Positions 1 to 64,000 of a stretch of DNA of 64,000 nt are shown one piece after another (positions within the stretch are counted from its first letter, which is position 1; every line of letters starts with the position of its first letter). A program made the translations under genes and the position numbers. Source of the DNA: Drancourtella massiliensis. GTDB lineage: Bacteria > Bacillota > Clostridia > Lachnospirales > Lachnospiraceae. The notes under the pieces are model-generated. The model was given only the letters and a program-made list of their open reading frames with translations, was not told the DNA's origin and ran no database searches. The DNA lies in contig NZ_JACJKH010000001.1 of the NCBI RefSeq assembly GCF_016900655.1, forward strand, positions 1 to 64,000, in the 5' to 3' direction.

Positions 1-35
1 TGTACTTTGTATTCATGGTCATATTTACGTGCCAC
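1..35 (-). CDS. IS3-family transposase OrfA, first 11 codons (partial)
   Basis: The minus strand reads a GTG start at 35-33 preceded by AGGAGG at 49-44 (8-base gap), then V-A-R-K-Y-D-H-E-Y-K-V before the window ends. Many clostridial IS3-family OrfA proteins, the HTH half of the transposase made with OrfB by frameshifting, begin with MARKYD-EYKVQAVKLAKE-like sequence. The family call rests on these 11 residues plus an IS-like end just upstream. The rest of the gene lies outside the window. Confidence 0.6.
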   Translation of the reverse strand, partial: MARKYDHEYKV

Positions 36-64
36 TTTGAATGCCTCCTTATTCTCTTGGTTTT

Positions 65-94
65 ATTATGAAATCCTTGAGAATAAGCTGTCAA
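65..94 (-). promoter_or_regulatory. Predicted transposase promoter in the IS end
   Basis: Minus-strand TTGACA (94-89), 18-base spacing, CATAAT (70-65), about 30 bases before the OrfA GTG. The -35 box falls within the putative terminal repeat, a common arrangement in IS elements. Confidence 0.5.
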
Positions 95-100
95 CTTTTT

Positions 101-1288
101 TTATACCACACCATCTGCCTTGTCGCAAAGGAGATTGAAAAGCTGCGTGTAAAGGATTGATACGACAAAATTAAAGGTATCGTCGGTGTCGGAAATGATA
201 ACGAACAACGCCGTTTTGCGGTCGCCCAGCGTATCAAGCTCCATTTCATCGGTTTCCATGAGTTCCCGCAGCTCCCGTATGTCAAAGGGGGCAAGCCGCG
301 CCCCGCAGGAAATGAGGATTGAGGAACGTGTTTTGCCCGCCGAAAGCAAGAATTTCTTATATTGCCGGACAGCAAAATGTTCCGGGTCTTTTTCTTCCAG
401 CCGTTCAAACATGAGGTCAACCGGGCTTTGAAACTCCGGGTCGTCCTCGCGGGCTTCGCTGGCGTTTATCATTTCAAGCAGCGTCGTAAAGTTCTTTTCT
501 GCTTCCGGGGCTTCGTAGTAGATATAGCCGATCAGAGCGCAGTAAAAGAGCCGTTCCGATTTCACCCAAAAATCCTCGCCGGATTTTTCCCCGTCGCCTT
601 TGGTGTTAGCGATAATGGTATTTACCAGCTTCAAAATGTCTTTCTCGCTGCGGATATACACAAAGGGGTTATATCGCATGGATTTTTTGAAGTTTATCGT
701 ATTCAGCACTTTTATCTTGTACCCGCCGCGCTGCAAGAGCTTTCCGCACTCGATTAAGACGGTGCCTTTCGGGTCGGTAACAACATAGCTTGAGTGCATT
801 TGCATGAGGTTCGGCTTGACGAAAAACCTTGTCTTGCCGGAGCCGGAGCCGCCGATCACAAGGATATTTTTATTCCTTGCGTACTTCGGCTGCTTCGGGC
901 GGCTGTTCATCGTCAGCCGTTCCGTTTGCGTGAGCAGCACATTGTTTTGAAAAACCGGGTCGATGTAGGGCTTTATATCTTCGGCTTTGCCCCAACGCGC
1001 AGAGCCGTATTCAATGCCTTTGCGGTATTTCTTCGCGTTCTTGCCCTTGATGTAGACGGCAAGCCGGACGATTACCGCGCCCGCAAGCCCGATCAACAGG
1101 TCGGCGGGGTGAACACTCGGAAAGGCATTTGAAAAAGCGGCGGAAAAACCGTCCCCGATAGACAGGAGCTTTGCGCTCATATCCGCGCCGGGGGCAAGAC
1201 GCACCGCCTGTCCGACTTTATCAAAGAGATACACAAAGAGCAGATACGGGGCGTTGAGGATAAGCAGTTTCTTGATTTCCGGCTTCAT
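101..1288 (-). pseudogene. VirD4/TraG-type conjugation coupling ATPase, C-terminus lost to an IS insertion
   Basis: Coupling proteins of this family are inner-membrane ATPases that bring the relaxosome to the type IV secretion channel. The 395-aa product has hydrophobic N-terminal stretches (about residues 8-25 and 60-78) and a Walker A motif, GGSGSGKT, near residue 146, followed by the VTDPKGT strand. Family members run to roughly 600 residues; this one matches through about DKADGV and then stops at TAA 103-101, which lies in IS sequence. The Walker B/DEFAN region and all-alpha domain are therefore missing. The start overlaps the PcfB-like gene by 4 bases, so the two were translationally coupled. 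The remainder presumably lies left of the IS. Transfer function is probably lost. Confidence 0.85.
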
Positions 1289-1761
1289 AGCTCAATCCCC
1301 CTATCCTTGTGTTTTGTCTTTTGGCGGTTTGCGTTGAGCTGCTTTGCCGCTTCCTTAAAGGACACTAACGCTTTGAGGATAGAGGGCTTTTGCTCCCGTG
1401 AGAGCTTCTTTGCGGAAAATTCCCTAAATGCTTCGGTCATCACGTCAATATCCTTGCCCCGAAAGGAAACAAGATAGGTCGGCGGCTTGCCGTTCTCTAT
1501 CCGCTTGACGTTATAATCCAGCCCGTTTTTCTTTGCGATAGCGTCAAAGGCTTTGATATTCGCGTCGGTAATCTCAATATTTGTTACCTTTTCGCCCGGT
1601 TTCATAAGCTGCCGCATAGTGATTTTCCCATGCGGGGCTTTGGAAAGCTGCTGCTTGCCTTTGGCTAAAACCGCTTTCATGGCTTTTTGCAGCACTTCGG
1701 CAGTCAGCTTTGAGGTCTTAATGGATAGGGCAACAACTTTCTCGTTTACTTCATCTTGCAT
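1285..1761 (-). CDS. PcfB-like conjugation accessory protein (DUF3801)
   Basis: 158 aa, lysine-rich, soluble. The sequence from the N-terminal NEKVVALSIKTSKLTAEVL through IEITDANIKAFDAIAKK to the basic C-terminus resembles the PcfB/DUF3801 family. In pCF10 PcfB is a relaxosome accessory factor that docks with the coupling ATPase. It lies directly upstream of the VirD4-like gene with a 4-base overlap, the usual arrangement. AGGAGG precedes the ATG (minus strand, about 1775-1770). The gene looks intact, but its partner is truncated. Confidence 0.8.
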   Translation of the reverse strand: MQDEVNEKVVALSIKTSKLTAEVLQKAMKAVLAKGKQQLSKAPHGKITMRQLMKPGEKVTNIEITDANIKAFDAIAKKNGLDYNVKRIENGKPPTYLVSFRGKDIDVMTEAFREFSAKKLSREQKPSILKALVSFKEAAKQLNANRQKTKHKDRGIEL

Positions 1762-1846
1762 TTACCGTCCTCCTTTCGATGATTTTTAGGGTGGTACGCC
1801 GCTTTGTGGCATAAAAATAGGGCGTCCGTTCTTCACGTCGCCCCGC

Positions 1847-2059
1847 TTAAATCCGTACCCGCAGACCGTTCAAGTCCTCGGCGCGGACACCCACAAGATA
1901 CCAATTCTCCCCGTACTCAATGCGGGTCGGTTTCCATTTGCCGCCCGCGAACACCTCCATGCACTCGCCGCAATGCAAGCCGCCGTAGTAGTCGGCAAGG
2001 TCAAAGCGAATGTCGTAACGGTCGGCGGTTTCATCAAAAATCAAAGCTCCCTGTTTCAT
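1847..2059 (-). CDS. Small DUF5348-type mobile-element protein
   Basis: 70 aa, acidic, with GLHCGECMEVF near residues 27-37 (a CxxC pair) and WYLVGV near 53-58. This size and pattern match the DUF5348 proteins common in Firmicutes conjugative elements; no biochemical role is known to me. I chose the ATG at 2059 because AGGAGG sits 8 bases upstream. A longer reading frame continues upstream but overlaps the end of the DUF6017 gene and has no better start. It lies between the DUF6017 and PcfB-like genes. Confidence 0.75.
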   Translation of the reverse strand: MKQGALIFDETADRYDIRFDLADYYGGLHCGECMEVFAGGKWKPTRIEYGENWYLVGVRAEDLNGLRVRI

Positions 2060-2078
2060 AAAGCGTCCTCCTTTGGTT

Positions 2079-3065
2079 TTACAGGCTTTCGCCCTCGTTG
2101 CATGAGTAATAGTCCGGGTCGCCAAACTTCGGCTTTCTCGGCGCAAGTGCGCCGCTCGCCATATCGTGAGCGACAAGGGAAGTGTAATAGTTGCCGATAG
2201 TGGACGGGGCATTGAACAGCACCGCCCGTAAATACTGCTTGATATTGCGGATTTTGGTTGTGTTCTCCCGCATACAGTCCAGGACAAAACGGATATGCTC
2301 GCTATCCAGCTTCATAAACTTTGCCTTGACAAGCTCCGCCGGGTAGTCGTCCCCGGCAATACGGATTGTCTTTCTCCGGGTACAGACCGTTTCCAGCATG
2401 AGATCGACGATTTCATCTAACCTGTCATAGTCGTAGGGCATATTCTGTTTGAGAATGTCGTACTCGATATTGTCCTTGATGATTTCCTCGTAAATCTCAA
2501 ATGCGCTCTGTGCTGCCGCTTCCTTTCGCTTCCGTTCCTGCGGCTCTGCCGCGTCGTCCCCCAAAGGAGAGGGGTTAGGGGAAAGGATAGGAATGGAATG
2601 GGTATTTGATAAATCCGTATTTGATTTTTCTTTTTTTGGTAAGTCAGTTCTTTGTTCTTCTTTATTTATTTGCGTTGGATTATCCGACGTCGGGTTTTCC
2701 GTTGTCGGATTTTCCAATACCGGCTTATCCGTTGTTGGATTTTCCAATATCGGGTTTTCCAATGACGGGGGCTGCGGCTGCTCATAAATGGTGTACTCGA
2801 TTGCCGCCATTTTGCCCTTTTCGTCGCGTCCCTGCCGCCTTGTGATATATCCGGCTTTTTCAAGCTCCCATACGGCGGTGCGGATCGCGTCGATACTTTC
2901 CCGATTGATATGGGACAGCCCCGCAAGGGTATAGTCCCAATCTTCCGGCAAGGACAACATCTGCGACAAAAGCCCCTTTGCCTTTAAGGAAAGCTCCTTG
3001 TTGCGTAGGTGGTGGTTGCTCATTACGGTGTAGCCCCTGCTTTTCTCCACGCGGAAAACTGCCAT
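2079..3065 (-). CDS. DUF6017-type helix-turn-helix protein (replication-initiator-like)
   Basis: 328 aa from ATG 3065, preceded by AGGAG. Residues 1-95 (AVFRVEKSRGYTVMSNHHL, then LSLKAKGLLSQML and an HTH-like GLSHINRESIDAIRTAVWEL) resemble the winged-helix N-terminus of element-borne replication initiator-like proteins. Residues about 100-135 are a low-complexity linker of repeated LENPTT-like units. The C-terminal part (about 185-328) matches the DUF6017 region, with RNIKQYLRAVLFNAP. It probably binds element DNA; whether it initiates replication or regulates is not shown here. An in-frame upstream extension to 3416 lacks a good ribosome site and runs through the structured leader, so I excluded it. 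Confidence 0.75.
   Translation of the reverse strand: MAVFRVEKSRGYTVMSNHHLRNKELSLKAKGLLSQMLSLPEDWDYTLAGLSHINRESIDAIRTAVWELEKAGYITRRQGRDEKGKMAAIEYTIYEQPQPPSLENPILENPTTDKPVLENPTTENPTSDNPTQINKEEQRTDLPKKEKSNTDLSNTHSIPILSPNPSPLGDDAAEPQERKRKEAAAQSAFEIYEEIIKDNIEYDILKQNMPYDYDRLDEIVDLMLETVCTRRKTIRIAGDDYPAELVKAKFMKLDSEHIRFVLDCMRENTTKIRNIKQYLRAVLFNAPSTIGNYYTSLVAHDMASGALAPRKPKFGDPDYYSCNEGESL
2660..2765 (-). repeat. Tandem Asn-Pro repeat coding region in the DUF6017 linker
   Basis: The minus strand encodes successive copies of a five-to-six residue unit (LENP, ILENPTT, DKPVLENPTT, ENPTSDNPT). The plus strand shows the recurring 10-mer GTTTTCCAAT-type unit. It is a degenerate short tandem repeat and a likely length-variable linker between the DNA-binding and C-terminal domains. 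Confidence 0.7.
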
Positions 3066-3093
3066 AGCTTCATCACTCCTTTGCTGTGGATTT

Positions 3094-3205
3094 GTTACGC
3101 AGTAGAACAGCGATTTTGAGGGTTTAGGGATAAAGCCCTTACCGTGTGAGAAACGCGCCCGCAAAGCCGCTTGTATCAAGGCTTTTTCTGCCCCTACTGC
3201 GTAAC
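3094..3205 (-). repeat. 12-bp perfect inverted repeat around the DUF6017 leader
   Basis: GTTACGCAGTAG at 3094-3105 and CTACTGCGTAAC at 3194-3205 are exact reverse complements, 88 bases apart. They fall in the untranslated leader just upstream of the DUF6017 gene (start 3065). In RNA this would form a closed stem enclosing about 90 nt; in DNA it could be a protein-binding or origin-like site. Confidence 0.75.
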
Positions 3206-3214
3206 ATGAGGGCA

Positions 3215-3265
3215 TAAAAAAACGGCGTTCCTTTTCTCCCGTTGTAGGATTGAAGAAACGCCGCC
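3215..3265 (-). terminator. Rho-independent terminator after the 120-aa gene
   Basis: On the minus strand GGCGTTTC near 3265-3254 pairs with GGAACGCC near 3231-3223 and is followed by seven T. It lies 12 bases after the stop of the 3277-3639 gene, separating it from the DUF6017 leader. Confidence 0.7.
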
Positions 3266-3276
3266 TTTGCGGTACG

Positions 3277-3639
3277 TTATTCTGTTTCTTCGGCAATGAG
3301 GTCTTGCATGACTTCGCCAAAGTCTGCTGTAAAGGAAAAAATGAAGTATTCCAAAACGGCGGGGTCTGCGTCCATAGGCTCGGCTTCCTCGGAAAAAGGC
3401 AAGCCCATAAGCCCATACAGCATTTTGATAATCTTAAAGAGCTTTCCCCTGTCGGCGGGGGTGTTCATTGAAACAAGAATGTCCGTAAGGCGGTTAATGG
3501 TTTCCATGTCGCCGCCTGTTGTTACCCATACCATTTCTGCGAATGGCTGCGTGATTGCTCCGGCTACAAGGTTTACCTTATCCTTGCTGATTTCGCCGGA
3601 CGGGAGTATAATACCCTTGTCTAAAAGTACGTTTTTCAT
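3277..3639 (-). CDS. Conserved mobile-element protein of unknown function
   Basis: 120 aa, acidic, no signal peptide or membrane segment. It opens MKNVLLDKGIILPSGEISKD and has hydrophobic helices around residues 25-45 and 70-85 and a very acidic C-terminus. AGGAGG lies 6 bases before the ATG, so translation is well supported. As the first gene of the element from this edge, with its own terminator, it may be a separate transcription unit. I do not recognise a characterised family; similar small proteins accompany Tn1549-like elements. Confidence 0.65.
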   Translation of the reverse strand: MKNVLLDKGIILPSGEISKDKVNLVAGAITQPFAEMVWVTTGGDMETINRLTDILVSMNTPADRGKLFKIIKMLYGLMGLPFSEEAEPMDADPAVLEYFIFSFTADFGEVMQDLIAEETE

Positions 3640-3800
3640 GTCGTCCTCCTATAATTTGTGGTGCCAAAATGGTGCCCGGTCTTACAAAATCATCTTATAC
3701 GGAGATACGGCAAGATAAATGAAAATACGCGGAAAGCCTTGATTTTAAGCCATTTTCGCAAGGTTTTATAAACACTTGCGAGGGCTTATAAGAAGATTTC
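3640..3800. other. Probable end region of the conjugative element
   Basis: This stretch carries no gene. It holds a short inverted pair (GGTGCC-AAAAT-GGTGCC is a direct repeat of GGTGCC at 3661-3677) and the two similar motifs TTTTATAAACACTTGCG and ACTTGCGAGGGCTTATAAG around 3764-3790, which could be recombinase arm or core sites. TnpB-like coding starts immediately after. No precise attachment duplication can be set without the empty site. Confidence 0.35.
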
Positions 3801-4105
3801 CGCCAATCAAATCAATAAAAAATATGGTAAAAAATCATCATCTTGCAAAATTCATATCGGATGTATCGTGGTACGAATTGACAAGGCAACTCACATATAA
3901 AGCGGAGTGGAATGCGAGAAAATATGTCAAAATAGATACGTTCTATGCCAGCAGCCAGTTATGTTCAGCTTGTGGCTATCGGAATACAGGTACAAAAAAT
4001 TTGTCGGTGAGGAAGTGGATATGTCCAAAATGCAGAGCAGAACATGACAGGGATATTAATGCCGCAAAAAACATATTAGCAGAGGGCTTAAGAAAAATAG
4101 CGTAA
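3800..4105 (+). pseudogene. tnpB: TnpB (IS200/IS605 OrfB) C-terminal remnant
   Basis: About 100 residues match the C-terminal quarter of TnpB, the RNA-guided nuclease of IS200/IS605 elements. Visible are NMVKNHHLAK, the zinc-ribbon pair CSACGYRN and CPKC, and the last RuvC aspartate in HDRDINAAKNIL. TnpB is normally about 370-420 aa; the earlier RuvC acidic residues and wedge domain are missing, and the frame upstream is unrelated sequence. The break coincides with the edge of the conjugative element, which may have inserted into tnpB. It cannot be an active nuclease as it stands. Confidence 0.85.
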
Positions 4106-4209
4106 TAGTATATAGGGCAGGAACTGCCCGAATCAACGCCGGTGGAGATAGTAGGGTACGAGGTCGATGAAGCAGGAAGCCCATTGGCTTTAGAAAATGG
4201 GTAGTTCAC
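4085..4209 (+). ncRNA. Omega-RNA (HEARO-like) scaffold and IS605 right end
   Basis: The 3' end of tnpB and the sequence after it hold the usual structured elements: a GGGCAG-GAA-CTGCCC hairpin at 4115-4129, an AATCAACGCC core, and the right-end hairpin CCCATT...AATGGG at 4180-4201 ending in GTAGTTCAC at 4201-4209. In this family the scaffold RNA is transcribed through the right end and continues into flanking DNA as the guide. The scaffold looks intact although the protein is not. The 5' boundary is approximate. Confidence 0.75.
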
Positions 4210-4477
4210 CTGAACGATGGTACTTGTATGAATAATATCCAGTTGGTGATTGACAAGAATAAAGTTGGAAATAAATAAAAATGCGTTCAATGTGGGAGCA
4301 GCGTTAAAGGCAGTCGGCTCTTTTGTCAGATCCAAGCGCAACGGTTATGAAATTCAGATTCAGACGATTGAGGTGCTTGGTAATTGCCCGTTTGACCGGA
4401 TGCTGATGTATGTGACGGGAGTATCCAACATCCGGGATACACTGTTGTTCCCAAGAACAGTGGGAAATCTGTTCTAA
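4210..4477 (+). pseudogene. asnS: asnS relic (asparaginyl-tRNA synthetase, interior deleted)
   Basis: Right after the IS end the frame starting at 4210 reads LNDGTCMNNIQLVIDKNK, typical of the AsnRS OB-fold. After a frameshift, FNVGAALKAVGSFV...GYEIQIQTIEVLG continues the same domain. It then jumps directly to FDRMLMYVTGVSNIRDTLLF and FPRTVGN, the motif 3/C-terminal end of AsnRS. Roughly 350 codons containing the catalytic core are missing, and the N-terminus is cut by the IS. This assignment is from memory of the family. It cannot encode an active enzyme. Confidence 0.8.
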
Positions 4478-4505
4478 CAGTAAAACGGATGATAAAGAGG
4501 AAAGA

Positions 4506-5705
4506 ATGATGTATCAGACTTATATTTTTGACTTATACGGAACATTGGTTGACATTCACACGGATGAGACTAAAATAGAAGTGTGGGAAAAAATGGCTCT
4601 GTTTTATGGGTATTATGGAGCATTTTATACGGCTGAAGAGCTTCGGCAAACATACCGGGAGCTGACACAGGAAGCGGAAAAAGAGGCATTGCGCCACGAC
4701 AGCCATGAAAGCTTTCCGGAGCTTCAGATCGAGGACGTCTTTCTGGAATTATTCCGCCGGAAAGGGGCAGATGTCCTAAAAGAGACTGCGGTGTATGCCG
4801 GTCAGTTTTTCCGAGTCCTTACGACAGAGTATATCCGGCTTTATGATGGGACACGGGAACTTCTGGAGGCTTTAAAAGCCTCCGGAGGGTCCCTTTATCT
4901 ATTGTCCAATGCTCAGCGGATATTCACAGCGTATGAGATGAAGGCACTTGATATTTTCCGGTATTTTGACGGGATTTATATTTCTTCCTCCTATGGAGTC
5001 AAAAAGCCGGACCGACGCTTTTTTGATCTCCTCCTCGAAAAGGAAAAGCTCAAAAGAGAAGAGGCTGTCATGATTGGAAATGATGGCATCTGCGATATTA
5101 GAGGAGCAAAAGAAGCCGGCATCGACACATTTTATATCCGGTCCAATATTTCCCCGAAAGAAGAGACGCCGGATGCGGATTTTGTACTGGAAGAAATGGA
5201 TCAGCGCCGGGTTAAGGAAATGCTGCTTTCCGGTAAGAAAAAGGAAGCCCTGCGGCTTCGCCCTTACCGGGAGGAAGATGCCGAAACGCTGGCACAGCTT
5301 TTCTATGATACAGTACATACGGTTAATGCGGCTGATTATACAAAGGAACAGCTGGATGTTTGGGCTCCAAAAGAGCGTGATCTGCATGCATGGAACCAGT
5401 CTTTTTTAAAGCACAGGACACTCGTTGCTGAACGGGACGGCAGGATTGCCGGTTTTGGAGATATGGACGAAACCGGGTATCTGGACCGCCTGTATGTGCA
5501 CAAGGAGTTTCAGAGGCAGGGGATTGCTGCGGCGATCTGTGATGCTCTGGAAGGAGAATCGGAAGCAGAAGAGTTTGAGACCCATGCTTCGATTACGGCC
5601 CGGCCGTTTTTTGAGGCCAGAGGCTATGAGATGATCCGTGCCCAGAAAGTGGAAAGGCAGGGGATTTTGCTGACCAATTATGTAATGCGAAAAAGAAGGC
5701 AGTAG
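4506..5705 (+). CDS. HAD-family hydrolase fused to a GNAT acetyltransferase
   Basis: 399 aa in two parts. Residues 1-235 form a HAD-IA phosphatase-like domain: motif I DLYGTLVD with the nucleophile and acid aspartates, motif II LLSNAQ, motif III lysine in KKPD, and motif IV GNDGICD. Residues about 245-399 are a GNAT domain, with LRPYREEDAETLAQLF opening it and LYVHKEFQRQGIAAAI as the acetyl-CoA loop. Substrates are unknown; the first half probably dephosphorylates a small metabolite. GAGGAAAGA precedes tandem ATGs at 4506 and 4509, and either may start. The frame is continuous across the junction. The next gene follows after 12 bases. Confidence 0.9.
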   Translation: MMYQTYIFDLYGTLVDIHTDETKIEVWEKMALFYGYYGAFYTAEELRQTYRELTQEAEKEALRHDSHESFPELQIEDVFLELFRRKGADVLKETAVYAGQFFRVLTTEYIRLYDGTRELLEALKASGGSLYLLSNAQRIFTAYEMKALDIFRYFDGIYISSSYGVKKPDRRFFDLLLEKEKLKREEAVMIGNDGICDIRGAKEAGIDTFYIRSNISPKEETPDADFVLEEMDQRRVKEMLLSGKKKEALRLRPYREEDAETLAQLFYDTVHTVNAADYTKEQLDVWAPKERDLHAWNQSFLKHRTLVAERDGRIAGFGDMDETGYLDRLYVHKEFQRQGIAAAICDALEGESEAEEFETHASITARPFFEARGYEMIRAQKVERQGILLTNYVMRKRRQ

Positions 5706-5717
5706 AGGAGAAAAAGG

Positions 5718-6188
5718 ATGAAACTGTTAATCAAACAAAGAGTATTTTCATGGACGGATACCTATGATATTTATGATGAATATGGGAATGTCCGTTATTT
5801 TGTGAAAGGAGATTTTTTCTCGATCGGACATCGGCTCAGAGTTTATGATGCCGCTCAAAATGAGATCGGTATGGTTCAGGAGAAACTGCTGCATTTTCTC
5901 CCGACCTTTGAAATCTATGCAGGAGGACAGTTTTATGGTACTGTTGCAAAGAAACTGACATTGCTCCGTCCTAAATATACGGTGGACTACAAAGGCTGGC
6001 AGGTTGAGGGAAACATGATGGGCTGGGAATACGATGCCTTTGCAGGCGGTGTCCTGGTGATGCATATTTCCAAAGAGATTTTCCACTGGGGAGATACTTA
6101 TGTAATTGACATTGCAGATTCTGCAGATGAAATTATGGCACTGATGCTGGTGCTTGCGATTGATGCGGCAAACTGTGCATCCGGTTAA
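5718..6188 (+). CDS. LURP-one-related (YxjI/Tubby C-like) protein
   Basis: 156 aa, soluble. It begins MKLLIKQRVFSWTDTYDIYD, and the pattern of aromatic beta-strands (YFVKGDFFSIGHRLRVYD, TVDYKGWQVEGN) fits the LURP-one-related fold, a beta-barrel related to Tubby and phospholipid scramblases. Bacterial members such as B. subtilis YxjI are widespread with no firm role. A ribosome site (GGAGAAAAAGG) lies just before the ATG, 12 bases after the HAD-GNAT stop, so it is probably cotranscribed. Confidence 0.8.
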   Translation: MKLLIKQRVFSWTDTYDIYDEYGNVRYFVKGDFFSIGHRLRVYDAAQNEIGMVQEKLLHFLPTFEIYAGGQFYGTVAKKLTLLRPKYTVDYKGWQVEGNMMGWEYDAFAGGVLVMHISKEIFHWGDTYVIDIADSADEIMALMLVLAIDAANCASG

Positions 6189-6220
6189 GCAAAGAGGGAA
6201 ATTGAGAAATACGAAATCCT

Positions 6221-6676
6221 ATGAAAAAGTCAAAAATCGTATCAGTTTTGATCGGGGCGGCGCTGTTTCTGGCAGTGGCGCTTCCGGTCGTTTTTCTGGA
6301 ATCCGTGATTGGCGGATTTATTATGAAAGTATTCGGATTCCGTTATGATTCTATGCGAAGTGTTTTTCTGTTTTTTCTGGTGACAGCTGTAGCAGATGCG
6401 CCTTTGGAGATTCTGGCAAAAGCACTTCCGAAAGCGATGATGAGTCTAGGGTGGATCCGAAAATCCGGAAGATTCGTTTTGTGGTATGTGCTGGATATGT
6501 TGTTTGAGATGATGACTCTGGCGGGAGCAGACCTGCTTATGGACAGCGTCCGTGCAGAGGCAGCGGGAATTCTGGTTGTGTCCGCGCTTTCGTCCGCAAT
6601 TACTGTCTGGCTGGACAGAAAAGATGAGGATTCGCCCGGAAATGAGATAAAGGAGAATAAGCATGGTAAAGATTGA
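6221..6676 (+). CDS. Small integral membrane protein (possible YrvL family)
   Basis: 151 aa with about four hydrophobic segments (near residues 6-28, 46-64, 84-105 and 115-130) and a charged tail. The pairing of FGFRYDSMRSVFLFF with DAPLEILAKALP recalls YrvL, a B. subtilis membrane regulator of extracytoplasmic sigma factor YlaC, but the likeness is only pattern-level. The ribosome site is poor. Its last 14 bases overlap the start of the nitroreductase gene, indicating one operon. Confidence 0.6.
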   Translation: MKKSKIVSVLIGAALFLAVALPVVFLESVIGGFIMKVFGFRYDSMRSVFLFFLVTAVADAPLEILAKALPKAMMSLGWIRKSGRFVLWYVLDMLFEMMTLAGADLLMDSVRAEAAGILVVSALSSAITVWLDRKDEDSPGNEIKENKHGKD

Positions 6677-7454
6677 GGAAGAAAAATGTATCGGATGTGG
6701 AAAATGTGTTCAGGACTGTGTGGGACATGCCCTGAAACTGGAAGAAGGCAAGGCGGCAGTAAAACGGGAATGTATCCTTTGCGGACACTGCGCCGCGATC
6801 TGTCCGATGGATGCGGTGAAGATTACGGAATATGAAAGTGATGAGATGATTCCGTATGAAAAAGAGCGTTTCCAGCTGGATCCGGAAGTATATGCAAATG
6901 CAGTGAAATTCAGAAGAAGTGTCCGGAATTATAAAGAACAGCCGGTGGAAATAGAGAAAATCCGGAAGATTCTGGATGTGGCGGCACATACGGCAACGGC
7001 AAAGAATGAACGTAAAATGAAATTCGTGATTGTACAGGACAGGCTGGATGAATTCAAAGAGATGGTCTTTGAAGGAATCGGTGAGGATCTGGAACTGCAC
7101 AAAGGGGAAAAGAGTCCGGTGACAGCGCTGCTTTACAGCTTTTATAAAGGGAGAACACGGGATCCGAAGGAGGAATTTCTCTTCCGGAACGCACCGGCGG
7201 TACTTTACATTATGGGAGAACGCCTGGATGACGCAGGACTTGCAGCCCAGAGTATCGAAATGATGGCTCAGGCGCTTGGCCTTGGTGTGCTGTATAATGG
7301 CTATCTGAAGGCGGCAACGATGTGCTCTGAAAAGGTAAGAAACTTTCTGGACAAAGAGGGAAGGCCGGTGGCAGTCTGCATGCTGATCGGATATCCGGCG
7401 GTAACCTACAGAAGAACTGCGCCGAGAAAAGAAGCGGAATACGAAATCTTGTAA
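6663..7454 (+). CDS. Ferredoxin-domain nitroreductase-family oxidoreductase
   Basis: 263 aa. Residues 1-60 hold two 4Fe-4S motifs, CIGCGKCVQDC and CILCGHCAAICP. Residues about 75-263 are a nitroreductase-like FMN domain opening with FRRSVRNYKEQPVE and containing RNAPAVLYIMGE and an AQSIEMMAQALGLG helix. Such fusions pass electrons from ferredoxin clusters to FMN to reduce nitro or other electrophilic compounds; the natural substrate is unknown. AAGGAG lies 9 bases before the ATG. The ATG lies inside the preceding gene. Confidence 0.88.
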   Translation: MVKIEEEKCIGCGKCVQDCVGHALKLEEGKAAVKRECILCGHCAAICPMDAVKITEYESDEMIPYEKERFQLDPEVYANAVKFRRSVRNYKEQPVEIEKIRKILDVAAHTATAKNERKMKFVIVQDRLDEFKEMVFEGIGEDLELHKGEKSPVTALLYSFYKGRTRDPKEEFLFRNAPAVLYIMGERLDDAGLAAQSIEMMAQALGLGVLYNGYLKAATMCSEKVRNFLDKEGRPVAVCMLIGYPAVTYRRTAPRKEAEYEIL

Positions 7455-7461
7455 AATCGGA

Positions 7462-7490
7462 TTGACAAGTAAATTTGAATGTGTTATATT
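7462..7490 (+). promoter_or_regulatory. Promoter of the riboswitch transcript
   Basis: TTGACA (7462-7467), 17-base spacing, TATATT (7485-7490). Transcription would begin near 7497, just before the aptamer. Confidence 0.8.
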
Positions 7491-7499
7491 CGTTCCAAG

Positions 7500-7632
7500 C
7501 AATGGAAAGGGAGTAGCTTAAACCTTCTTCGGAAGGTCGATTTGTAATCGTCAGCCGGTATCGAGAGGTACCCGTAGCAAATGAGATAGCAAGACTTTTA
7601 TTGTGGCAGATGTCATGATAGGAGTCTTTTTT
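7500..7632 (+). ncRNA. yybP-ykoY-type (manganese) riboswitch with terminator
   Basis: After the promoter come the family's hallmarks: AAAGGGAGTAGC at 7506-7517 and ATCGTCA in the middle, with a closing helix P1 formed by CAATGGAAAG (7500-7509) and CTTTTATTG (7595-7603). The 3' strand of P1 is also the left arm of a terminator: AAGACTTTTAT (7591-7601) pairs fully, with G-U pairs, to ATAGGAGTCTT (7618-7628), followed by six T. The two folds exclude each other, so ligand binding that stabilises P1 should allow read-through (an ON switch). yybP-ykoY aptamers sense Mn2+. The family call is by eye. Confidence 0.75.
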
Positions 7633-7667
7633 ATTTGGTATGAAATTCAGAAGGAGAGGAAAATGAG

Positions 7668-8087
7668 ATGGAAGCAGTAATGATGAGAGAGGATCTGAAG
7701 TGTGCAGAAGAAGCAGGAGTACAGGCGCTTGAAAGCCTGTATACAGTCAGAGAAAAGTTAAACAGTGCAAAAAAATGGGGAATTCTGGACATTTTTGGGG
7801 GAAGCATGATCAGCACCTATATGAAACATTCCCGAATCAATGAGGTAGAAGGAATGATCGAGCAGGCGAGAATCAGGCTGACAGATTTTCAGAAAGCATT
7901 GCGGAAAGTAGAAGTATCACCGAAACTTCAGACTGAAATCAGCGGATTTCTTACCTTTGCGGATTTCGCATTTGACAATCCGATTACAGATTATCTGGTG
8001 CAGACAAAGCTTCAGAGCCTGGGCGAAGAAGTGGAAGACACGATTCAGCTGACAGAAGAGCTTCTTGCACATATCAGAACACAGTAG
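7668..8087 (+). CDS. Unknown protein under the yybP-ykoY-type riboswitch
   Basis: 139 aa, mostly alpha-helical by composition, no signal peptide or membrane segment. The middle motif KKWGILDIFGGSMISTYMKH looks like a conserved core, flanked by likely coiled helices rich in E, K and L. AGGAGAGG lies before the ATG. Being the only gene between the riboswitch and the ptsG promoter, it should be the controlled product. I do not recognise its family. Known members of this regulon are metal exporters, and this protein is clearly not one, so its link to manganese is inferred from position alone. Confidence 0.75.
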   Translation: MEAVMMREDLKCAEEAGVQALESLYTVREKLNSAKKWGILDIFGGSMISTYMKHSRINEVEGMIEQARIRLTDFQKALRKVEVSPKLQTEISGFLTFADFAFDNPITDYLVQTKLQSLGEEVEDTIQLTEELLAHIRTQ

Positions 8088-8133
8088 GAGGGACGAACAG
8101 CGAGGAAAAGTTTATAGAATTTTTAGAAAATGA

Positions 8134-8163
8134 TTGACACAGCCTTAAATCATAGTATATACT
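8134..8163 (+). promoter_or_regulatory. ptsG promoter
   Basis: TTGACA at 8134-8139, 18-base spacing, TATACT at 8158-8163 (or TATATA at 8156-8161 with 16 bases). Transcription would start about 20 bases ahead of the antiterminator site. Confidence 0.75.
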
Positions 8164-8183
8164 GACAGTAGAAAACAGCATAT

Positions 8184-8218
8184 GATAGCGTGTTACTGAA
8201 TTTCAGGCATGAACTATC
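8184..8218 (+). promoter_or_regulatory. Ribonucleic antiterminator (RAT) site of ptsG
   Basis: A 35-base imperfect palindrome starts GATAG (8184-8188) and ends CTATC (8214-8218). Inside it has TGTTACTG and CAGGCATGAA, the arrangement of RAT targets bound by BglG/LicT/GlcT-type CAT domains. It overlaps the left arm of the terminator that follows, so protein binding would block termination. Confidence 0.8.
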
Positions 8219-8274
8219 CTTACACATTCCGCACAGTAGCCGGAGTGTATGATGGGAGAAGTTCATGCTTTTTT
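8207..8274 (+). terminator. Conditional leader terminator of ptsG
   Basis: GCATGAACT (8207-8215) pairs with AGTTCATGC (8260-8268), followed by six T. A second inner helix is formed by TACAC/TTCCG and CGGAGTGTA. It ends 45 bases before the ptsG start and competes with the RAT fold. Confidence 0.85.
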
Positions 8275-8319
8275 GTTTTCAGAAAATACTGCTGTCAGAT
8301 CAAAGAGAGGAGAGAAACT

Positions 8320-10485
8320 ATGAAAGACAAAATTTTTGGTGTTCTTCAGAGGATTGGACGAAGCTTCATGCTTCCGATCGCCATTCTTCCGGTTGCCGGC
8401 CTGCTGCTTGGAATCGGAAGCTCGCTGACGAATGCGACGACGATTGAGACATATCATCTGGCAGGAATCCTTGGAGAAGGAACAGTGCTGAACGCATTAT
8501 TCACGATTATGACAAAAGCGGGAAATGCGATTTTTGACAACCTGCCGATTATCTTTGCCGTAGGTGTGGCAATCGGTATGGCAAAGAAAGAAAAGGAAGT
8601 AGCGGCACTTTCTGCGATGATAGCGTTTCTTGTTATGAATGTTACCATCAACGCGATGCTTCAGATTGACGGGACCATCCTGGCGGACGGCACGGTTGCT
8701 TCTGATGTACTCAGCGGTACGGTGGCAAGTGTCCTTGGTATTCAGACATTGCAGATGGGTGTGTTTGGAGGTATCATTGTAGGACTTGGTGTGGCGGCGC
8801 TTCACAACAGATTCCATAAGATCGTGCTTCCGAATGCGCTGTCATTCTTCGGCGGTTCCAGATTTGTGCCGATTATTTCCACTATCGTTTATGTGGGTGT
8901 CGGTATTCTTCTGTTCTTCGTATGGCCGTTCGTACAGAATGGAATTTACGCACTCGGAGGACTTGTAACAGGAACCGGTTATGTTGGTACTTTGATTTTT
9001 GGTATTATCAAACGTGCACTGATCCCGTTTGGACTGCACCATGTATTTTACCTTCCGTTCTGGCAGACCGCGGTGGGTGGAACGATGGAAGTGGCAGGAC
9101 AGCTTGTACAGGGCGGACAGAATATATTCTTCGCACAGCTTGCTGATCCGAGTACCGTGCACTTCAGTGCAGACGCGACGAGATATTTCTCCGGAGAATT
9201 CATTTTCATGATCTTCGGACTTCCGGGAGCAGCCCTTGCAATGTACCATTGTGCAAAGAAAGAGAAGAAAAAACAGGCCGGCGGTCTTTTGCTTTCCGCA
9301 GCACTGACCTGTATGCTGACAGGTATCACAGAGCCTCTGGAATTTTCCTTCCTGTTTGTGGCTCCACTGCTTTTTGTAGTTCAGGTGATTCTGGCAGGTG
9401 CGGCATATATGATTGCGCACATCCTGAATATTGCTGTGGGACTGACGTTCTCCGGAGGATTTATCGACCTGTTCATCTTCGGTATTTTACAGGGCAACGA
9501 CAAGACAAACTGGATGCGGATCATCCCGGTAGGTATTATTTACTTTATCCTTTACTATGTGATTTTCCGATTCCTGATCCAGAAATTCAATTTGAAGACA
9601 CCGGGGCGTGAGGATGACGATGCTGAGACCAAACTGTATACGAAAGCGGATTACAAGGCAAAACAGGGTGCAAAGGATCAGAATGGTTCTGTGTCAGGAG
9701 GAGATGAGAGAAGTATTCTTATCACTCAGGGACTTGGAGGAAAGAAAAATATTTCCGATGTGGACTGCTGTGCAACAAGATTGCGCTGCACGGTTGTGAA
9801 ACCGGAACTGGTAAATGATCAGATTCTGAAACAGACCGGTCCGTCCGGAATTGTGAAGAAGGGACAGGGAATCCAGATTATCTACGGACCGTCTGTCACC
9901 GTTGTAAAATCCAATCTGGAAGACTACCTTGTGAATGCTCCGGATGAAGAGTACATCGCACAGGAGACAGCTCCGGAACTGGAAGAAGAAAAGAAAGAAG
10001 AAACGAAAAATACAGTAGAAAAGACAACGAAAAAGGTGCTTTGCTCACCGTTTACAGGGGAGGCGCATCCGATCACAGATACTCCTGACGAAGCGTTTGC
10101 AGGAAAGATGATGGGAGACGGCTATATGGTCATGCCGGAAGAAGGAGTTGTCTATGCACCGGAAGACAGTACAGTCAGCTTCGTATTCCCGACCAATCAT
10201 GCGATCGGCCTGACAACAGAGGACGGCGTAGAATATCTGCTTCATATCGGTGTAGATACGGTAAAACTGGAAGGAAAAGGCTTCGAGATGTTTGTAAATA
10301 ACGGAGATTTCGTAAAAAAGGGAGACAAACTGATGGCTTTTGATATACAATATATAAAAGAGCATGCGAAATCCGAAGCCTGCATTGCAGTATTTACCGG
10401 ACTGACAGAAGAGGAAGAAATTGTAATGAAGGCATCCGGGCATGTAAATGCACAGGAGGATATTGCGGAGATCGTGAGCTGCTGA
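8320..10485 (+). CDS. ptsG: PTS glucose-type permease, EIICBA
   Basis: 721 aa from the ATG at 8320, which follows GAGAGGAGAGA; the frame extends upstream only through the terminator. Residues 1-410 are the membrane EIIC domain (IGRSFMLPIAILPVAGLLLG, FDNLPIIFAVGVAIG, IPFGLHHVFYLPFW, GITEPLEFSFLF). EIIB follows the linker LKTPGRED, with the phosphocysteine in CCATRLRC. EIIA occupies the last 120 residues, with histidines in TNHAIGL and HIGVDTV. The enzyme imports and phosphorylates sugar using HPr phosphate. Layout closely follows B. subtilis PtsG, so glucose is the best guess; N-acetylglucosamine or another hexose is possible. The antiterminator gene follows after 21 bases. Confidence 0.92.
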   Translation: MKDKIFGVLQRIGRSFMLPIAILPVAGLLLGIGSSLTNATTIETYHLAGILGEGTVLNALFTIMTKAGNAIFDNLPIIFAVGVAIGMAKKEKEVAALSAMIAFLVMNVTINAMLQIDGTILADGTVASDVLSGTVASVLGIQTLQMGVFGGIIVGLGVAALHNRFHKIVLPNALSFFGGSRFVPIISTIVYVGVGILLFFVWPFVQNGIYALGGLVTGTGYVGTLIFGIIKRALIPFGLHHVFYLPFWQTAVGGTMEVAGQLVQGGQNIFFAQLADPSTVHFSADATRYFSGEFIFMIFGLPGAALAMYHCAKKEKKKQAGGLLLSAALTCMLTGITEPLEFSFLFVAPLLFVVQVILAGAAYMIAHILNIAVGLTFSGGFIDLFIFGILQGNDKTNWMRIIPVGIIYFILYYVIFRFLIQKFNLKTPGREDDDAETKLYTKADYKAKQGAKDQNGSVSGGDERSILITQGLGGKKNISDVDCCATRLRCTVVKPELVNDQILKQTGPSGIVKKGQGIQIIYGPSVTVVKSNLEDYLVNAPDEEYIAQETAPELEEEKKEETKNTVEKTTKKVLCSPFTGEAHPITDTPDEAFAGKMMGDGYMVMPEEGVVYAPEDSTVSFVFPTNHAIGLTTEDGVEYLLHIGVDTVKLEGKGFEMFVNNGDFVKKGDKLMAFDIQYIKEHAKSEACIAVFTGLTEEEEIVMKASGHVNAQEDIAEIVSC

Positions 10486-10506
10486 TTGTAAAGGAGCTTA
10501 TGTCAG

Positions 10507-11334
10507 ATGTATCGAATTATCAAAGTATTGAATAACAATGCCATTCTTGCCCTGGACCGTGAGAAGAAGCGGGAGATCATTCTGCTCGGAAACGGGATCG
10601 GCTTCGGGAAACATCCGGGCGAAGAGATGAAAATGATCAAAAACGCCAAGATTTACACGCTGGTGACGAAGAAGAAGCAGGTCTCCGCATTGAAAGTGGT
10701 CAACGGCATCAAGCCGGTATATATTGAGGCCACCGGACGAATTCTGGAGGAAGCGGAGAAGGTATTTGAGCATGTCAGTCATGACTCTCTGCTCCCTCTG
10801 GCAGACCATATCGCGCTTGCGGCAAAGCGGGCGGAAGAGAAGAGGCAGATACCAAATCCGTTTACGCCGGACATCAAGGTACTGTTTGAAAAAGAGTACG
10901 AGGTTGCCCTGAAAGGGCGGGAAATCATCCGTGAGATGACTGGTTCCGAGATCTCTGATGATGAGGTCGGATTTATCTCTCTGCATATTCATTCGGCCCG
11001 TACGGATGAGAAGGTTTCCGAGACACTGGATAATACCCGGATCATTAATGAAGGAATCAGGATGATTGAAGAGCAGTTTCAGATTGATGTGGAACCGGAT
11101 TCTCTTGCGTATAACCGTATGATGAGCCATATTTACTACATGCTTGTACGGACACGCAAAGGCGAGCAGGTGAAAGCAGACTTAAATGAATTCGTACAGC
11201 TGAAATATCCGAAAGAGTTTGAGGCGGCAGTGAAGATCTGTGCCTGGATGGAAAAAGAACTGAAGACGGAAGTGAAACGGGAAGAAATCGGATTTCTGGC
11301 GATCCATATTTTACGGATTGTAGACCGGGAATAG
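10507..11334 (+). CDS. PRD-type transcription antiterminator (BglG/LicT/GlcT family)
   Basis: 275 aa. Residues 1-56 are the RNA-binding CAT domain (YRIIKVLNNNAILALD, LLGNGIGFGKHPGE). Two PTS regulation domains follow (about 70-170 and 175-275) with the phosphorylatable histidines in FEHVSHDS, SLHIHSA, MMSHIYYM and LAIHILR. Such proteins bind a RAT hairpin and prevent termination, and are switched by phosphorylation from EIIB and HPr. The RAT/terminator ahead of ptsG is the obvious target. Because this gene lies downstream of ptsG with no separate strong promoter, it probably controls its own transcription too. Confidence 0.92.
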   Translation: MYRIIKVLNNNAILALDREKKREIILLGNGIGFGKHPGEEMKMIKNAKIYTLVTKKKQVSALKVVNGIKPVYIEATGRILEEAEKVFEHVSHDSLLPLADHIALAAKRAEEKRQIPNPFTPDIKVLFEKEYEVALKGREIIREMTGSEISDDEVGFISLHIHSARTDEKVSETLDNTRIINEGIRMIEEQFQIDVEPDSLAYNRMMSHIYYMLVRTRKGEQVKADLNEFVQLKYPKEFEAAVKICAWMEKELKTEVKREEIGFLAIHILRIVDRE

Positions 11335-11360
11335 ATAGAGCAGAAAATGTTTCAAAAAAG

Positions 11361-11418
11361 AGATCCCTGCAGGAAGCAAGGGGCGGCCGTAAGGCCCGGA
11401 TTCCTGCGGGGATCTTTT
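11361..11418 (+). terminator. Terminator between the antiterminator gene and the ABC-F gene
   Basis: AGATCCCTGCAGGAA pairs with TTCCTGCGGGGATCT, then TTTT. A run of A on the left side means the same hairpin can serve the convergent minus-strand gene. Confidence 0.85.
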
Positions 11419-11440
11419 GCGTCTGTTTCGGTTTTACAGA

Positions 11441-12997
11441 TTAGATGATTTTGGTTGTCCACTTTGTGCAGTCCCACACTTCGGATACCACATCCCGGTA
11501 GAACTCCGGTTCGTGGCAGATCAGAAGGAGACTTCCACGGTATTCCAGAAGTGCTTTTTTCAGTGCTTCCTTGGCGTCCACATCCAGATGGTTGGTCGGC
11601 TCGTCCAGAAGCAGGATATTCGTGTCACGGTTTACGAGTTTACATAACCGGACTTTCGCCTGCTCACCTCCGCTTAATACCCGGATCTGGCTTTCGATAT
11701 GCTTGGTAGTCAGGCCGCATTTTGCAAGGGCAGACCGCACTTCGTACTGGTTGAAGGATGGAAATTCATCCCAGATTTCATCGATGCAGGTGGCGGTGTT
11801 TTCGCCTTTGACTTCCTGCTCGAAATATCCGATCTGGAGATTTTCTCCCAGCTCACAGCTTCCGCTCAGCGATGGAATCAGCCCGAGGATGCTCTTTAAA
11901 AGCGTTGTTTTCCCGATTCCGTTTGCTCCGGTGAGCGCAATCTTTTGGCCGCGTTCCATGGAGATGGAAAGAGGCTTGGAGAGAGGCTCGTTGTATCCGA
12001 TCACCAGATCCTTTGTCTCAAAGAGAATCCGGCCCGGTGTCCGCCCGTAGCGGAAGTGGAATTCCGGTTTCGGACGTTCCGCTGCAAGTTCGATTTTCTC
12101 CATCTTGTCCAGCTTTTTCTGACGGGACATGGCCATGTTCCGTGTGGAGACCCGGGCTTTATTCCGTGCCACGAAATCTTTCAGCTCGCTGATTTCCTGC
12201 TGCTGTCGGCGGTAGGCCGCCTCCAGCTGTGCTTTCTTGACAGCGTAAACTTCCTCAAAATGCGTATAGTCGCCTACATAGCGGTCGAGTTTCTGATTTT
12301 CCATGTGGTAAATGATGTTGACAACGTCATTTAAGAATGGAATATCATGGGAGATCAGGATAAAAGCACTTTCATATTCCTGAAGATAGCGCTTCAGCCA
12401 GGCAATATGCTCTTCATCCAGATAGTTGGTCGGCTCGTCCAGAAGAAGGATGTCCGGCTTTTCCAGAAGCAGTTTTCCAAGAAGGATTTTAGTACGCTGT
12501 CCACCGCTTAAATCGGTGACATCCCGGTCCAGGCCGATGTCCAGAAGACCGAGGGCTCTTGCCACTTCCTCCACCTTACTGTCAATGGTATAGAAATCGT
12601 GCATGGTCAGGGTGTCCTGAATGGTTCCGAGCTCTTCCATCATGGCAGTCATTTCATCTTCCGAAGCATCTCCCAGAGAATCACAGATCTGATTCATCTT
12701 TTCTTCCAGTTCAAAGAGCCAGAAAAAGGCGGATTTCAGTACGTCCCGGATGGTCATCCCTTTTTCCAGGACCGTGTGCTGATCCAGATAGCCGACACGG
12801 ACATTTTTGGACCATTCGATTTTCCCTTCATCCGGTGTCAGATGGCCGGTAATCATATTAAAAAACGTGGACTTTCCTTCCCCGTTTGCGCCTACCAGTC
12901 CGATGTGTTCACCGCGGAGCAGGCGGAAGGAAACATCCGAAAAGATCGCACGGTCTCCAAAACCGTGTGACAGATGTTCTACATTTAAAATACTCAT
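11441..12997 (-). CDS. ABC-F family ATPase (YfmM-like)
   Basis: 518 aa, two ATPase domains, no membrane segments. First domain: Walker A GANGEGKST, signature LSGGQRTK, Walker B ILLLDEPTNYLD. The linker has the conserved ARNKARVSTRNMAMSRQKK stretch. Second domain: GANGIGKTT, LSGGEQAK, ILLLDEPTNHLD. ABC-F proteins act on the ribosome as translation factors or give antibiotic protection; the sequence closely resembles B. subtilis YfmM as I recall it. AAGGAG lies 8 bases before ATG 12997; a GTG at 13000 would sit closer. Nothing here points to drug resistance. Confidence 0.9.
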   Translation of the reverse strand: MSILNVEHLSHGFGDRAIFSDVSFRLLRGEHIGLVGANGEGKSTFFNMITGHLTPDEGKIEWSKNVRVGYLDQHTVLEKGMTIRDVLKSAFFWLFELEEKMNQICDSLGDASEDEMTAMMEELGTIQDTLTMHDFYTIDSKVEEVARALGLLDIGLDRDVTDLSGGQRTKILLGKLLLEKPDILLLDEPTNYLDEEHIAWLKRYLQEYESAFILISHDIPFLNDVVNIIYHMENQKLDRYVGDYTHFEEVYAVKKAQLEAAYRRQQQEISELKDFVARNKARVSTRNMAMSRQKKLDKMEKIELAAERPKPEFHFRYGRTPGRILFETKDLVIGYNEPLSKPLSISMERGQKIALTGANGIGKTTLLKSILGLIPSLSGSCELGENLQIGYFEQEVKGENTATCIDEIWDEFPSFNQYEVRSALAKCGLTTKHIESQIRVLSGGEQAKVRLCKLVNRDTNILLLDEPTNHLDVDAKEALKKALLEYRGSLLLICHEPEFYRDVVSEVWDCTKWTTKII

Positions 12998-13092
12998 CAC
13001 TCAAACTCCTTATGATACAGTCTTTCCCTATTGTACAGGAAAACCGAAGGATTGTCACCCGGAAAAACAGAATTCTCTTTCAGGCGTTAGTT

Positions 13093-13121
13093 TTGTCTTA
13101 CAGCGGGAAATTTGATACAAT
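13093..13121 (+). promoter_or_regulatory. Promoter of the oxidoreductase gene
   Basis: TTGTCT (13093-13098), 17 bases, TACAAT (13116-13121), about 80 bases before the 13202 start. Confidence 0.65.
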
Positions 13122-13201
13122 AAGGACAGAGTGGAGGAAGTAAGGAGATTGTAATCGTATAACATCTAAATCAACATGCAGATCAGAAAAGGAGGACAAA
13201 G

Positions 13202-14173
13202 ATGAAGGTAGGAATTATCGGAGCGGGCGGAATTGCCGTCACTATGGCGAAGACATTAAATGAGATGGAGGACGCAACAGCATATGCAGTGGCATCCCGT
13301 GACCTTGCAAAGGCACAGGCATTTGCCGAAAAGAATCAGATAGAAAAGGCGTACGGTTCTTATGAGGAACTGTTTGCAGATCCGGAGGTGGAACTTGTCT
13401 ATGTGGCGACTCCGCATTCCCATCATTATCAGTATATGAAGATGGCGCTGGAAGCCGGAAAACCGGTGCTCTGTGAGAAGGCATTTACGGCAAACGCCGC
13501 ACAGGCGGAGGAGATTTTCCGGATTTCCGAGGAAAAAGGGATCTTTGCGGGTGAGGCAATGTGGACACGTTTCCTTCCATCCAGAGCCATGATTGACGAG
13601 GTGATCCGTTCCGGAGAGATCGGGAAGGTCCATATGATTACGGCAAATCTCGGCTATGATATCAAAAATGTAGAACGGCTTCGCAATCCGGAGCTTGCCG
13701 GAGGGGCGCTTCTGGATGTGGGTATTTATCCGCTGACTTTTATCCGGATGATTACCGATGCCAAAATCAAGTCCATGGATACGTCCTGTGTCAAGCTGGA
13801 GACCGGAGTTGACGCGCAGAATGCAGCCACATTTATTTTTGAAGACGGATGTATGGCATCGATGCACAGCAGCATGTTAGGCGGAACAGAGCAGGCAGGA
13901 ATCGTCTACGGCGACAAAGGATATCTGATTGCATGGAATATCAATGATGTGGACAGGATTCAGGTTTTTGACAACAGCAGAAAACTGATCCGGGAGATGG
14001 AAACGCCGGAGCAGATTACCGGATTTGAGTACGAAGTACGGGCAGCTATGGAAGCTGTACGTGCGGGAAAAACGGAATGCCCGCAGATGCCTCACAGTGA
14101 GTCGATCTACATGATGCAGCTGATGGACAGCATGCGAAACGCATGGGGCATCCGTTTTCCGTTTGAAAAGTAA
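13202..14173 (+). CDS. Gfo/Idh/MocA-family NAD(P)-dependent oxidoreductase
   Basis: 323 aa. The N-terminal Rossmann fold starts at KVGIIGAGGIAVTMAKTL. YVATPHSHHYQYMKMALEAGKPVLCEKAF gives the family's EKP-like motif (here CEKAF). The C-terminal half, from GEAMWTRFLPS through GGALLDVGIYPL, is the substrate domain with the usual LDVGIYPL stretch. These enzymes oxidise or epimerise sugars and related compounds such as trans-dihydrodiols; the substrate is not determined. AAAGGAGG lies 7 bases upstream. It is a single gene with its own promoter, facing the amidotransferase gene 10 bases away. Confidence 0.88.
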   Translation: MKVGIIGAGGIAVTMAKTLNEMEDATAYAVASRDLAKAQAFAEKNQIEKAYGSYEELFADPEVELVYVATPHSHHYQYMKMALEAGKPVLCEKAFTANAAQAEEIFRISEEKGIFAGEAMWTRFLPSRAMIDEVIRSGEIGKVHMITANLGYDIKNVERLRNPELAGGALLDVGIYPLTFIRMITDAKIKSMDTSCVKLETGVDAQNAATFIFEDGCMASMHSSMLGGTEQAGIVYGDKGYLIAWNINDVDRIQVFDNSRKLIREMETPEQITGFEYEVRAAMEAVRAGKTECPQMPHSESIYMMQLMDSMRNAWGIRFPFEK

Positions 14174-14183
14174 AAAAGAGCAG

Positions 14184-14900
14184 TCAGTTTCGGCAGGCTT
14201 CGATGAAGGCGGAGAAGATCCGGCTCATTTTCCGGGAGGTCAGATACATACATTCCGGATGCCACTGGATGCCAAGCAGGAAAGGATGCCTGATTCCTTC
14301 CACCGCTTCAATCAGTCCGTCCGGTGCGAGGGCACAGATTCGGAGAACTTCTCCCGGATCTTTGACTGCCTGATGGTGGAAGCTGTTGACTTTGGCCTGC
14401 TTTCCGATCAGGTCGGACAGCATTGTATCTTCCAGTGTGCGGACGAGATGGACAGGATCATGCCGGAAAGCGGCAGCGGGGCTGTGGTTAAAGAAATCCG
14501 GCTGCTCGGACAGATCCTGGTAAATGGTGCCGCCGCAGGCAAGAGTCAGAAGCTGCATTCCCTTGCAGATACCGAGGACCGGCTTTTCAGAGTGCTTCAG
14601 AAGAAAGGTAAGAAAGTCAAGCTGGAACCGGTCAAAGTCATAATCGGTTGTTCCAAGTTCCGGGGACGGGACCTGACCGAACAGTAGGGGATTGATATCG
14701 GCGCCGCCGCAGAACAGAAAACCGTCGTATTTTTTCAGACACGCCCGAAAATAGGAGAGTTCCATGTCTTCGTAAAAAGGAATCAGAAAAGGCAGTCCGC
14801 CGTGATCTGCGGCCGCCTGTATGTACGGAAGACTGGTAAACATGCGCCCATGTTCTCTGGCGCACACAACGATACCGATGGAAGGGGAATTCTGTTTCAT
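14184..14900 (-). CDS. Gamma-glutamyl-gamma-aminobutyrate hydrolase-like amidotransferase (peptidase C26)
   Basis: 238 aa, class I glutamine amidotransferase fold: oxyanion strand FLFCGGADINPLLFG, nucleophile Cys in LGICKGMQLL, and the His-Glu pair in GIQWHPE. PuuD-type enzymes hydrolyse gamma-glutamyl amides such as gamma-Glu-GABA. The histidine in NSFHHQAV is also typical. The minus-strand start at 14900 follows GAAAGGAAAT. It diverges from the dipeptidase gene; both cleave glutamyl or peptide bonds, but no shared pathway is shown. Confidence 0.88.
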   Translation of the reverse strand: MKQNSPSIGIVVCAREHGRMFTSLPYIQAAADHGGLPFLIPFYEDMELSYFRACLKKYDGFLFCGGADINPLLFGQVPSPELGTTDYDFDRFQLDFLTFLLKHSEKPVLGICKGMQLLTLACGGTIYQDLSEQPDFFNHSPAAAFRHDPVHLVRTLEDTMLSDLIGKQAKVNSFHHQAVKDPGEVLRICALAPDGLIEAVEGIRHPFLLGIQWHPECMYLTSRKMSRIFSAFIEACRN

Positions 14901-14966
14901 ATCTGATTTCCTTTCTGCTTATATTAGATTATAATGGTATCAGTTTATGAAAAGGAGTCGTTTCTT

Positions 14967-15935
14967 ATGAATCTGATTGACATGCACTGTGATACGGTAT
15001 ATGAATTATTGTCCGAAAATATGCCGGATCAGGATCTGAAAAAGAACCATCTGAAAGTAGATATAGAAAAAATGAAGCGGGGAGGATCCATGGCCCAGTT
15101 TTTTGCCTGCTTTGTGCCGCTGGAGGAATTTCTTGGAAAATCGAAGCACGAACAGGCATATGAATATGTCAGAAGGATGGCCACGTATCTGAAAAAGCAG
15201 ATCTGGATCTATCCGGATGAGATTGCTTTCGCAGGAAATGGAAACGACCTTGACCGGAACAGAAAGGATGGAAAGATCTCCGCGTTTCTGACACTGGAAG
15301 AGGGTGGAGTGATCCATGGAGAGCTGGAACGGGTGCAGGGACTTTATGATATGGGAATCCGCCTGATCACATTGACGTGGAATTATGAAAACTGTATCGG
15401 CTATCCGAACAGCCAGGAGGCGCAGGTGATGGAACAGGGATTGAAGCCGTTTGGCTTTTCCGTGGTTGAGGAAATGAACCGGATCGGGATGATTATCGAC
15501 GTCTCCCATCTGTCAGAGGGCGGCTTCTGGGATGTGGTTTCTCACAGCAAAACCCCTCCGGTGGCGTCTCATTCCAATGCGCGGGCGCTTCGGAATCATC
15601 CGAGAAATCTTTCGGATGAACAGATCCGGGCGCTTGCCGAAAAAGGAGGGATTGCCGGCCTGAATTTTTATCAGGAGTTTCTTGGGAAAAGCGGTTCCTG
15701 CCTGATCGAAGAGATGGTAAGCCATGTCCGGCACATGTACCAGAAAGGCGGAGAAGAAGTTATCGCCATTGGAACGGATTTTGACGGCTTTGGCGGAGCA
15801 GAGAAGATGGAGATCGAAGACATCGGTGCGATGCCCCTTCTTTACGATGCGCTCGGAAAGGCCGGATTTACCCAGCGACAACGGGAAAAGATCTGGTACG
15901 GCAACGCAAAACGTGTGATCGATACGGTACTTTAG
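14967..15935 (+). CDS. Membrane-dipeptidase-type dipeptidase (peptidase M19)
   Basis: 322 aa from ATG 14967 (AAGGAG 9 bases upstream; an earlier in-frame start at 14934 has none). Metal ligands are visible: MHCDTVYE at the N-terminus, the bridging Glu in FLTLEEGG, His in IDVSHLSE and VASHSNARALRNHPRN, and the Asp in IGTDFDGF. M19 enzymes are zinc dipeptidases, often acting on D-amino-acid-containing dipeptides. No signal peptide, so it is cytoplasmic here. A possible TATAAT lies at 14930. It is followed after 27 bases by the DUF1835 gene. Confidence 0.9.
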   Translation: MNLIDMHCDTVYELLSENMPDQDLKKNHLKVDIEKMKRGGSMAQFFACFVPLEEFLGKSKHEQAYEYVRRMATYLKKQIWIYPDEIAFAGNGNDLDRNRKDGKISAFLTLEEGGVIHGELERVQGLYDMGIRLITLTWNYENCIGYPNSQEAQVMEQGLKPFGFSVVEEMNRIGMIIDVSHLSEGGFWDVVSHSKTPPVASHSNARALRNHPRNLSDEQIRALAEKGGIAGLNFYQEFLGKSGSCLIEEMVSHVRHMYQKGGEEVIAIGTDFDGFGGAEKMEIEDIGAMPLLYDALGKAGFTQRQREKIWYGNAKRVIDTVL

Positions 15936-15962
15936 CTGAAAGTTTTTAAGAGGGAGAAATAT

Positions 15963-16760
15963 ATGGTAGAAGTAGTATTTGGTGCAAGTGAGGCGGCTTC
16001 ATTGAAAATGTCCCGGCTGCGAAACCGGGCGGAGGAGATTATCTGTCTGGATCTGGGGCTGGACGTTGGAGAGATCCGTAATCTGGATAATGAAAGCAAA
16101 AGAAGCAATGCGCTGGAAACCTTGTTCCGTGACGGGACAAAAGCGGGAGAGCGTGTATGGAAAGAATATAAAGAACGAATCAACAGATACAGTGCGATGC
16201 CGGAGAGATTGAGAACGCTGGCGGCAGAGGGGAAGCCTGTCCGAATCTGGTACGGCAGGGCACCTTATGAAGTGTGCGGCTATTATTATACCTGCCATCT
16301 GTTAAACGATTTGACCGATCAGATTTCAGCAGTAAAACTTCCGGACGTTCTGTTTTGTCATGATACCAACACGCCATATGAGGTTTCTATGATGGGAGAG
16401 ATTGCATATGAGGAATTTCCATCGCTCCTTGCGTATGAAAAACCGTTGAATGAGTGGGAAATCCAGATCGGGACGATGCACTGGGAGAGACTTGTGCAGG
16501 AGAACGCAGTACTCAGAGCCTCTGTCAATGGAAAGCCGATGAGCGTTCGGGAATCCTTTTATGACTTCATGATCGAAAACACGTTGACAGAAGAACCGCA
16601 ACAAGAAGCAGAGGTTCTTGGAAACGTTCTGGGAGAATATGAGCCGGGAATCGGAGACGGCTGGCTGGCACACCGGATTGAAGCCGGGATCAGGAAAGGA
16701 ACAGTCCGGATCGCAAAAGATGACAGAAATCCATTTGAAAGATGGATCTGCAAGAAATAA
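15963..16760 (+). CDS. DUF1835/DUF3658 domain protein
   Basis: 265 aa, soluble. The N-terminal VVFGASEAASLKMS matches the opening of DUF1835 proteins, and the central RIWYGRAPYEVCGYYYTCHLL and C-terminal WLAHRIEAGIRKGTVRI fit DUF3658. The family is common in Firmicutes, often as a single gene near acetyltransferases. The function is unknown. AGAGGGAGAAAT precedes the ATG. It is followed after 13 bases by a GNAT gene, so the two are probably one unit with the dipeptidase gene. Confidence 0.75.
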   Translation: MVEVVFGASEAASLKMSRLRNRAEEIICLDLGLDVGEIRNLDNESKRSNALETLFRDGTKAGERVWKEYKERINRYSAMPERLRTLAAEGKPVRIWYGRAPYEVCGYYYTCHLLNDLTDQISAVKLPDVLFCHDTNTPYEVSMMGEIAYEEFPSLLAYEKPLNEWEIQIGTMHWERLVQENAVLRASVNGKPMSVRESFYDFMIENTLTEEPQQEAEVLGNVLGEYEPGIGDGWLAHRIEAGIRKGTVRIAKDDRNPFERWICKK

Positions 16761-16773
16761 AGGAGGAGACAGC

Positions 16774-17247
16774 ATGATCCGGAGAGGCGTGACCGAGGAT
16801 CTTGCGGCGGTTGCCAGAATTCATGTAGATGCATGGAAACAGGTCTACAGGGGAATCATGCCGGAAGAAGTACTTGAGAAACGAAATTATGACGAGCAGC
16901 GACAGGCATGGGAAAGAAAGCTGGAAAAGGGAGAAGAAGATCTGTATGTGTATGAGATCAACGGAAACATCGCAGGATTTGCTTCCTGCCGTGTGATCGA
17001 TGAAGAACATGCGGAGATCGATACCTTATACTTCGATGAAAAGTATCGGGGAAAAGGCTATGGAACACAGATGCTGGAATATCTGTTTCAGATATTAGGA
17101 CAGAAAAGAAAAGTGTCCCTATGGTGCGTGAAAGAAAATCCAAACCGGAAATTTTATGAGGCAAATGGCGGAAGTCCGGGGCGGGAAAAAGAGGTGCTGA
17201 TTGGCGGGAAACAAGTTGCCGGAATTCAGTATACATTTGAAAGATAA
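16774..17247 (+). CDS. GNAT-family N-acetyltransferase
   Basis: 157 aa. Motif A, IDTLYFDEKYRGKGYGTQML, carries the acetyl-CoA loop, and the later VKENPNRKFYEANG is the usual motif B. The start region IRRGVTEDLAAVARIHVDAW is typical. AAGGAGGAGA lies 5 bases before ATG 16774; a longer in-frame extension to 16618 lies inside the preceding gene and is not used. Substrate unknown. A strong terminator follows. Confidence 0.88.
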   Translation: MIRRGVTEDLAAVARIHVDAWKQVYRGIMPEEVLEKRNYDEQRQAWERKLEKGEEDLYVYEINGNIAGFASCRVIDEEHAEIDTLYFDEKYRGKGYGTQMLEYLFQILGQKRKVSLWCVKENPNRKFYEANGGSPGREKEVLIGGKQVAGIQYTFER

Positions 17248-17270
17248 AAGAGAAACATAGCGTATTGCCA

Positions 17271-17315
17271 AAGCGGGCCCCGGCAGCCGGTGAGCTGTCG
17301 GGGCCACGCTTTTTA
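17271..17315 (+). terminator. Terminator after the dipeptidase-GNAT operon
   Basis: GGCCCCGGCAGC pairs with GCTGTCGGGGCC, extended by AGCG/CGCT, then a TTTT run. It is G+C-rich and strong on the plus strand. Confidence 0.88.
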
Positions 17316-17346
17316 TCTTTTTGGAGATTTTAGTGAATCAGGATTT

Positions 17347-18594
17347 CTAATTTGTCTTTTCCTCATTACACCTTTTTTCTGATGCCTCTGTTTTTACCGA
17401 ATACCGGATAAACACAAGGCTGGTCAGCAGAATCATGCAAAGGCCGGAAATGAAAAACCAGACATTCACGCCTACTTGTTCTGCTATCGGACTGCTGAAA
17501 AGTAATCCAATCGGCATTGTAACGGAAGAAATCAAAGTAAGTACCGAAAATGCCCGTCCCATTTTTTTGGGAGCAACGGTTTCCTGTATATAAGCAGTCA
17601 GTGGAATTGTATGAACATTTCCGGAAGCGCCCAGGCAGATACAGCTTGCTGCAAAGAAGAACCAGCCAACATAAGTCGGAGGTATGACGCCGCAGATCAG
17701 AGATGTGATCCCCATTCCAAACAGACCGATAAAAGAAACCCTGATTTTACGTTCTACTTTTAAAACGCTGGAAAACAGGAGGGATGCTACCATCATGCCG
17801 ACGGCAAAGGACAGCTCCACAGCACTGCCGTGCATGGCTGACAACTGAAAATAATCGCTTGTCATCAATGGATAAAAAGAAGAGAGCGGTGCGTAAAAGA
17901 ACATGCAAAGTGCTTCTGCGGCAACAATGTAAAACAGTCGTTTATCTTCTTTAAATACCTGTAACCCCTCTTTGATTTCTGCAACAAAATGCTGTTCTTC
18001 CTTGTCTGTTTTTTCCAACTTTGGGATTTTCACAATGGCTAATGCGCTGCTTGCTAAAATTGCTCCTGCCACATCACTCACCAAAACGATGGACATAGGG
18101 AAGAGTGAGTATAAAACTGCGCCGATGACCGGCCCGATCAGGAAAGAACCGGAACTTAAAAGCTGCATCCACCCATTGGTTTTGATCAGTTGGTCTTTTG
18201 GTACAAGCTGCGGAATAATGGACTGTATGGCCGGCTGCTGAAAGGTGCTGCCAATCCCTCTGACACAAAGCATAATACATACTGTCCATACAGGCAGGTC
18301 AAAAAAGTACAGCATCACTGCGTAAATCAGTGCAGTGATTCCCATTGCCATGTCCGAAAAAATAGAGATAAACTTTCGGTTGTAACGGTCTGCCGCAATG
18401 CCTGCAATCGGGCTGAATAACGACATCGGGAGATAGGCGACAAGTCCTGATATTCCCAGCATGAAAGGCGAAGATGTCTTCTCAGCAAGCCACCAGATCA
18501 AGGCAAACTGAACACCGTGGCTGCCCAGCATGGAAACTGCCTGTCCTAATGCAACGATGATAAATTGTGATTTCCACTTTTGTATTTTTTTCAT
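17347..18594 (-). CDS. MFS efflux transporter (macrolide-efflux-type)
   Basis: 415 aa with about 12 membrane segments. The loop 2-3 motif is AGIAADRYNRKF, and the FALIWWLAEKTSSPFMLG opening resembles the MefA-type branch of the major facilitator superfamily. It probably exports a toxic small molecule by proton antiport; the drug is unknown. I chose ATG 18594, with GAGAGGACAA upstream; an ATG 8 codons earlier is possible. It lies downstream of the MarR-family gene on the same strand, and the MarR protein is its likely regulator. Confidence 0.85.
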   Translation of the reverse strand: MKKIQKWKSQFIIVALGQAVSMLGSHGVQFALIWWLAEKTSSPFMLGISGLVAYLPMSLFSPIAGIAADRYNRKFISIFSDMAMGITALIYAVMLYFFDLPVWTVCIMLCVRGIGSTFQQPAIQSIIPQLVPKDQLIKTNGWMQLLSSGSFLIGPVIGAVLYSLFPMSIVLVSDVAGAILASSALAIVKIPKLEKTDKEEQHFVAEIKEGLQVFKEDKRLFYIVAAEALCMFFYAPLSSFYPLMTSDYFQLSAMHGSAVELSFAVGMMVASLLFSSVLKVERKIRVSFIGLFGMGITSLICGVIPPTYVGWFFFAASCICLGASGNVHTIPLTAYIQETVAPKKMGRAFSVLTLISSVTMPIGLLFSSPIAEQVGVNVWFFISGLCMILLTSLVFIRYSVKTEASEKRCNEEKTN

Positions 18595-18721
18595 ATTCAA
18601 TTGTCCTCTCATTTTCAAAATAGTTTTTCAAACAGGGGACAATATCAAGTACGATAATCCCCTTAGTGTACTGATGCCGACATCAAGCCACCTCCCTTCC
18701 AAAGATCATTCTTCCCTGTAT

Positions 18722-19153
18722 TTATAGCAGGGCTTCCATATATTTCTTTAATCCGTCACGATATTTTTTCGTAAGAGCCAGGTATTGTTGCTGTTCTTCC
18801 GGAGTCCACTCACTCCAGATTTTGTTTTCGATTTCGTGTAAAGGATAGATTTTTTCCAATGAAAATTTCTGCCCTTTTTCAGTCAGACAGAGAATGGTAT
18901 TTCTGCCTTTCCCTTGTTCCAGATATACGATTTCCTCTTTTTCTAACTTGCGTATGGCAGAATTGATGGTCTGGCGGCTGATGCCTGTGAGTCTGCTGAT
19001 CTCACTTTGCAGACATTTTCCGCCTTTCTCGCAGAGTACATATAAAATATTCTGAACACTGTCTGAAATTCCCGTTTTTACAGCGGCTTCATGATATAAA
19101 GCATTGATTTCGCCTGCCAAATAAGTATATTGTTCTGCTCCTAAGTAGTGCAT
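18722..19153 (-). CDS. MarR-family transcriptional regulator of the efflux gene
   Basis: 143 aa from ATG 19153 (AAGGGGTGA upstream). The winged helix is clear: LQSEISRLTGISRQTINSAIRKLEKEEIV, then a wing with GKGRNTILCLTEKG. MarR proteins are dimeric repressors released by ligands or oxidants. The gene has its own promoter with nearly palindromic sites (see 19160-19215) and precedes the MFS gene by about 130 bases, so self-repression and control of efflux is the simplest reading. Confidence 0.9.
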   Translation of the reverse strand: MHYLGAEQYTYLAGEINALYHEAAVKTGISDSVQNILYVLCEKGGKCLQSEISRLTGISRQTINSAIRKLEKEEIVYLEQGKGRNTILCLTEKGQKFSLEKIYPLHEIENKIWSEWTPEEQQQYLALTKKYRDGLKKYMEALL

Positions 19154-19159
19154 ATGCTC

Positions 19160-19215
19160 ACCCCTTGTCCGATTTCGTACATTGTACATTATATCCGATT
19201 TCGGACATAAGTCAA
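19160..19215 (-). promoter_or_regulatory. MarR/MFS promoter with repeated operator
   Basis: Minus strand: TTGACT (19215-19210), 16 bases, TATAAT (19193-19188). The spacer holds the near-palindrome TCCGAAATCGGA. A second copy, CGAAATCGGACA, lies just downstream of the -10 box (about 19166-19177). Two like sites around a strong promoter suggest an autoregulated MarR operator. Confidence 0.75.
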
Positions 19216-19244
19216 GAGATTTTTTATGAAATAGTAGGGAAATG

Positions 19245-19281
19245 AAAAAACGGACAGTTGCGTCTGCAAATGTCCGTTTTT
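19245..19281 (-). terminator. Terminator after the 19301-19831 acetyltransferase
   Basis: AAAAACGGACA pairs with TGTCCGTTTTT across a 14-base loop; T-runs exist on both strands, so it can act both ways. It insulates the MarR promoter. Confidence 0.85.
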
Positions 19282-19300
19282 AGCTTATAAGGAAATTCGT

Positions 19301-19831
19301 TTATTCCACTGTAATCCAGTATCGTTCAAAGTTTACCTGTTCTTCCGGTTCCCAGACAGTGCTGTCATAAACGCCGCCGTTTGCAAGGATCGTCTTCCGG
19401 CTTGCGACATTGGTATCCACGCAGGAGACCATTACCTTTTCCAGTCCGAGTTCTTTGCAGTATGGAAGACAGTCGTGAAGCATCTGCTTTGCGTATCCCT
19501 TACGACGTTCGCTTGGACGGATGGAGTAGCCGATATGTCCGCCGTATGTTTCCAGAAATGGAGTAAAGGAGTGACGGATCTGGATGGTACCGAGGATTTT
19601 GCCGTCAGACTCTCTGACATAGATAAACTGAGTCGATGGTACCATATCCTCAGGGATATCATCGCCCTTTTCAAAGCGTACTGTGTGTGCTACCCATTCT
19701 GCCGGATCTTCCATGTCGGCCAGAGGGCCGCAGCCATTGAGAGGGCTCCCCGCATCGAGAAACTCCTGACGATAGGAGCGGATCTCATCCGAAAAGGAAA
19801 TGTCCGGTCGTTTCAGTGTTAAGATTTCCAT
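19301..19831 (-). CDS. GNAT-family N-acetyltransferase
   Basis: 176 aa. HIGYSIRPSERRKGYAKQML is the acetyl-CoA-binding motif A, and the C-terminal VASRKTILANGGVYDS is typical of the family branch that includes uncharacterised clostridial acetyltransferases. Residues 15-60 (YRQEFLDAGSPLNGCGPL) are the usual substrate lobe. GAGGGAAAGAA precedes the ATG. Monocistronic by its terminator. Substrate unknown. Confidence 0.88.
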   Translation of the reverse strand: MEILTLKRPDISFSDEIRSYRQEFLDAGSPLNGCGPLADMEDPAEWVAHTVRFEKGDDIPEDMVPSTQFIYVRESDGKILGTIQIRHSFTPFLETYGGHIGYSIRPSERRKGYAKQMLHDCLPYCKELGLEKVMVSCVDTNVASRKTILANGGVYDSTVWEPEEQVNFERYWITVE

Positions 19832-19952
19832 TTTTCTTTCCCTCCCTCACAGGTATGATTCTAATAATCTTACCAGAATAGGAGCGGGAATTCCAGTGCT
19901 TTTTCTCAAAAGACACATTTTATGGATAATAGGTGTCAGTTTTCTGAAAAAA

Positions 19953-20570
19953 TTAACGCATCCCATCACGGCAATGCGCCTCAAAAAAGGCACGGTAACC
20001 GGCATCGACCGTGGAGGAATCCTCTTCCTGATCGGGAAGATCGTAGTAATACTTCCTCGTTTTACAGTCCAGAGAAAGGCTGTCCAGAGGGTATCCTGCC
20101 ACCCGTTTTGAATGTGGAGTATCTGTCAGAAGAAAGGGCTCGGTCCAGATGCTTTCGTCCATACTGCTGTAAATATGATCCGGATCAAAAATGAGGCAGA
20201 CTGCATTTTTGTATCTTCCGGTCAGTGTACCTCCGTGTTTTCCGGCAAGATCGGAATAATAGGAAATCATTTCTTCGTCGGTCAGGGAACGACCGCCGAC
20301 CCGGCGGATATGGGTGCCCGGCTGCAATTCGTCCGGGAGTTCTTCAAAATACAATCCGCTGTCACAGGAAAAAAGCGGGGTATGGAGTGCTTCGTAGTAG
20401 ATCTTTGCTTTCAGAACCGCATTTTCCAGAGGATTCTTCCCGGTTTCTGCTACATCAGGAAGGGGCAGATTCAGATCGCAAAGTCCGGTCAGTTCGATGG
20501 ACAGTGAATCTAGTACCCGCCTCATGGAATCGAGTTTGGCAGGATTGGTTGTTGCGTAGAGTAAAATCAT
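19953..20570 (-). CDS. Non-canonical purine NTP pyrophosphatase-like protein (RdgB/HAM1 family, divergent)
   Basis: 205 aa from ATG 20570 (GAGGTG 6 bases upstream). ATTNPAKLDSMRRVL matches the family's opening S/T-x-N-x-x-K motif, and CDSGLYFEEL corresponds to the DDSGL catalytic aspartate region. The middle, GTHIRRVGGRSLTDEEMI, differs from the PG-x-x-SAR-Y loop of standard RdgB. The enzyme would remove XTP or dITP from the nucleotide pool, but the divergence leaves the substrate open. It follows argG on the same strand, separated by a terminator-like hairpin. Confidence 0.7.
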   Translation of the reverse strand: MILLYATTNPAKLDSMRRVLDSLSIELTGLCDLNLPLPDVAETGKNPLENAVLKAKIYYEALHTPLFSCDSGLYFEELPDELQPGTHIRRVGGRSLTDEEMISYYSDLAGKHGGTLTGRYKNAVCLIFDPDHIYSSMDESIWTEPFLLTDTPHSKRVAGYPLDSLSLDCKTRKYYYDLPDQEEDSSTVDAGYRAFFEAHCRDGMR

Positions 20571-20599
20571 ATTTTTCACCTCTGATACGTAAACATGCC

Positions 20600-20632
20600 A
20601 AAACTTCCGGAGAATAAACATTCCCCGGAAGC
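20600..20632 (-). terminator. Terminator after argG
   Basis: Minus strand CTTCCGGGGA pairs with TCTCCGGAAG and is followed by TTTT. It lies about 28 bases after the argG stop. Confidence 0.7.
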
Positions 20633-20659
20633 TGGTTTATAATTATGCATGATTATGAA

Positions 20660-21886
20660 TTATTTCTGATTATTCTTTTCTTCCATCAGCTTCATGGCAC
20701 GAACTTTCAGCGGAAGTCCGAACAGGTTGATGAAGCCGTCAGCGTCGTGGTGATCGTAAAGATCGCCGGTTGTGAAGCTTGCAAGTGATTCATTGTACAG
20801 AGAATATGGAGAGGTTGTTCCGGCTTTGATGATGTTGCCTTTATACAGTCTGAATTTTACTTCTCCTGTCACATATTTCTGTGTGGATGTTACAAATGCC
20901 TGGATTGCTTCGCGAAGCGGTGTAAACCATTTTCCTTCGTAGACAACCTGAGCAAGTTTGTTGCCCATGTTTTTCTTCACTTCATAAGTAGCGCGGTCGA
21001 GAACGAGTTCTTCCAGCTGCTGATGTGCTTCCATCAGGATCGTTCCGCCAGGAGTCTCATAAACACCACGGGATTTCATGCCGACAACACGGTTCTCCAC
21101 GATATCGATGATTCCGATGCCGTGTTTTCCGCCGAGTTTGTTGAGCTCTGTGATGATTTCGGAAACTTTCATCGCTTTGCCGTTCAGCGTTTTCGGTACG
21201 CCGCTTTCGAATGTCATGGTCACTTCTTCCGGTTCATCCGGTGCTTTTTCCGGTGTTACGGTAAGTACGAGCAGATCATCGTAGTTTGGAGCCTGGGACG
21301 GATCTTCCAGTTCCAGACCTTCGTGGCTGATATGCCAGAGGTTCCGGTCACGGCTGTAGCTGTGTTTTGTATCAAATGGAAGATCAATGCCGTGCTGTTT
21401 GCAGTATTCGATCTCATCTTCACGGGACTGCATGGTCCACAGATCTGTCATTCTCCATGGAGCGATGATCTTCAGATCCGGTGCGAGAGCAGTGATTCCA
21501 AGTTCAAAGCGGATCTGGTCATTTCCTTTTCCGGTTGCACCGTGGCAGATTGCTACGGCATTTTCTTTTCTTGCGATTTCCACAAGTTTCTTTGCGATTC
21601 CCGGACGAGCCATAGCAGTACCGAGCAGGTATTTGTTTTCATAAACAGCGCCTGCCTGTACGCAAGGCATAATGTAGTCTTCGCAGAATTCATCTACGAT
21701 ATTTTCAATATAAAGCTTGCTTGCGCCGGACATTTTCGCACGTTCTTCCAGTCCGTCAAGCTCCTCTCCCTGACCGCAGTCGATACAGCAGCAGATGACA
21801 TCATAGTTAAACGTTTCCTTCAGCCACGGGATGACAGCGGTAGTATCCAGTCCGCCTGAGTACGCCAGTACAACTTTTTCTTTCAT
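20660..21886 (-). CDS. argG: Argininosuccinate synthase
   Basis: 408 aa, the usual length. It ligates citrulline and aspartate with ATP hydrolysis to AMP, the seventh step of arginine synthesis. The N-type ATP pyrophosphatase motif AYSGGLDTTAVIPWL opens the protein. CHGATGKGNDQIRFE and SREDEIEYCKQHGI follow, then KNLWHISHEGLELEDP-like residues (here RNLWHISHEG). Start ATG 21886 has AGGAGG 11 bases upstream. It diverges from argC, and ArgR-like boxes lie between them. argH and argF are not in this window. Confidence 0.95.
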   Translation of the reverse strand: MKEKVVLAYSGGLDTTAVIPWLKETFNYDVICCCIDCGQGEELDGLEERAKMSGASKLYIENIVDEFCEDYIMPCVQAGAVYENKYLLGTAMARPGIAKKLVEIARKENAVAICHGATGKGNDQIRFELGITALAPDLKIIAPWRMTDLWTMQSREDEIEYCKQHGIDLPFDTKHSYSRDRNLWHISHEGLELEDPSQAPNYDDLLVLTVTPEKAPDEPEEVTMTFESGVPKTLNGKAMKVSEIITELNKLGGKHGIGIIDIVENRVVGMKSRGVYETPGGTILMEAHQQLEELVLDRATYEVKKNMGNKLAQVVYEGKWFTPLREAIQAFVTSTQKYVTGEVKFRLYKGNIIKAGTTSPYSLYNESLASFTTGDLYDHHDADGFINLFGLPLKVRAMKLMEEKNNQK

Positions 21887-21930
21887 ATCTATATCCTCCT
21901 GAAATTTTGTTTTCGTCAATCACATGTGTT

Positions 21931-21959
21931 ACTATACACCTTTTTTTATAATTATGCAA
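21931..21959 (-). promoter_or_regulatory. argG promoter with ArgR-like box
   Basis: Minus strand TTGCAT (21959-21954), 17 bases, TATAGT (21936-21931). The -35 box overlaps TGCATAATTATAAA, which resembles the ArgR/AhrC half-site pair (TGNATWWWWATNCA), so binding would block polymerase. Confidence 0.6.
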
Positions 21960-22007
21960 CAGAAAAATGTAGAAAATCAGATAAAAATAGAAGATTTTTC
22001 GAGAGAC

Positions 22008-22076
22008 AATGCATAATACACAAAAAAATATTCATAAAGGAAGAATAATTATACAAAAAATATGTGTATTTATACT
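22008..22076 (+). promoter_or_regulatory. Cluster of ArgR-like boxes upstream of argC
   Basis: Three A+T-rich sites resemble the arginine repressor consensus: TGCATAATACACA (about 22009), AGAATAATTATACA (22042-22055) and TGTGTATTTATACT (22063-22076, touching the -35 box). ArgR hexamers bind tandem boxes. Assignment is by pattern only. Confidence 0.5.
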
Positions 22077-22104
22077 TGTGAAAGGAAAAAAAAGGTTGTA
22101 TACT
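22076..22104 (+). promoter_or_regulatory. argC operon promoter
   Basis: TTGTGA (22076-22081), 17 bases, TATACT (22099-22104), 73 bases before the argC ATG. Confidence 0.75.
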
Positions 22105-22176
22105 AAAGACTACAAGCAAAACAGCTCGATTCCAACAGAGCATTCTATAGAAAGAAAAGAAAGGATCGAAAGAATC

Positions 22177-23217
22177 ATGATAAAAGCAGGAATCATCGGA
22201 GCGACTGGATATGCCGGAGGAGAACTGGTCCGGATCCTGATGGGTCATAAGGACGTGGAGATCAAATGGTACGGTTCCAGAAGTTATATCGATCAGAAAT
22301 ACGCAGCAGTTTACCAGAATATGTTTCAGATTGTAGAGGACGTCTGTAAGGATGACAATATGGAGGAGCTCGCAGATCAGGTGGATGTGATCTTTACAGC
22401 AACGCCGCAGGGATTTTGCGCTTCCTTATTAAATGAAGACATTCTCTCCAAAGTCAAAGTGATTGACTTAAGCGCGGATTTCCGTATTAAAGATCAGAAT
22501 GTATATGAGGAATGGTACAAGATCGAGCACAAGAGCCCGCAGTTTCTGCCGGAGGCGGTGTATGGACTCTGTGAGATCAACCGGGAGCAGATCAAAGGGG
22601 CGCGGATTCTCGCCAATCCGGGATGCTATCCGACCTGTTCGATTCTCTCCATCTATCCGCTTGCAAAAGAAGGACTGATCGATATGAATACACTGATTAT
22701 CGATGCCAAGTCCGGGACATCCGGAGCGGGAAGAGGAGCAAAGGTGGACAATCTTTACTGCGAAGTGAATGAAAACATCAAAGCATACGGAGTGGCTTCC
22801 CACCGGCACACACCGGAGATCGAGGAGCAGTTGACCTACGCATCCGGTGTAAAGACAGTCCTGAATTTTACACCGCATCTGGTGCCGATGAACCGGGGAA
22901 TTCTGGTGACAGCCTATGCTTCCTTAAAGAAAGAAGTTTCCTATGAAGAAGTGAAAGCAGTCTATGACCGCTATTATGAGAATGAGCAGTTCGTAAGAGT
23001 GCTTGAGAAAGGCATCTGCCCGCAGACTAAATGGGTGGAAGGCAGCAATTATGTAGATGTGAACTTCCAGCTTGACCCGCGGACGGGCAGAGTGATCATG
23101 ATGGGAGCAATGGATAATCTGGTGAAAGGAGCAGCAGGACAGGCGGTACAGAATATGAATCTGATGTTTGGTCTTCCGGAGAACGAAGGACTGAATCTCG
23201 TACCGATGTTCCCGTAA
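22177..23217 (+). CDS. argC: N-acetyl-gamma-glutamyl-phosphate reductase
   Basis: 346 aa, standard length. It reduces N-acetylglutamyl phosphate to the semialdehyde with NADPH. The Rossmann motif IKAGIIGATGYAGGELVRIL starts the protein; the catalytic Cys is in ANPGCYPT and the His in VASHRHTPEIEEQL. The frame runs further upstream, but the reductase begins at ATG 22177 (AAAGGATCG nearby), downstream of the promoter. It opens the operon argC-GNAT-argJ-argB-argD. Confidence 0.95.
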   Translation: MIKAGIIGATGYAGGELVRILMGHKDVEIKWYGSRSYIDQKYAAVYQNMFQIVEDVCKDDNMEELADQVDVIFTATPQGFCASLLNEDILSKVKVIDLSADFRIKDQNVYEEWYKIEHKSPQFLPEAVYGLCEINREQIKGARILANPGCYPTCSILSIYPLAKEGLIDMNTLIIDAKSGTSGAGRGAKVDNLYCEVNENIKAYGVASHRHTPEIEEQLTYASGVKTVLNFTPHLVPMNRGILVTAYASLKKEVSYEEVKAVYDRYYENEQFVRVLEKGICPQTKWVEGSNYVDVNFQLDPRTGRVIMMGAMDNLVKGAAGQAVQNMNLMFGLPENEGLNLVPMFP

Positions 23218-23223
23218 GAGAAA

Positions 23224-23670
23224 ATGAAGATTCGGATAATGACAATTGAGGATTATGACCAGGTGTATCACCTCTGGAAAACGATTCATGGATTTGGAAT
23301 CCGCAGCATCGACGACTCAAGAGAGGGTGTGGAACGTTTCCTGAAGAGGAATCCGACGACCAGTGTAGTGGCAGAAGAGGACGGGAAGATCGTAGGATGC
23401 ATTCTCTGCGGTCACGATGGAAGAAGAGGATGCTTTTACCACGTCTGTGTAGAGGAGGCATACCGCAAGCACGGAATCGGGCGCCAGATGGTGGCTGCGT
23501 CCATGCGGGCGCTGCAGGCAGAGGGGATCAACAAGGTATCTCTGATTGCCTTTACACAAAATGATATCGGGAATGCATTCTGGAACCGGATCGGATGGAC
23601 GAAACGGGAAGACCTGAATTATTATGATTTCACTTTAAATGAAGAAAATATTACAGTATTTATAGAATAA
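23224..23670 (+). CDS. GNAT acetyltransferase inside the arginine operon
   Basis: 148 aa, RimI/YpeA-like: VVAEEDGKIVGCILCGHDGRRGCFYHVCV then EEAYRKHGIGRQMVAASM (acetyl-CoA loop) and AFTQNDIGNAFWNRIGW. It sits 6 bases after argC and 42 before argJ, so it is cotranscribed. By size and fold it could be a short-form N-acetylglutamate synthase, but ArgJ can already supply that step and the sequence does not settle it; a protein or amino-acid acetylase is equally possible. Confidence 0.85.
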   Translation: MKIRIMTIEDYDQVYHLWKTIHGFGIRSIDDSREGVERFLKRNPTTSVVAEEDGKIVGCILCGHDGRRGCFYHVCVEEAYRKHGIGRQMVAASMRALQAEGINKVSLIAFTQNDIGNAFWNRIGWTKREDLNYYDFTLNEENITVFIE

Positions 23671-23712
23671 AGATGCCGGGCAGAATCCGGGATCAGAACG
23701 GAGGATGGGAAC

Positions 23713-24936
23713 ATGAAGATAGTAGAAGGCGGAGTGACAAAGGCAAAAGGATTTGAGGCAGCAAGCACCGCAGCGAAGATCAAATACGAGGGCAGGACGG
23801 ATATGGCACTGATTTACAGTGAAAAGCCGTGCGCGGCAGCAGGAACATTCACGACTAACGTCGTAAAAGCAGCGCCGGTGAAATGGGACCGTCAGGTAGT
23901 GGATTCCGGGAAACCGGTACATGCTGTCGTTGTTAACTCCGGCATTGCAAATGCCTGTACCGGAGAAGAAGGAATGTATTACTGTGAGGAGACTGCCAGG
24001 GCGGCAGCGGAAGCACTCGGAATTCCGGCGGACAGCGTAGCCCTTGGATCGACCGGAGAGATCGGACGCCAGCTCCCGATTGACCGTATGAAAGCAGGAG
24101 TCAAAGCACTTGCGGAGAAAAAGAATGATTCCATCGAGAATGGAACACTGGCGGCAAAAGCCATCATGACGACAGATACCGTAGAGAAGGAACTGGCAGC
24201 TGAGATCGAAGTTGGCGGTGTGACAGTGACTATCGGTGGAATGGCAAAAGGTTCCGGAATGATTCATCCGAATATGTGCACGATGTTAAGCTTCATAACC
24301 ACAGACGCAGTGATTTCCAAAGAGGCCCTTCAGAAGGTACTGAGCGCGGATGTGCAGGATACTTATAACATGATCTCCGTAGATGGAGACACCTCCACAA
24401 ATGACACCGTACTTCTCCTTGCAAACGGAGCAGCCGGAAATGAGGAGATCAAAGAGGGAACACCGGAGTATGAGGCATTCTGCCAGGCCCTTCATGAGAT
24501 CAATGTTTATCTGGCAAAGAAGATTGCAGGAGACGGCGAGGGAGCCACGGCTCTGTTTGAGGCAAAAGTTATCGGAGCCGAGACAAAAGAGCAGGCAAAG
24601 ACCCTGGCAAAATCCATCGTATGCTCTGACCTTACGAAGACAGCCATTGCAGGACACGATGCCAACTGGGGCCGAATCTTCTGCGCCATGGGATATTCAG
24701 GGGCACAGTTTGATCCGGAGAAGGTTGATCTGTTCTTCGAGAGCAAGGCAGGAAAGATTCAGATTACGGAAAACGGTACTGCTGTTGCCTACAGCGAGGA
24801 AAAAGCGACAGAGATTCTCTCGCAGCCGGAAGTGACAGCCATTGCGGACATCAAGATGGGAACGGAAGAAGCATCTGCATGGGGATGCGACCTTACATAT
24901 GATTATATTAAAATCAATGCGGACTACAGAAGCTAG
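23713..24936 (+). CDS. argJ: Ornithine acetyltransferase / N-acetylglutamate synthase
   Basis: 407 aa. It moves acetyl from N-acetylornithine to glutamate, recycling the acetyl group, and in many bacteria also makes N-acetylglutamate from acetyl-CoA. The N-terminal nucleophile Thr that marks self-cleavage is in GMIHPNMCTMLSF; the residue before it is Cys where most members have Ala. GSTGEIGRQLPIDRM and AGHDANWGRIFCAMGYSG are further signatures. Bifunctional or not cannot be told by eye. AGGATGGGAAC precedes the ATG. Confidence 0.95.
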   Translation: MKIVEGGVTKAKGFEAASTAAKIKYEGRTDMALIYSEKPCAAAGTFTTNVVKAAPVKWDRQVVDSGKPVHAVVVNSGIANACTGEEGMYYCEETARAAAEALGIPADSVALGSTGEIGRQLPIDRMKAGVKALAEKKNDSIENGTLAAKAIMTTDTVEKELAAEIEVGGVTVTIGGMAKGSGMIHPNMCTMLSFITTDAVISKEALQKVLSADVQDTYNMISVDGDTSTNDTVLLLANGAAGNEEIKEGTPEYEAFCQALHEINVYLAKKIAGDGEGATALFEAKVIGAETKEQAKTLAKSIVCSDLTKTAIAGHDANWGRIFCAMGYSGAQFDPEKVDLFFESKAGKIQITENGTAVAYSEEKATEILSQPEVTAIADIKMGTEEASAWGCDLTYDYIKINADYRS

Positions 24937-24948
24937 GAGGTAGGAAAA

Positions 24949-25845
24949 ATGGACAAGAGTATGCAGAAATATCTGGACAAGGCAGAAGTGCTGATTGAAG
25001 CGCTCCCGTACATTCAGCGTTTCAACAGAAAGATCATCGTAGTAAAATACGGCGGAAGCGCCATGCTCGATGAGGAACAGGAAAAGAGAGTCATCCAGGA
25101 TGTAGTCCTGTTAAAGCTCTGTGGATTCAAGCCGATTATCGTTCATGGCGGCGGCAAGGAGATCAGCAAGTGGGTTGACAAAGTCGGAAAGGAAACGAAG
25201 TTTGTCAACGGATTCCGCGTAACAGATGAAGAGACGATGGAGATTGCGGAGATGGTACTTTCCAAAGTCAACAAAAAGCTGGTACAGCTCGTGGAAGAGC
25301 TTGGAATTAAATCCATCGGAGTCAGCGGCATTGACGGCGGACTTCTGAAAGTGACGAAAAAATACGTGGACGGCGAGGACATCGGATATGTAGGAAGCGT
25401 CTGCGACGTAGAGCCGAAGATCCTCTTTGACCTTCTGGAAAAAGATTTCCTTCCGGTAGTCTGCTCCGTTGGTCTGGACAATGATTTCCAGGCATACAAT
25501 GTCAATGCGGACGAAGCTGCATGTGCTATCGCAAAAGCGGTGAAAGCGGAGAAACTTGCCTTCCTGACAGATATCGAAGGTGTCTACAAAGATCCAAAAG
25601 ATCCGGAAACATTGATTCCGGAGCTTTCCGCAGAAGACGCGATCCGTCTGATCAATGAAGGCTACATCGAAGGCGGTATGCTTCCGAAGCTGAAAAGCTG
25701 CATCGATGCGCTGGAAAACGGAGTTTCCCGGATTCATATTCTGGACGGCCGGATTCCGCATTGCCTGCTGCTTGAGATCTTTACCAACAAAGGAATTGGT
25801 ACAGCAATTTTAAATGACAAGGAGTGTCGGTATTATCATGGATAA
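24949..25845 (+). CDS. argB: Acetylglutamate kinase
   Basis: 298 aa, the form usual in arginine-feedback-sensitive enzymes by length. It phosphorylates N-acetylglutamate. VVKYGGSAM (ATP-binding Lys), [22 protein letters not shown] and [11 protein letters not shown]-like residues (here [12 protein letters not shown]) are visible. AGGAGG lies 8 bases before the ATG. The last 8 bases overlap argD. Confidence 0.95.
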
Positions 25846-27019
25846 ATCATATATGGACTCCGTACAGAATGCGCTTGTACACACATACAATCCGGCTCCA
25901 GTGATCCTGGAGCATGGAAAAGGTGCGTATCTGTACGATACGGAGGGTAAAGCTTATCTGGATTTCGCGGCCGGATATGCGGTAAATTCTCTCGGATACG
26001 GAAATAAAGAGTGGAATGAGGCTCTGAAAAGCCAGATTGACAAGCTGGCCCACACTTCTAATCTTTACTATCATACAAGAACAAAAGAGGCGGCAGAAGC
26101 GCTGAAGAGGGTGTCCGGGATGGACCGGATCTTTTTCTGCAACAGTGGCGGCGAGGCGGTGGAAGGTGCATTGAAAGCATCAAGAAAATACGCCTATACA
26201 AAAAAGAGTGGAAGATTTGAATGGATTGCCATGGAAGAATCTTTCCACGGACGGGGATTCGGTTCTGTTTCCGTGACAGGCCACAAAGCTTATCAGGAGC
26301 CGTTTGAGCCGCTTGTTCCGGGTGTGAAGTTTGCAAAGCTTAATGATCTGGACAGTGTGAAAGCACTGGTGACAGACAGGACCTGCGCCATCATTGTAGA
26401 GCCGGTGCAGGGCGAAGGCGGAATTAACGTGGCGACGGAAGAATTCATGAAAGGAATCCGCAAGATCTGTGATGAAAACGATATTCTGATGATCTGCGAT
26501 GAAGTACAGTGCGGCATGGGCCGGACCGGCTCCTTCTTTGCATGGCAGGAATACGGCGTGCGTCCGGATATTATGACTATGGCAAAAGCCATCGGAAGCG
26601 GATTCCCGGTAGGGGCGTTTGCCATGACGGAGAAAGTGGCAGAGTATTCACTTGCCCCGGGAGACCACGGTACGACTTACGGCGGCGGACCGCTTGCCTG
26701 TGCGGCTGTGGCAAAGACCGTTGAGATCTTTGAAGAGAAACACATTCCGGAGCATGTTAAGGAAATCGGAGCTTATCTGAAAAAACAGCTTGAGGAACTG
26801 ACAAAGAAACACGACTGCATTCTGGCCTGCAAAGGAAAAGGTCTGATGCAGGGAATACAGCTCAGTATTTCTCCGGCGGAAGTGACGAAAAAAGCACTGG
26901 AAAAGGGACTGCTTCTGATCAGCGCAGGAAGTGACGTAATCCGGTTTGTACCGCCTCTGATTATCACAGAAAAAGAAGTGGACGAACTGATACGGATTCT
27001 GGATGAGATCCTGGAATAA
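25838..27019 (+). CDS. argD: Acetylornithine aminotransferase
   Basis: 393 aa from ATG 25838, inside the end of argB (AAGGAG 15 bases upstream), which gives translational coupling. PLP class III aminotransferase: [61 protein letters not shown] and the PLP lysine in [15 protein letters not shown]. It turns N-acetylglutamate semialdehyde into N-acetylornithine. Last gene of the operon. Confidence 0.95.
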
Positions 27020-27028
27020 AGAATAAAA

Positions 27029-27100
27029 ACCGGCATACTGGAAAGACTACCTTCTTATATAGAAGAAAGGAGGGATTTCCGGTATGACCGGTTTTATTAT
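27029..27100 (+). terminator. Hairpin after argD that covers the next start codon
   Basis: ACCGGCATACTGGAAA (27029-27044) pairs with TTTCCGGTATGACCGGT (27076-27092), followed by TTTATT. It looks like a terminator for argD, but its right arm contains the ATG of the 27084 gene and lies just after that gene's AGGAGG, so it could also govern its translation. Confidence 0.6.
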
Positions 27101-27515
27101 TGCATTGATTTCCGGTGCGCTGATGAGTGTGCAGGGTGTTTTTAATACACAAGTGACGAAGACGGCGGGAATGTGGGTCAGTAATATGTGGGTCCAGTTT
27201 TCTGCATTTATCGTCTGTCTGATCGTCTGGTTTTTTGCAGGCAGGGATTCCGTTGGAAGTCTGATGGAAGTACAGCCAAAGTATATGCTGCTTGGAGGAG
27301 CCATTGGTGCGGGCATCACCTGGACTGTAATCAAAAGCATGGATCAGCTGGGGCCGGCAAAGGCGGCGCTTCTGATTGTCATTGCGCAGTTGATAGTGGC
27401 TTATGTCATTGAACTTTTCGGACTCTTTGGAATGGACAAAAGTCCGTTTGAATGGAGAAAGGCGGGAGGGCTTCTGCTTGCGCTGATCGGAATTGCGATT
27501 TTCCAGTGGAAATAG
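27084..27515 (+). CDS. YdcZ-like DMT-superfamily membrane protein
   Basis: 143 aa with about five hydrophobic segments. The sequence TGFIIALISGALMSVQGVFNTQ and the half-size length fit the DUF606/YdcZ group of drug/metabolite transporters. The substrate is unknown; such half-size proteins act as dimers. AGGAGG lies 10 bases before the ATG, which is buried in the argD hairpin. A promoter for comEA starts right at its end. Confidence 0.85.
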   Translation: MTGFIIALISGALMSVQGVFNTQVTKTAGMWVSNMWVQFSAFIVCLIVWFFAGRDSVGSLMEVQPKYMLLGGAIGAGITWTVIKSMDQLGPAKAALLIVIAQLIVAYVIELFGLFGMDKSPFEWRKAGGLLLALIGIAIFQWK

Positions 27516-27517
27516 AG

Positions 27518-27546
27518 TTGTAATTTAAAAAGAAATTCGTTACAAT
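27518..27546 (+). promoter_or_regulatory. comEA promoter
   Basis: TTGTAA (27518-27523), 17 bases, TACAAT (27541-27546), about 50 bases ahead of the comEA start. Confidence 0.75.
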
Positions 27547-27596
27547 AGAACTATCTGCATAGAGGGGGCTTTTATCGGCTGCGGTAAAGGAGTACT

Positions 27597-28247
27597 ATGC
27601 ATAGAAAGAAAAGAAAATTGTTTTGTATGGCGGCAGTTCTGATTTTTCTGGTGTTTGCAGGATGCGGCGGTAAGGAGGCCGAACCGGAAGAGACGGTGGT
27701 GCTTCTGGAGGAAGAGTCAGAGAAAGAGGCTGTTTTGGAAGAAGATACTGAGCAGAAGTCTGCCGGGGAAGAAGAGTCAAAAGACCGGAAGAAGACAGAG
27801 ACGGAGATGATTGTTGTCTACGTCTGTGGGGAAGTCCAAAAAGAAGGTGTTGTGACGATTCCTGCCGGAAGCAGAGTTTATCAGGCGATCGAGATGGCGG
27901 GCGGCGTGACTGAGGAGGCCGAGGCTTCCTGGCTGAATCTGGCGGAGGTTCTGACAGATGGAGCCAGGATTTACGTGCCGGACAAAGAGGAAGTAAGCGG
28001 AGCAAATCCGGCAATCCCGCAAGGAGCCGGAAGCGGATCCCCGGAAGCAGCCGGTGGGCTCGTCAATCTCAACCAGGCTTCCAGGGAGGAACTGATGACG
28101 CTTCCGGGGATCGGTGAGGCAAAGGCTGAGGCGATTCTTCAGTACAGAACAGAACATGGGAACTTTGATTCCATCGATGAAATTAAAAATATTTCCGGTA
28201 TCAAGGATGGAGTTTTTGAAAAGATTAAAGATAAGATAACAGTGTAG
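27597..28247 (+). CDS. comEA: ComEA-like DNA-uptake lipoprotein
   Basis: 216 aa. It has a signal with lipobox FAGC (Cys at residue 22), so it is anchored to the membrane. Then comes an acidic linker, an SLBB domain (VVYVCGEVQKEGVVTIPAGSRVYQAIEMAGG), a Ser/Gly-rich spacer, and C-terminal helix-hairpin-helix motifs (NLNQASREELMTLPGIGEAKAEAILQYR). ComEA binds double-stranded DNA and hands it to ComEC, encoded about 3 kb downstream. The lipobox in place of a plain membrane helix is a small departure from B. subtilis ComEA. Confidence 0.9.
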   Translation: MHRKKRKLFCMAAVLIFLVFAGCGGKEAEPEETVVLLEEESEKEAVLEEDTEQKSAGEEESKDRKKTETEMIVVYVCGEVQKEGVVTIPAGSRVYQAIEMAGGVTEEAEASWLNLAEVLTDGARIYVPDKEEVSGANPAIPQGAGSGSPEAAGGLVNLNQASREELMTLPGIGEAKAEAILQYRTEHGNFDSIDEIKNISGIKDGVFEKIKDKITV

Positions 28248-28259
28248 CGAGGGAGAAAC

Positions 28260-28949
28260 ATGGCAAAAAGGGTATTGGTTGTAGACGATGAAAAACTGAT
28301 TGTAAAAGGAATACGCTTCAGTCTGGAACAGGACGGCATGGAAGTGGACTGCGCATACGACGGGGAAGAAGCTTTGGCCTATGCACGGGACAATGATTAC
28401 GACATGATTCTTCTGGATATCATGCTTCCGAAGCTGGACGGGTTTGAAGTATGCCAGCAGATCAGAGAATTTTCGGATGTACCGATTGTGATGCTGACGG
28501 CAAAAGGCGACGACATGGACAAGATTCTTGGACTCGAGTATGGTGCGGACGACTATATCACAAAGCCGTTTAATATTCTGGAGGTAAAGGCAAGGATCAA
28601 GGCCATCATGCGCCGGACAGGCAAGAAGGAAAAAGATGGAAAAGATGCGAAGGTCATTGTCAAAGGAGACTTAAAGCTTGACTGTGAGAGCAGAAGAGTA
28701 TTTTCCAAAGACAGAGAGATTAACCTGACGGCAAAAGAATTTGATCTTCTGGAACTTCTGGCCCACAACCCGAACAAGGTATATTCCAGAGAGGATCTGT
28801 TAAATCTTGTCTGGGGATATGAGTATCCGGGCGATGCAAGGACTGTGGATGTACATATCAGAAGACTTCGTGAGAAGATTGAAGTGAACCCGAGTGATCC
28901 GAAATATGTATATACAAAATGGGGAGTTGGTTACTATTTTAGGGGGTAA
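28260..28949 (+). CDS. OmpR-family response regulator
   Basis: 229 aa. The receiver domain has acidic residues in VVDDE, the phospho-acceptor Asp in ILLDIMLPKLDG, Thr/Lys in MLTAKGD and TKPFNILE. A winged-helix output domain follows (EINLTAKEFDLLELLAHNPNKVYSRE, GDARTVDVHIRRLREKI). It resembles WalR/PhoP-type regulators in sequence. The stop codon lies inside the kinase frame start region. It sits 13 bases after comEA. Confidence 0.92.
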   Translation: MAKRVLVVDDEKLIVKGIRFSLEQDGMEVDCAYDGEEALAYARDNDYDMILLDIMLPKLDGFEVCQQIREFSDVPIVMLTAKGDDMDKILGLEYGADDYITKPFNILEVKARIKAIMRRTGKKEKDGKDAKVIVKGDLKLDCESRRVFSKDREINLTAKEFDLLELLAHNPNKVYSREDLLNLVWGYEYPGDARTVDVHIRRLREKIEVNPSDPKYVYTKWGVGYYFRG

Positions 28950-30381
28950 GTTAAAACTCAGGCACCATCCGTTTAAAAGTCTCAGGTTTCTGATTTTCCT
29001 GCTGATTCTTTTTATGGGAATGGTGCCGTGTCTGATTTTACGTTTTGTGGTTCTGCGGTCCAACGAGAGCCACTCTGTCTCAATCCGCATGGCAGAGATT
29101 CAGAATCAGTGTACGATTCTCTGCAACCAGCTTTCCGTGCTGGACACACTTTCGGGAGATATCCCGGAGACGATCGACGCGGAGATCACACAGTTTTCCA
29201 ACATTTATAACGGCCGGGTCATGATTATCGATCAGTCTTACCGGATCATTGAGGATTCGTACGATCTGGATGCGGGCAAGACGATCATTTCCGGTGATGT
29301 GATCAAGTGTTTTGAAGGTGAAACAGTCAGCAATTATGACGACCGGAACAGCTATATCGAAGTGACGTCTCCGATTCAGGGGACTGCGTCCAAAGAGATT
29401 GTCGGTGTTATGCTCGCTAGTGTTTCCACGGACAATATTGTGGATATTCAGGAAAATCTGAGACAGACGCTGGATATTATCATCATTACGGTGTTTGTTG
29501 TATTGATTGCGGTGGGCGTGCTGATCAGCTTTTACATTACGCGTCCGCTGAACCGGATTACAAAAGCAGTCGAAAACATGACAGAAAGTTATGAGGAAGA
29601 CGATCTCCATGAAAATGCATTTCTGGAGACCATCCGGTTTTCGGAGGCGTTCAATAAGATGATCGGAAGATTCAAGGTTCTGGACGAATCGAGACAGGAA
29701 TTTGTTTCTAATGTCTCACATGAGTTGAAGACGCCGCTTACTTCCATGAAGGTGCTGGCGGATTCTCTTCTTTCCCAGGAGGAAGTGCCGGCAGAGCTTT
29801 ACCGGGAGTTTATGGGAGATATGTCGGAGGAGATCGAACGGGAGAACAAGATTATCAACGATCTCTTGTCTCTTGTGAAGATGGATAAGACTTCCAACGA
29901 TATGAATATCGAAATGCTGGATATTAACCTCATCGTAGAGCGGATTTTAAAAAGACTCAAGCCGATCGCGCAGAAACAAAATATCGAGCTTGTATTTGAG
30001 ACATTCCGTACAGTGGAGGCGGAAGTAGATGAGACAAAACTTTCCCTCGCAGTCAGCAATCTGGTGGAAAATGCCATCAAGTACAATCATGAAAATGGCT
30101 GGGTGCATGTATCGTTAAACGCAGACCATAAGTTTTTCTATTTAAAAGTGGCGGATTCCGGAATGGGAATTCCAAAAGAAGCGCAGGAACATATTTTCGA
30201 GAGATTCTACCGCGTGGACAAATCTCATTCCAGGGAAATCGGAGGAACGGGACTTGGGCTTGCCATTGCACGAAGCGCTGTGATCATGCACAGAGGGGCT
30301 ATCAAAGTGTACAGTGAAGAAGGGGAGGGCACGACGTTTACCGTGCGGATTCCGTTGAAATATGTGGCAAATGCAAAATAA
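28894..30381 (+). CDS. Sensor histidine kinase of the comEA-comEC locus
   Basis: Up to 495 aa. Two membrane helices (about residues 34-54 and 195-215) enclose an extracytoplasmic sensor domain of about 140 aa. HAMP follows, then HisKA with FVSNVSHELKTPLTSMK and a HATPase with NLVENAIKYN, DSGMGIPKEA and GGTGLGLAIARS. It phosphorylates the preceding regulator. The start is uncertain: the frame opens at GTG 28894 inside the regulator gene, but the AGGGGG at 28942-28947 has no ordinary start codon right after it. ATG 28906 or TTG 28927 are options. Confidence 0.9.
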   Translation: MIRNMYIQNGELVTILGGKLKLRHHPFKSLRFLIFLLILFMGMVPCLILRFVVLRSNESHSVSIRMAEIQNQCTILCNQLSVLDTLSGDIPETIDAEITQFSNIYNGRVMIIDQSYRIIEDSYDLDAGKTIISGDVIKCFEGETVSNYDDRNSYIEVTSPIQGTASKEIVGVMLASVSTDNIVDIQENLRQTLDIIIITVFVVLIAVGVLISFYITRPLNRITKAVENMTESYEEDDLHENAFLETIRFSEAFNKMIGRFKVLDESRQEFVSNVSHELKTPLTSMKVLADSLLSQEEVPAELYREFMGDMSEEIERENKIINDLLSLVKMDKTSNDMNIEMLDINLIVERILKRLKPIAQKQNIELVFETFRTVEAEVDETKLSLAVSNLVENAIKYNHENGWVHVSLNADHKFFYLKVADSGMGIPKEAQEHIFERFYRVDKSHSREIGGTGLGLAIARSAVIMHRGAIKVYSEEGEGTTFTVRIPLKYVANAK

Positions 30382-30393
30382 GAGGAGGAGACC

Positions 30394-31329
30394 ATGAAAG
30401 GAAAAAGGATTGTATCATTTCTGCTTGTCATACTCATGGCGTCTGGTCTCCTGTCCGGCTGCAGGAGAGGAGAGCAGGTCAAGCAGGGAGAGTTTGGACT
30501 GTTTTACTTAAGTGCGGATAAGACGGAACTTGTGAGAATTGCCGGGGAAAAGAAAGACGGGTCAAAGGCGGAGCAGGTACAGTATGTGCTGGATGCACTG
30601 GAAAAACCGGCTGAAGAGTCAGAGGACTATCAGACCCCGTTTCAGAATGACGTGAGGGTGGAAGAGTTTGAGATCGACGGGAAACAGGTGGATCTTACTT
30701 TTAATGAGAAATACACATCTCTGGATGCCGCAGAAGAAGTGCTTTTGAGAGCGGCGGTTGTAAAATCACTGGTACAGATCTCCGGGATCGATTATGTCTC
30801 TTTTTATATCGGAGAGGAGCCTTTGATGGCGGCAGACAATACGCCGGTCGGCCTGATGAGTAACGAGGATTTTATACAGAATGTCGGATCTTCGCTCCAC
30901 TCCTATCAGTCTACGTCACTGACGCTTTATTTCGCCAACAAAGACGGGGACAAACTGGTTAAGGAAACGGTAAATAATGTCCGGTACAACAGTAATATCT
31001 CCATGGAACGTCTGGTGATTGAGCAGCTGTTGAAGGGGCCGTCCTCTTCGGGAGCCTATGCAACGATTCCGGCCAATACCAAGATCTTGAGTGTATCCAC
31101 AAGGGATCAGATCTGCTATGTCAATTTTGATCAGGAACTGATGAACATGAAATCCAATGTAAAGCCTGAGATCCTGATTTACTCGATCGTCAATTCGATT
31201 GTGGAGAGCGGGATGGCAGGCCAGGTACAGATTTCCATCAACGGTGAGAGTAATATCAACTTCGGCGAAAGCGTTCCGCTGGACCAGCCGCTGTCGAGAA
31301 ATCTGGATCTTGTAGAAGGAGAAAAATAA
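30394..31329 (+). CDS. Lipoprotein with two GerMN domains
   Basis: 311 aa. The signal ends in lipobox LSGC (Cys at residue 23). Two repeats resemble the GerMN domain of the spore-germination protein GerM: about residues 50-155 (VDLTFNEKYTSLDAAEEVLLR, SFYIGEEPLMA) and 170-300 (TLYFANKDGDKLVKETV, YVNFDQELMNMKS). It likely acts on the outer side of the membrane. In many clostridia such lipoproteins travel with a sensor kinase; here it lies between the kinase and comEC, 12 and 3 bases away. Confidence 0.88.
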   Translation: MKGKRIVSFLLVILMASGLLSGCRRGEQVKQGEFGLFYLSADKTELVRIAGEKKDGSKAEQVQYVLDALEKPAEESEDYQTPFQNDVRVEEFEIDGKQVDLTFNEKYTSLDAAEEVLLRAAVVKSLVQISGIDYVSFYIGEEPLMAADNTPVGLMSNEDFIQNVGSSLHSYQSTSLTLYFANKDGDKLVKETVNNVRYNSNISMERLVIEQLLKGPSSSGAYATIPANTKILSVSTRDQICYVNFDQELMNMKSNVKPEILIYSIVNSIVESGMAGQVQISINGESNINFGESVPLDQPLSRNLDLVEGEK

Positions 31330-31332
31330 AGA

Positions 31333-33531
31333 TTGAAAAACAGGCCGCTTGCAGTAATGTGCCTTGTTTTTCTTGTGATCCGCTGTCTGGTCTTCTGGGC
31401 GGGAGCCAAATGGGAGTTCCCGCCGGAAGTACTGCGGATGGACGGAGAAAAGATCTGTGTGAGCGGGCGTATTTTTAAAAGAGAACAAAGGGAAAAGGGC
31501 CCGACATGGTATCTTCGTGCGGGAGACAGGGCGTATATCATCTACAGCTCCGAGTGGAGCGATTACAGGATCGGCAATACGATCATAGTCACAGGCACCT
31601 TTCATCTGTTTGAAAGGGCTTCTAATCCGGGAACATTCGATTCCCGGTCTTATTATCAGAATCAGAATATCTACGGAATGATCTTTTCGGAATCAATCAA
31701 AGTTACAGACAACACAATTCAATATGGAAAAGAATGGATTGCCTCTCTTCGGGAGCGGTGGAAGAAAGAACTTCTGGACAGAATGGGGGACGAGGGTGCG
31801 GTTTTAAGCGGAATTCTCCTGGGAGATAAAAGTGCCCTGGATCCGGAGGTGAAAGAGCTGTATCAGAAAAACGGAATTGCTCATCTTCTGGCGGTCTCGG
31901 GGCTTCATGTGTCCTTTATCGGCCTTTTGATTTACCGGACAATGCGAAAGGCGGGAGTCCCGTTTTCTGGAAGCGCCGCCCTGGGCATCCTTGTTTTGCT
32001 CCCGTATGCAGTGATGACGGGATTCAGTGTCTCGGCAAGAAGAGCAGTTTACATGTATTTTATCCGGATGGGAGCAGAGGTGACGGGAAGAGTCTATGAC
32101 CTTTTGACAAGCCTTGTCGTTTCCGCTGCTGTGATTGTGGGGACAGCGCCTCTTTCCGTATTTGATCCGGGATTTCTCCTCTCGTTTGGTGCGATCTTTG
32201 CCATCTGGGGAGGGGAAGAGCTGCGAATCCGGTTGGAGGAACTGAAAGACAAGGAAAGAAAAAAAGAGAAAACTCCTGGAATAAAAAGGAAGAAAACCAT
32301 CCGGCAGAAACTGCTTTGGGCAGCGTATCCGGGGCTGTGCATTCAGCTTCTGACCTTTCCGGTCCTTCTTTCTTCCTATTATGAATTTCCGCTGTACTCG
32401 GTCCTTGTGAATATCTGGGTAATTCCGATGATGTCGGTTGTCATGGGAGCCGGTCTTTTGGGAAGCATCTGCTGTCTGGTGCTGCCCCCTCTTGCGGATG
32501 TCATTCTCTGGATCAGTAAGGCGGTTCTGATGTTTTACGAATGGAACTGCCGGATCATGCTGAAACTGCCTTTGGCAAGAATTGTCACCGGAAAACCGGA
32601 TACAATCCAGATTCTTCTCTATCTGTTTTTACTGATGCTGGTATATCTGCTGTTCCGAAAAGGAAAGGAAAAATCGGGGATGTCCGCCCTTATATTTGCA
32701 CTGACTCTGCTTCTTGGCCCATGGAGCCAGCATTACGGAGAGCTGAAAGTCACCATGATAGACGTGGGTCAGGGGGACGGGATTTTGATCCGGATGCCGG
32801 GAGGACTGGACTGTCTGGTAGACGGAGGAAGCACATCGGAAGAGATGCTGGCAAAATACACGCTGGAGCCGTTTCTGGAAAGCAAGAGAATCCGGATGTT
32901 GGATTATGTCCTGATTTCCCATGGAGATACGGATCACATCAGCGGGATACAGGAAATGCTGGAGCGCCAGGAGGTGGGCGTCGGCATCCGGACACTGGTT
33001 CTGCCCGAGCAGCATCTGTGGGATGAAGGTCTTGAAAATCTGGCACGGACCGCAAAAAGAGCAGGGACAAAAGTGCGGACCATGAAAGCGGGGGAAGCAA
33101 TCCGGGACAGGGCAGGGACAGAGCTTTCCTGTCTTGGCCCTTCCGAAGAATATGGAGGAGAACCGGGAAATGAAGCATCCATGATTTTAAAACTTTCCAG
33201 CGGGAAGTTTTCCATGCTCTTTACCGGGGATCTGGAAGGAGCAGGAGAAGAAGACTTCTTACAGGGAGAAAGCGGTTCAGGAACCTATACCGTACTGAAA
33301 GTTCCCCATCACGGTTCTGACGGAGCAGCGACAGAAGCGTTTTTAGAACAGAACAATGCAAGGTATGCACTGATTTCTGCGGGAAAAGACAATCCATACG
33401 GACATCCGGGAGAAAAGCTTCTGAAACGTCTGGAAACCTGTGGAATCCAGACATTCTGTACAAAAGAGGACGGAGCCATCACATTGCTGGTCAAAGGGGA
33501 GACAATGACCATCCGAAAATTTTTGGAATAG
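31333..33531 (+). CDS. comEC: ComEC/Rec2 competence DNA channel
   Basis: 732 aa. The order is an N-terminal soluble DUF4131-like part, a multi-spanning competence domain (GILLGDKSALDPEVKELYQKNGI, LLAVSGLHVSFIG), and a C-terminal metallo-beta-lactamase domain with HGDTDHISGI, TGDLEG and VPHHGSDGA. ComEC forms the membrane channel that takes single-stranded DNA; the lactamase part is thought to degrade the other strand. The metal motif is intact. The start is TTG at 31333, 3 bases after the GerMN stop and overlapping its ribosome site GGAGAAAAA. Confidence 0.92.
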   Translation: MKNRPLAVMCLVFLVIRCLVFWAGAKWEFPPEVLRMDGEKICVSGRIFKREQREKGPTWYLRAGDRAYIIYSSEWSDYRIGNTIIVTGTFHLFERASNPGTFDSRSYYQNQNIYGMIFSESIKVTDNTIQYGKEWIASLRERWKKELLDRMGDEGAVLSGILLGDKSALDPEVKELYQKNGIAHLLAVSGLHVSFIGLLIYRTMRKAGVPFSGSAALGILVLLPYAVMTGFSVSARRAVYMYFIRMGAEVTGRVYDLLTSLVVSAAVIVGTAPLSVFDPGFLLSFGAIFAIWGGEELRIRLEELKDKERKKEKTPGIKRKKTIRQKLLWAAYPGLCIQLLTFPVLLSSYYEFPLYSVLVNIWVIPMMSVVMGAGLLGSICCLVLPPLADVILWISKAVLMFYEWNCRIMLKLPLARIVTGKPDTIQILLYLFLLMLVYLLFRKGKEKSGMSALIFALTLLLGPWSQHYGELKVTMIDVGQGDGILIRMPGGLDCLVDGGSTSEEMLAKYTLEPFLESKRIRMLDYVLISHGDTDHISGIQEMLERQEVGVGIRTLVLPEQHLWDEGLENLARTAKRAGTKVRTMKAGEAIRDRAGTELSCLGPSEEYGGEPGNEASMILKLSSGKFSMLFTGDLEGAGEEDFLQGESGSGTYTVLKVPHHGSDGAATEAFLEQNNARYALISAGKDNPYGHPGEKLLKRLETCGIQTFCTKEDGAITLLVKGETMTIRKFLE

Positions 33532-33571
33532 GGTGTTTACGGAAAAACATGTTCTATGCTAGAATAGCGGT

Positions 33572-34549
33572 ATGAAAAGTTTAAATGAAGATCTCAAAAC
33601 AGGACAATTTAAACAGGTATATCTTTTGTACGGTGAGGAGAGCTATCTCAAAAAGCAGTATAAGGACAGGCTTTCCAAGGCGATGCTCCCCGAAGGGGAT
33701 ACGATGAACTATGCGTATTACGAGGGGAAGGGAACGGATGTCAGACAGGTCATCGATCTTGCCGAGACGCTTCCGTTCTTCGCCCCGCGACGACTGATTG
33801 TGATGGAGGACACCGGATTTTTCAAAGGCGCCTCTCCGGAGCTTGCGGAGTATATCCGCAGCATGCCGGAGACGACGTGCTTTCTTTTTGTGGAGAGCGA
33901 AGTGGACAAGCGGGGAAAGCTATACAAGGCGGTAAAGGAAAAAGGGCGCATTGTGGAGATGACCAGACAGGACGGCAATACTTTGCAGAAATGGGTACTC
34001 TCCATGGTGAAGAAGGAAGGACGGCAGATTACCCAGTCGACGGTCCGGTATTTTCTCACGAAAGTCGGGGAAGATATGGAAAATATCCACGGCGAGCTTG
34101 AGAAGCTGTTCTGCTATACTCTTGGGAAACAGGAGATTACCATTCATGATATAGAAGAAATCTGTACGACCCACATAGACAACAAGATTTTCGACATGGT
34201 CAATGCCGTGGCAGATCAGAAGCAGAAGCAGGCGCTGATGTATTATTATGATCTGCTGGCCTTAAAAGAGCCGCCGATGCGGATTCTCTTTCTGATGACA
34301 CGGCAGTTCCGTATTCTGCTGGAAGTATCTGAGATGAACAGACGGGGATACGGGAAAAAAGAGATCAGTGAAAATGTCAAGGTTCCGCCGTTTGCGGTGG
34401 GACGCTATCTGGCACAGGCACAGAAGTTTTCTCCTTCCAGTCTTCGGCAGATTCTGGAGGACTGTGCTTCGACAGAAGAGGAGGTCAAGACAGGAAGGCT
34501 TGCCGATACAATGGCGGTGGAGCTTCTGATTGTACAATACAGTAGTTAA
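33572..34549 (+). CDS. holA: DNA polymerase III subunit delta
   Basis: 325 aa. Residues 1-180 have the AAA+-like fold typical of HolA (KQVYLLYGEESYLKKQYKDRL, RRLIVMEDTGFF), and the C-terminal part ends ELLIVQYSS. HolA is the clamp-loader wrench that opens the beta ring. The start at 33572 follows GAATAGCGGT, a weak site. A possible promoter lies upstream: TTTACG (about 33535), 18 bases, TAGAAT. The comEC-holA-lepA order is common in Firmicutes. Confidence 0.9.
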   Translation: MKSLNEDLKTGQFKQVYLLYGEESYLKKQYKDRLSKAMLPEGDTMNYAYYEGKGTDVRQVIDLAETLPFFAPRRLIVMEDTGFFKGASPELAEYIRSMPETTCFLFVESEVDKRGKLYKAVKEKGRIVEMTRQDGNTLQKWVLSMVKKEGRQITQSTVRYFLTKVGEDMENIHGELEKLFCYTLGKQEITIHDIEEICTTHIDNKIFDMVNAVADQKQKQALMYYYDLLALKEPPMRILFLMTRQFRILLEVSEMNRRGYGKKEISENVKVPPFAVGRYLAQAQKFSPSSLRQILEDCASTEEEVKTGRLADTMAVELLIVQYSS

Positions 34550-34593
34550 TATAAGATACAGCAGTTATAATGAGTTGATTGGAGGATTTTACA

Positions 34594-36408
34594 TTGTCAG
34601 TAATTGATCAAAAACATATACGGAATTTCTGCATCATTGCCCATATCGACCATGGGAAGTCGACGCTTGCGGACCGGATCATTGAAGATACCGGACTTCT
34701 GACAAGCAGGGAGATGCAGTCCCAGGTACTGGATAATATGGATCTGGAACGGGAAAGAGGAATCACAATCAAGGCACAGACAGTCCGCACAGTCTACAAG
34801 GCAAAGGACGGGGAGGAATACGTTTTCAACCTGATTGACACGCCGGGACATGTGGACTTTAACTATGAGGTATCCAGAAGCCTTGCGGCCTGCGACGGGG
34901 CAATTCTCGTGGTGGACGCGGCACAGGGCGTGGAAGCACAGACGCTTGCAAATGTCTATCTGGCACTGGATCACGATCTGGATGTTTTTCCGGTAATCAA
35001 TAAGGTCGATCTGCCGAGTGCGGATCCGGACCGTGTGGCAGAAGAAATTGAAGACGTCATCGGAATTGAAGCCACAGACGCACCGCGGATTTCCGCCAAG
35101 ACCGGACTGAATATCGATCAGGTGCTCGAAGAGATCGTGCATAAGATTCCGGCACCGGAAGGAGATCCGGAGGCCCCGCTTCAGGCACTGATCTTTGATT
35201 CGGTCTATGATTCCTATAAAGGAGTCATCGTATTCTGCCGGATCAAAGAAGGAACCGTAAAAAAAGGAACCAAAATCCAGATGATGGCAACCGGGGCAAA
35301 AGAAGAGGTTGTAGAAGTCGGCTACTTCGGAGCCGGACGCTTTATTCCATGTGACGAACTGAGCGCAGGAATGGTCGGCTATATCACCGCCAGCATCAAA
35401 AATGTAAAAGACGCCAGAGTCGGCGATACCGTTACAGACGCAGATCGTCCGTGCGACGAGCCGCTTCCGGGATATAAGAAAGTCAACCCGATGGTATACT
35501 GCGGTATGTACCCGGCAGACGGAGCCAAGTACCCGGATCTCCGGGATGCCCTTGAGAAGCTTCAGCTAAACGACGCTTCCCTTCAGTTTGAGCCGGAGAC
35601 GTCCATTGCACTCGGATTCGGATTCCGCTGCGGATTTTTAGGACTGCTTCATCTGGAAATTATCCAGGAGCGTCTGGAGAGAGAATACAATCTGGATCTC
35701 GTCACAACCGCACCAAGCGTTATCTATAAAGTCCACAAGACTAACGGTGAAGTGATTGAACTTACAAATCCGTCCAACCTGCCGGAGCCAAGTGAGATCG
35801 ACTACATGGAAGAGCCGATGGTAAAGGCGGAAATCATGGTAACCTCCGAATTCATCGGGGCAATCATGGACCTCTGTCAGGAACGAAGAGGCGAATACCA
35901 GGGAATGGAATACATCGAGGCGACCAGAGCGGTCCTTCACTACCACCTGCCGCTGAATGAAATTATCTACGATTTCTTTGACGCCCTGAAATCTCGATCC
36001 AGAGGATACGCATCCTTCGACTATGAGATGCTCGGATACAAACAGTCCTCCCTCGTGAAACTCGACATTCTTGTCAACAAAGAAGAGGTGGATGCCCTTT
36101 CCTTCATCGTCTTTGAAGGAAGCGCATACGACAGAGGACGCAAGATGTGCGAAAAATTAAAAGAAGAAATTCCAAGACAGCTGTTTGAGATTCCGATCCA
36201 GGCAGCCATCGGCGGAAAGATCATCGCAAGAGAAACAGTAAAAGCACTCAGAAAAGACGTCCTTGCAAAATGTTATGGAGGAGATATCTCCCGAAAACGG
36301 AAACTCCTCGAAAAACAGAAAGAAGGAAAGAAACGAATGCGCCAGGTAGGAAACGTAGAGATCCCACAGAAAGCATTCATGAGCGTACTGAAACTCGACG
36401 ACAAATAG
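34594..36408 (+). CDS. lepA: Elongation factor 4 (LepA)
   Basis: 604 aa from TTG 34594, with GGAGG 8 bases upstream (a TTG at 34579 overlaps that site). Translational GTPase: [15 protein letters not shown] (G1), RGITIKAQ (G2), DTPGHVDF (G3), NKVDLP (G4). The C-terminus ends [15 protein letters not shown] and [11 protein letters not shown], the family's CTD. It binds stalled ribosomes and back-translocates or remodels them. A perfect 16-bp inverted repeat follows. Confidence 0.95.
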
Positions 36409-36430
36409 TCAGAATTGTTTTATTTTTTCC

Positions 36431-36470
36431 ATTGGGGACGTGTACCGATGCACAGGTACACGTCCCCAAT
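36431..36470. repeat. Perfect 16-bp inverted repeat after lepA
   Basis: ATTGGGGACGTGTACC (36431-36446) and GGTACACGTCCCCAAT (36455-36470) are exact reverse complements around an 8-base loop. There is no T-run on the plus strand, so it is not a normal terminator. The motif resembles short palindromes scattered in clostridial genomes (REP/MITE-like). Confidence 0.75.
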
Positions 36471-36496
36471 AATGATTATGAAATGAGGATAAATAG

Positions 36497-37687
36497 ATGA
36501 AACAAGAACTGGAAATATATATTCATATACCTTTCTGTGTGCAGAAATGTGCGTACTGTGATTTCCTGTCCGGCCCTGCCGGAAGGGAGGAGCAGGAAGC
36601 GTATGTCCGGGCTCTTCGGAGGGAGATCAGTACTGCTTCGAAAATGGCAGAGGAATATGAAGTCAGCACAGTCTTTCTGGGAGGCGGTACGCCGTCGATT
36701 CTGCCGCCGGAGGCAGTTGACGGGATTCTCAGGACGGTGAGGGAATCATTTTCGCTTTCTCCGAATGCGGAGATTACTATGGAACTCAATCCGGGGACTG
36801 ATGGAAAAGAGAAGATGGAAGCGTATCGAAAGGCCGGGATCAATCGTTTGAGTATCGGGTTACAGTCTGCGAATGACCAGGAGCTCCATACTCTTGGAAG
36901 AATTCATACATGGCAGGATTTCCGAAACACGTATGAGGCGGCGAGAAAGGCAGGTTTTGCCAATATTAATATCGATCTGATGTCTGCAATTCCGGGCCAG
37001 ACACTGAAAAGTTATGAGAAGACACTGGAACGGGTATGCAGTCTTTGTCCGGAGCATATCTCGGCGTACAGTCTGATTCTGGAGGAAGGAACGCTGTTTT
37101 GGGATTGGTATGAAAAGACGGATCATCCAAAGGACCATCCGCCCCTGCCGGATGAAGAGACCGAACGGCAGATGTATGAGCGGACAAAAGAGATTCTGCA
37201 CGGATACGGATATGAACGGTACGAAATTTCCAATTACGCAAAGAAAGGGAAAGAATGCAGACACAATATCGGTTATTGGAGAAGAATTCCGTATCTGGGA
37301 TTTGGAGTCGGGGCAGCCTCTCTTTTTGAAGAGCAGAGGTGGAGTAATCTCCGGGACAGGAAGAAATATGTGGAAATCTGGAGTGAAAACGAGCCGAAAG
37401 AAGCGCTGCTTCTGACAAGGGAAGAAGTGCAGAAACTATCCGGGCGGGAAGCTCAGGAAGAGACGATGTTTCTGGGGCTTAGAATGATGGAAGGTGTTTC
37501 CGAAGCAGAGTTTGCGGCGCGGTTTCACCATACGGTGGAAGAAATTTATGGAGATGAGATCCGGGAACTGGAACAGGAGCATCTCATACAAAGAAAGCAG
37601 GGGCGTATTGCCTTGACAGACCATGGAATTGATGTGAGCAATTATGTGATGGCCTGCTTTCTGAAGGAAGAGGAGGAAGAAATATGA
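36497..37687 (+). CDS. hemW: Radical SAM heme chaperone HemW
   Basis: 396 aa. The N-terminal IYIHIPFCVQKCAYCDF carries CxxxCxxC for the 4Fe-4S cluster. GGGTPSIL, ELNPGTDGKEKMEAYRKAGINRLSIGLQS and the C-terminal TEEIY-like winged-helix part follow. HemW-type proteins bind heme and insert it into target proteins; the older label is oxygen-independent coproporphyrinogen oxidase, which has a different N-terminal motif. GAGGATAAATAG precedes the ATG. The last 4 bases overlap the DMT transporter gene. Confidence 0.92.
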   Translation: MKQELEIYIHIPFCVQKCAYCDFLSGPAGREEQEAYVRALRREISTASKMAEEYEVSTVFLGGGTPSILPPEAVDGILRTVRESFSLSPNAEITMELNPGTDGKEKMEAYRKAGINRLSIGLQSANDQELHTLGRIHTWQDFRNTYEAARKAGFANINIDLMSAIPGQTLKSYEKTLERVCSLCPEHISAYSLILEEGTLFWDWYEKTDHPKDHPPLPDEETERQMYERTKEILHGYGYERYEISNYAKKGKECRHNIGYWRRIPYLGFGVGAASLFEEQRWSNLRDRKKYVEIWSENEPKEALLLTREEVQKLSGREAQEETMFLGLRMMEGVSEAEFAARFHHTVEEIYGDEIRELEQEHLIQRKQGRIALTDHGIDVSNYVMACFLKEEEEEI

Positions 37688-38526
37688 TCAATTTGATTCT
37701 GGCAATTCTCTGCAGCGCAGGAGTTTCGGTTTTTATGCGTGCAAGCGAGACGTACTGCCGGGGAAAATACGGGATTCTGCTGATGAACTACGCGGTCTGC
37801 GTCATTGCAGGGCTTTTGACAACGGGAAAAAACCTGGGACATATCGGGGAAGCCGGTACTATGACAGCCGTGGGATTTGGCGTGGTGACCGGTCTGCTTT
37901 ACTGCGGGGCGTTCATTCTCCTGCAGTGGAATGTGCGGAAAAACGGCGTTATCCTGTCCTCTACCTTTATGAAGCTTGGCGTGATCGTCCCGTCCGCGCT
38001 TGCAGTCCTCTGGTTTGGAGAAAAACCGGGATGGAACCAGGGAATCGGACTTCTGATTGCGGTGGTTGCCATTTTGCTCATCAATCTGGAGAAAGGAGCG
38101 GTCCGGACGGGAGGAAGCTCCAAGGCCGGACTTGTACTTCTTTTACTTGGCGGAGGCCTGGGAGATGCCATGGCCAAGTTTTATGACGCATACGGGAAAA
38201 CATCCTTTGGAAGCTTTTTCCTGATGCTTTCCTTTCTTGTTTCCGGAGTAATCAGTGGTCTGCTTGTTGCACGAAACAGGGAGCGGATTACAAAAAATGA
38301 AATTCTATTTGGAGTTCTCATTGGAATTCCAAATTATTTTTCGGCCCGGTTTCTGCTGTGGGCACTGGCCGATGTCCCTGCGGTCATTGCCTATCCGACC
38401 TATAGCATTGCGGCGATGGCGGTAATAGGAGTAGCAGGAGTGATCCTTTTCAAAGAGAAACTTACGAAAAGGCAGTGGGTAGCGTATGGAATGATAATCC
38501 TTGCTGTGGGACTTCTGAATATGTAG
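37684..38526 (+). CDS. EamA-type DMT-superfamily transporter
   Basis: 280 aa, about ten membrane segments in two repeat halves. The second half opens near residue 140 with GLVLLLLGGGLGDAMAKFYDA. It overlaps hemW by ATGA and is probably cotranslated. AGGAGG lies just upstream. Substrate unknown; such transporters commonly export amino acids or metabolites. Confidence 0.88.
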   Translation: MINLILAILCSAGVSVFMRASETYCRGKYGILLMNYAVCVIAGLLTTGKNLGHIGEAGTMTAVGFGVVTGLLYCGAFILLQWNVRKNGVILSSTFMKLGVIVPSALAVLWFGEKPGWNQGIGLLIAVVAILLINLEKGAVRTGGSSKAGLVLLLLGGGLGDAMAKFYDAYGKTSFGSFFLMLSFLVSGVISGLLVARNRERITKNEILFGVLIGIPNYFSARFLLWALADVPAVIAYPTYSIAAMAVIGVAGVILFKEKLTKRQWVAYGMIILAVGLLNM

Positions 38527-38555
38527 AAAGACACAAAAAAGATACAGAATCGGTG

Positions 38556-38584
38556 TTGACAAATGTGTGCGGGAGTGCTAAATT
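38556..38584 (+). promoter_or_regulatory. Heat-shock operon promoter
   Basis: TTGACA (38556-38561), 17 bases, TAAATT (38579-38584). It lies directly ahead of CIRCE. Confidence 0.85.
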
Positions 38585-38598
38585 AGTAAACGTAGATA

Positions 38599-38625
38599 TT
38601 AGCACTCGAAATAAATGAGTGCTAA
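38599..38625 (+). promoter_or_regulatory. CIRCE operator (HrcA binding site)
   Basis: TTAGCACTC, 9 bases, GAGTGCTAA, an exact match to the consensus. A further half-site, GAGTGCTAA, lies at 38573-38581 over the -10 box. It lies between promoter and hrcA, so the operon is repressed by its first product. Confidence 0.97.
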
Positions 38626-38646
38626 TAAGACGGAAGGAGGATCTGA

Positions 38647-39687
38647 ATGGAATTAATCCGGGAACTGAGTGAAAGAAAACTGAAGATATTAAAAGCAGTC
38701 ATTCAGAACTATCTGGAGACAGGTGAGCCGGTTGGTTCCAGAACAATTTCCAAGTACACCGATCTGAATTTAAGTTCCGCTACAATCCGGAATGAGATGG
38801 CGGATCTGGAAGAACTTGGATATATTTTTCAGCCTCATACGTCTGCAGGACGTATTCCGTCTGACAAGGGATATCGGCTTTATGTCGATATGCTCATGCA
38901 GGATAAAGAGCAGGAAGTGACGGAAATCAAGGAACAGATGCTTCAGAAGGCGGATAAGATGGATCAGCTTTTGAAACAGGCGGCGAAAGTACTGGCTAAC
39001 AATACAAATTACGCCACGATGGTATCCGCGCCTGTCAGCATGAAAAACCGGCTGAAATTTATTCAGCTTTCCCAGGTTGATGAGGAACAGTTGATCGCAG
39101 TCATTGTGCTGGAAGGAAACATTGTCAAGAACCAGATCATCCGGGTTGACCAGGATCTGGGAAGCGAGACGCTTCTAAAGCTGAACATGCTTTTGAATAC
39201 GACGCTGAACGGCATGTCCATCGATCAGATTACACTGGGACTGATTGCCAAGCTCAAAGAACAGGCAGGCATTCACAGCGGAGTGATCAGCGATGTGCTG
39301 GATGCGGTAGGCAATGTGATTCAGCTCGATCAGGACATGGAGATCTATACAAGCGGAGCCACCAACATTTTCCGTTATCCGGAATTATCCGACAAGCAAA
39401 GCGCACAGGAAATCATCAGTGCCTTTGAGGAAAAACAGCAGCTTTCGGAACTTGTCACCCAGACACTTTCCAGTGACACTAAGGGAATACAGGTTTATAT
39501 CGGAAATGAGACTCCGGTACAGAACATGAAGGACTGCAGTATTGTGACAGCAACCTATGAATTAGGAGAAGGCATGCAGGGAACGATAGGGATTATCGGA
39601 CCGAAGCGTATGGACTATGAACATGTCATGGACACACTGAAAACACTGCAGACTGAGCTGGATACGATATTTCACAAAAAAGAATAG
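38647..39687 (+). CDS. hrcA: Heat-inducible repressor HrcA
   Basis: 346 aa. The N-terminal winged helix (ELSERKLKILKAVIQNYLETGEPVGS, SSATIRNEMADLEELGYI) and a dimer/inserted domain (TSAGRIPSDKGYRLYVDML) are typical. HrcA binds CIRCE and is kept active by GroEL. AAGGAGG lies 7 bases before the ATG. It is the first gene of the operon it represses. Confidence 0.96.
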   Translation: MELIRELSERKLKILKAVIQNYLETGEPVGSRTISKYTDLNLSSATIRNEMADLEELGYIFQPHTSAGRIPSDKGYRLYVDMLMQDKEQEVTEIKEQMLQKADKMDQLLKQAAKVLANNTNYATMVSAPVSMKNRLKFIQLSQVDEEQLIAVIVLEGNIVKNQIIRVDQDLGSETLLKLNMLLNTTLNGMSIDQITLGLIAKLKEQAGIHSGVISDVLDAVGNVIQLDQDMEIYTSGATNIFRYPELSDKQSAQEIISAFEEKQQLSELVTQTLSSDTKGIQVYIGNETPVQNMKDCSIVTATYELGEGMQGTIGIIGPKRMDYEHVMDTLKTLQTELDTIFHKKE

Positions 39688-39713
39688 AGCAAAAGCAGAA
39701 AGGTGGTATCCTG

Positions 39714-42267
<2,554 letters not shown>

Positions 42268-42289
42268 TCCTGCCGGATAACAGGCAGAA

Positions 42290-42320
42290 CACAGAGATTG
42301 CGCCCGGCGCAATCTCTGTG
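42290..42320 (+). repeat. Perfect 15-bp hairpin between dnaK and dnaJ
   Basis: CACAGAGATTGCGCC, one C, GGCGCAATCTCTGTG. It would be very stable in RNA but no T-run follows, so it is not a clear terminator. It may slow read-through or protect the dnaK mRNA end. Confidence 0.8.
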
Positions 42321-42412
42321 CGTGTGTGGATTCCGGCTTGATCCGGGGTCCCCGATACCGAAATGTAGGATACGCGGCAGCGCCTACTGTATAGAAAGGG
42401 AAGGTAACGATT

Positions 42413-43612
42413 ATGGCAGAGGCAAAGAGAGACTACTATGAAGTCCTGGGAGTATCCAGAGATGCCGATGACGCAACACTGAAAAAAGCATACCGTCAGC
42501 TTGCGAAAAAATATCATCCGGATATGAATCCAGGAGATGCGGAAGCAGAAAGAAAGTTCAAAGAAGCTTCTGAAGCGTATGCTGTATTAAGTGATCCGGA
42601 TAAGCGCCGTCAGTATGATCAGTTTGGTCATGCGGCATTTGAAGGCGGCGGTGCAGGCGGTGCAGGCGGATTCGGCGGCTTTGATTTCAGCGGTGCGGAT
42701 TTCAGCGATATTTTCGGTGATATTTTCGGAGACTTTTTCGGCGGCGGAAGAAGAAGCGGCCGCACCAGTAACGGCCCGATGAAGGGGATGAATATCCGGA
42801 AAGGAGTCCGGATCACCTTTGAAGAGGCTGTGTTCGGCTGTGAAAAGGAAATTGAGATCGTTCTGAAAGATCCATGTGAGAAATGTCAGGGAACAGGAGC
42901 AAAACCGGGAACCAGTCCGGAGACGTGTCCGAGATGTGGCGGCAGAGGCCAGGTTGTCTACACCTCACAGTCTTTCTTTGGAACGGTGCAGAATGTACAG
43001 ACATGTCCGGACTGTCATGGCTCCGGCAAGATTATTCGTGAAAAGTGTCCGGACTGCGCAGGGACTGGTTATATCTCAAGCAAGAAAACCATTCAGGTAT
43101 CAATTCCGGCCGGAATCGACAATGGACAGAGTGTCAGAATACGGGACAAAGGTGAGCCGGGTACCAATGGAGGACCAAGAGGAGATCTGCTTGTGGAAGT
43201 AACGGTATCCAGACATCCGATCTTCCAGAGACAGGACATGAATATTTTCTCCACAGCGCCGATTTCATTTGCACAGGCAGCCCTCGGCGGAGATGTGCGC
43301 ATCAAGACGGTGGATGGGGAAGTCATCTATACTGTTAAACCTGGAACAAAGACAGATACGAAGGTAAGACTGAAAGGCAAAGGAGTACCGTCCGTGCGGA
43401 ATCCAAAGGTGAGGGGAGACCAGTACGTCACCCTTGTGATCCAGACACCGGAAAAATTAAGTCCGGAAGCAAAGGAAGCACTCAAACGGTTTGACGCTCT
43501 TTCAGGCAATTCCCTGAATCAGCCGGAACCGGAAAAAGAAAAACCGGAGAAACCGAAGAAAAAAGGCTTTATGGACAAATTAAAAGAGACCTTCGAGGAG
43601 AGGGACGATTAA
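42413..43612 (+). CDS. dnaJ: Chaperone DnaJ
   Basis: 399 aa. The J domain has HPD in [12 protein letters not shown] Gly/Phe-rich stretch follows. Four zinc-binding repeats ([40 protein letters not shown]) are all present. The C-terminal client domain ends in a lysine-rich tail. AAGGGAAGG precedes the ATG. It completes the hrcA-grpE-dnaK-dnaJ operon. Confidence 0.97.
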
Positions 43613-43622
43613 GAAAACATAC

Positions 43623-43656
43623 AGCTGCGGGGAGAAGCAACCCGCAGCTTTTTTTT
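43623..43656 (+). terminator. Terminator after dnaJ
   Basis: AGCTGCGGG and CCCGCAGCT form the stem, followed by eight T. Confidence 0.92.
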
Positions 43657-43694
43657 CTGCTGAAAACCCGTTCGGAAGATTTTCTGAAAACCTA

Positions 43695-43723
43695 TTGACA
43701 GGGCTTGCAATTCTATGTATAGT
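43695..43723 (+). promoter_or_regulatory. Promoter of the metal ATPase gene
   Basis: TTGACA (43695-43700), 17 bases, TATAGT (43718-43723). Confidence 0.85.
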
Positions 43724-43735
43724 TAAAACGGAATG

Positions 43736-43755
43736 TATGAATAATTGCTCATATG
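43736..43755 (+). promoter_or_regulatory. Possible ArsR/SmtB-type operator
   Basis: TATGAATAATTGCTCATATG at 43736-43755 is an imperfect inverted repeat (ATGA-8-TCAT) just downstream of the -10 box. The A+T-rich TGAA...TTCA-like shape recalls sites bound by CadC/CzrA repressors of metal exporters. No such repressor gene is adjacent. Confidence 0.45.
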
Positions 43756-43861
43756 TTTTAATAAAATACCGGAATTCCAGGATTGAGACAAATGCCAGGA
43801 TCCGGAATGGTTATACAGGCTGGCAGTGGGAAGCACAGGCCTGCCGGAAGGGAAAAGGAAA

Positions 43862-45757
43862 ATGACGAAAAAGCAGAAAAAGATGCTGGTAAGAATTGCT
43901 GTGGCATTTCTTCTCTATGCAGTACTCTTGATTCTTAAAGAGACAGGAACTGTGAAAGGAATGAAAGAATTTCCGAAAGGATTTCTTCTTTATCTGATTC
44001 CATATCTGGTAATAGGCTGGGATATTTTGTGGAAGGCAGCCAGAAATATCCGGAACGGACAGATTTTTGATGAAAACTTTCTTATGACGCTTGCTACTTT
44101 CGGGGCATTTGGAGTAGGTGAATATGCGGAAGCGGTTGCCGTCATGCTCTTTTATCAGGTAGGGGAATGGTTCCAGAGCTATGCGGTGAACCGTTCAAGG
44201 GCATCGATCGCGGAACTGATGGATATTTGTCCGGAGTATGCCAACATGGAGGAGGATGGACAGCTTGTCCAGGTCGATCCGTATGATGTTCAGACTGGAA
44301 GTGTGATTATCATTAAACCGGGTGAGCGGATTCCGCTTGACGGAGTGGTGGTGGATGGAACTTCTATGATCGATACATCCGCATTGACAGGAGAATCGGT
44401 TCCAAGGAAAGTGACTCCGGGATCCGATATCATCAGCGGATGTATTAACGGAAACGGTATCCTCCATGTACGTGTGACAAAAGAGTTTGAGAATTCTACA
44501 GTTTCCAAGATTCTGGAGATGGTGGAAAATGCCAGCAGCAAGAAGGCAAAAGTGGAAAACTTCATTACCAGATTCGCAAAGTATTATACTCCGGTAGTTG
44601 TCATTGCGGCAGTGATTCTTGCGATTCTCCCTCCAGTCGTTCTGGGAGGAGGATGGAGTAACTGGATCCAGAGGGCGTGTATCTTTCTCGTGATTTCGTG
44701 TCCGTGTGCTTTGGTAATCTCTGTACCGCTCAGTTTTTTTGGTGGTATCGGGGCTGCATCCAAGGCCGGGGTACTTGTGAAAGGAAGCAATTATCTGGAA
44801 GCGATGGCGGATGTGGAGACAGTTGTTTTTGACAAGACCGGAACACTGACAAAAGGGGAATTCAAGGTGACTGAGGTTCTCCCGGAGCAGAAGAAAAGGG
44901 AGCTTTTAACCCTTGCCTACGCGGCGGAAGCGTATTCCGATCACCCTATTGCCCAGTCCATACGGGAAGCATATCTGGAAGAAAAAAAGGATGTAACGCC
45001 GGAAAAGATCAGTGATGCAAAAGAAATCTCAGGATGCGGGATCTGTGCCGTTTACCGGGGAAAAGAGCTTCTTGCCGGAAACGGGAAGCTGATGCAGACA
45101 TACGGGATCTCGTTTGAGCCGTACCGGGGTATCGGAACGGTTGTATATCTCGCATTGGACGGAAAATTTGAAGGAACAGTTGTAATTTCCGATACGATCA
45201 AAGAGCAGGCGCCGGAGACAATCCGCCTTCTCAAACAGTCCGGCGTGAAAAAGACCGTGATGTTAACCGGAGATAAAAAAGAGGCCGGGGAGGAAGCGGC
45301 AAAAGAGCTGGGAATCGATGAAGTCTATACAGAACTACTGCCGGGAGATAAGGTAGAACTGGTGGAACAGCTTCTTGACGAGATGAGCGGCAGTGGAGAA
45401 AAAAGAGCAAAACTTGCCTTTGTCGGGGACGGTATCAATGATGCTCCGGTTCTTGGAAGGGCAGATGTGGGAATTGCCATGGGAAGCATGGGATCAGATG
45501 CGGCCATTGAGGCGGCGGACATTGTCCTGATGGATGATGATACGGCCAAAATCGCGAAGATTACGGCGATTGCCAGAAAGACCATTCGGATTGTCCGCCA
45601 GAATATTGTATTTGCTCTCGCGGTGAAGGCGCTCGTGCTGGTTCTGGGCGCATTTGGAATGGCCAATATGTGGGAAGCGGTTTTTGCCGATGTCGGAGTT
45701 GCAGTCATCGCAATCCTTAATGCCATGCGGGCGCTGAAGACAGACGGCAGTAAATAG
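43862..45757 (+). CDS. Heavy-metal-exporting P1B-type ATPase (CadA/ZntA-like)
   Basis: 631 aa from ATG 43862 (GGGAAAAGGA upstream). It has eight membrane helices, the metal site CPC in ISCPCALVIS, TGES in the actuator domain, DKTGTLTKGE (phosphorylated Asp), the HP-type nucleotide site in SDHPIAQSI, and GDGINDAP. The last helix has VGVAVIAILNAM. There is no N-terminal metal-binding (HMA) domain, a short form. The CPC motif with a C-terminal Asp points to Zn2+/Cd2+/Pb2+ export rather than copper, an inference by class. Confidence 0.9.
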   Translation: MTKKQKKMLVRIAVAFLLYAVLLILKETGTVKGMKEFPKGFLLYLIPYLVIGWDILWKAARNIRNGQIFDENFLMTLATFGAFGVGEYAEAVAVMLFYQVGEWFQSYAVNRSRASIAELMDICPEYANMEEDGQLVQVDPYDVQTGSVIIIKPGERIPLDGVVVDGTSMIDTSALTGESVPRKVTPGSDIISGCINGNGILHVRVTKEFENSTVSKILEMVENASSKKAKVENFITRFAKYYTPVVVIAAVILAILPPVVLGGGWSNWIQRACIFLVISCPCALVISVPLSFFGGIGAASKAGVLVKGSNYLEAMADVETVVFDKTGTLTKGEFKVTEVLPEQKKRELLTLAYAAEAYSDHPIAQSIREAYLEEKKDVTPEKISDAKEISGCGICAVYRGKELLAGNGKLMQTYGISFEPYRGIGTVVYLALDGKFEGTVVISDTIKEQAPETIRLLKQSGVKKTVMLTGDKKEAGEEAAKELGIDEVYTELLPGDKVELVEQLLDEMSGSGEKRAKLAFVGDGINDAPVLGRADVGIAMGSMGSDAAIEAADIVLMDDDTAKIAKITAIARKTIRIVRQNIVFALAVKALVLVLGAFGMANMWEAVFADVGVAVIAILNAMRALKTDGSK

Positions 45758-45758
45758 G

Positions 45759-45811
45759 AAAAAGATGTTGTAAAGAAGCAGGAATGTGTGTTTACTTTAC
45801 GGCATCTTTTT
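45759..45811 (+). terminator. Weak terminator after the metal ATPase gene
   Basis: AAAAAGATG ... TAAAG pairs with CTTTA ... CATCTTTTT, with a 3-by-3 internal loop, ending in T. A downstream promoter for the Sms pair overlaps its right arm: TTTACT (45791), 17 bases, CATACT. Confidence 0.5.
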
Positions 45812-45852
45812 GGCATACTAAATCATGAACAGATAAAAGGAGATGGGGAAAC

Positions 45853-46590
45853 ATGCTGAAAGTAGAACACCTTTCTTATGAAATAGAAGAAGATGGAAAA
45901 AAGCAGGAAATACTAAAAGATGTCAGCTTTGAAGTAAAAGACGGAGAGATGCTCGTTGTGACCGGACCAAACGGCGGAGGCAAATCCACGATTGCCAAAC
46001 TCATGATGGGGCTTTATAAAGCGACCGAAGGGAAGATCTGGCTGGACGGGCAGGACATTACGAGTCTTCCGATTTATGAGCGTGCGAAAGCTGGAATTGG
46101 TTTTGCGTTTCAGCAGCCGCCCCGGTTTAAAGGAATGACTGTCAGAAGACTGCTGAGCCTGGCTGCGGGAACGGATCTTCCGAAGCATATCTGCTGCGGG
46201 CTTTTGAGCCGGGTAGGCCTCTGCGCGGAGGAATATCTGGACCGGGAAGTGGATGCGACTCTTTCCGGAGGCGAGATGAAGCGGATTGAGATTGCCACGG
46301 TTCTTGTGAAAAAGCATAAGCTCTGCATTTTTGATGAACCGGAGGCCGGGATTGATCTTTGGAGTTTTGCCATGCTGGTAGAAGAATTTCAAAAGCTTCA
46401 TACGGAGAAAAAGGAGAGTCTGCTTCTGATCTCTCATCAGGAACGGATTATTCAAATGGCGGACCGTGTCATGATTATTGACGGCGGACAGGTGACAAAG
46501 TGCGGACCAACACAGGAGATTCTGCCGTATTTGACAGGAGAAGCCATCAGCCATCCACAGTGCCTGAAAAATCAGGGCGCAGCGGTATAA
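45853..46590 (+). CDS. smsC: SmsC: SufC-type ATPase of a minimal Fe-S assembly system
   Basis: 245 aa. Walker A GPNGGGKST, Q-loop in AFQQPPRF, signature LSGGEMKRIE (typical of SufC in place of LSGGQ) and Walker B LCIFDEPEAGIDL. SufC-type ATPases drive conformational change in the SufBD scaffold for Fe-S cluster building. Only one scaffold gene follows and no SufS, SufU or SufD gene is adjacent, so this matches the two-gene Sms (SUF-like minimal) systems. AGGAGATGGGGAAAC precedes the ATG. Confidence 0.85.
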   Translation: MLKVEHLSYEIEEDGKKQEILKDVSFEVKDGEMLVVTGPNGGGKSTIAKLMMGLYKATEGKIWLDGQDITSLPIYERAKAGIGFAFQQPPRFKGMTVRRLLSLAAGTDLPKHICCGLLSRVGLCAEEYLDREVDATLSGGEMKRIEIATVLVKKHKLCIFDEPEAGIDLWSFAMLVEEFQKLHTEKKESLLLISHQERIIQMADRVMIIDGGQVTKCGPTQEILPYLTGEAISHPQCLKNQGAAV

Positions 46591-46611
46591 GAAGGAAGAA
46601 GGTGCAAGAAG

Positions 46612-47535
46612 ATGATGCTGGATAAGATTACAGAGAAAGTACTTCGTATGATTGACGGGGAAGGATTCAAACAGGAAGGAGCCTTCAATCTGCGTGAAAA
46701 CGGAATTTCCATCTGCCACGGGGACAGCGAGCATGTCAAAATCCGCAAAAAAGAGGACAGGCAGGGAATTGATATCTATATTGATAAAGATACGAACGGA
46801 GAGACGGTACACATTCCGGTTGTTGTTTCCAGTTCCGGAATGACAGATGTTGTCTACAACGATTTTTACATTGAGGATGGAGCAAAGGTAACCATCATTG
46901 CAGGATGCGGAATCCACAATTCCGGATGCAACGATGCAAGACATGACGGAATTCATACGTTCCATATCGGAAAGAATGCGTCCGTCCATTACGAAGAAAA
47001 GCATTATGGTGAAGGAGAAGGAACAGGAGCCCGTATCTTAAATCCGGTAACCGATATCTATGTCGGCGAAAACTCCATTTTTACCATGGACACGGTACAG
47101 ATCGAGGGAGTGGACTCGACAAAAAGGGAAACCGATATTACCATGGAGGCGGGAAGCCGTCTTACCGTGACAGAAAAACTGATGACACACGATAAACAGG
47201 AAGCGGTCTCCAACATGAAGGTGATTATGAACGGGGATGCAAGCTCGGCACAGATCATTTCACGGTCCGTGGCAAAGGGAGAGTCCATCCAGACCTTCCA
47301 TCCGAGGGCAGTCGGAAAGGCGGCCTGCCATGCCCATATTCAGTGTGATTCGATTATTATGAATGATGCTCAGGTACGCTCCATTCCGGAGATTGACGCG
47401 AGAAATGTGGATGCTCAGATTATACATGAAGCGGCAATTGGAAGGATCAACAGTGAACAGCTTTTGAAGCTTCAGACGTTTGGACTTAATGAGGAGGAAG
47501 CGGAAGGCGTCATCATTGAAAATTTCCTCAACTAA
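46612..47535 (+). CDS. smsB: SmsB: SufB/D-type scaffold of a minimal Fe-S assembly system
   Basis: 307 aa, beta-helix protein of the SufB/SufD superfamily, shorter than SufB (about 470). NDFYIEDGAKVTIIAGCGIHN, NASVHYEEKHYGEG and SVAKGESIQTFHPRAVGKA correspond to the core helix, and the C-terminus ends with IHEAAIGRINSEQLLKLQTFGL. With SmsC it should form a B2C2 cluster scaffold. AAGGTGCAAGAAG precedes the ATG. It is terminated by a shared hairpin facing the DtxR-type gene. Confidence 0.85.
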   Translation: MMLDKITEKVLRMIDGEGFKQEGAFNLRENGISICHGDSEHVKIRKKEDRQGIDIYIDKDTNGETVHIPVVVSSSGMTDVVYNDFYIEDGAKVTIIAGCGIHNSGCNDARHDGIHTFHIGKNASVHYEEKHYGEGEGTGARILNPVTDIYVGENSIFTMDTVQIEGVDSTKRETDITMEAGSRLTVTEKLMTHDKQEAVSNMKVIMNGDASSAQIISRSVAKGESIQTFHPRAVGKAACHAHIQCDSIIMNDAQVRSIPEIDARNVDAQIIHEAAIGRINSEQLLKLQTFGLNEEEAEGVIIENFLN

Positions 47536-47548
47536 ACAGGAAGGAAAA

Positions 47549-47575
47549 AACAGGGAGGTTATGCCTCCCTGTTTT
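47549..47575. terminator. Bidirectional terminator between smsB and the DtxR-type gene
   Basis: AACAGGGAGG and CCTCCCTGTT form the stem around TTATG, with A-run on one side and TTTT on the other. Confidence 0.88.
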
Positions 47576-47577
47576 GA

Positions 47578-47976
47578 CTACATCTTCACATCATTTAAAT
47601 CCATAATTTCCTTGTGGCTGTATACATGCTGCTTTAAGGCCTCAAAACTTTCCGGGCTGATGACATGTTCAATCCGGCAGGCGTCCTGAGTGGCAGTTTC
47701 CCTGGAAACGCCGAGATACATCAGGAAGCTGGAAAGAAGGGTGTGACGCTCGTAAATGGTCTCAGCAATCTCATGCCCCTTTTCTGTCAATGCGATATAG
47801 CCGTCCTTGTCCATTAAAATATATCCATTCTCCCGCAGGTTTTTCATGGCGACACTGACACTCGGCTTTGAAAAAGAAAGAGCAGTTGCGATATCAATAG
47901 AACGGACATTTCCTTTTTCTTTTCCCAGCATCAGGATTGTTTCCAGATAATTTTCAGCGGATTCCTGTATCTTCAA
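47578..47976 (-). CDS. DtxR/MntR-type metal-dependent repressor
   Basis: 132 aa from TTG 47976; AGGAGG lies 7 bases upstream, inside an in-frame ATG extension. Winged helix: VRSIDIATALSFSKPSVSVAMKNLRENGYI then LTEKGHEIAETIYERHTLL. The metal residues include His in ERHTLLSSFL and Glu-His in CRIEHVISPESF, the typical MntR/DtxR set. It has no SH3 extension, so it is MntR-length. It senses Mn2+ or Fe2+ and represses uptake. It converges on the Sms pair. Its regulon is not visible. Confidence 0.88.
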   Translation of the reverse strand: MKIQESAENYLETILMLGKEKGNVRSIDIATALSFSKPSVSVAMKNLRENGYILMDKDGYIALTEKGHEIAETIYERHTLLSSFLMYLGVSRETATQDACRIEHVISPESFEALKQHVYSHKEIMDLNDVKM

Positions 47977-48132
47977 CAGAGTGCCTCCTTCCATATATAG
48001 TATCTTTATAGTTTAGGATAACATATTTGTTGTGATAGTTCAAATACTTCTGAAAAATGAACCGGGAAATGGCAGCAGGAAAAAGATTATGGTAAAATAG
48101 GCTAAGAAACAGTCTTGGAAGGAGGACGATAG

Positions 48133-49311
48133 ATGCGGAATTTTACATATTGTGTGCCGACAGAGATTGTGTTTGGAAAAGACACAGAAGTTTCCTGCGG
48201 CAGAGAAGTGAAAAAGCATGGAGGGACAAAAGCGCTGATTGTATACGGCGGAGGCAGCGCCAGAAGATCGGGACTGCTGGAGCGGATTGAAAAGTCGCTG
48301 GAAGAAGAGGGAATCGCCTATGCAGAGTTTGGAGGCGTAAAACCAAATCCAGGGCTTGCATTTGCGGAAGAGGGGGTGGAAAAAGGGATCCGGGAGAAGG
48401 TGGATTTTATCCTGGGCGTAGGTGGAGGCAGCGCTATCGATACGGCCAAGGCCATTGCCCATGGAGTGGCAAATCCCGGGATTCCTCTTTGGGATATCTG
48501 GATGAAGAAAGTGCCTCTGACCAGGACGACAAAGGTCGGCGTTGTGCTGACGATTCCGGCCGCGGGAAGTGAGACAAGCGACTCTGCGGTCCTTACCAAT
48601 GAAGTGATCGGGAAGAAATCGGGTCTCGGAACGGAGCTGAACCGGCCGGCCTTTGCCATTATGAATCCGGAGCTTACCTTTACACTTCCGAAATACCAGA
48701 TCGGATGCGGGATTGCGGATATCATGATGCACACACTGGAACGGTATTTTATTCCGGACCAGAAAAACCGGATGACGGATGAGATCGCGGAGGGACTTCT
48801 GCGGACCGTTATCGACAGTGGAAGAAAGGCGCTTCAAAATCCGGCGGATTATGATGCCATGAGCGAGCTGATGTGGTGCGGCAGTCTTTCCCATAACAAC
48901 CTGACGGGCCTTGGAAGAGCAAAAGACTTTTCTGTCCACAAGCTGGGGCATGCCTTGAGTGCAAGATTTGACTGTGCCCATGGGGCAACTCTTACCGCAG
49001 TCTGGGGCTCCTGGGCGGAGTATGTGTGGACCAATGATGTGAACCGGTTTGTCCACTACGCAAAACAGGTCTGGGGCATTGAAGGCAGCAGGGAAGAAAC
49101 GGCAAGAGAAGGAATTGAAAAGACCGTATCCTATTTTAAAAGCATTGGAATGCCGGTATCGCTTGGGGAACTCGGAATCGGAATTCAGGATGAAAAAACA
49201 CTGGAAGAGCTGGCTATGGACGCGACGATGAATGATACCGTCCGGCTTTCCGTACTCCGCCCGCTCGACGCTTCCGATGTGCTGGAAATTTTCCGGAAAG
49301 CCAATCACTAG
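48133..49311 (+). CDS. Iron-containing alcohol dehydrogenase (butanol-dehydrogenase-type)
   Basis: 392 aa. NAD(P) site GVGGGSAIDTAKAIAHG, iron ligands in ADIMMHTLERYF and the HKLGHALSARFDCAHG stretch. The sequence NFTYCVPTEIVFGKDTE is typical of clostridial BdhA/YqhD-type enzymes that reduce aldehydes to alcohols, often with NADPH. AAGGAGG precedes the ATG. It appears monocistronic; RidA has its own promoter. Confidence 0.9.
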   Translation: MRNFTYCVPTEIVFGKDTEVSCGREVKKHGGTKALIVYGGGSARRSGLLERIEKSLEEEGIAYAEFGGVKPNPGLAFAEEGVEKGIREKVDFILGVGGGSAIDTAKAIAHGVANPGIPLWDIWMKKVPLTRTTKVGVVLTIPAAGSETSDSAVLTNEVIGKKSGLGTELNRPAFAIMNPELTFTLPKYQIGCGIADIMMHTLERYFIPDQKNRMTDEIAEGLLRTVIDSGRKALQNPADYDAMSELMWCGSLSHNNLTGLGRAKDFSVHKLGHALSARFDCAHGATLTAVWGSWAEYVWTNDVNRFVHYAKQVWGIEGSREETAREGIEKTVSYFKSIGMPVSLGELGIGIQDEKTLEELAMDATMNDTVRLSVLRPLDASDVLEIFRKANH

Positions 49312-49314
49312 CAA

Positions 49315-49344
49315 TTGCCAAAGCAGGAGAAAAGGTGTTATACT
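49315..49344 (+). promoter_or_regulatory. ridA promoter
   Basis: TTGCCA (49315-49320), 18 bases, TATACT (49339-49344). Confidence 0.6.
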
Positions 49345-49396
49345 ATAACAAGATGCAGTAATACACTGTAAATATCGATAAGAGGAGTGACAGACG

Positions 49397-49774
49397 ATGA
49401 AAGTAGTAGCAACAGAAAAAGCACCAAAAGCATTAGGGCCTTATTCTCAGGGATATGTATCAGGAGGAGTATTTTACTCAGCAGGACAGATTCCGATCAA
49501 TCCGGCAACGGATACAGTAGAGGCTGACACAATTGAAGGTCAGGCAGAGCAGGCATGCAAGAATGTCGGCGAAGTATTAAAAGCAGCAGGAACAGATTTT
49601 GATCATGTTGTAAAGACAACATGCTTCTTAAGCGATATGGCTAATTTTGCAGCATTTAATGAAGTATACGCAAAATATTTCACATCCAAACCGGCAAGAA
49701 GCTGCATGGCAGTGAAGGAACTGCCGAAGAATGTACTTTGCGAGATCGAAGTGATCGCAGCAGTAGAGGAATAG
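49397..49774 (+). CDS. ridA: RidA family enamine/imine deaminase
   Basis: 125 aa, standard size. ALGPYSQGYVSGGVFYSAGQI and the C-terminal ARSCMAVKELPKNVLCEIEVIA (with the substrate-binding Arg) are classic. RidA hydrolyses reactive 2-aminoacrylate from PLP enzymes. Codon use is strongly biased toward A-ending codons, suggesting high expression. It is followed 13 bases later by the Mrp gene. Confidence 0.95.
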   Translation: MKVVATEKAPKALGPYSQGYVSGGVFYSAGQIPINPATDTVEADTIEGQAEQACKNVGEVLKAAGTDFDHVVKTTCFLSDMANFAAFNEVYAKYFTSKPARSCMAVKELPKNVLCEIEVIAAVEE

Positions 49775-49787
49775 GAGCATTAAAGAC

Positions 49788-50630
49788 ATGGCAGAAGAAA
49801 AGAAACAGGAAAGCTGTCCTTCAGAAGGATGTGCCGGATGCGCTCATGCATCGACATGTACCAGCCAGAAGAAGGATTTCAGAAAACCGGCGAATCCGTA
49901 TTCAGCGGTCAGAAAAGTGATCGGAGTCATCAGCGGAAAAGGTGGAGTCGGTAAATCCATGGTTACGGCATCCCTTGCAAGAATGATGATTGAGAAAGGA
50001 TATACGGCGGGAATTTTGGATGCAGATATCACAGGGCCATCGATCCCGAAGATGTATGGAATCCATGAGCAGGCCCTTGGAAATGAAGAGGGAATGCTTC
50101 CTTGCGTAGCAAAAGACGGAACGAAGATCATGTCTGTCAATCTGCTTCTGGAGAAAGAAGATACCCCGGTCATCTGGAGAGGACCGATCATCGCAGGCGT
50201 GGTGACTCAGTTCTGGACCGATGTCATGTGGGGTGACGTAGATTATCTCTTCGTAGATATGCCTCCTGGAACCGGAGATGTACCGCTTACGGTATTCCAG
50301 TCTCTTCCGGTGGACGGTGTCGTAATTGTGACATCTCCGCAGGATCTTGTCAGCATGATTGTAAAGAAAGCATATCATATGGCAAAAGACATGAATATTC
50401 CGGTACTTGGAATCGTGGAAAACTTCAGTTATCTGGAGTGCCCGGACTGCGGACGGAAGATCGAGGTCTTTGGAAAGAGTCATATTGAAGACATTGCAAA
50501 AGAACTGGAGATTCCGGTACTCGGCCGGATTCCGATCGATCCGAAGCTGACAGAAGCAGTGGAAAACGAAGCCTTTGACCAGGTGAACAATGCATACTTA
50601 AGCGATGCAGCACAGGTGTTGGAATCATGA
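49788..50630 (+). CDS. Mrp/NBP35-family Fe-S carrier ATPase
   Basis: 280 aa. A Cys-rich N-terminus (CPSEGCAGCAHASTC) precedes the deviant Walker A GKGGVGKSM; LDADITGPSIP and VDMPPGTGDVPL follow. The C-terminal CPDC pair binds a cluster. Mrp-type ATPases carry Fe-S clusters to target proteins in anaerobes. The N-terminal Cys motif is the NBP35-type form. The last 4 bases overlap the GAF gene. Confidence 0.92.
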   Translation: MAEEKKQESCPSEGCAGCAHASTCTSQKKDFRKPANPYSAVRKVIGVISGKGGVGKSMVTASLARMMIEKGYTAGILDADITGPSIPKMYGIHEQALGNEEGMLPCVAKDGTKIMSVNLLLEKEDTPVIWRGPIIAGVVTQFWTDVMWGDVDYLFVDMPPGTGDVPLTVFQSLPVDGVVIVTSPQDLVSMIVKKAYHMAKDMNIPVLGIVENFSYLECPDCGRKIEVFGKSHIEDIAKELEIPVLGRIPIDPKLTEAVENEAFDQVNNAYLSDAAQVLES

Positions 50631-51082
50631 TCGATTATCGCCTTTTAAAAGAACAGATGGATGCACTGACCGGGACGCAGAGCCGTCCTATTCCGAATCT
50701 GGCCAATGCGTCCGCATTACTCTGGCAGATACTCCCGGATCTGAACTGGGCCGGATTTTATCTGATGGAGGATGGAGCGCTTTACCTTGGACCATTTCAG
50801 GGAAAGACAGCCTGTATCCGGATCCCTCTGGGACAGGGAGTGTGCGGAACTGCGGCACAGAAAGATCAGGTGCTCAGAGTGTACGACGTACATGAATTTG
50901 AAGGGCATATCGCCTGTGACAGCGCATCGAATTCCGAGATTGTCCTTCCGATCCACGACGGAGACGACGTCATTGGAGTGCTGGATATTGACAGCCCGCT
51001 TGTGGGACGCTTTTCCGAGGAAGACGAAGAGGGATTAAAGGAAATCGTAAGAGTGCTGGAGAAAAACTGCATATGGAAATAA
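50627..51082 (+). CDS. GAF-domain free-methionine-R-sulfoxide-reductase-like protein
   Basis: 151 aa, single GAF domain. Residue order WAGFYLMEDGALYLGPFQGKTACIRIPLGQGVCGTAA and ACDSASNSEIVLPI matches fRMsr (YtsP-like). The catalytic and resolving cysteines are in TACIRI, GVCGT and ACDSAS, so all three expected Cys are present. It reduces free methionine-(R)-S-oxide with thioredoxin. ATGA overlap couples it to the Mrp gene. A terminator follows directly. Confidence 0.9.
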   Translation: MIDYRLLKEQMDALTGTQSRPIPNLANASALLWQILPDLNWAGFYLMEDGALYLGPFQGKTACIRIPLGQGVCGTAAQKDQVLRVYDVHEFEGHIACDSASNSEIVLPIHDGDDVIGVLDIDSPLVGRFSEEDEEGLKEIVRVLEKNCIWK

Positions 51083-51086
51083 TCAG

Positions 51087-51127
51087 AAACTCTGTACAGA
51101 CAGAACATTGCCTGTATGGAGTTTTTT
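51087..51127 (+). terminator. Terminator after the GAF gene
   Basis: AAACTC...TACAG pairs with CTGTA...GAGTTT, ending in six T. It separates the Mrp-GAF unit from the SOS-type promoter. Confidence 0.8.
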
Positions 51128-51136
51128 AATTTCTCC

Positions 51137-51165
51137 TTGCGCATGCCGAACGTATGTGCTATCAT
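51137..51165 (+). promoter_or_regulatory. Promoter of the SOS-type radical SAM gene
   Basis: TTGCGC (51137-51142), 17 bases, TATCAT (51160-51165). A degenerate LexA-like box (CGAAC-4-GTGCT, 51147-51160) lies in the spacer. Confidence 0.6.
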
Positions 51166-51172
51166 AATAAAA

Positions 51173-51186
51173 AGAACATATGTTCG
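51173..51186 (+). promoter_or_regulatory. LexA (SOS) box
   Basis: AGAACATATGTTCG matches the Gram-positive LexA box CGAACNNNNGTTCG at 9 of 10 fixed positions and contains the palindrome GAACATATGTTC. It lies at the likely transcription start of the radical SAM gene, where LexA would block transcription until DNA damage. Confidence 0.85.
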
Positions 51187-51205
51187 AAAAGAGGAGGGGA
51201 GATAC

Positions 51206-52525
51206 GTGGATTGTTTTCGGATTCAGAAAGAAAAGACGCTGTATGAGAAGCTGAGCATTCTCTCTGACGCAGCCAAATATGACGTGGCATGTACTTCCAG
51301 CGGCACTCAGAGAAGGGGAGACGGAACTGGAATCGGGAATTGCGAGAAAGCAGGGATCTGCCACAGTTTTACGCCGGACGGACGGTGCGTCTCCCTCTTA
51401 AAGATCCTGTTTACCAATGAATGTATTTTTGACTGTAAGTACTGTATTAACCGTGCGTCCAATGATGTGGAGCGGACATCCTTTACCCCGGATGAGGTCT
51501 GCCGGCTTACGATTGAGTTTTACCGGAGAAATTATATAGAAGGATTGTTTTTAAGTTCCGGTATTATGAAAAGTCCGGACTATACGATGCGCCTGATTTA
51601 TGAGACTTTATACCGGCTGCGGTCACAGTACCGGTTTCAGGGTTATATTCATGTAAAGGCAATACCGGGTGCATCTCAGGATCTGATTCGGATGACGGGA
51701 TTTCTTGCGGACAGAATGAGTATTAATCTGGAGCTTCCTACGGCTGAGAGCCTGCATCTTCTGGCACCTCATAAGAGCCGGAAAAATATTTTATCTCCGA
51801 TGCGATATGTACAGAAGAAACGGGAGGAGAATACACATGAGCTTGCGCTGTACCGGCACGCGCCGCAGTTTGTTCCGGCAGGACAGAGTACGCAGATGAT
51901 TATCGGGGCAACACCGGAGAGCGATTATCAGATTATCCGTGTGGCAGAGTCTCTTTATCAGAAGTTTGAGTTAAAGAGGGTGTTTTACTCGGCGTTTGTT
52001 CATGTGAATGAAGATTCTGCTCTTCCTGCAAGGACGGACCTTGGGCCGCCGCTTCTTCGGGAGCATAGATTGTACCAGGCGGACTGGCTTCTGCGGTATT
52101 ATCATTTTTCGGCAGAGGAGCTTTTATCGGAAGAACGCCCGAATTTCAATCTGGTTCTGGATCCGAAGTGCGACTGGGCCCTGCGGCATCTGGAGTATTT
52201 TCCGGTGGAGGTCAACCGGGCTGATTACCAGATGCTGCTTCGGGTGCCGGGGATCGGCTATACATCCGCCAGACGGATTGTGCGGGCAAGAAGAACAGGA
52301 ACGCTGGATTTCACAGATTTGAAGAAAATGGGCGTTGTGTTGAAGCGGGCGCTTTATTTTGTGACATGCAAAGGGAAGATGATGTATCCGATACGGATGG
52401 ATGAAGATTATATTTTAAGGAATCTTCTGGATCCGAGGGAGAAGCTTCCGGGGAGACTTGGGGAGATTACCTACAGGCAGCTGTCGCTTTTTGATGACAT
52501 GAAGATCGGGGAAGTGGGAAGATGA
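51206..52525 (+). CDS. SOS-linked radical SAM protein with helix-hairpin-helix (TIGR03916-type)
   Basis: 439 aa from GTG 51206, with GAGGAGGGGAGA 5 bases upstream; an in-frame ATG at 51116 lies in the terminator and promoter. It has CIFDCKYCINR (CxxxCxxC cluster), FTPDGRCVSLLKILFTNEC, then LFLSSGIMKSPDYTM. Near residues 338-375 a helix-hairpin-helix (LLRVPGIGYTSARRIVRARR) suggests DNA binding. It matches the putative DNA modification/repair radical SAM family TIGR03916, always paired with the TIGR03915/DUF4130 partner, as here (4-base overlap). The reaction is unknown; involvement in damage repair is inferred from the LexA box and HhH. Confidence 0.88.
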   Translation: MDCFRIQKEKTLYEKLSILSDAAKYDVACTSSGTQRRGDGTGIGNCEKAGICHSFTPDGRCVSLLKILFTNECIFDCKYCINRASNDVERTSFTPDEVCRLTIEFYRRNYIEGLFLSSGIMKSPDYTMRLIYETLYRLRSQYRFQGYIHVKAIPGASQDLIRMTGFLADRMSINLELPTAESLHLLAPHKSRKNILSPMRYVQKKREENTHELALYRHAPQFVPAGQSTQMIIGATPESDYQIIRVAESLYQKFELKRVFYSAFVHVNEDSALPARTDLGPPLLREHRLYQADWLLRYYHFSAEELLSEERPNFNLVLDPKCDWALRHLEYFPVEVNRADYQMLLRVPGIGYTSARRIVRARRTGTLDFTDLKKMGVVLKRALYFVTCKGKMMYPIRMDEDYILRNLLDPREKLPGRLGEITYRQLSLFDDMKIGEVGR

Positions 52526-53301
52526 AACGAAGATATATCTGTACGGAGACCATGACAGGAGTACTCTCCGCCATCTATGATGCGTGGACCTTTGACAGGA
52601 GTGACCAGGAGGCAGGGATTGTTTTCTGGGGCAGTGTGCAGCAGGAGATGTTCTGTGAGTACCGGGAAGTGAGAGAGGATGAAAAGAAAGCAGAGGCAGT
52701 CCGCAGGCTGATTCACCGCCATCTGGGAGAGGAGGCTGAACTGTCTGTCGGATATGCCTTGCTTTCAGAAGATCCCGGAAAGGGAACGGCGATTCTTCGT
52801 ATGATGATGGAGGCAAGAAACCTTCCCGACGGGAAGAAGATTATGGGGCATCTCTCCCATCCGGAGGTGCGCCGTGTGTTTGAACTGAGCAGAAATGTTG
52901 GCAGGGAAACACATGCGTGGAAAGAGTTTCTTCGTTTTCAGGAGCTGGAAGGAGGGATTCTTTATGCCAGCATTACACCGCATAATTTTGTCCTTCCGGG
53001 GATTGCTGATCATTTTTCCAACCGGTTCCCGCTGGAAGATTTTGTGATCTGCGATGAGACACATGCTTCTTTTCTGATCCACCCGAAACAGAAGCCATGG
53101 CTGATTATCAGAGATGAAGAGCGCAAATGGGAAATAGAAAAATCGTTTTCGGAAAAGGAAAAAGAGTGGCAGAGATTATGGAAGGGATTTAAAAAGAGCG
53201 TGACGATTCAGGAAAGGAAGAATTTGAAGCTTCAGCAGATGAATATGCCGCTGCGCTACCGGGGCGAAATGATAGAATACCGGGACGGAGAGCAGTCTTA
53301 G
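52522..53301 (+). CDS. TIGR03915/DUF4130-type partner of the radical SAM protein
   Basis: 259 aa. The sequence from YICTETMTGVLSAIYDAW through a core around HSHPEVRRVFELSRNVGRETHAWKEF-like residues to PHNFVLPGIADHFSNRFPLEDFVICDETH fits the DNA-metabolism protein family TIGR03915 (DUF4130). Its fold contains a uracil-DNA-glycosylase-like part in larger relatives; I cannot confirm catalytic residues here. Its start overlaps the radical SAM stop by 4 bases, so the two are translated together. The C-terminus is lysine/glutamate-rich. Confidence 0.85.
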   Translation: MKRRYICTETMTGVLSAIYDAWTFDRSDQEAGIVFWGSVQQEMFCEYREVREDEKKAEAVRRLIHRHLGEEAELSVGYALLSEDPGKGTAILRMMMEARNLPDGKKIMGHLSHPEVRRVFELSRNVGRETHAWKEFLRFQELEGGILYASITPHNFVLPGIADHFSNRFPLEDFVICDETHASFLIHPKQKPWLIIRDEERKWEIEKSFSEKEKEWQRLWKGFKKSVTIQERKNLKLQQMNMPLRYRGEMIEYRDGEQS

Positions 53302-53385
53302 GACAGGAGTTTCATTTTGCGGATTTTTTGAGCGGTTTCGACAAAGAAAAGAGGAAAACCTGGAAAATACTGGCATTTTTACAGA

Positions 53386-53414
53386 TTGATTTTCAAAAAA
53401 GATGATGGCATAAT
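53386..53414 (+). promoter_or_regulatory. Promoter of the HPr-like gene
   Basis: TTGATT (53386-53391), 17 bases, CATAAT (53409-53414). Confidence 0.65.
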
Positions 53415-53444
53415 ACATGGGAACACAGAAGGGAGTGTATTCAA

Positions 53445-53672
53445 ATGGAACATAAACGAAAAATCAAATTGACCCCTGCAGATGTCCATGAGTTTGTCAC
53501 ATCCGCAGAAAAGTGCGATTTTGATATCGATGTATTTTACAATCGATTCATCGTAGATGCCAAATCGATTTTAGGCGTTTTCAGTCTCGATCTGAACAAA
53601 ACTCTGACTGTGCAGTATGCTGGAATCGATCCGCATTTTGAAGCAACTTTGAATAAATTCTGTGTCGCATAA
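53445..53672 (+). CDS. HPr-like protein without the active-site histidine
   Basis: 75 aa. From residue 22, CDFDIDVFYNRFIVDAKSILGVFSLDLNKTLTVQYAG lines up with the second half of HPr, including the Ser46 region (KSIMGVMSL in HPr, KSILGVFSL here). The N-terminal half lacks the GIHARPA phospho-histidine segment; the equivalent part reads ADVHEFVTSA. It therefore resembles Crh, a regulatory HPr paralogue, rather than a phosphocarrier. AAGGGAG lies 9 bases before the ATG. Monocistronic with its own terminator. Confidence 0.8.
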   Translation: MEHKRKIKLTPADVHEFVTSAEKCDFDIDVFYNRFIVDAKSILGVFSLDLNKTLTVQYAGIDPHFEATLNKFCVA

Positions 53673-53692
53673 GGCGGCATTTGGCAGGGTAT

Positions 53693-53741
53693 AAAAAAGA
53701 AGTGTTTCCATTCCGACAAGACGGGGAAGCACTTCTTTTTT
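53693..53741 (+). terminator. Terminator after the HPr-like gene
   Basis: AGAAGTGTTTCC pairs with GGGAAGCACTTCT (one bulge, one G-U), with A- and T-runs at both sides. Confidence 0.88.
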
Positions 53742-53804
53742 ATACTGTGTTTATGTTATAATAAACAAGATTAGACAAAAATGCAAGAAAAGACGTGACC
53801 CGGG

Positions 53805-56180
53805 ATGGAAGAGAAAAAAGAGGAGAAGGTACGGATTTCGGTCCGAAATCTGGTGGAGTTTATTCTAAGAGAGGGAGATCTGGACAGCAGACAGGGAGGC
53901 ACAACGGATAAAGAGGCCATGCTGCTTGGGGGAAGGATTCATCGGAAAATTCAAAGACAGATGGGAGGCGGATATCATGCGGAGGTGCCGCTTCAGATTG
54001 TCGTGCCGTGTGAGAAACTGGATATTATAGTGGAGGGAAGAGCGGACGGAATTATTGAGGAGGATGGCCGGACCGCAGTGGATGAAATCAAGGGAATCCT
54101 GCAGGATCTGGATCTGATCAAAGAACCGAAGAAGGTGCATCTGGCCCAGGCAAAGTGCTATGCCTATATATACGCCAGCATAAAGGAACTTTCTGAAATC
54201 GGAGTACAGATGACCTACTGTCAGATGGAGACAGAGGAAGTAAAGCGTTTTTATCAGACTTTTTCCTGTGAAGAACTGAAGAAATGGTTTTTTGATCTGG
54301 TGCACCGGTATGAAAAATGGGCCGTTTTTCAGATAGAGTGGAGGCAAAAGAGGAATCAGTCCATCAAACAGGTGGAGTTCCCTTTCGGTTACCGGGAAGG
54401 GCAGAAAGATCTGGTGGTATCGGTGTACCGGTCGATTCTCAGGAAGAAGAAGCTGTTTATTCAGGCGCCGACAGGAGTAGGGAAGACGATGGCGACAGTG
54501 TTCCCTGCGGTAAAGGCGGTTGGCGAAGGACTGGCGAATCAGATCTTCTATCTGACAGCCAAGACGATCACAAGGACAGTGGCGGAAAAGGCTTTCCTTA
54601 CGTTAAAGGAGCAGGGACTGGCCTGCAAGGTTATTACTCTGACTGCAAAAGAGAAGATCTGCTTTTGTGAAAAAGCGGAATGCAATCCGGATGCCTGCCC
54701 GTATGCGAAAGGACACTTTGACCGGGTCAATGATGCGGTCTTTGATATGCTGACCCACACCGATGATATGAGCAGGGATCAGATTGAATCCTATGCAAGA
54801 AAGCATACCGTATGTCCGTTTGAGATGGCGCTGGATCTTTCTGTCTGGACTGATGCGGTCATCTGTGATTACAATTATGTATTTGATCCGAATGCCCATC
54901 TCAGGCGCTTTTTCGGAGAAGGAGCGAAGAAGGCGTATCTCTTTTTGATTGACGAGGCGCACAATCTGGTGGAAAGGGGGAGATCCATGTACAGTGCCTC
55001 CATCTGCAAGGAAGATTTTCTGGAGGTCAGAAGAGCGGTAAAAGAGGAGGATGCAAAACTGGGAAAAGCCATCAGCGGGTGTAATGAGCAGCTTCTGACA
55101 CTGAAAAGGGAATGCCCGGGACATGCTTTATATTCCAGTGTCTCCCATTTGGTGCTCCGTCTGATGAATGTGATGACCGAAATAGAGCGTTTTCTGGAAG
55201 AGTGCAGTCAGGAAGAGATTCGGGAGAAGGTGCTGGATCTGTATTTTGAGATTCGGGACTTTCTGTATATTCATGATAAACTGGACGAAAATTATATGAT
55301 TTATACGGAGCTTACCGAAGAAGGGAAGTTTTATGTCCGGCTGTTCTGCGTGAATCCGGCGGTCAATTTAAGCGAGTATCTGAATTATGGAGTCAGCACG
55401 ATCTTCTTTTCGGCCACCCTGCTTCCGATTCAATATTATAAGAAGCTGTTGAGCACGCAGACAGATGACTATGCGGTGTATGCCCATACCCCGTTTCCGG
55501 AAGAGAATAAAAGTGTTCTGATCGGAAGCGATGTTACGACCCGATATACGAGGCGCAGTGAGGAGATGTACGAGCGGTATGCCAGATATATGCTGGAGAC
55601 GGTTCGAAAGAAAAATGGGAATTATCTTGCCTTTTTCCCATCCTATCGGTTTTTAAATGATGTGTATGAGGCCTTTTTGGCACTTCAGAAAGAAGAGGAG
55701 GAGATTTTCTGCCTGATTCAGGATCCGGGCATGACGGAGGAAGAACGGGAAGAATTTCTGAATTACTTTGAGGAAGAGCGGGACGGATCACTGATCGGAT
55801 TCTGCGTGATGGGCGGGATTTTTTCAGAGGGGATCGATCTGACAGAAGAGCGGCTGATCGGGACGTGGATTGTCGGCACAGGACTTCCCCAGGTCTGTCT
55901 GGAGAGAGAGCTGTTAAAGCAGTATTTTGATGAAAAAGGAATGAGCGGATTTGATTATGCCTACCTGTATCCTGGAATGAATAAAGTCATGCAGGCGGCT
56001 GGACGGGTGATCCGAACCGATACGGACAGAGGAATGATTTTTCTTCTGGACGACCGTTTCCTGCTTCGACAGTACCGGGCGGTCTTTCCCAGAGAATGGA
56101 GCAAGGCTTTCTCCATCCGGCTTCCCCAGACGGCCGAAGCGGTGGCTGCATTCTGGGATGAAACCAGGACGCAGCCATAG
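53805..56180 (+). CDS. Cas4-like nuclease fused to a DinG/XPD-type DNA helicase
   Basis: 791 aa. Residues 1-190 look like a PD-(D/E)XK nuclease: His in LGGRIHRKIQRQM, acidic ADGIIEEDG and VDEIKG, and Gln in QAKCYAYIYA. Then comes an SF2 Rad3-type helicase: Walker A APTGVGKTMATVFPA, Fe-S cysteines in ICFCEKAECNPDACPYAKG and TVCPFEMAL, DEAH in LIDEAHNLVERG, and C-terminal motifs V-VI in GGIFSEGIDL and QAAGRVIRT. It should unwind and cut DNA in repair. The ATG has weak preceding GTGACCCGGG. It lies 3' to the SOS-linked pair, which supports a repair role; no LexA box was seen right upstream. Confidence 0.88.
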   Translation: MEEKKEEKVRISVRNLVEFILREGDLDSRQGGTTDKEAMLLGGRIHRKIQRQMGGGYHAEVPLQIVVPCEKLDIIVEGRADGIIEEDGRTAVDEIKGILQDLDLIKEPKKVHLAQAKCYAYIYASIKELSEIGVQMTYCQMETEEVKRFYQTFSCEELKKWFFDLVHRYEKWAVFQIEWRQKRNQSIKQVEFPFGYREGQKDLVVSVYRSILRKKKLFIQAPTGVGKTMATVFPAVKAVGEGLANQIFYLTAKTITRTVAEKAFLTLKEQGLACKVITLTAKEKICFCEKAECNPDACPYAKGHFDRVNDAVFDMLTHTDDMSRDQIESYARKHTVCPFEMALDLSVWTDAVICDYNYVFDPNAHLRRFFGEGAKKAYLFLIDEAHNLVERGRSMYSASICKEDFLEVRRAVKEEDAKLGKAISGCNEQLLTLKRECPGHALYSSVSHLVLRLMNVMTEIERFLEECSQEEIREKVLDLYFEIRDFLYIHDKLDENYMIYTELTEEGKFYVRLFCVNPAVNLSEYLNYGVSTIFFSATLLPIQYYKKLLSTQTDDYAVYAHTPFPEENKSVLIGSDVTTRYTRRSEEMYERYARYMLETVRKKNGNYLAFFPSYRFLNDVYEAFLALQKEEEEIFCLIQDPGMTEEEREEFLNYFEEERDGSLIGFCVMGGIFSEGIDLTEERLIGTWIVGTGLPQVCLERELLKQYFDEKGMSGFDYAYLYPGMNKVMQAAGRVIRTDTDRGMIFLLDDRFLLRQYRAVFPREWSKAFSIRLPQTAEAVAAFWDETRTQP

Positions 56181-56220
56181 AACACTCCGAAAACGTAAGG
56201 ATCCGGCTGTGATCCAAAGA

Positions 56221-57093
56221 TTAGAAGTAATCGAGAAAAGCCTGTACAGACCGGGACATCGGAATCCGGTCATTGTAGGCGATCAGGAGCTGCCGCTTTG
56301 GCAGCTCTTCTTTTGTCTCCACGATAAAGAGCCCTTCCGGGTCACGGCTTAAACAGTAATCCGGAATGAAAGCGATGCCAAGGCCGATTTTTGCAAGATC
56401 GATGAGAAGATCATTGCTGCTCAGTTCGATTTCCGGTACCAGATCCAGCTGATGCTGCTGAAAAAGACTGTGAAGGAATTCACTGGTCGTACTTTTCCGG
56501 TCCAGCATCAGGATCGGTTGATCCAAAAGTTCCTGGTAGGAAAGTTTCTTCCCTTTCAGGTGGGAGAAGGAATCATTGGCGACAAAGACGTCCCGGAACG
56601 TTTTGATCTTTTTGACAGTAGAAAGCTGGTTGATATAATTGTTAGGGTAATTGATAAAAATCAGATCCACCTGTCCGTTTTCCAGAAGATCCACGCATTT
56701 GATGGACGTCTGGTTTGTCACCTTGATGTGAGAACTTGGAAAACTCCTGTGAAAACGCTCCAGATACGGTACAAGAAAGTAGCGGCAGATGGTATCACTT
56801 GCCCCGATCCGGATCTGACCGCCTGTGGAGGCGGATTCCAGAAGCTGGTTTTCTCCTCTTTTGATCAGATTCATGGCCGGTTCCACATGGCGCAGAAGGA
56901 TCTCCCCTTCCGGAGTGAGCTGGACTTTCTTTGTACTCCGGATAAACAGGACCTGATCCAGTTTCTTTTCCAGAGCCTTGATTGACTGGCTGACTGCGGA
57001 CTGGGAAATATAAAGCTGCTTGGATGCTTCGGAGAAGCTTAAACTTGACGCAACATAGTAAAAAACTTTATATAATTCATAGTTGATATCCAT
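56221..57093 (-). CDS. LysR-family transcriptional regulator
   Basis: About 290 aa. The HTH is in LSFSEASKQLYISQSAVSQSIKALEKKLDQVLFIR, near residues 15-55. The effector domain follows (IRIGASDTICRYFLVPYLERF, DLIFINYPNNYINQL). AGGAGG lies 7 bases before ATG 57093 (and 4 before ATG 57096). It diverges from the TIGR01906 gene. The effector is unknown; the HTH is complete. Confidence 0.9.
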   Translation of the reverse strand: MDINYELYKVFYYVASSLSFSEASKQLYISQSAVSQSIKALEKKLDQVLFIRSTKKVQLTPEGEILLRHVEPAMNLIKRGENQLLESASTGGQIRIGASDTICRYFLVPYLERFHRSFPSSHIKVTNQTSIKCVDLLENGQVDLIFINYPNNYINQLSTVKKIKTFRDVFVANDSFSHLKGKKLSYQELLDQPILMLDRKSTTSEFLHSLFQQHQLDLVPEIELSSNDLLIDLAKIGLGIAFIPDYCLSRDPEGLFIVETKEELPKRQLLIAYNDRIPMSRSVQAFLDYF

Positions 57094-57103
57094 CATAAGT
57101 CCT

Positions 57104-57131
57104 CCTTATAAATTCTAGTTTTATTATAAGG
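57104..57131. promoter_or_regulatory. Inverted repeat upstream of the LysR gene
   Basis: CCTTATAA (57104-57111) and TTATAAGG (57124-57131), 12 bases apart, form a palindromic site between the divergent LysR and membrane-protein genes. Spacing fits LysR-type operators. Confidence 0.5.
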
Positions 57132-57233
57132 AAAGAATGGGAAAAAAACAAGGCACAAAAGTTTTGCTGGAAGGACGGGCCGACAGCATATATAATAGGA
57201 AAAGAAGACAGACAGAAAGGAACGGCGATAAGA

Positions 57234-57935
57234 ATGAAGACAAAAAAAGTGCTACACGGATTTCTGACAGCAGCGGCAGCGGTTTCGCTGATTCTGATTT
57301 TACTGCTGAGTGCTTTCGAGATCGCAGCATACAGTGATTTTGGTTTTTACCAGAAAGAATATGAAAAGTATGAAATTCAGGAGACACTCCCGATGGAGAT
57401 GGACGACATCATGGATGTTACGGAAAAGATGATGTCCTACTTACGAGGAGACCGGGAGGAGCTTTCCGTCATGACTACGATTGATGGGGAGCGTCAGGAC
57501 TTTTTTAATGAGCAGGACCGGTTCCACATGGGAGAGGTCCGGGATCTGTTTCTTGGAGGGTTTGCCCTCAGAAGATATGCGGCGGTTATACTGGCTGCGG
57601 CGGTAGTGCTTCTGCTCATTTTGAAGGCGGATCTCAAACGGATTCTGCCGAAGGCTTATAAGATCACGGTCGGGGTATTTCTGGCGCTGGTAGCAGCTCT
57701 GGGAATTGCGATTGCCGTGAACTTTGACCGGTGCTTTGTCATTTTCCATGAGCTGTTTTTCGACAATGATCTGTGGATGTTTGACCCGGCCACGGATTAT
57801 ATGATCCGGATGCTTCCGGAAGGATTTTTCTTCGATATGACACTGCGGATCGGGGGATTTTTTGTTGCTTTTCTGATTTTCTTTGAATTGATCTGTATTG
57901 GACTTCGGATCTGGAGGAAGAAAAAAGAAAATTAG
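57234..57935 (+). CDS. TIGR01906-type integral membrane protein
   Basis: 233 aa. Four membrane helices (near residues 9-31, 107-128, 139-160 and 205-228) with a large extracytoplasmic loop (about 35-105) containing MEMDDIMDVTEKMMSYLRGD. The length, YSDFGFY motif and helix order fit the clostridial TIGR01906 family, distantly related to Lit/Lyso-type lipoprotein acyl-transfer proteins as I recall. Function unproven. AAAGGAACGGCGATAAGA precedes the ATG; it may be controlled by the divergent LysR gene. Confidence 0.8.
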   Translation: MKTKKVLHGFLTAAAAVSLILILLLSAFEIAAYSDFGFYQKEYEKYEIQETLPMEMDDIMDVTEKMMSYLRGDREELSVMTTIDGERQDFFNEQDRFHMGEVRDLFLGGFALRRYAAVILAAAVVLLLILKADLKRILPKAYKITVGVFLALVAALGIAIAVNFDRCFVIFHELFFDNDLWMFDPATDYMIRMLPEGFFFDMTLRIGGFFVAFLIFFELICIGLRIWRKKKEN

Positions 57936-58043
57936 GACAACTTATAAGTAAATTTAAATATATTAATTATACTTATCAAGAAAAGTATGATACACTAGGG
58001 TCAGAATCGAATAATCTTGTAAAAAGAAGAATGGAGGAAATTC

Positions 58044-61000
58044 ATGAGCGGTGTAAGACGTGTATATGCAGAGAAAAAGCAGGATTTTGCCGTACAGGCG
58101 AAAGCATTAAAACACGAGATCAAAAGTTACCTGGGGATTTGCGGCGTGACCAATGTCCGTGTGCTGATCCGCTATGATATTGAAAATCTGTCAGACGAGA
58201 CATTTGAGAGAGCGTGCAACGGTGTGTTTGCGGAACCGCCGGTAGATACCTTATATAAAGAGACTTTCCCGATGAAAGAGGACGAGCGGGCATTTTCCGT
58301 AGAGTACCTGCCGGGACAGTTTGACCAGAGAGCGGATTCTGCTGTACAGTGCGTACAGTTTATCCGTGAGGATGAAAAGCCGGTAATCAAGACGGCGACA
58401 ACTTACGTAATTGAAGGAAGCGTAAGCGACGAGGAGTTTGCGGCAATCAAGGCGCACTGCATCAACCCAGTGGATTCCAGAGAAACCGGAATGGACAAGC
58501 CGGAAACACTGGTGACACAGTTTGAGGAGCCTGCAGACGTCCTGATTTTTGACGGCTTCCAGGACATGGAAGAGGGAAGCTTAAAAGAGCTTTATGATTC
58601 CCTTGGCCTTGCCATGACATTTAAGGATTTCCTTCATATTCAGAATTATTTCCGGACAGAGGAGAAGCGTGATCCGTCCATGACAGAGATCCGTGTGCTG
58701 GATACATACTGGTCTGATCACTGCCGTCATACGACATTCTCCACTGAGCTTACCAATGTAACTTTCGGAGAGGGAGACTACCGTGAACCTCTGGAAGAGA
58801 CATACCGGGAATATTTACAGACACACAGTGAAATTTTCAAAGGCAGAGAGGACAAGTTTGTCTGCCTGATGGACCTTGCCCTGATGGCAATGCGGAAGCT
58901 GAAAAAAGAAGGAAAGCTTCAGGATCAGGAGGAGTCCGATGAGATCAATGCGTGCAGTATCGTAGTGCCGATCGAAGTGGATGGAAAGGAAGAAGAGTGG
59001 CTTGTCAACTTTAAGAACGAGACACACAATCACCCGACTGAGATCGAGCCGTTTGGAGGCGCTGCAACCTGCCTTGGCGGAGCCATCCGTGACCCGCTGT
59101 CCGGCCGTACTTATGTTTACCAGGCTATGCGTGTGACAGGAGCGGCAGATCCGACCGTTTCTGTGAAAGATACGATGAAAGGAAAGCTCCCTCAGAAGAA
59201 GCTTGTCAGAGAGGCTGCCCATGGATACAGCTCCTACGGAAACCAGATTGGACTTGCGACAGGTATGGTTAAAGAGATTTACCACCCGGACTACGTGGCA
59301 AAACGTATGGAGATCGGTGCTGTCCTTGGCGCTGCTCCGAGACGTGCGGTCATCCGTGAGACATCCGATCCGGGCGATATCATCATTCTGCTCGGCGGAC
59401 GGACAGGAAGAGACGGATGCGGCGGTGCGACCGGTTCTTCCAAAGTACATACAGAAGCATCCATCGAGACCTGTGGCGCGGAAGTTCAGAAAGGAAATGC
59501 GCCGACAGAGCGTAAGATTCAGAGAATGTTCCGCAGAGAAGAAGTCAGCCGTCTCATCAAGAAATGTAATGACTTTGGCGCAGGCGGAGTTTCCGTTGCG
59601 ATCGGAGAGCTGGCAGATGGTTTGAGAGTGGATCTTGACAAAGTGCCGAAGAAATACGCAGGACTTGATGGAACAGAGATCGCTATTTCCGAGTCCCAGG
59701 AACGTATGGCCGTTGTAGTAGATCCAAAAGATGTCACACAGTTTTTAGAGTATGCCAAAGAGGAGAACCTGGAGGCGGTGGAAGTGGCAGTTGTCACAGA
59801 AGAGCCTCGTCTTGTACTCTCCTGGAGAGGCAAAGAGATTGTCAACATTTCCCGTGCATTCCTCGATACAAACGGAGCACATCAGGAGACAGAAGTCTTT
59901 GTTGAGATTCCGTCAAAAGACGGCAACATGCTGGAAGAACGCAAAGATGTTCCGGATGTGAAGGAAGCATGGCTTGATACATTAAAAGACCTTAACGTAT
60001 GTTCTCAGAAAGGACTTGTGGAGATGTTTGACGGTTCCATCGGAGCAGGATCTGTCTTCATGCCGCACGGCGGAAAATACCAGATGACAGAGACCCAGAC
60101 CATGGTAGCCAAACTTCCGGTACTGAAAGGGGCATGTGATACGGTATCCATGATGAGCTTTGGATTTGACCCGTATCTTTCAAGCTGGAGCCCGTATCAC
60201 GGAGCAGTTTATGCAGTGACCGAGTCCATCGCAAAGATCGTAGCTTCCGGCGGAGATTACCGGAAAATCCGCTTCACATTCCAGGAGTATTTCCGCAGAA
60301 TGACAGAAGATCCGAAACGCTGGAGTCAGCCGTTTGCGGCACTCCTTGGTGCATACAGCGCACAGATCGGATACGGACTTCCATCCATCGGAGGAAAGGA
60401 CAGTATGTCCGGAACCTTCCAGGATATCGATGTACCTCCGACACTGGTTTCCTTTGCTGTGGACATTGCGAAGGTTGGCGACATCATTACACCGGAGCTC
60501 AAAACAGCAGGCAATAAGCTTGTATGGCTCCGCATTGAGAAAGACCAGTACAGCCTCCCGGTTTACAGCCGGGTCATGGATCAGTACGGAAAGTTCCGCG
60601 AGGACATTCAGAATGGAAACATTGTTTCCGCGTACGCTCTGGACCGCCACGGTATTGCTGCGGCTGTCAGCAAGATGGCATTCGGAAACGGCATGGGTGT
60701 CAAGATTGAGCATAATGTAGACCCGAGAGATTTCTTTGCTCCGGGATTTGGAGATATTATCGCAGAAGTACCGGCAGACAAAGTCGGAAAACTTGCGATT
60801 ACATATACAGTGATCGGTGAAGTGACAGATAACGGTACCTTCTCTTATGGAAATACGGAAATTACACTTGCAGAAGCCAAGTCAGCATGGAAAGCACCTC
60901 TGGAAAAGGTATTTGCAACCGTTTCAGGTGAAGAATCAGCACCGGAGTCCGTATATGTGGCGCCGGCAGATCCGGAAGCACGTATCACGGAAGACGGATG

Positions 61001-61841
61001 CTACGATACAAAGAAAGTTCACATCTGCTCCCACAAGATTGCGCAGCCGACTGTCTTTATTCCGGTATTCCCGGGAACAAACTGCGAGTACGACAGTGCA
61101 AAGGCATTTGAGCGCGCAGGTGCTAAGGTGATTACAAAGGTATTCCGGAATCTGGATGCGGCTGATATCCGCGATTCTGTAGCTGAGTTTGAAAAGGCAA
61201 TCGGACAATCTCAGATTATTATGTTCCCGGGCGGATTCTCCGCAGGAGATGAGCCGGACGGATCTGCGAAGTTCTTTGCGACTGCATTCCAGAACGCAAA
61301 GATGAAAGAAGCAGTAGAGAAGCTCTTAAATGAAAGAGACGGTCTTGCGCTTGGTATCTGTAACGGATTCCAGACACTGATCAAACTGGGCCTTGTTCCG
61401 CACGGCAAGATTGTCGGACAGACAGAAAACGCGCCGACATTGACATACAATACCATTGGACGTCATATTTCCAAGATGGTTTACACAAAAGTAGTTACAA
61501 ACAAGTCCCCATGGCTTCAGATGGCAGAGCTTGGCGGAGTTTATACAAACCCGGCTTCCCACGGGGAGGGACGTTTTGTTGCAAATGAAGAATGGCTTAA
61601 TATCCTCTTTGCAAACGGACAGGTAGCGACACAGTACTGCGATCTGGACGGAAATGTAACGATGGACGAGGAATGGAATGTTAACGGTTCCTACCGCGCG
61701 ATCGAAGGTATCACAAGCCCGGACGGACGTGTACTTGGCAAGATGGCACATTCCGAGCGTAGAGCGGATGGTGTGGCAATCAATATTTACGGCGAACAGG
61801 ATATGAAGATCTTTGAATCCGGCGTCGCATATTTCAAATAG
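58044..61841 (+). CDS. purL: Phosphoribosylformylglycinamidine synthase, large single-chain
   Basis: 1265 aa, the single-chain form that fuses FGAM synthase and glutaminase. It converts FGAR to FGAM with ATP and glutamine in purine synthesis. LDTYWSDHCRHTTFS and FKNETHNHPTEIEPFGGAATCLGG are the catalytic motifs of the synthase part. The glutaminase has the nucleophile in LALGICNGFQ and SHGEGRFVANEEW (His/Glu). The start has GGAGGAAATTC upstream. No purine riboswitch was seen. A terminator follows. Confidence 0.95.
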   Translation: MSGVRRVYAEKKQDFAVQAKALKHEIKSYLGICGVTNVRVLIRYDIENLSDETFERACNGVFAEPPVDTLYKETFPMKEDERAFSVEYLPGQFDQRADSAVQCVQFIREDEKPVIKTATTYVIEGSVSDEEFAAIKAHCINPVDSRETGMDKPETLVTQFEEPADVLIFDGFQDMEEGSLKELYDSLGLAMTFKDFLHIQNYFRTEEKRDPSMTEIRVLDTYWSDHCRHTTFSTELTNVTFGEGDYREPLEETYREYLQTHSEIFKGREDKFVCLMDLALMAMRKLKKEGKLQDQEESDEINACSIVVPIEVDGKEEEWLVNFKNETHNHPTEIEPFGGAATCLGGAIRDPLSGRTYVYQAMRVTGAADPTVSVKDTMKGKLPQKKLVREAAHGYSSYGNQIGLATGMVKEIYHPDYVAKRMEIGAVLGAAPRRAVIRETSDPGDIIILLGGRTGRDGCGGATGSSKVHTEASIETCGAEVQKGNAPTERKIQRMFRREEVSRLIKKCNDFGAGGVSVAIGELADGLRVDLDKVPKKYAGLDGTEIAISESQERMAVVVDPKDVTQFLEYAKEENLEAVEVAVVTEEPRLVLSWRGKEIVNISRAFLDTNGAHQETEVFVEIPSKDGNMLEERKDVPDVKEAWLDTLKDLNVCSQKGLVEMFDGSIGAGSVFMPHGGKYQMTETQTMVAKLPVLKGACDTVSMMSFGFDPYLSSWSPYHGAVYAVTESIAKIVASGGDYRKIRFTFQEYFRRMTEDPKRWSQPFAALLGAYSAQIGYGLPSIGGKDSMSGTFQDIDVPPTLVSFAVDIAKVGDIITPELKTAGNKLVWLRIEKDQYSLPVYSRVMDQYGKFREDIQNGNIVSAYALDRHGIAAAVSKMAFGNGMGVKIEHNVDPRDFFAPGFGDIIAEVPADKVGKLAITYTVIGEVTDNGTFSYGNTEITLAEAKSAWKAPLEKVFATVSGEESAPESVYVAPADPEARITEDGCYDTKKVHICSHKIAQPTVFIPVFPGTNCEYDSAKAFERAGAKVITKVFRNLDAADIRDSVAEFEKAIGQSQIIMFPGGFSAGDEPDGSAKFFATAFQNAKMKEAVEKLLNERDGLALGICNGFQTLIKLGLVPHGKIVGQTENAPTLTYNTIGRHISKMVYTKVVTNKSPWLQMAELGGVYTNPASHGEGRFVANEEWLNILFANGQVATQYCDLDGNVTMDEEWNVNGSYRAIEGITSPDGRVLGKMAHSERRADGVAINIYGEQDMKIFESGVAYFK

Positions 61842-61859
61842 GGCATATAATTGATAGAG

Positions 61860-61900
61860 AAAGAGGACAGATCAGAGCAGGATTTGTCCTCTTTCCGTTT
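61860..61900 (+). terminator. Weak terminator after purL
   Basis: AAGAGGACA pairs with TGTCCTCTT; the T-run is short (CTTTCCGTTTCC). Confidence 0.7.
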
Positions 61901-61911
61901 CCCTTGAGTAT

Positions 61912-61940
61912 TTGACAGAAGAAAACACGATGATTATAAT
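61912..61940 (+). promoter_or_regulatory. MarR-gene promoter
   Basis: TTGACA (61912-61917), 17 bases, TATAAT (61935-61940); near-consensus. Confidence 0.88.
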
Positions 61941-61955
61941 GTAAGCGTAAAATTG

Positions 61956-61973
61956 CTTAATGGTTTTATTAAG
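61956..61973 (+). promoter_or_regulatory. Probable operator of the MarR gene
   Basis: CTTAATGGTTTTATTAAG is an inverted repeat (CTTAAT-6-ATTAAG) lying 15 bases after the -10 box, at or just beyond the start of transcription, the usual place for MarR self-repression. Confidence 0.7.
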
Positions 61974-61985
61974 GGAGGGACAGAT

Positions 61986-62450
61986 ATGCCGTCCAGTAAG
62001 ATCGGAAAATATATTTCTATTCTAAACCGTCAGTCACAGAAGTATCTGCACCATCTGGTGGAGCAGTACGGGATCGGCTATTCCAGCTATTATTTTGTCA
62101 TGTATATTGGGGCCAATCCAAAGTGCAGCCAGAGAGAGATGTGCGATTCCATGGCCATGGATCAGGCAATGGCGACGAGAGAGATGCGTCGCCTCGAGAA
62201 AAGTGGATATATAATCAGGGAAAAACGTCCGGGAAATGCAAAAACATACGAAATTTCGCTTTCAGAAAGCGGAGAAAAACTGTATCTGAAGCTGAAAGAC
62301 AAGTTGACGGAATGGTGGGGAGAACTGCTGGCCGAGAGCGAAATCGATCCGGAGCCGTTTTCCGAACAACTGCGAATACTGGCAAAAGCCGCCCATGAGA
62401 AGGCCGCGGGAATGGAAAATCAGGAAAAACGAACCAAAAAGACAAGGTAA
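61986..62450 (+). CDS. MarR-family transcriptional regulator
   Basis: 154 aa from ATG 61986 (AGGGAGGGACAGAT upstream). The winged helix is in CSQREMCDSMAMDQAMATREMRRLEKSGYI and RPGNAKTYEISLSESGEKL. The protein is strongly basic at its C-terminus (GMENQEKRTKKTR). It has its own near-consensus promoter and operator, so it is likely self-regulated. The target could be itself or the next gene; gdhA has a separate promoter, so no link is proved. Confidence 0.9.
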   Translation: MPSSKIGKYISILNRQSQKYLHHLVEQYGIGYSSYYFVMYIGANPKCSQREMCDSMAMDQAMATREMRRLEKSGYIIREKRPGNAKTYEISLSESGEKLYLKLKDKLTEWWGELLAESEIDPEPFSEQLRILAKAAHEKAAGMENQEKRTKKTR

Positions 62451-62457
62451 AAAATTC

Positions 62458-62486
62458 TTGACAATGACATGAAAATGCTTTACAGT
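62458..62486 (+). promoter_or_regulatory. gdhA promoter
   Basis: TTGACA (62458-62463), 17 bases, TACAGT (62481-62486). Confidence 0.85.
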
Positions 62487-62541
62487 GTTAAAGAAGAAAA
62501 GCGATGTATGTTTATGCAGACTTTTTTAGGAAAAGAAGTAG

Positions 62542-63888
<1,347 letters not shown>

Positions 63889-64000
63889 AAATTTCCGCAA
63901 AATAAAGACGCAGATTCATTGAGATCCTGCTATAACAGTCTGAAACGGAAAAAGCCGCAAAGACCACCAAAAAAAGTGAAAAAATCTATGTCAAAAAAGA

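Follow-up and report, generated by a model that had tools for sequence, protein, structure and literature searches.

A divergent yybP-ykoY-type leader RNA with a shortened L3 loop precedes a small helical protein gene in Drancourtella massiliensis and is probably a metal-responsive ON switch

Introduction

What does a leader RNA of the yybP-ykoY type sense, and what does it switch, when the gene behind it does not encode a known metal exporter? This question is raised by a locus in Drancourtella massiliensis, at positions 7462-8087 of the window, the 64,000-nt stretch of contig NZ_JACJKH010000001.1 that was analysed here. A preliminary description of this DNA had read the locus as a manganese-type riboswitch controlling a small soluble helical protein. 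In a passage on such cases, a 2020 review raises the suspicion that metals other than Mn2+ are the ligands of some yybP RNAs, which would explain the ill-fitting genes behind them (PMC7266159). We found no manganese riboswitch tied to YccF in the open-licence literature. Among the open-licence matches listed there was nothing relevant on an orphan manganese riboswitch in Lachnospiraceae, nor any report tying yybP-ykoY to flotillin, HflC, stomatin, SPFH or band 7.

Results

The leader holds the yybP-ykoY hallmarks and a mutually exclusive terminator

All features described here lie on the forward strand. A sigma-70-type promoter-like site (7462-7490; TTGACA-17 nt-TATATT) agrees with the consensus at 11 of 12 positions and has a TG ahead of the second hexamer. 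The scanned region contained three promoter-like sites against 1.8 +/- 1.5 expected by chance, which is no excess; by eye, the TTGACA-17-TATATT layout recurs upstream of the leaders of many relatives. The leader that follows carries the hallmarks GGGAGUAGC (7509-7517), CGUCAGCCGG (7549-7558) and AGCAAGAC (7588-7595), as well as CGUCAGCC. Folding of the 145-nt leader gave a z-score of -3.33 relative to shuffled sequences, with 1 of 200 shuffles equally good. A scan of 7380-8350 found one intrinsic terminator (0.5 +/- 0.9 in shuffles), located at 7591-7628 with 17 pairs and a T tail and a stability of -18.5 kcal/mol alone. Its first part, 7591-7602, is common with L1 and P1. The 3' strand of the switch helix P1 (7595-7602) sits inside the terminator stem, and because both structures use these residues, P1 and the terminator are mutually exclusive. 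The stem is kept in 26 aligned leaders, that of the window among them, with at most two broken cells per pair. Both the hallmarks (L1, the L3 core CGUCA and the P1/terminator overlap within 7499-7606) and the mutually exclusive terminator are therefore where they had been described.

The aptamer covaries and has a six-nucleotide L3 loop

BLAST with the 145-nt leader returned a best E of 1e-38 outside the own genome, with 71-87% identity in the longer matches within the family. At E < 1e-7 the matches came from 32 genomes, own included, and many of these leader relatives sit before relatives of the helical protein, here called HP; the larger tally of 222 of 299 genomes at E <= 1 is mostly chance. 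Twenty-three aptamers were aligned with MAFFT (alignment A2) and assigned a structure of P1, L1, P1.2, P2 and P3 with L3, and a covariance model, R1, was built from this alignment. In A2, 95.2% of the cells pair and 13 of 30 pairs show changes on both sides, compared to 7.3 in shuffled alignments. Among 94 aligned R1 matches, 95.5% of the cells were paired, both-side changes reached 25 of 30 pairs, and the covariation score was 0.518 compared to 0.196 for shuffled alignments and at most 0.089 for slid structures, in an alignment that favours the structure because it was fitted to R1. The recurrence of the leader at this level of identity, together with its covarying pairs, shows that it is more than a chance arrangement.

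The aptamer spans 7499-7606 and matches R1 at 97.1 bits (E 6e-22), a match that arises by construction since the window aptamer was itself among the 23 sequences behind the model; the structure itself is backed by covariation. The 5' strand of P1 (7502-7509) pairs with 7595-7602. In the 93 distinct rows of the R1-fitted alignment, 94.3% of P1 cells are paired with both-side changes in six of eight pairs, the corresponding values on A2 being 89.1% and one of eight. The L1 loop consists of GGAGUA on the 5' side (7510-7515) and AAGA on the 3' side (7591-7594). It is constant across the 23 A2 rows save one A/G on the 3' side, and it is kept in canonical-type elements; the L1 internal loop of Lactococcus lactis has the same form, GGAGUA / AAGA. 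P2 is a hairpin, ACCUUC-UUCG-GAAGGU (7522-7537), assigned from sequence and fold and covarying in relatives. The alignments and their covariation place P3 at 7540-7582, and the alignments and a comparison with the L. lactis and Xanthomonas oryzae loops place the L3 metal loop it holds, UCAGCC, at 7551-7556.

The published L3 loops have seven nucleotides, UCA41AU43UC in L. lactis and ACA48U49ACU52 in X. oryzae, and their discriminating adenine contacts Mn2+ via N7 (PMC6754395, in the portion describing these loops). A48U in X. oryzae costs the Mn2+-induced stable docked state according to the same portion of that paper (PMC6754395), and A41U in L. lactis abolishes Mn2+ binding, as stated in part of a further report (PMC11087558). 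A7553 is the counterpart of this adenine in the window. Three residues follow it, where the published form has four, and for this reason we file the element as a variant rather than as a plain member. It shares with both known aptamers L1, the UCA core of L3 with the discriminating adenine, the order P1/P1.2/P2/P3 and the P1 strand held in common with the terminator. It differs from them in its 6-nt L3 and in the absence of P4 and its four-way junction, and from known yybP-ykoY elements in an extra bulge in P3, in being unreported by the Rfam model RF00080 and in the non-exporter gene behind it. By eye P4 is also absent from the mntP elements L001 and L058, so that P4 does not discriminate here.

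L3 length follows the class of the gene behind the RNA

Of the R1 matches listed, we sampled 94: the 30 best loci less the near-duplicate L101, then L025, L053 and 60 further matches down to ~49 bits, and three added canonical-type elements (L001, L058 and L072). This sample leans to window-like RNAs and leaves out eleven matches at ~49 bits or above, as well as weaker ones. Gene classes were set by HMM and text patterns, and representatives were checked with Pfam and NCBIfam. Where HP is the first gene (27 rows), L3 has six nucleotides in 21 rows and seven in six, and all five rows with YccF first have the 6-nt loop. In contrast, none of the 31 P-type ATPase rows has a 6-nt L3 (24 have seven nucleotides and seven have eight). 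A 6-nt L3 is likewise absent from the three Na/Ca exchanger rows and from the three OadB rows, after direct reading of L153, which has six nucleotides in the fitted alignment and seven (ACAGUAC) in the raw sequence. It occurs in one of six flotillin rows, in two of six HflK/C-type SPFH rows, in one further locus where a short ORF stands ahead of an SPFH gene, in one of two rows with no gene and, as fitted, in seven of the ten rows classed as 'other', including L001, a displaced mntP element. The P-type ATPase elements of the family (L127, L168 and others) resemble the window element in being detected by R1 and in a P1 that ends in the GACUUUUAUUG strand; they differ in L3 (UCAGUAC, UCAAUAC, UCAAUCUC and similar) and in the first P1.2 pair, where 20 of 93 distinct rows have A-U in place of G-C. 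HP-or-YccF elements therefore carry the 6-nt loop in 26 of 32 cases against 0 of 31 for P-type ATPases (Fisher p 3e-12, ignoring relatedness). From sequence comparison, we regard the 6-nt-L3 window type as a putative sub-class of yybP-ykoY, and this is the new part of the finding.

These counts bear on the ligand. The same fold, with its L3 shortened, might sense another divalent metal or another concentration range and control a membrane module of HP, YccF and SPFH proteins instead of Mn2+ exporters. The division of loop lengths between HP/YccF and ATPase elements speaks for such a change, as does the discriminator, which is U in three HP-linked elements, L115, L116 and L119 (UCUUCUU), at the position where the L. 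lactis A41U change acts. Across 397 genomes a strict pattern for a non-A discriminator recovered just these three, which come from two genera; the pattern is blind to elements with another P3. The 2020 review also anticipates yybP variants whose metal specificity has changed (PMC7266159). In the named set, whose loci were chosen by likeness to the window protein, all 37 closely linked HP elements have a 6-nt L3. Against a changed ligand, each of these 37 keeps the discriminating adenine, and L1 is unchanged. Moreover, 7-nt elements serve HP too (6 of 27), SPFH and flotillin genes have 7-nt elements oftener than 6-nt ones, and the loop may tolerate the loss of a single residue behind the adenine. 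We consider a changed ligand possible but doubtful.

Two further kinds of gene were seen behind R1 elements. Those with a 6-nt L3 precede proteins without an NCBIfam family at L111 (83 aa), L112 (322 aa) and L143 (209 aa). OadB-family genes, for the beta subunit of a sodium-pumping decarboxylase, follow R1 elements at L152, L153, L160, L255, L256, L261, L262 and L277, the call resting on Pfam for L152 and on likeness for the rest; such a gene is an unexpected partner for a metal riboswitch.

Reciprocal matches connect the element with the yybP-ykoY class

Rfam scans reported no RF00080 match to the window leader even at E <= 10, and no Rfam match at gathering level in the window. The model was calibrated on E. 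coli elements. The E. coli mntP element scored 41.6 bits with RF00080, whose gathering cut-off is 45, and nothing was reported for the E. coli alx element at E <= 1. In the own genome a single weak match (26.4 bits) lies before the mntP-like gene L001. At E <= 0.01 RF00080 reported none of 16 related loci (seven P-type ATPase, four HP, three flotillin, one HflK and one Na/Ca exchanger), among which the lone Rfam match was an unrelated T-box. In 17 of the 30 genomes with window-type RNAs the model produced weak rows, 25 altogether and all below the cut-off, compared to matches in 9 of 14 control genomes, two of which exceeded it. The low score predicted as a possible refutation is thus literally what was obtained, but with E. 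coli mntP below the cut-off, alx unreported and 0 of 16 related loci recovered it is uninformative and reflects the model more than the RNA.

Three of the 25 weak rows do sit on window-type RNAs, in genomes G287 (19.8 bits, E 0.0046 per genome), G028 (13.0 bits, E 0.35) and G256 (11.1 bits, E 0.88), and in the G287 match L1 and the CA of L3 fall into the expected register. Conversely R1, built from window-type RNAs only, detects a Na/Ca exchanger element at 37.6 bits, two mntP elements at 36.4 and 24.2 bits, and the 31 P-type ATPase loci of the 94-row set. On E. coli mntP it gave 12.7 bits (E 0.11), in the right place and register and as the top one of 15 rows over 11 kb, a marginal score; before alx its best was 6.7 bits (E 4.4). 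The proposal that this is not a yybP-ykoY RNA was dropped on these reciprocal matches and the E. coli calibration.

At E <= 0.01 R1 found elements in 134 of 397 genomes of the family. In the class sample it did so in 75 of 391, with a best score outside the family of 58.4 bits, and the high-scoring window type (above ~65 bits) occurred only inside the family in these samples. Of 29 class-sample loci besides the window's own, 25 had a readable motif; judged by eye, these precede seven ATPases, eleven exchangers, five OadB genes, one HflK (in the family) and one other gene, and none precedes HP or YccF. At least three elements of this class lie in the own genome, one before mntP (L001, contig C121), one before a P-type ATPase (L168, contig C80) and one before HP, and the first two have longer L3 loops than the window element. 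From these comparisons of sequence we conclude that the window RNA represents a divergent sub-class within the yybP-ykoY superfamily.

An unrelated leader, such as a protein-bound attenuator or another riboswitch that has come to look like yybP-ykoY by convergence, would account for the missing RF00080 match to the window sequence and for the lack of an exporter behind it. We consider it improbable, because each of the two models, R1 and RF00080, picks up some members of the other, L1 is retained, and a continuum of elements runs up to those of P-type ATPases and exchangers.

In a related observation, the consensus of RF02617 (SSRC10, 'Streptococcus sRNA 10') holds GGGAGuagC, CGUC, CCGg and AGCgaGaCcuG, and this family may itself be an unrecognised yybP-ykoY-type leader.

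The RNA is linked to HP in many relatives

The gene behind the leader (7668-8087) encodes HP, a 139-aa helical protein with KWGILDIFGGSM; no other likely gene comes ahead of the next promoter-like site, at 8134. Neither Pfam nor NCBIfam has a family that covers the window protein. Across 32 HP members no Pfam family was matched by more than 8, and that one had a best E of 0.0017. The best PDB match by sequence had an E of 0.2, and PADLOC and PHROGs gave nothing usable (best PADLOC E 0.023, to the MukB-like model JetC). This agrees with the preliminary description, which had the only gene encoding a small helical protein that is not a known metal exporter. The structure model is a four-helix bundle (mean pLDDT 78.3, pTM 0.73) with a low-confidence loop, WGILDIFGGSM. 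Foldseek found no match to it at E <= 0.001, and the best VIA Z was 13.7 (rmsd 2.4 over 127 residues), to a designed bundle and in the range typical of helical models without a clear match. Designed diiron bundles among the fold matches were discarded as giving no evidence for a metal site in HP. Separately, the conserved residues D41, D99, D103, D108 and H54 could be metal ligands.

Of 61 sampled relatives, 20 have HP-domain matches. When genome contigs were scanned with a profile, at least 532 HP relatives emerged, of which 80 were kept, mostly from Lachnospiraceae or Clostridia (Blautia, Roseburia, Sellimonas) with one from Neobacillus. Longer proteins, of ~312-364 aa, have a putative coiled coil ahead of the HP domain, and one of them is in the own genome (L024). 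In 37 of these 80 named loci an R1 match precedes HP by no more than 350 nt on the same strand, in one more it lies 2 kb upstream, and the idea that the protein is unlinked to the riboswitch in other genomes was abandoned on this count. HP also occurs without the R1 RNA, since 42 of the 80 loci, some with little upstream DNA, gave no match at E <= 0.1 and the RNA was present in 6 of 23 HP loci from sampled relatives.

In 20 of the 27 HP rows the gene after HP is YccF. In relatives the same RNA family stands before YccF (PF03733) and before SPFH/HflK/flotillin genes (PF01145, PF15975); unlike these proteins, HP shows no obvious membrane helices in its helical bundle and fits no named family. 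No metal transporter follows the window element, whereas other R1 matches do have one. A switch that has decayed in the window genome, leaving HP effectively constitutive or off, might be read from the absence of YccF in the own genome and from two of the four P2 pairs that mismatch in the window row of the automatic alignment, but it is very improbable given that a one-base shift turns P2 into a perfect UUCG hairpin, that the terminator stem is conserved and that HP is an open frame 80% identical in another species of the genus.

Around YccF and HP, two smaller features were noted. At L091, L092, L094 and L105 the gene after YccF encodes a small protein that has CxxC pairs (MEKQQYVCPKCGN...) and by eye resembles a zinc ribbon. 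At L006 and L110 a small hydrophobic protein, the one at L006 without a Pfam match, adjoins the HP gene in the place of YccF, and HP may need a membrane partner.

Discussion

We think it fairly probable that this divergent yybP-ykoY member is a transcriptional ON switch through which a divalent metal, most likely Mn2+, drives HP. A metal held between L1 and L3 would dock the two legs of the RNA and stabilise P1. P1 would then withhold 7595-7602 from the terminator and let RNA polymerase read on into HP; without metal, the terminator would form and HP would be off. The L. lactis mechanism is antitermination through P1.1, as the part of the report describing it has it (PMC11087558), while a section of a review on Clostridioides difficile describes the class as OFF switches (PMC11477304). 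By analogy, the layout found here supports an ON switch rather than an OFF switch. The fold, the covariation, the class relationship, the terminator overlap and the conserved linkage come directly out of the computation; the ligand, the direction of switching and the role of HP are our inferences.

Several findings weigh against an ON metal switch of this kind. RF00080 is silent on the window leader and passes its cut-off in none of the 30 genomes that carry these RNAs, L3 has six nucleotides, there is neither a P4 nor a metal exporter, R1 is marginal on E. coli mntP and weaker before alx, and more than half of the HP loci (42 of 80) lack an R1 match. Of the manganese-type riboswitch claimed at the outset, a yybP-ykoY-type leader with an ON-switch layout and a link to this protein in other genomes stands; manganese is retained as the likeliest ligand.

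HP itself would be a soluble four-helix bundle that acts at the membrane, often with YccF, in a response to metal stress or in membrane maintenance. Its co-occurrence with YccF, and the presence of the same RNA before HflK/C and flotillin genes, suggest a role in membrane maintenance under metal excess. In Bacillus subtilis, YqgP-FtsH clears the Mg2+ transporter MgtE at high Mn2+, according to a passage of that study (PMC7231995). HflK is annotated as an FtsH modulator, and a parallel between YqgP-FtsH and the HP module is possible.

A bolder and rather unlikely reading is that Lachnospiraceae have split yybP-ykoY in two. Elements with an L3 of 7-8 nt would guard cation exporters, and those with a 6-nt L3, with their natural A-to-U discriminator relatives, would sense a different divalent metal or range and switch on a membrane-maintenance module of HP, YccF and SPFH scaffolds. 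If true, nature would here have retuned a metal riboswitch and given it a protein partner of its own. The sub-class is compact and covarying, with one defined change in the metal loop, a few natural substitutions of the discriminator and recurring ill-fitting genes, and the two exporter-linked elements of the own genome (L001 and L168) are built-in natural controls. The single loop change, the discriminator variants and these controls make the question of retuning directly testable. HP, an unstudied protein present in a third of the sampled relatives, also gains a regulatory context.

Downstream of HP, the next operon (8134-10485 and 10507-11334) begins with the promoter-like site at 8134 and has, by eye, a leader inverted repeat (AGGCATGAACT/AGTTCATGC) with a T tail. 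Its genes encode a PTS EIICBA and then a BglG/LicT-type antiterminator (CAT_RBD and PRD), and it looks like a classic PTS antitermination unit.
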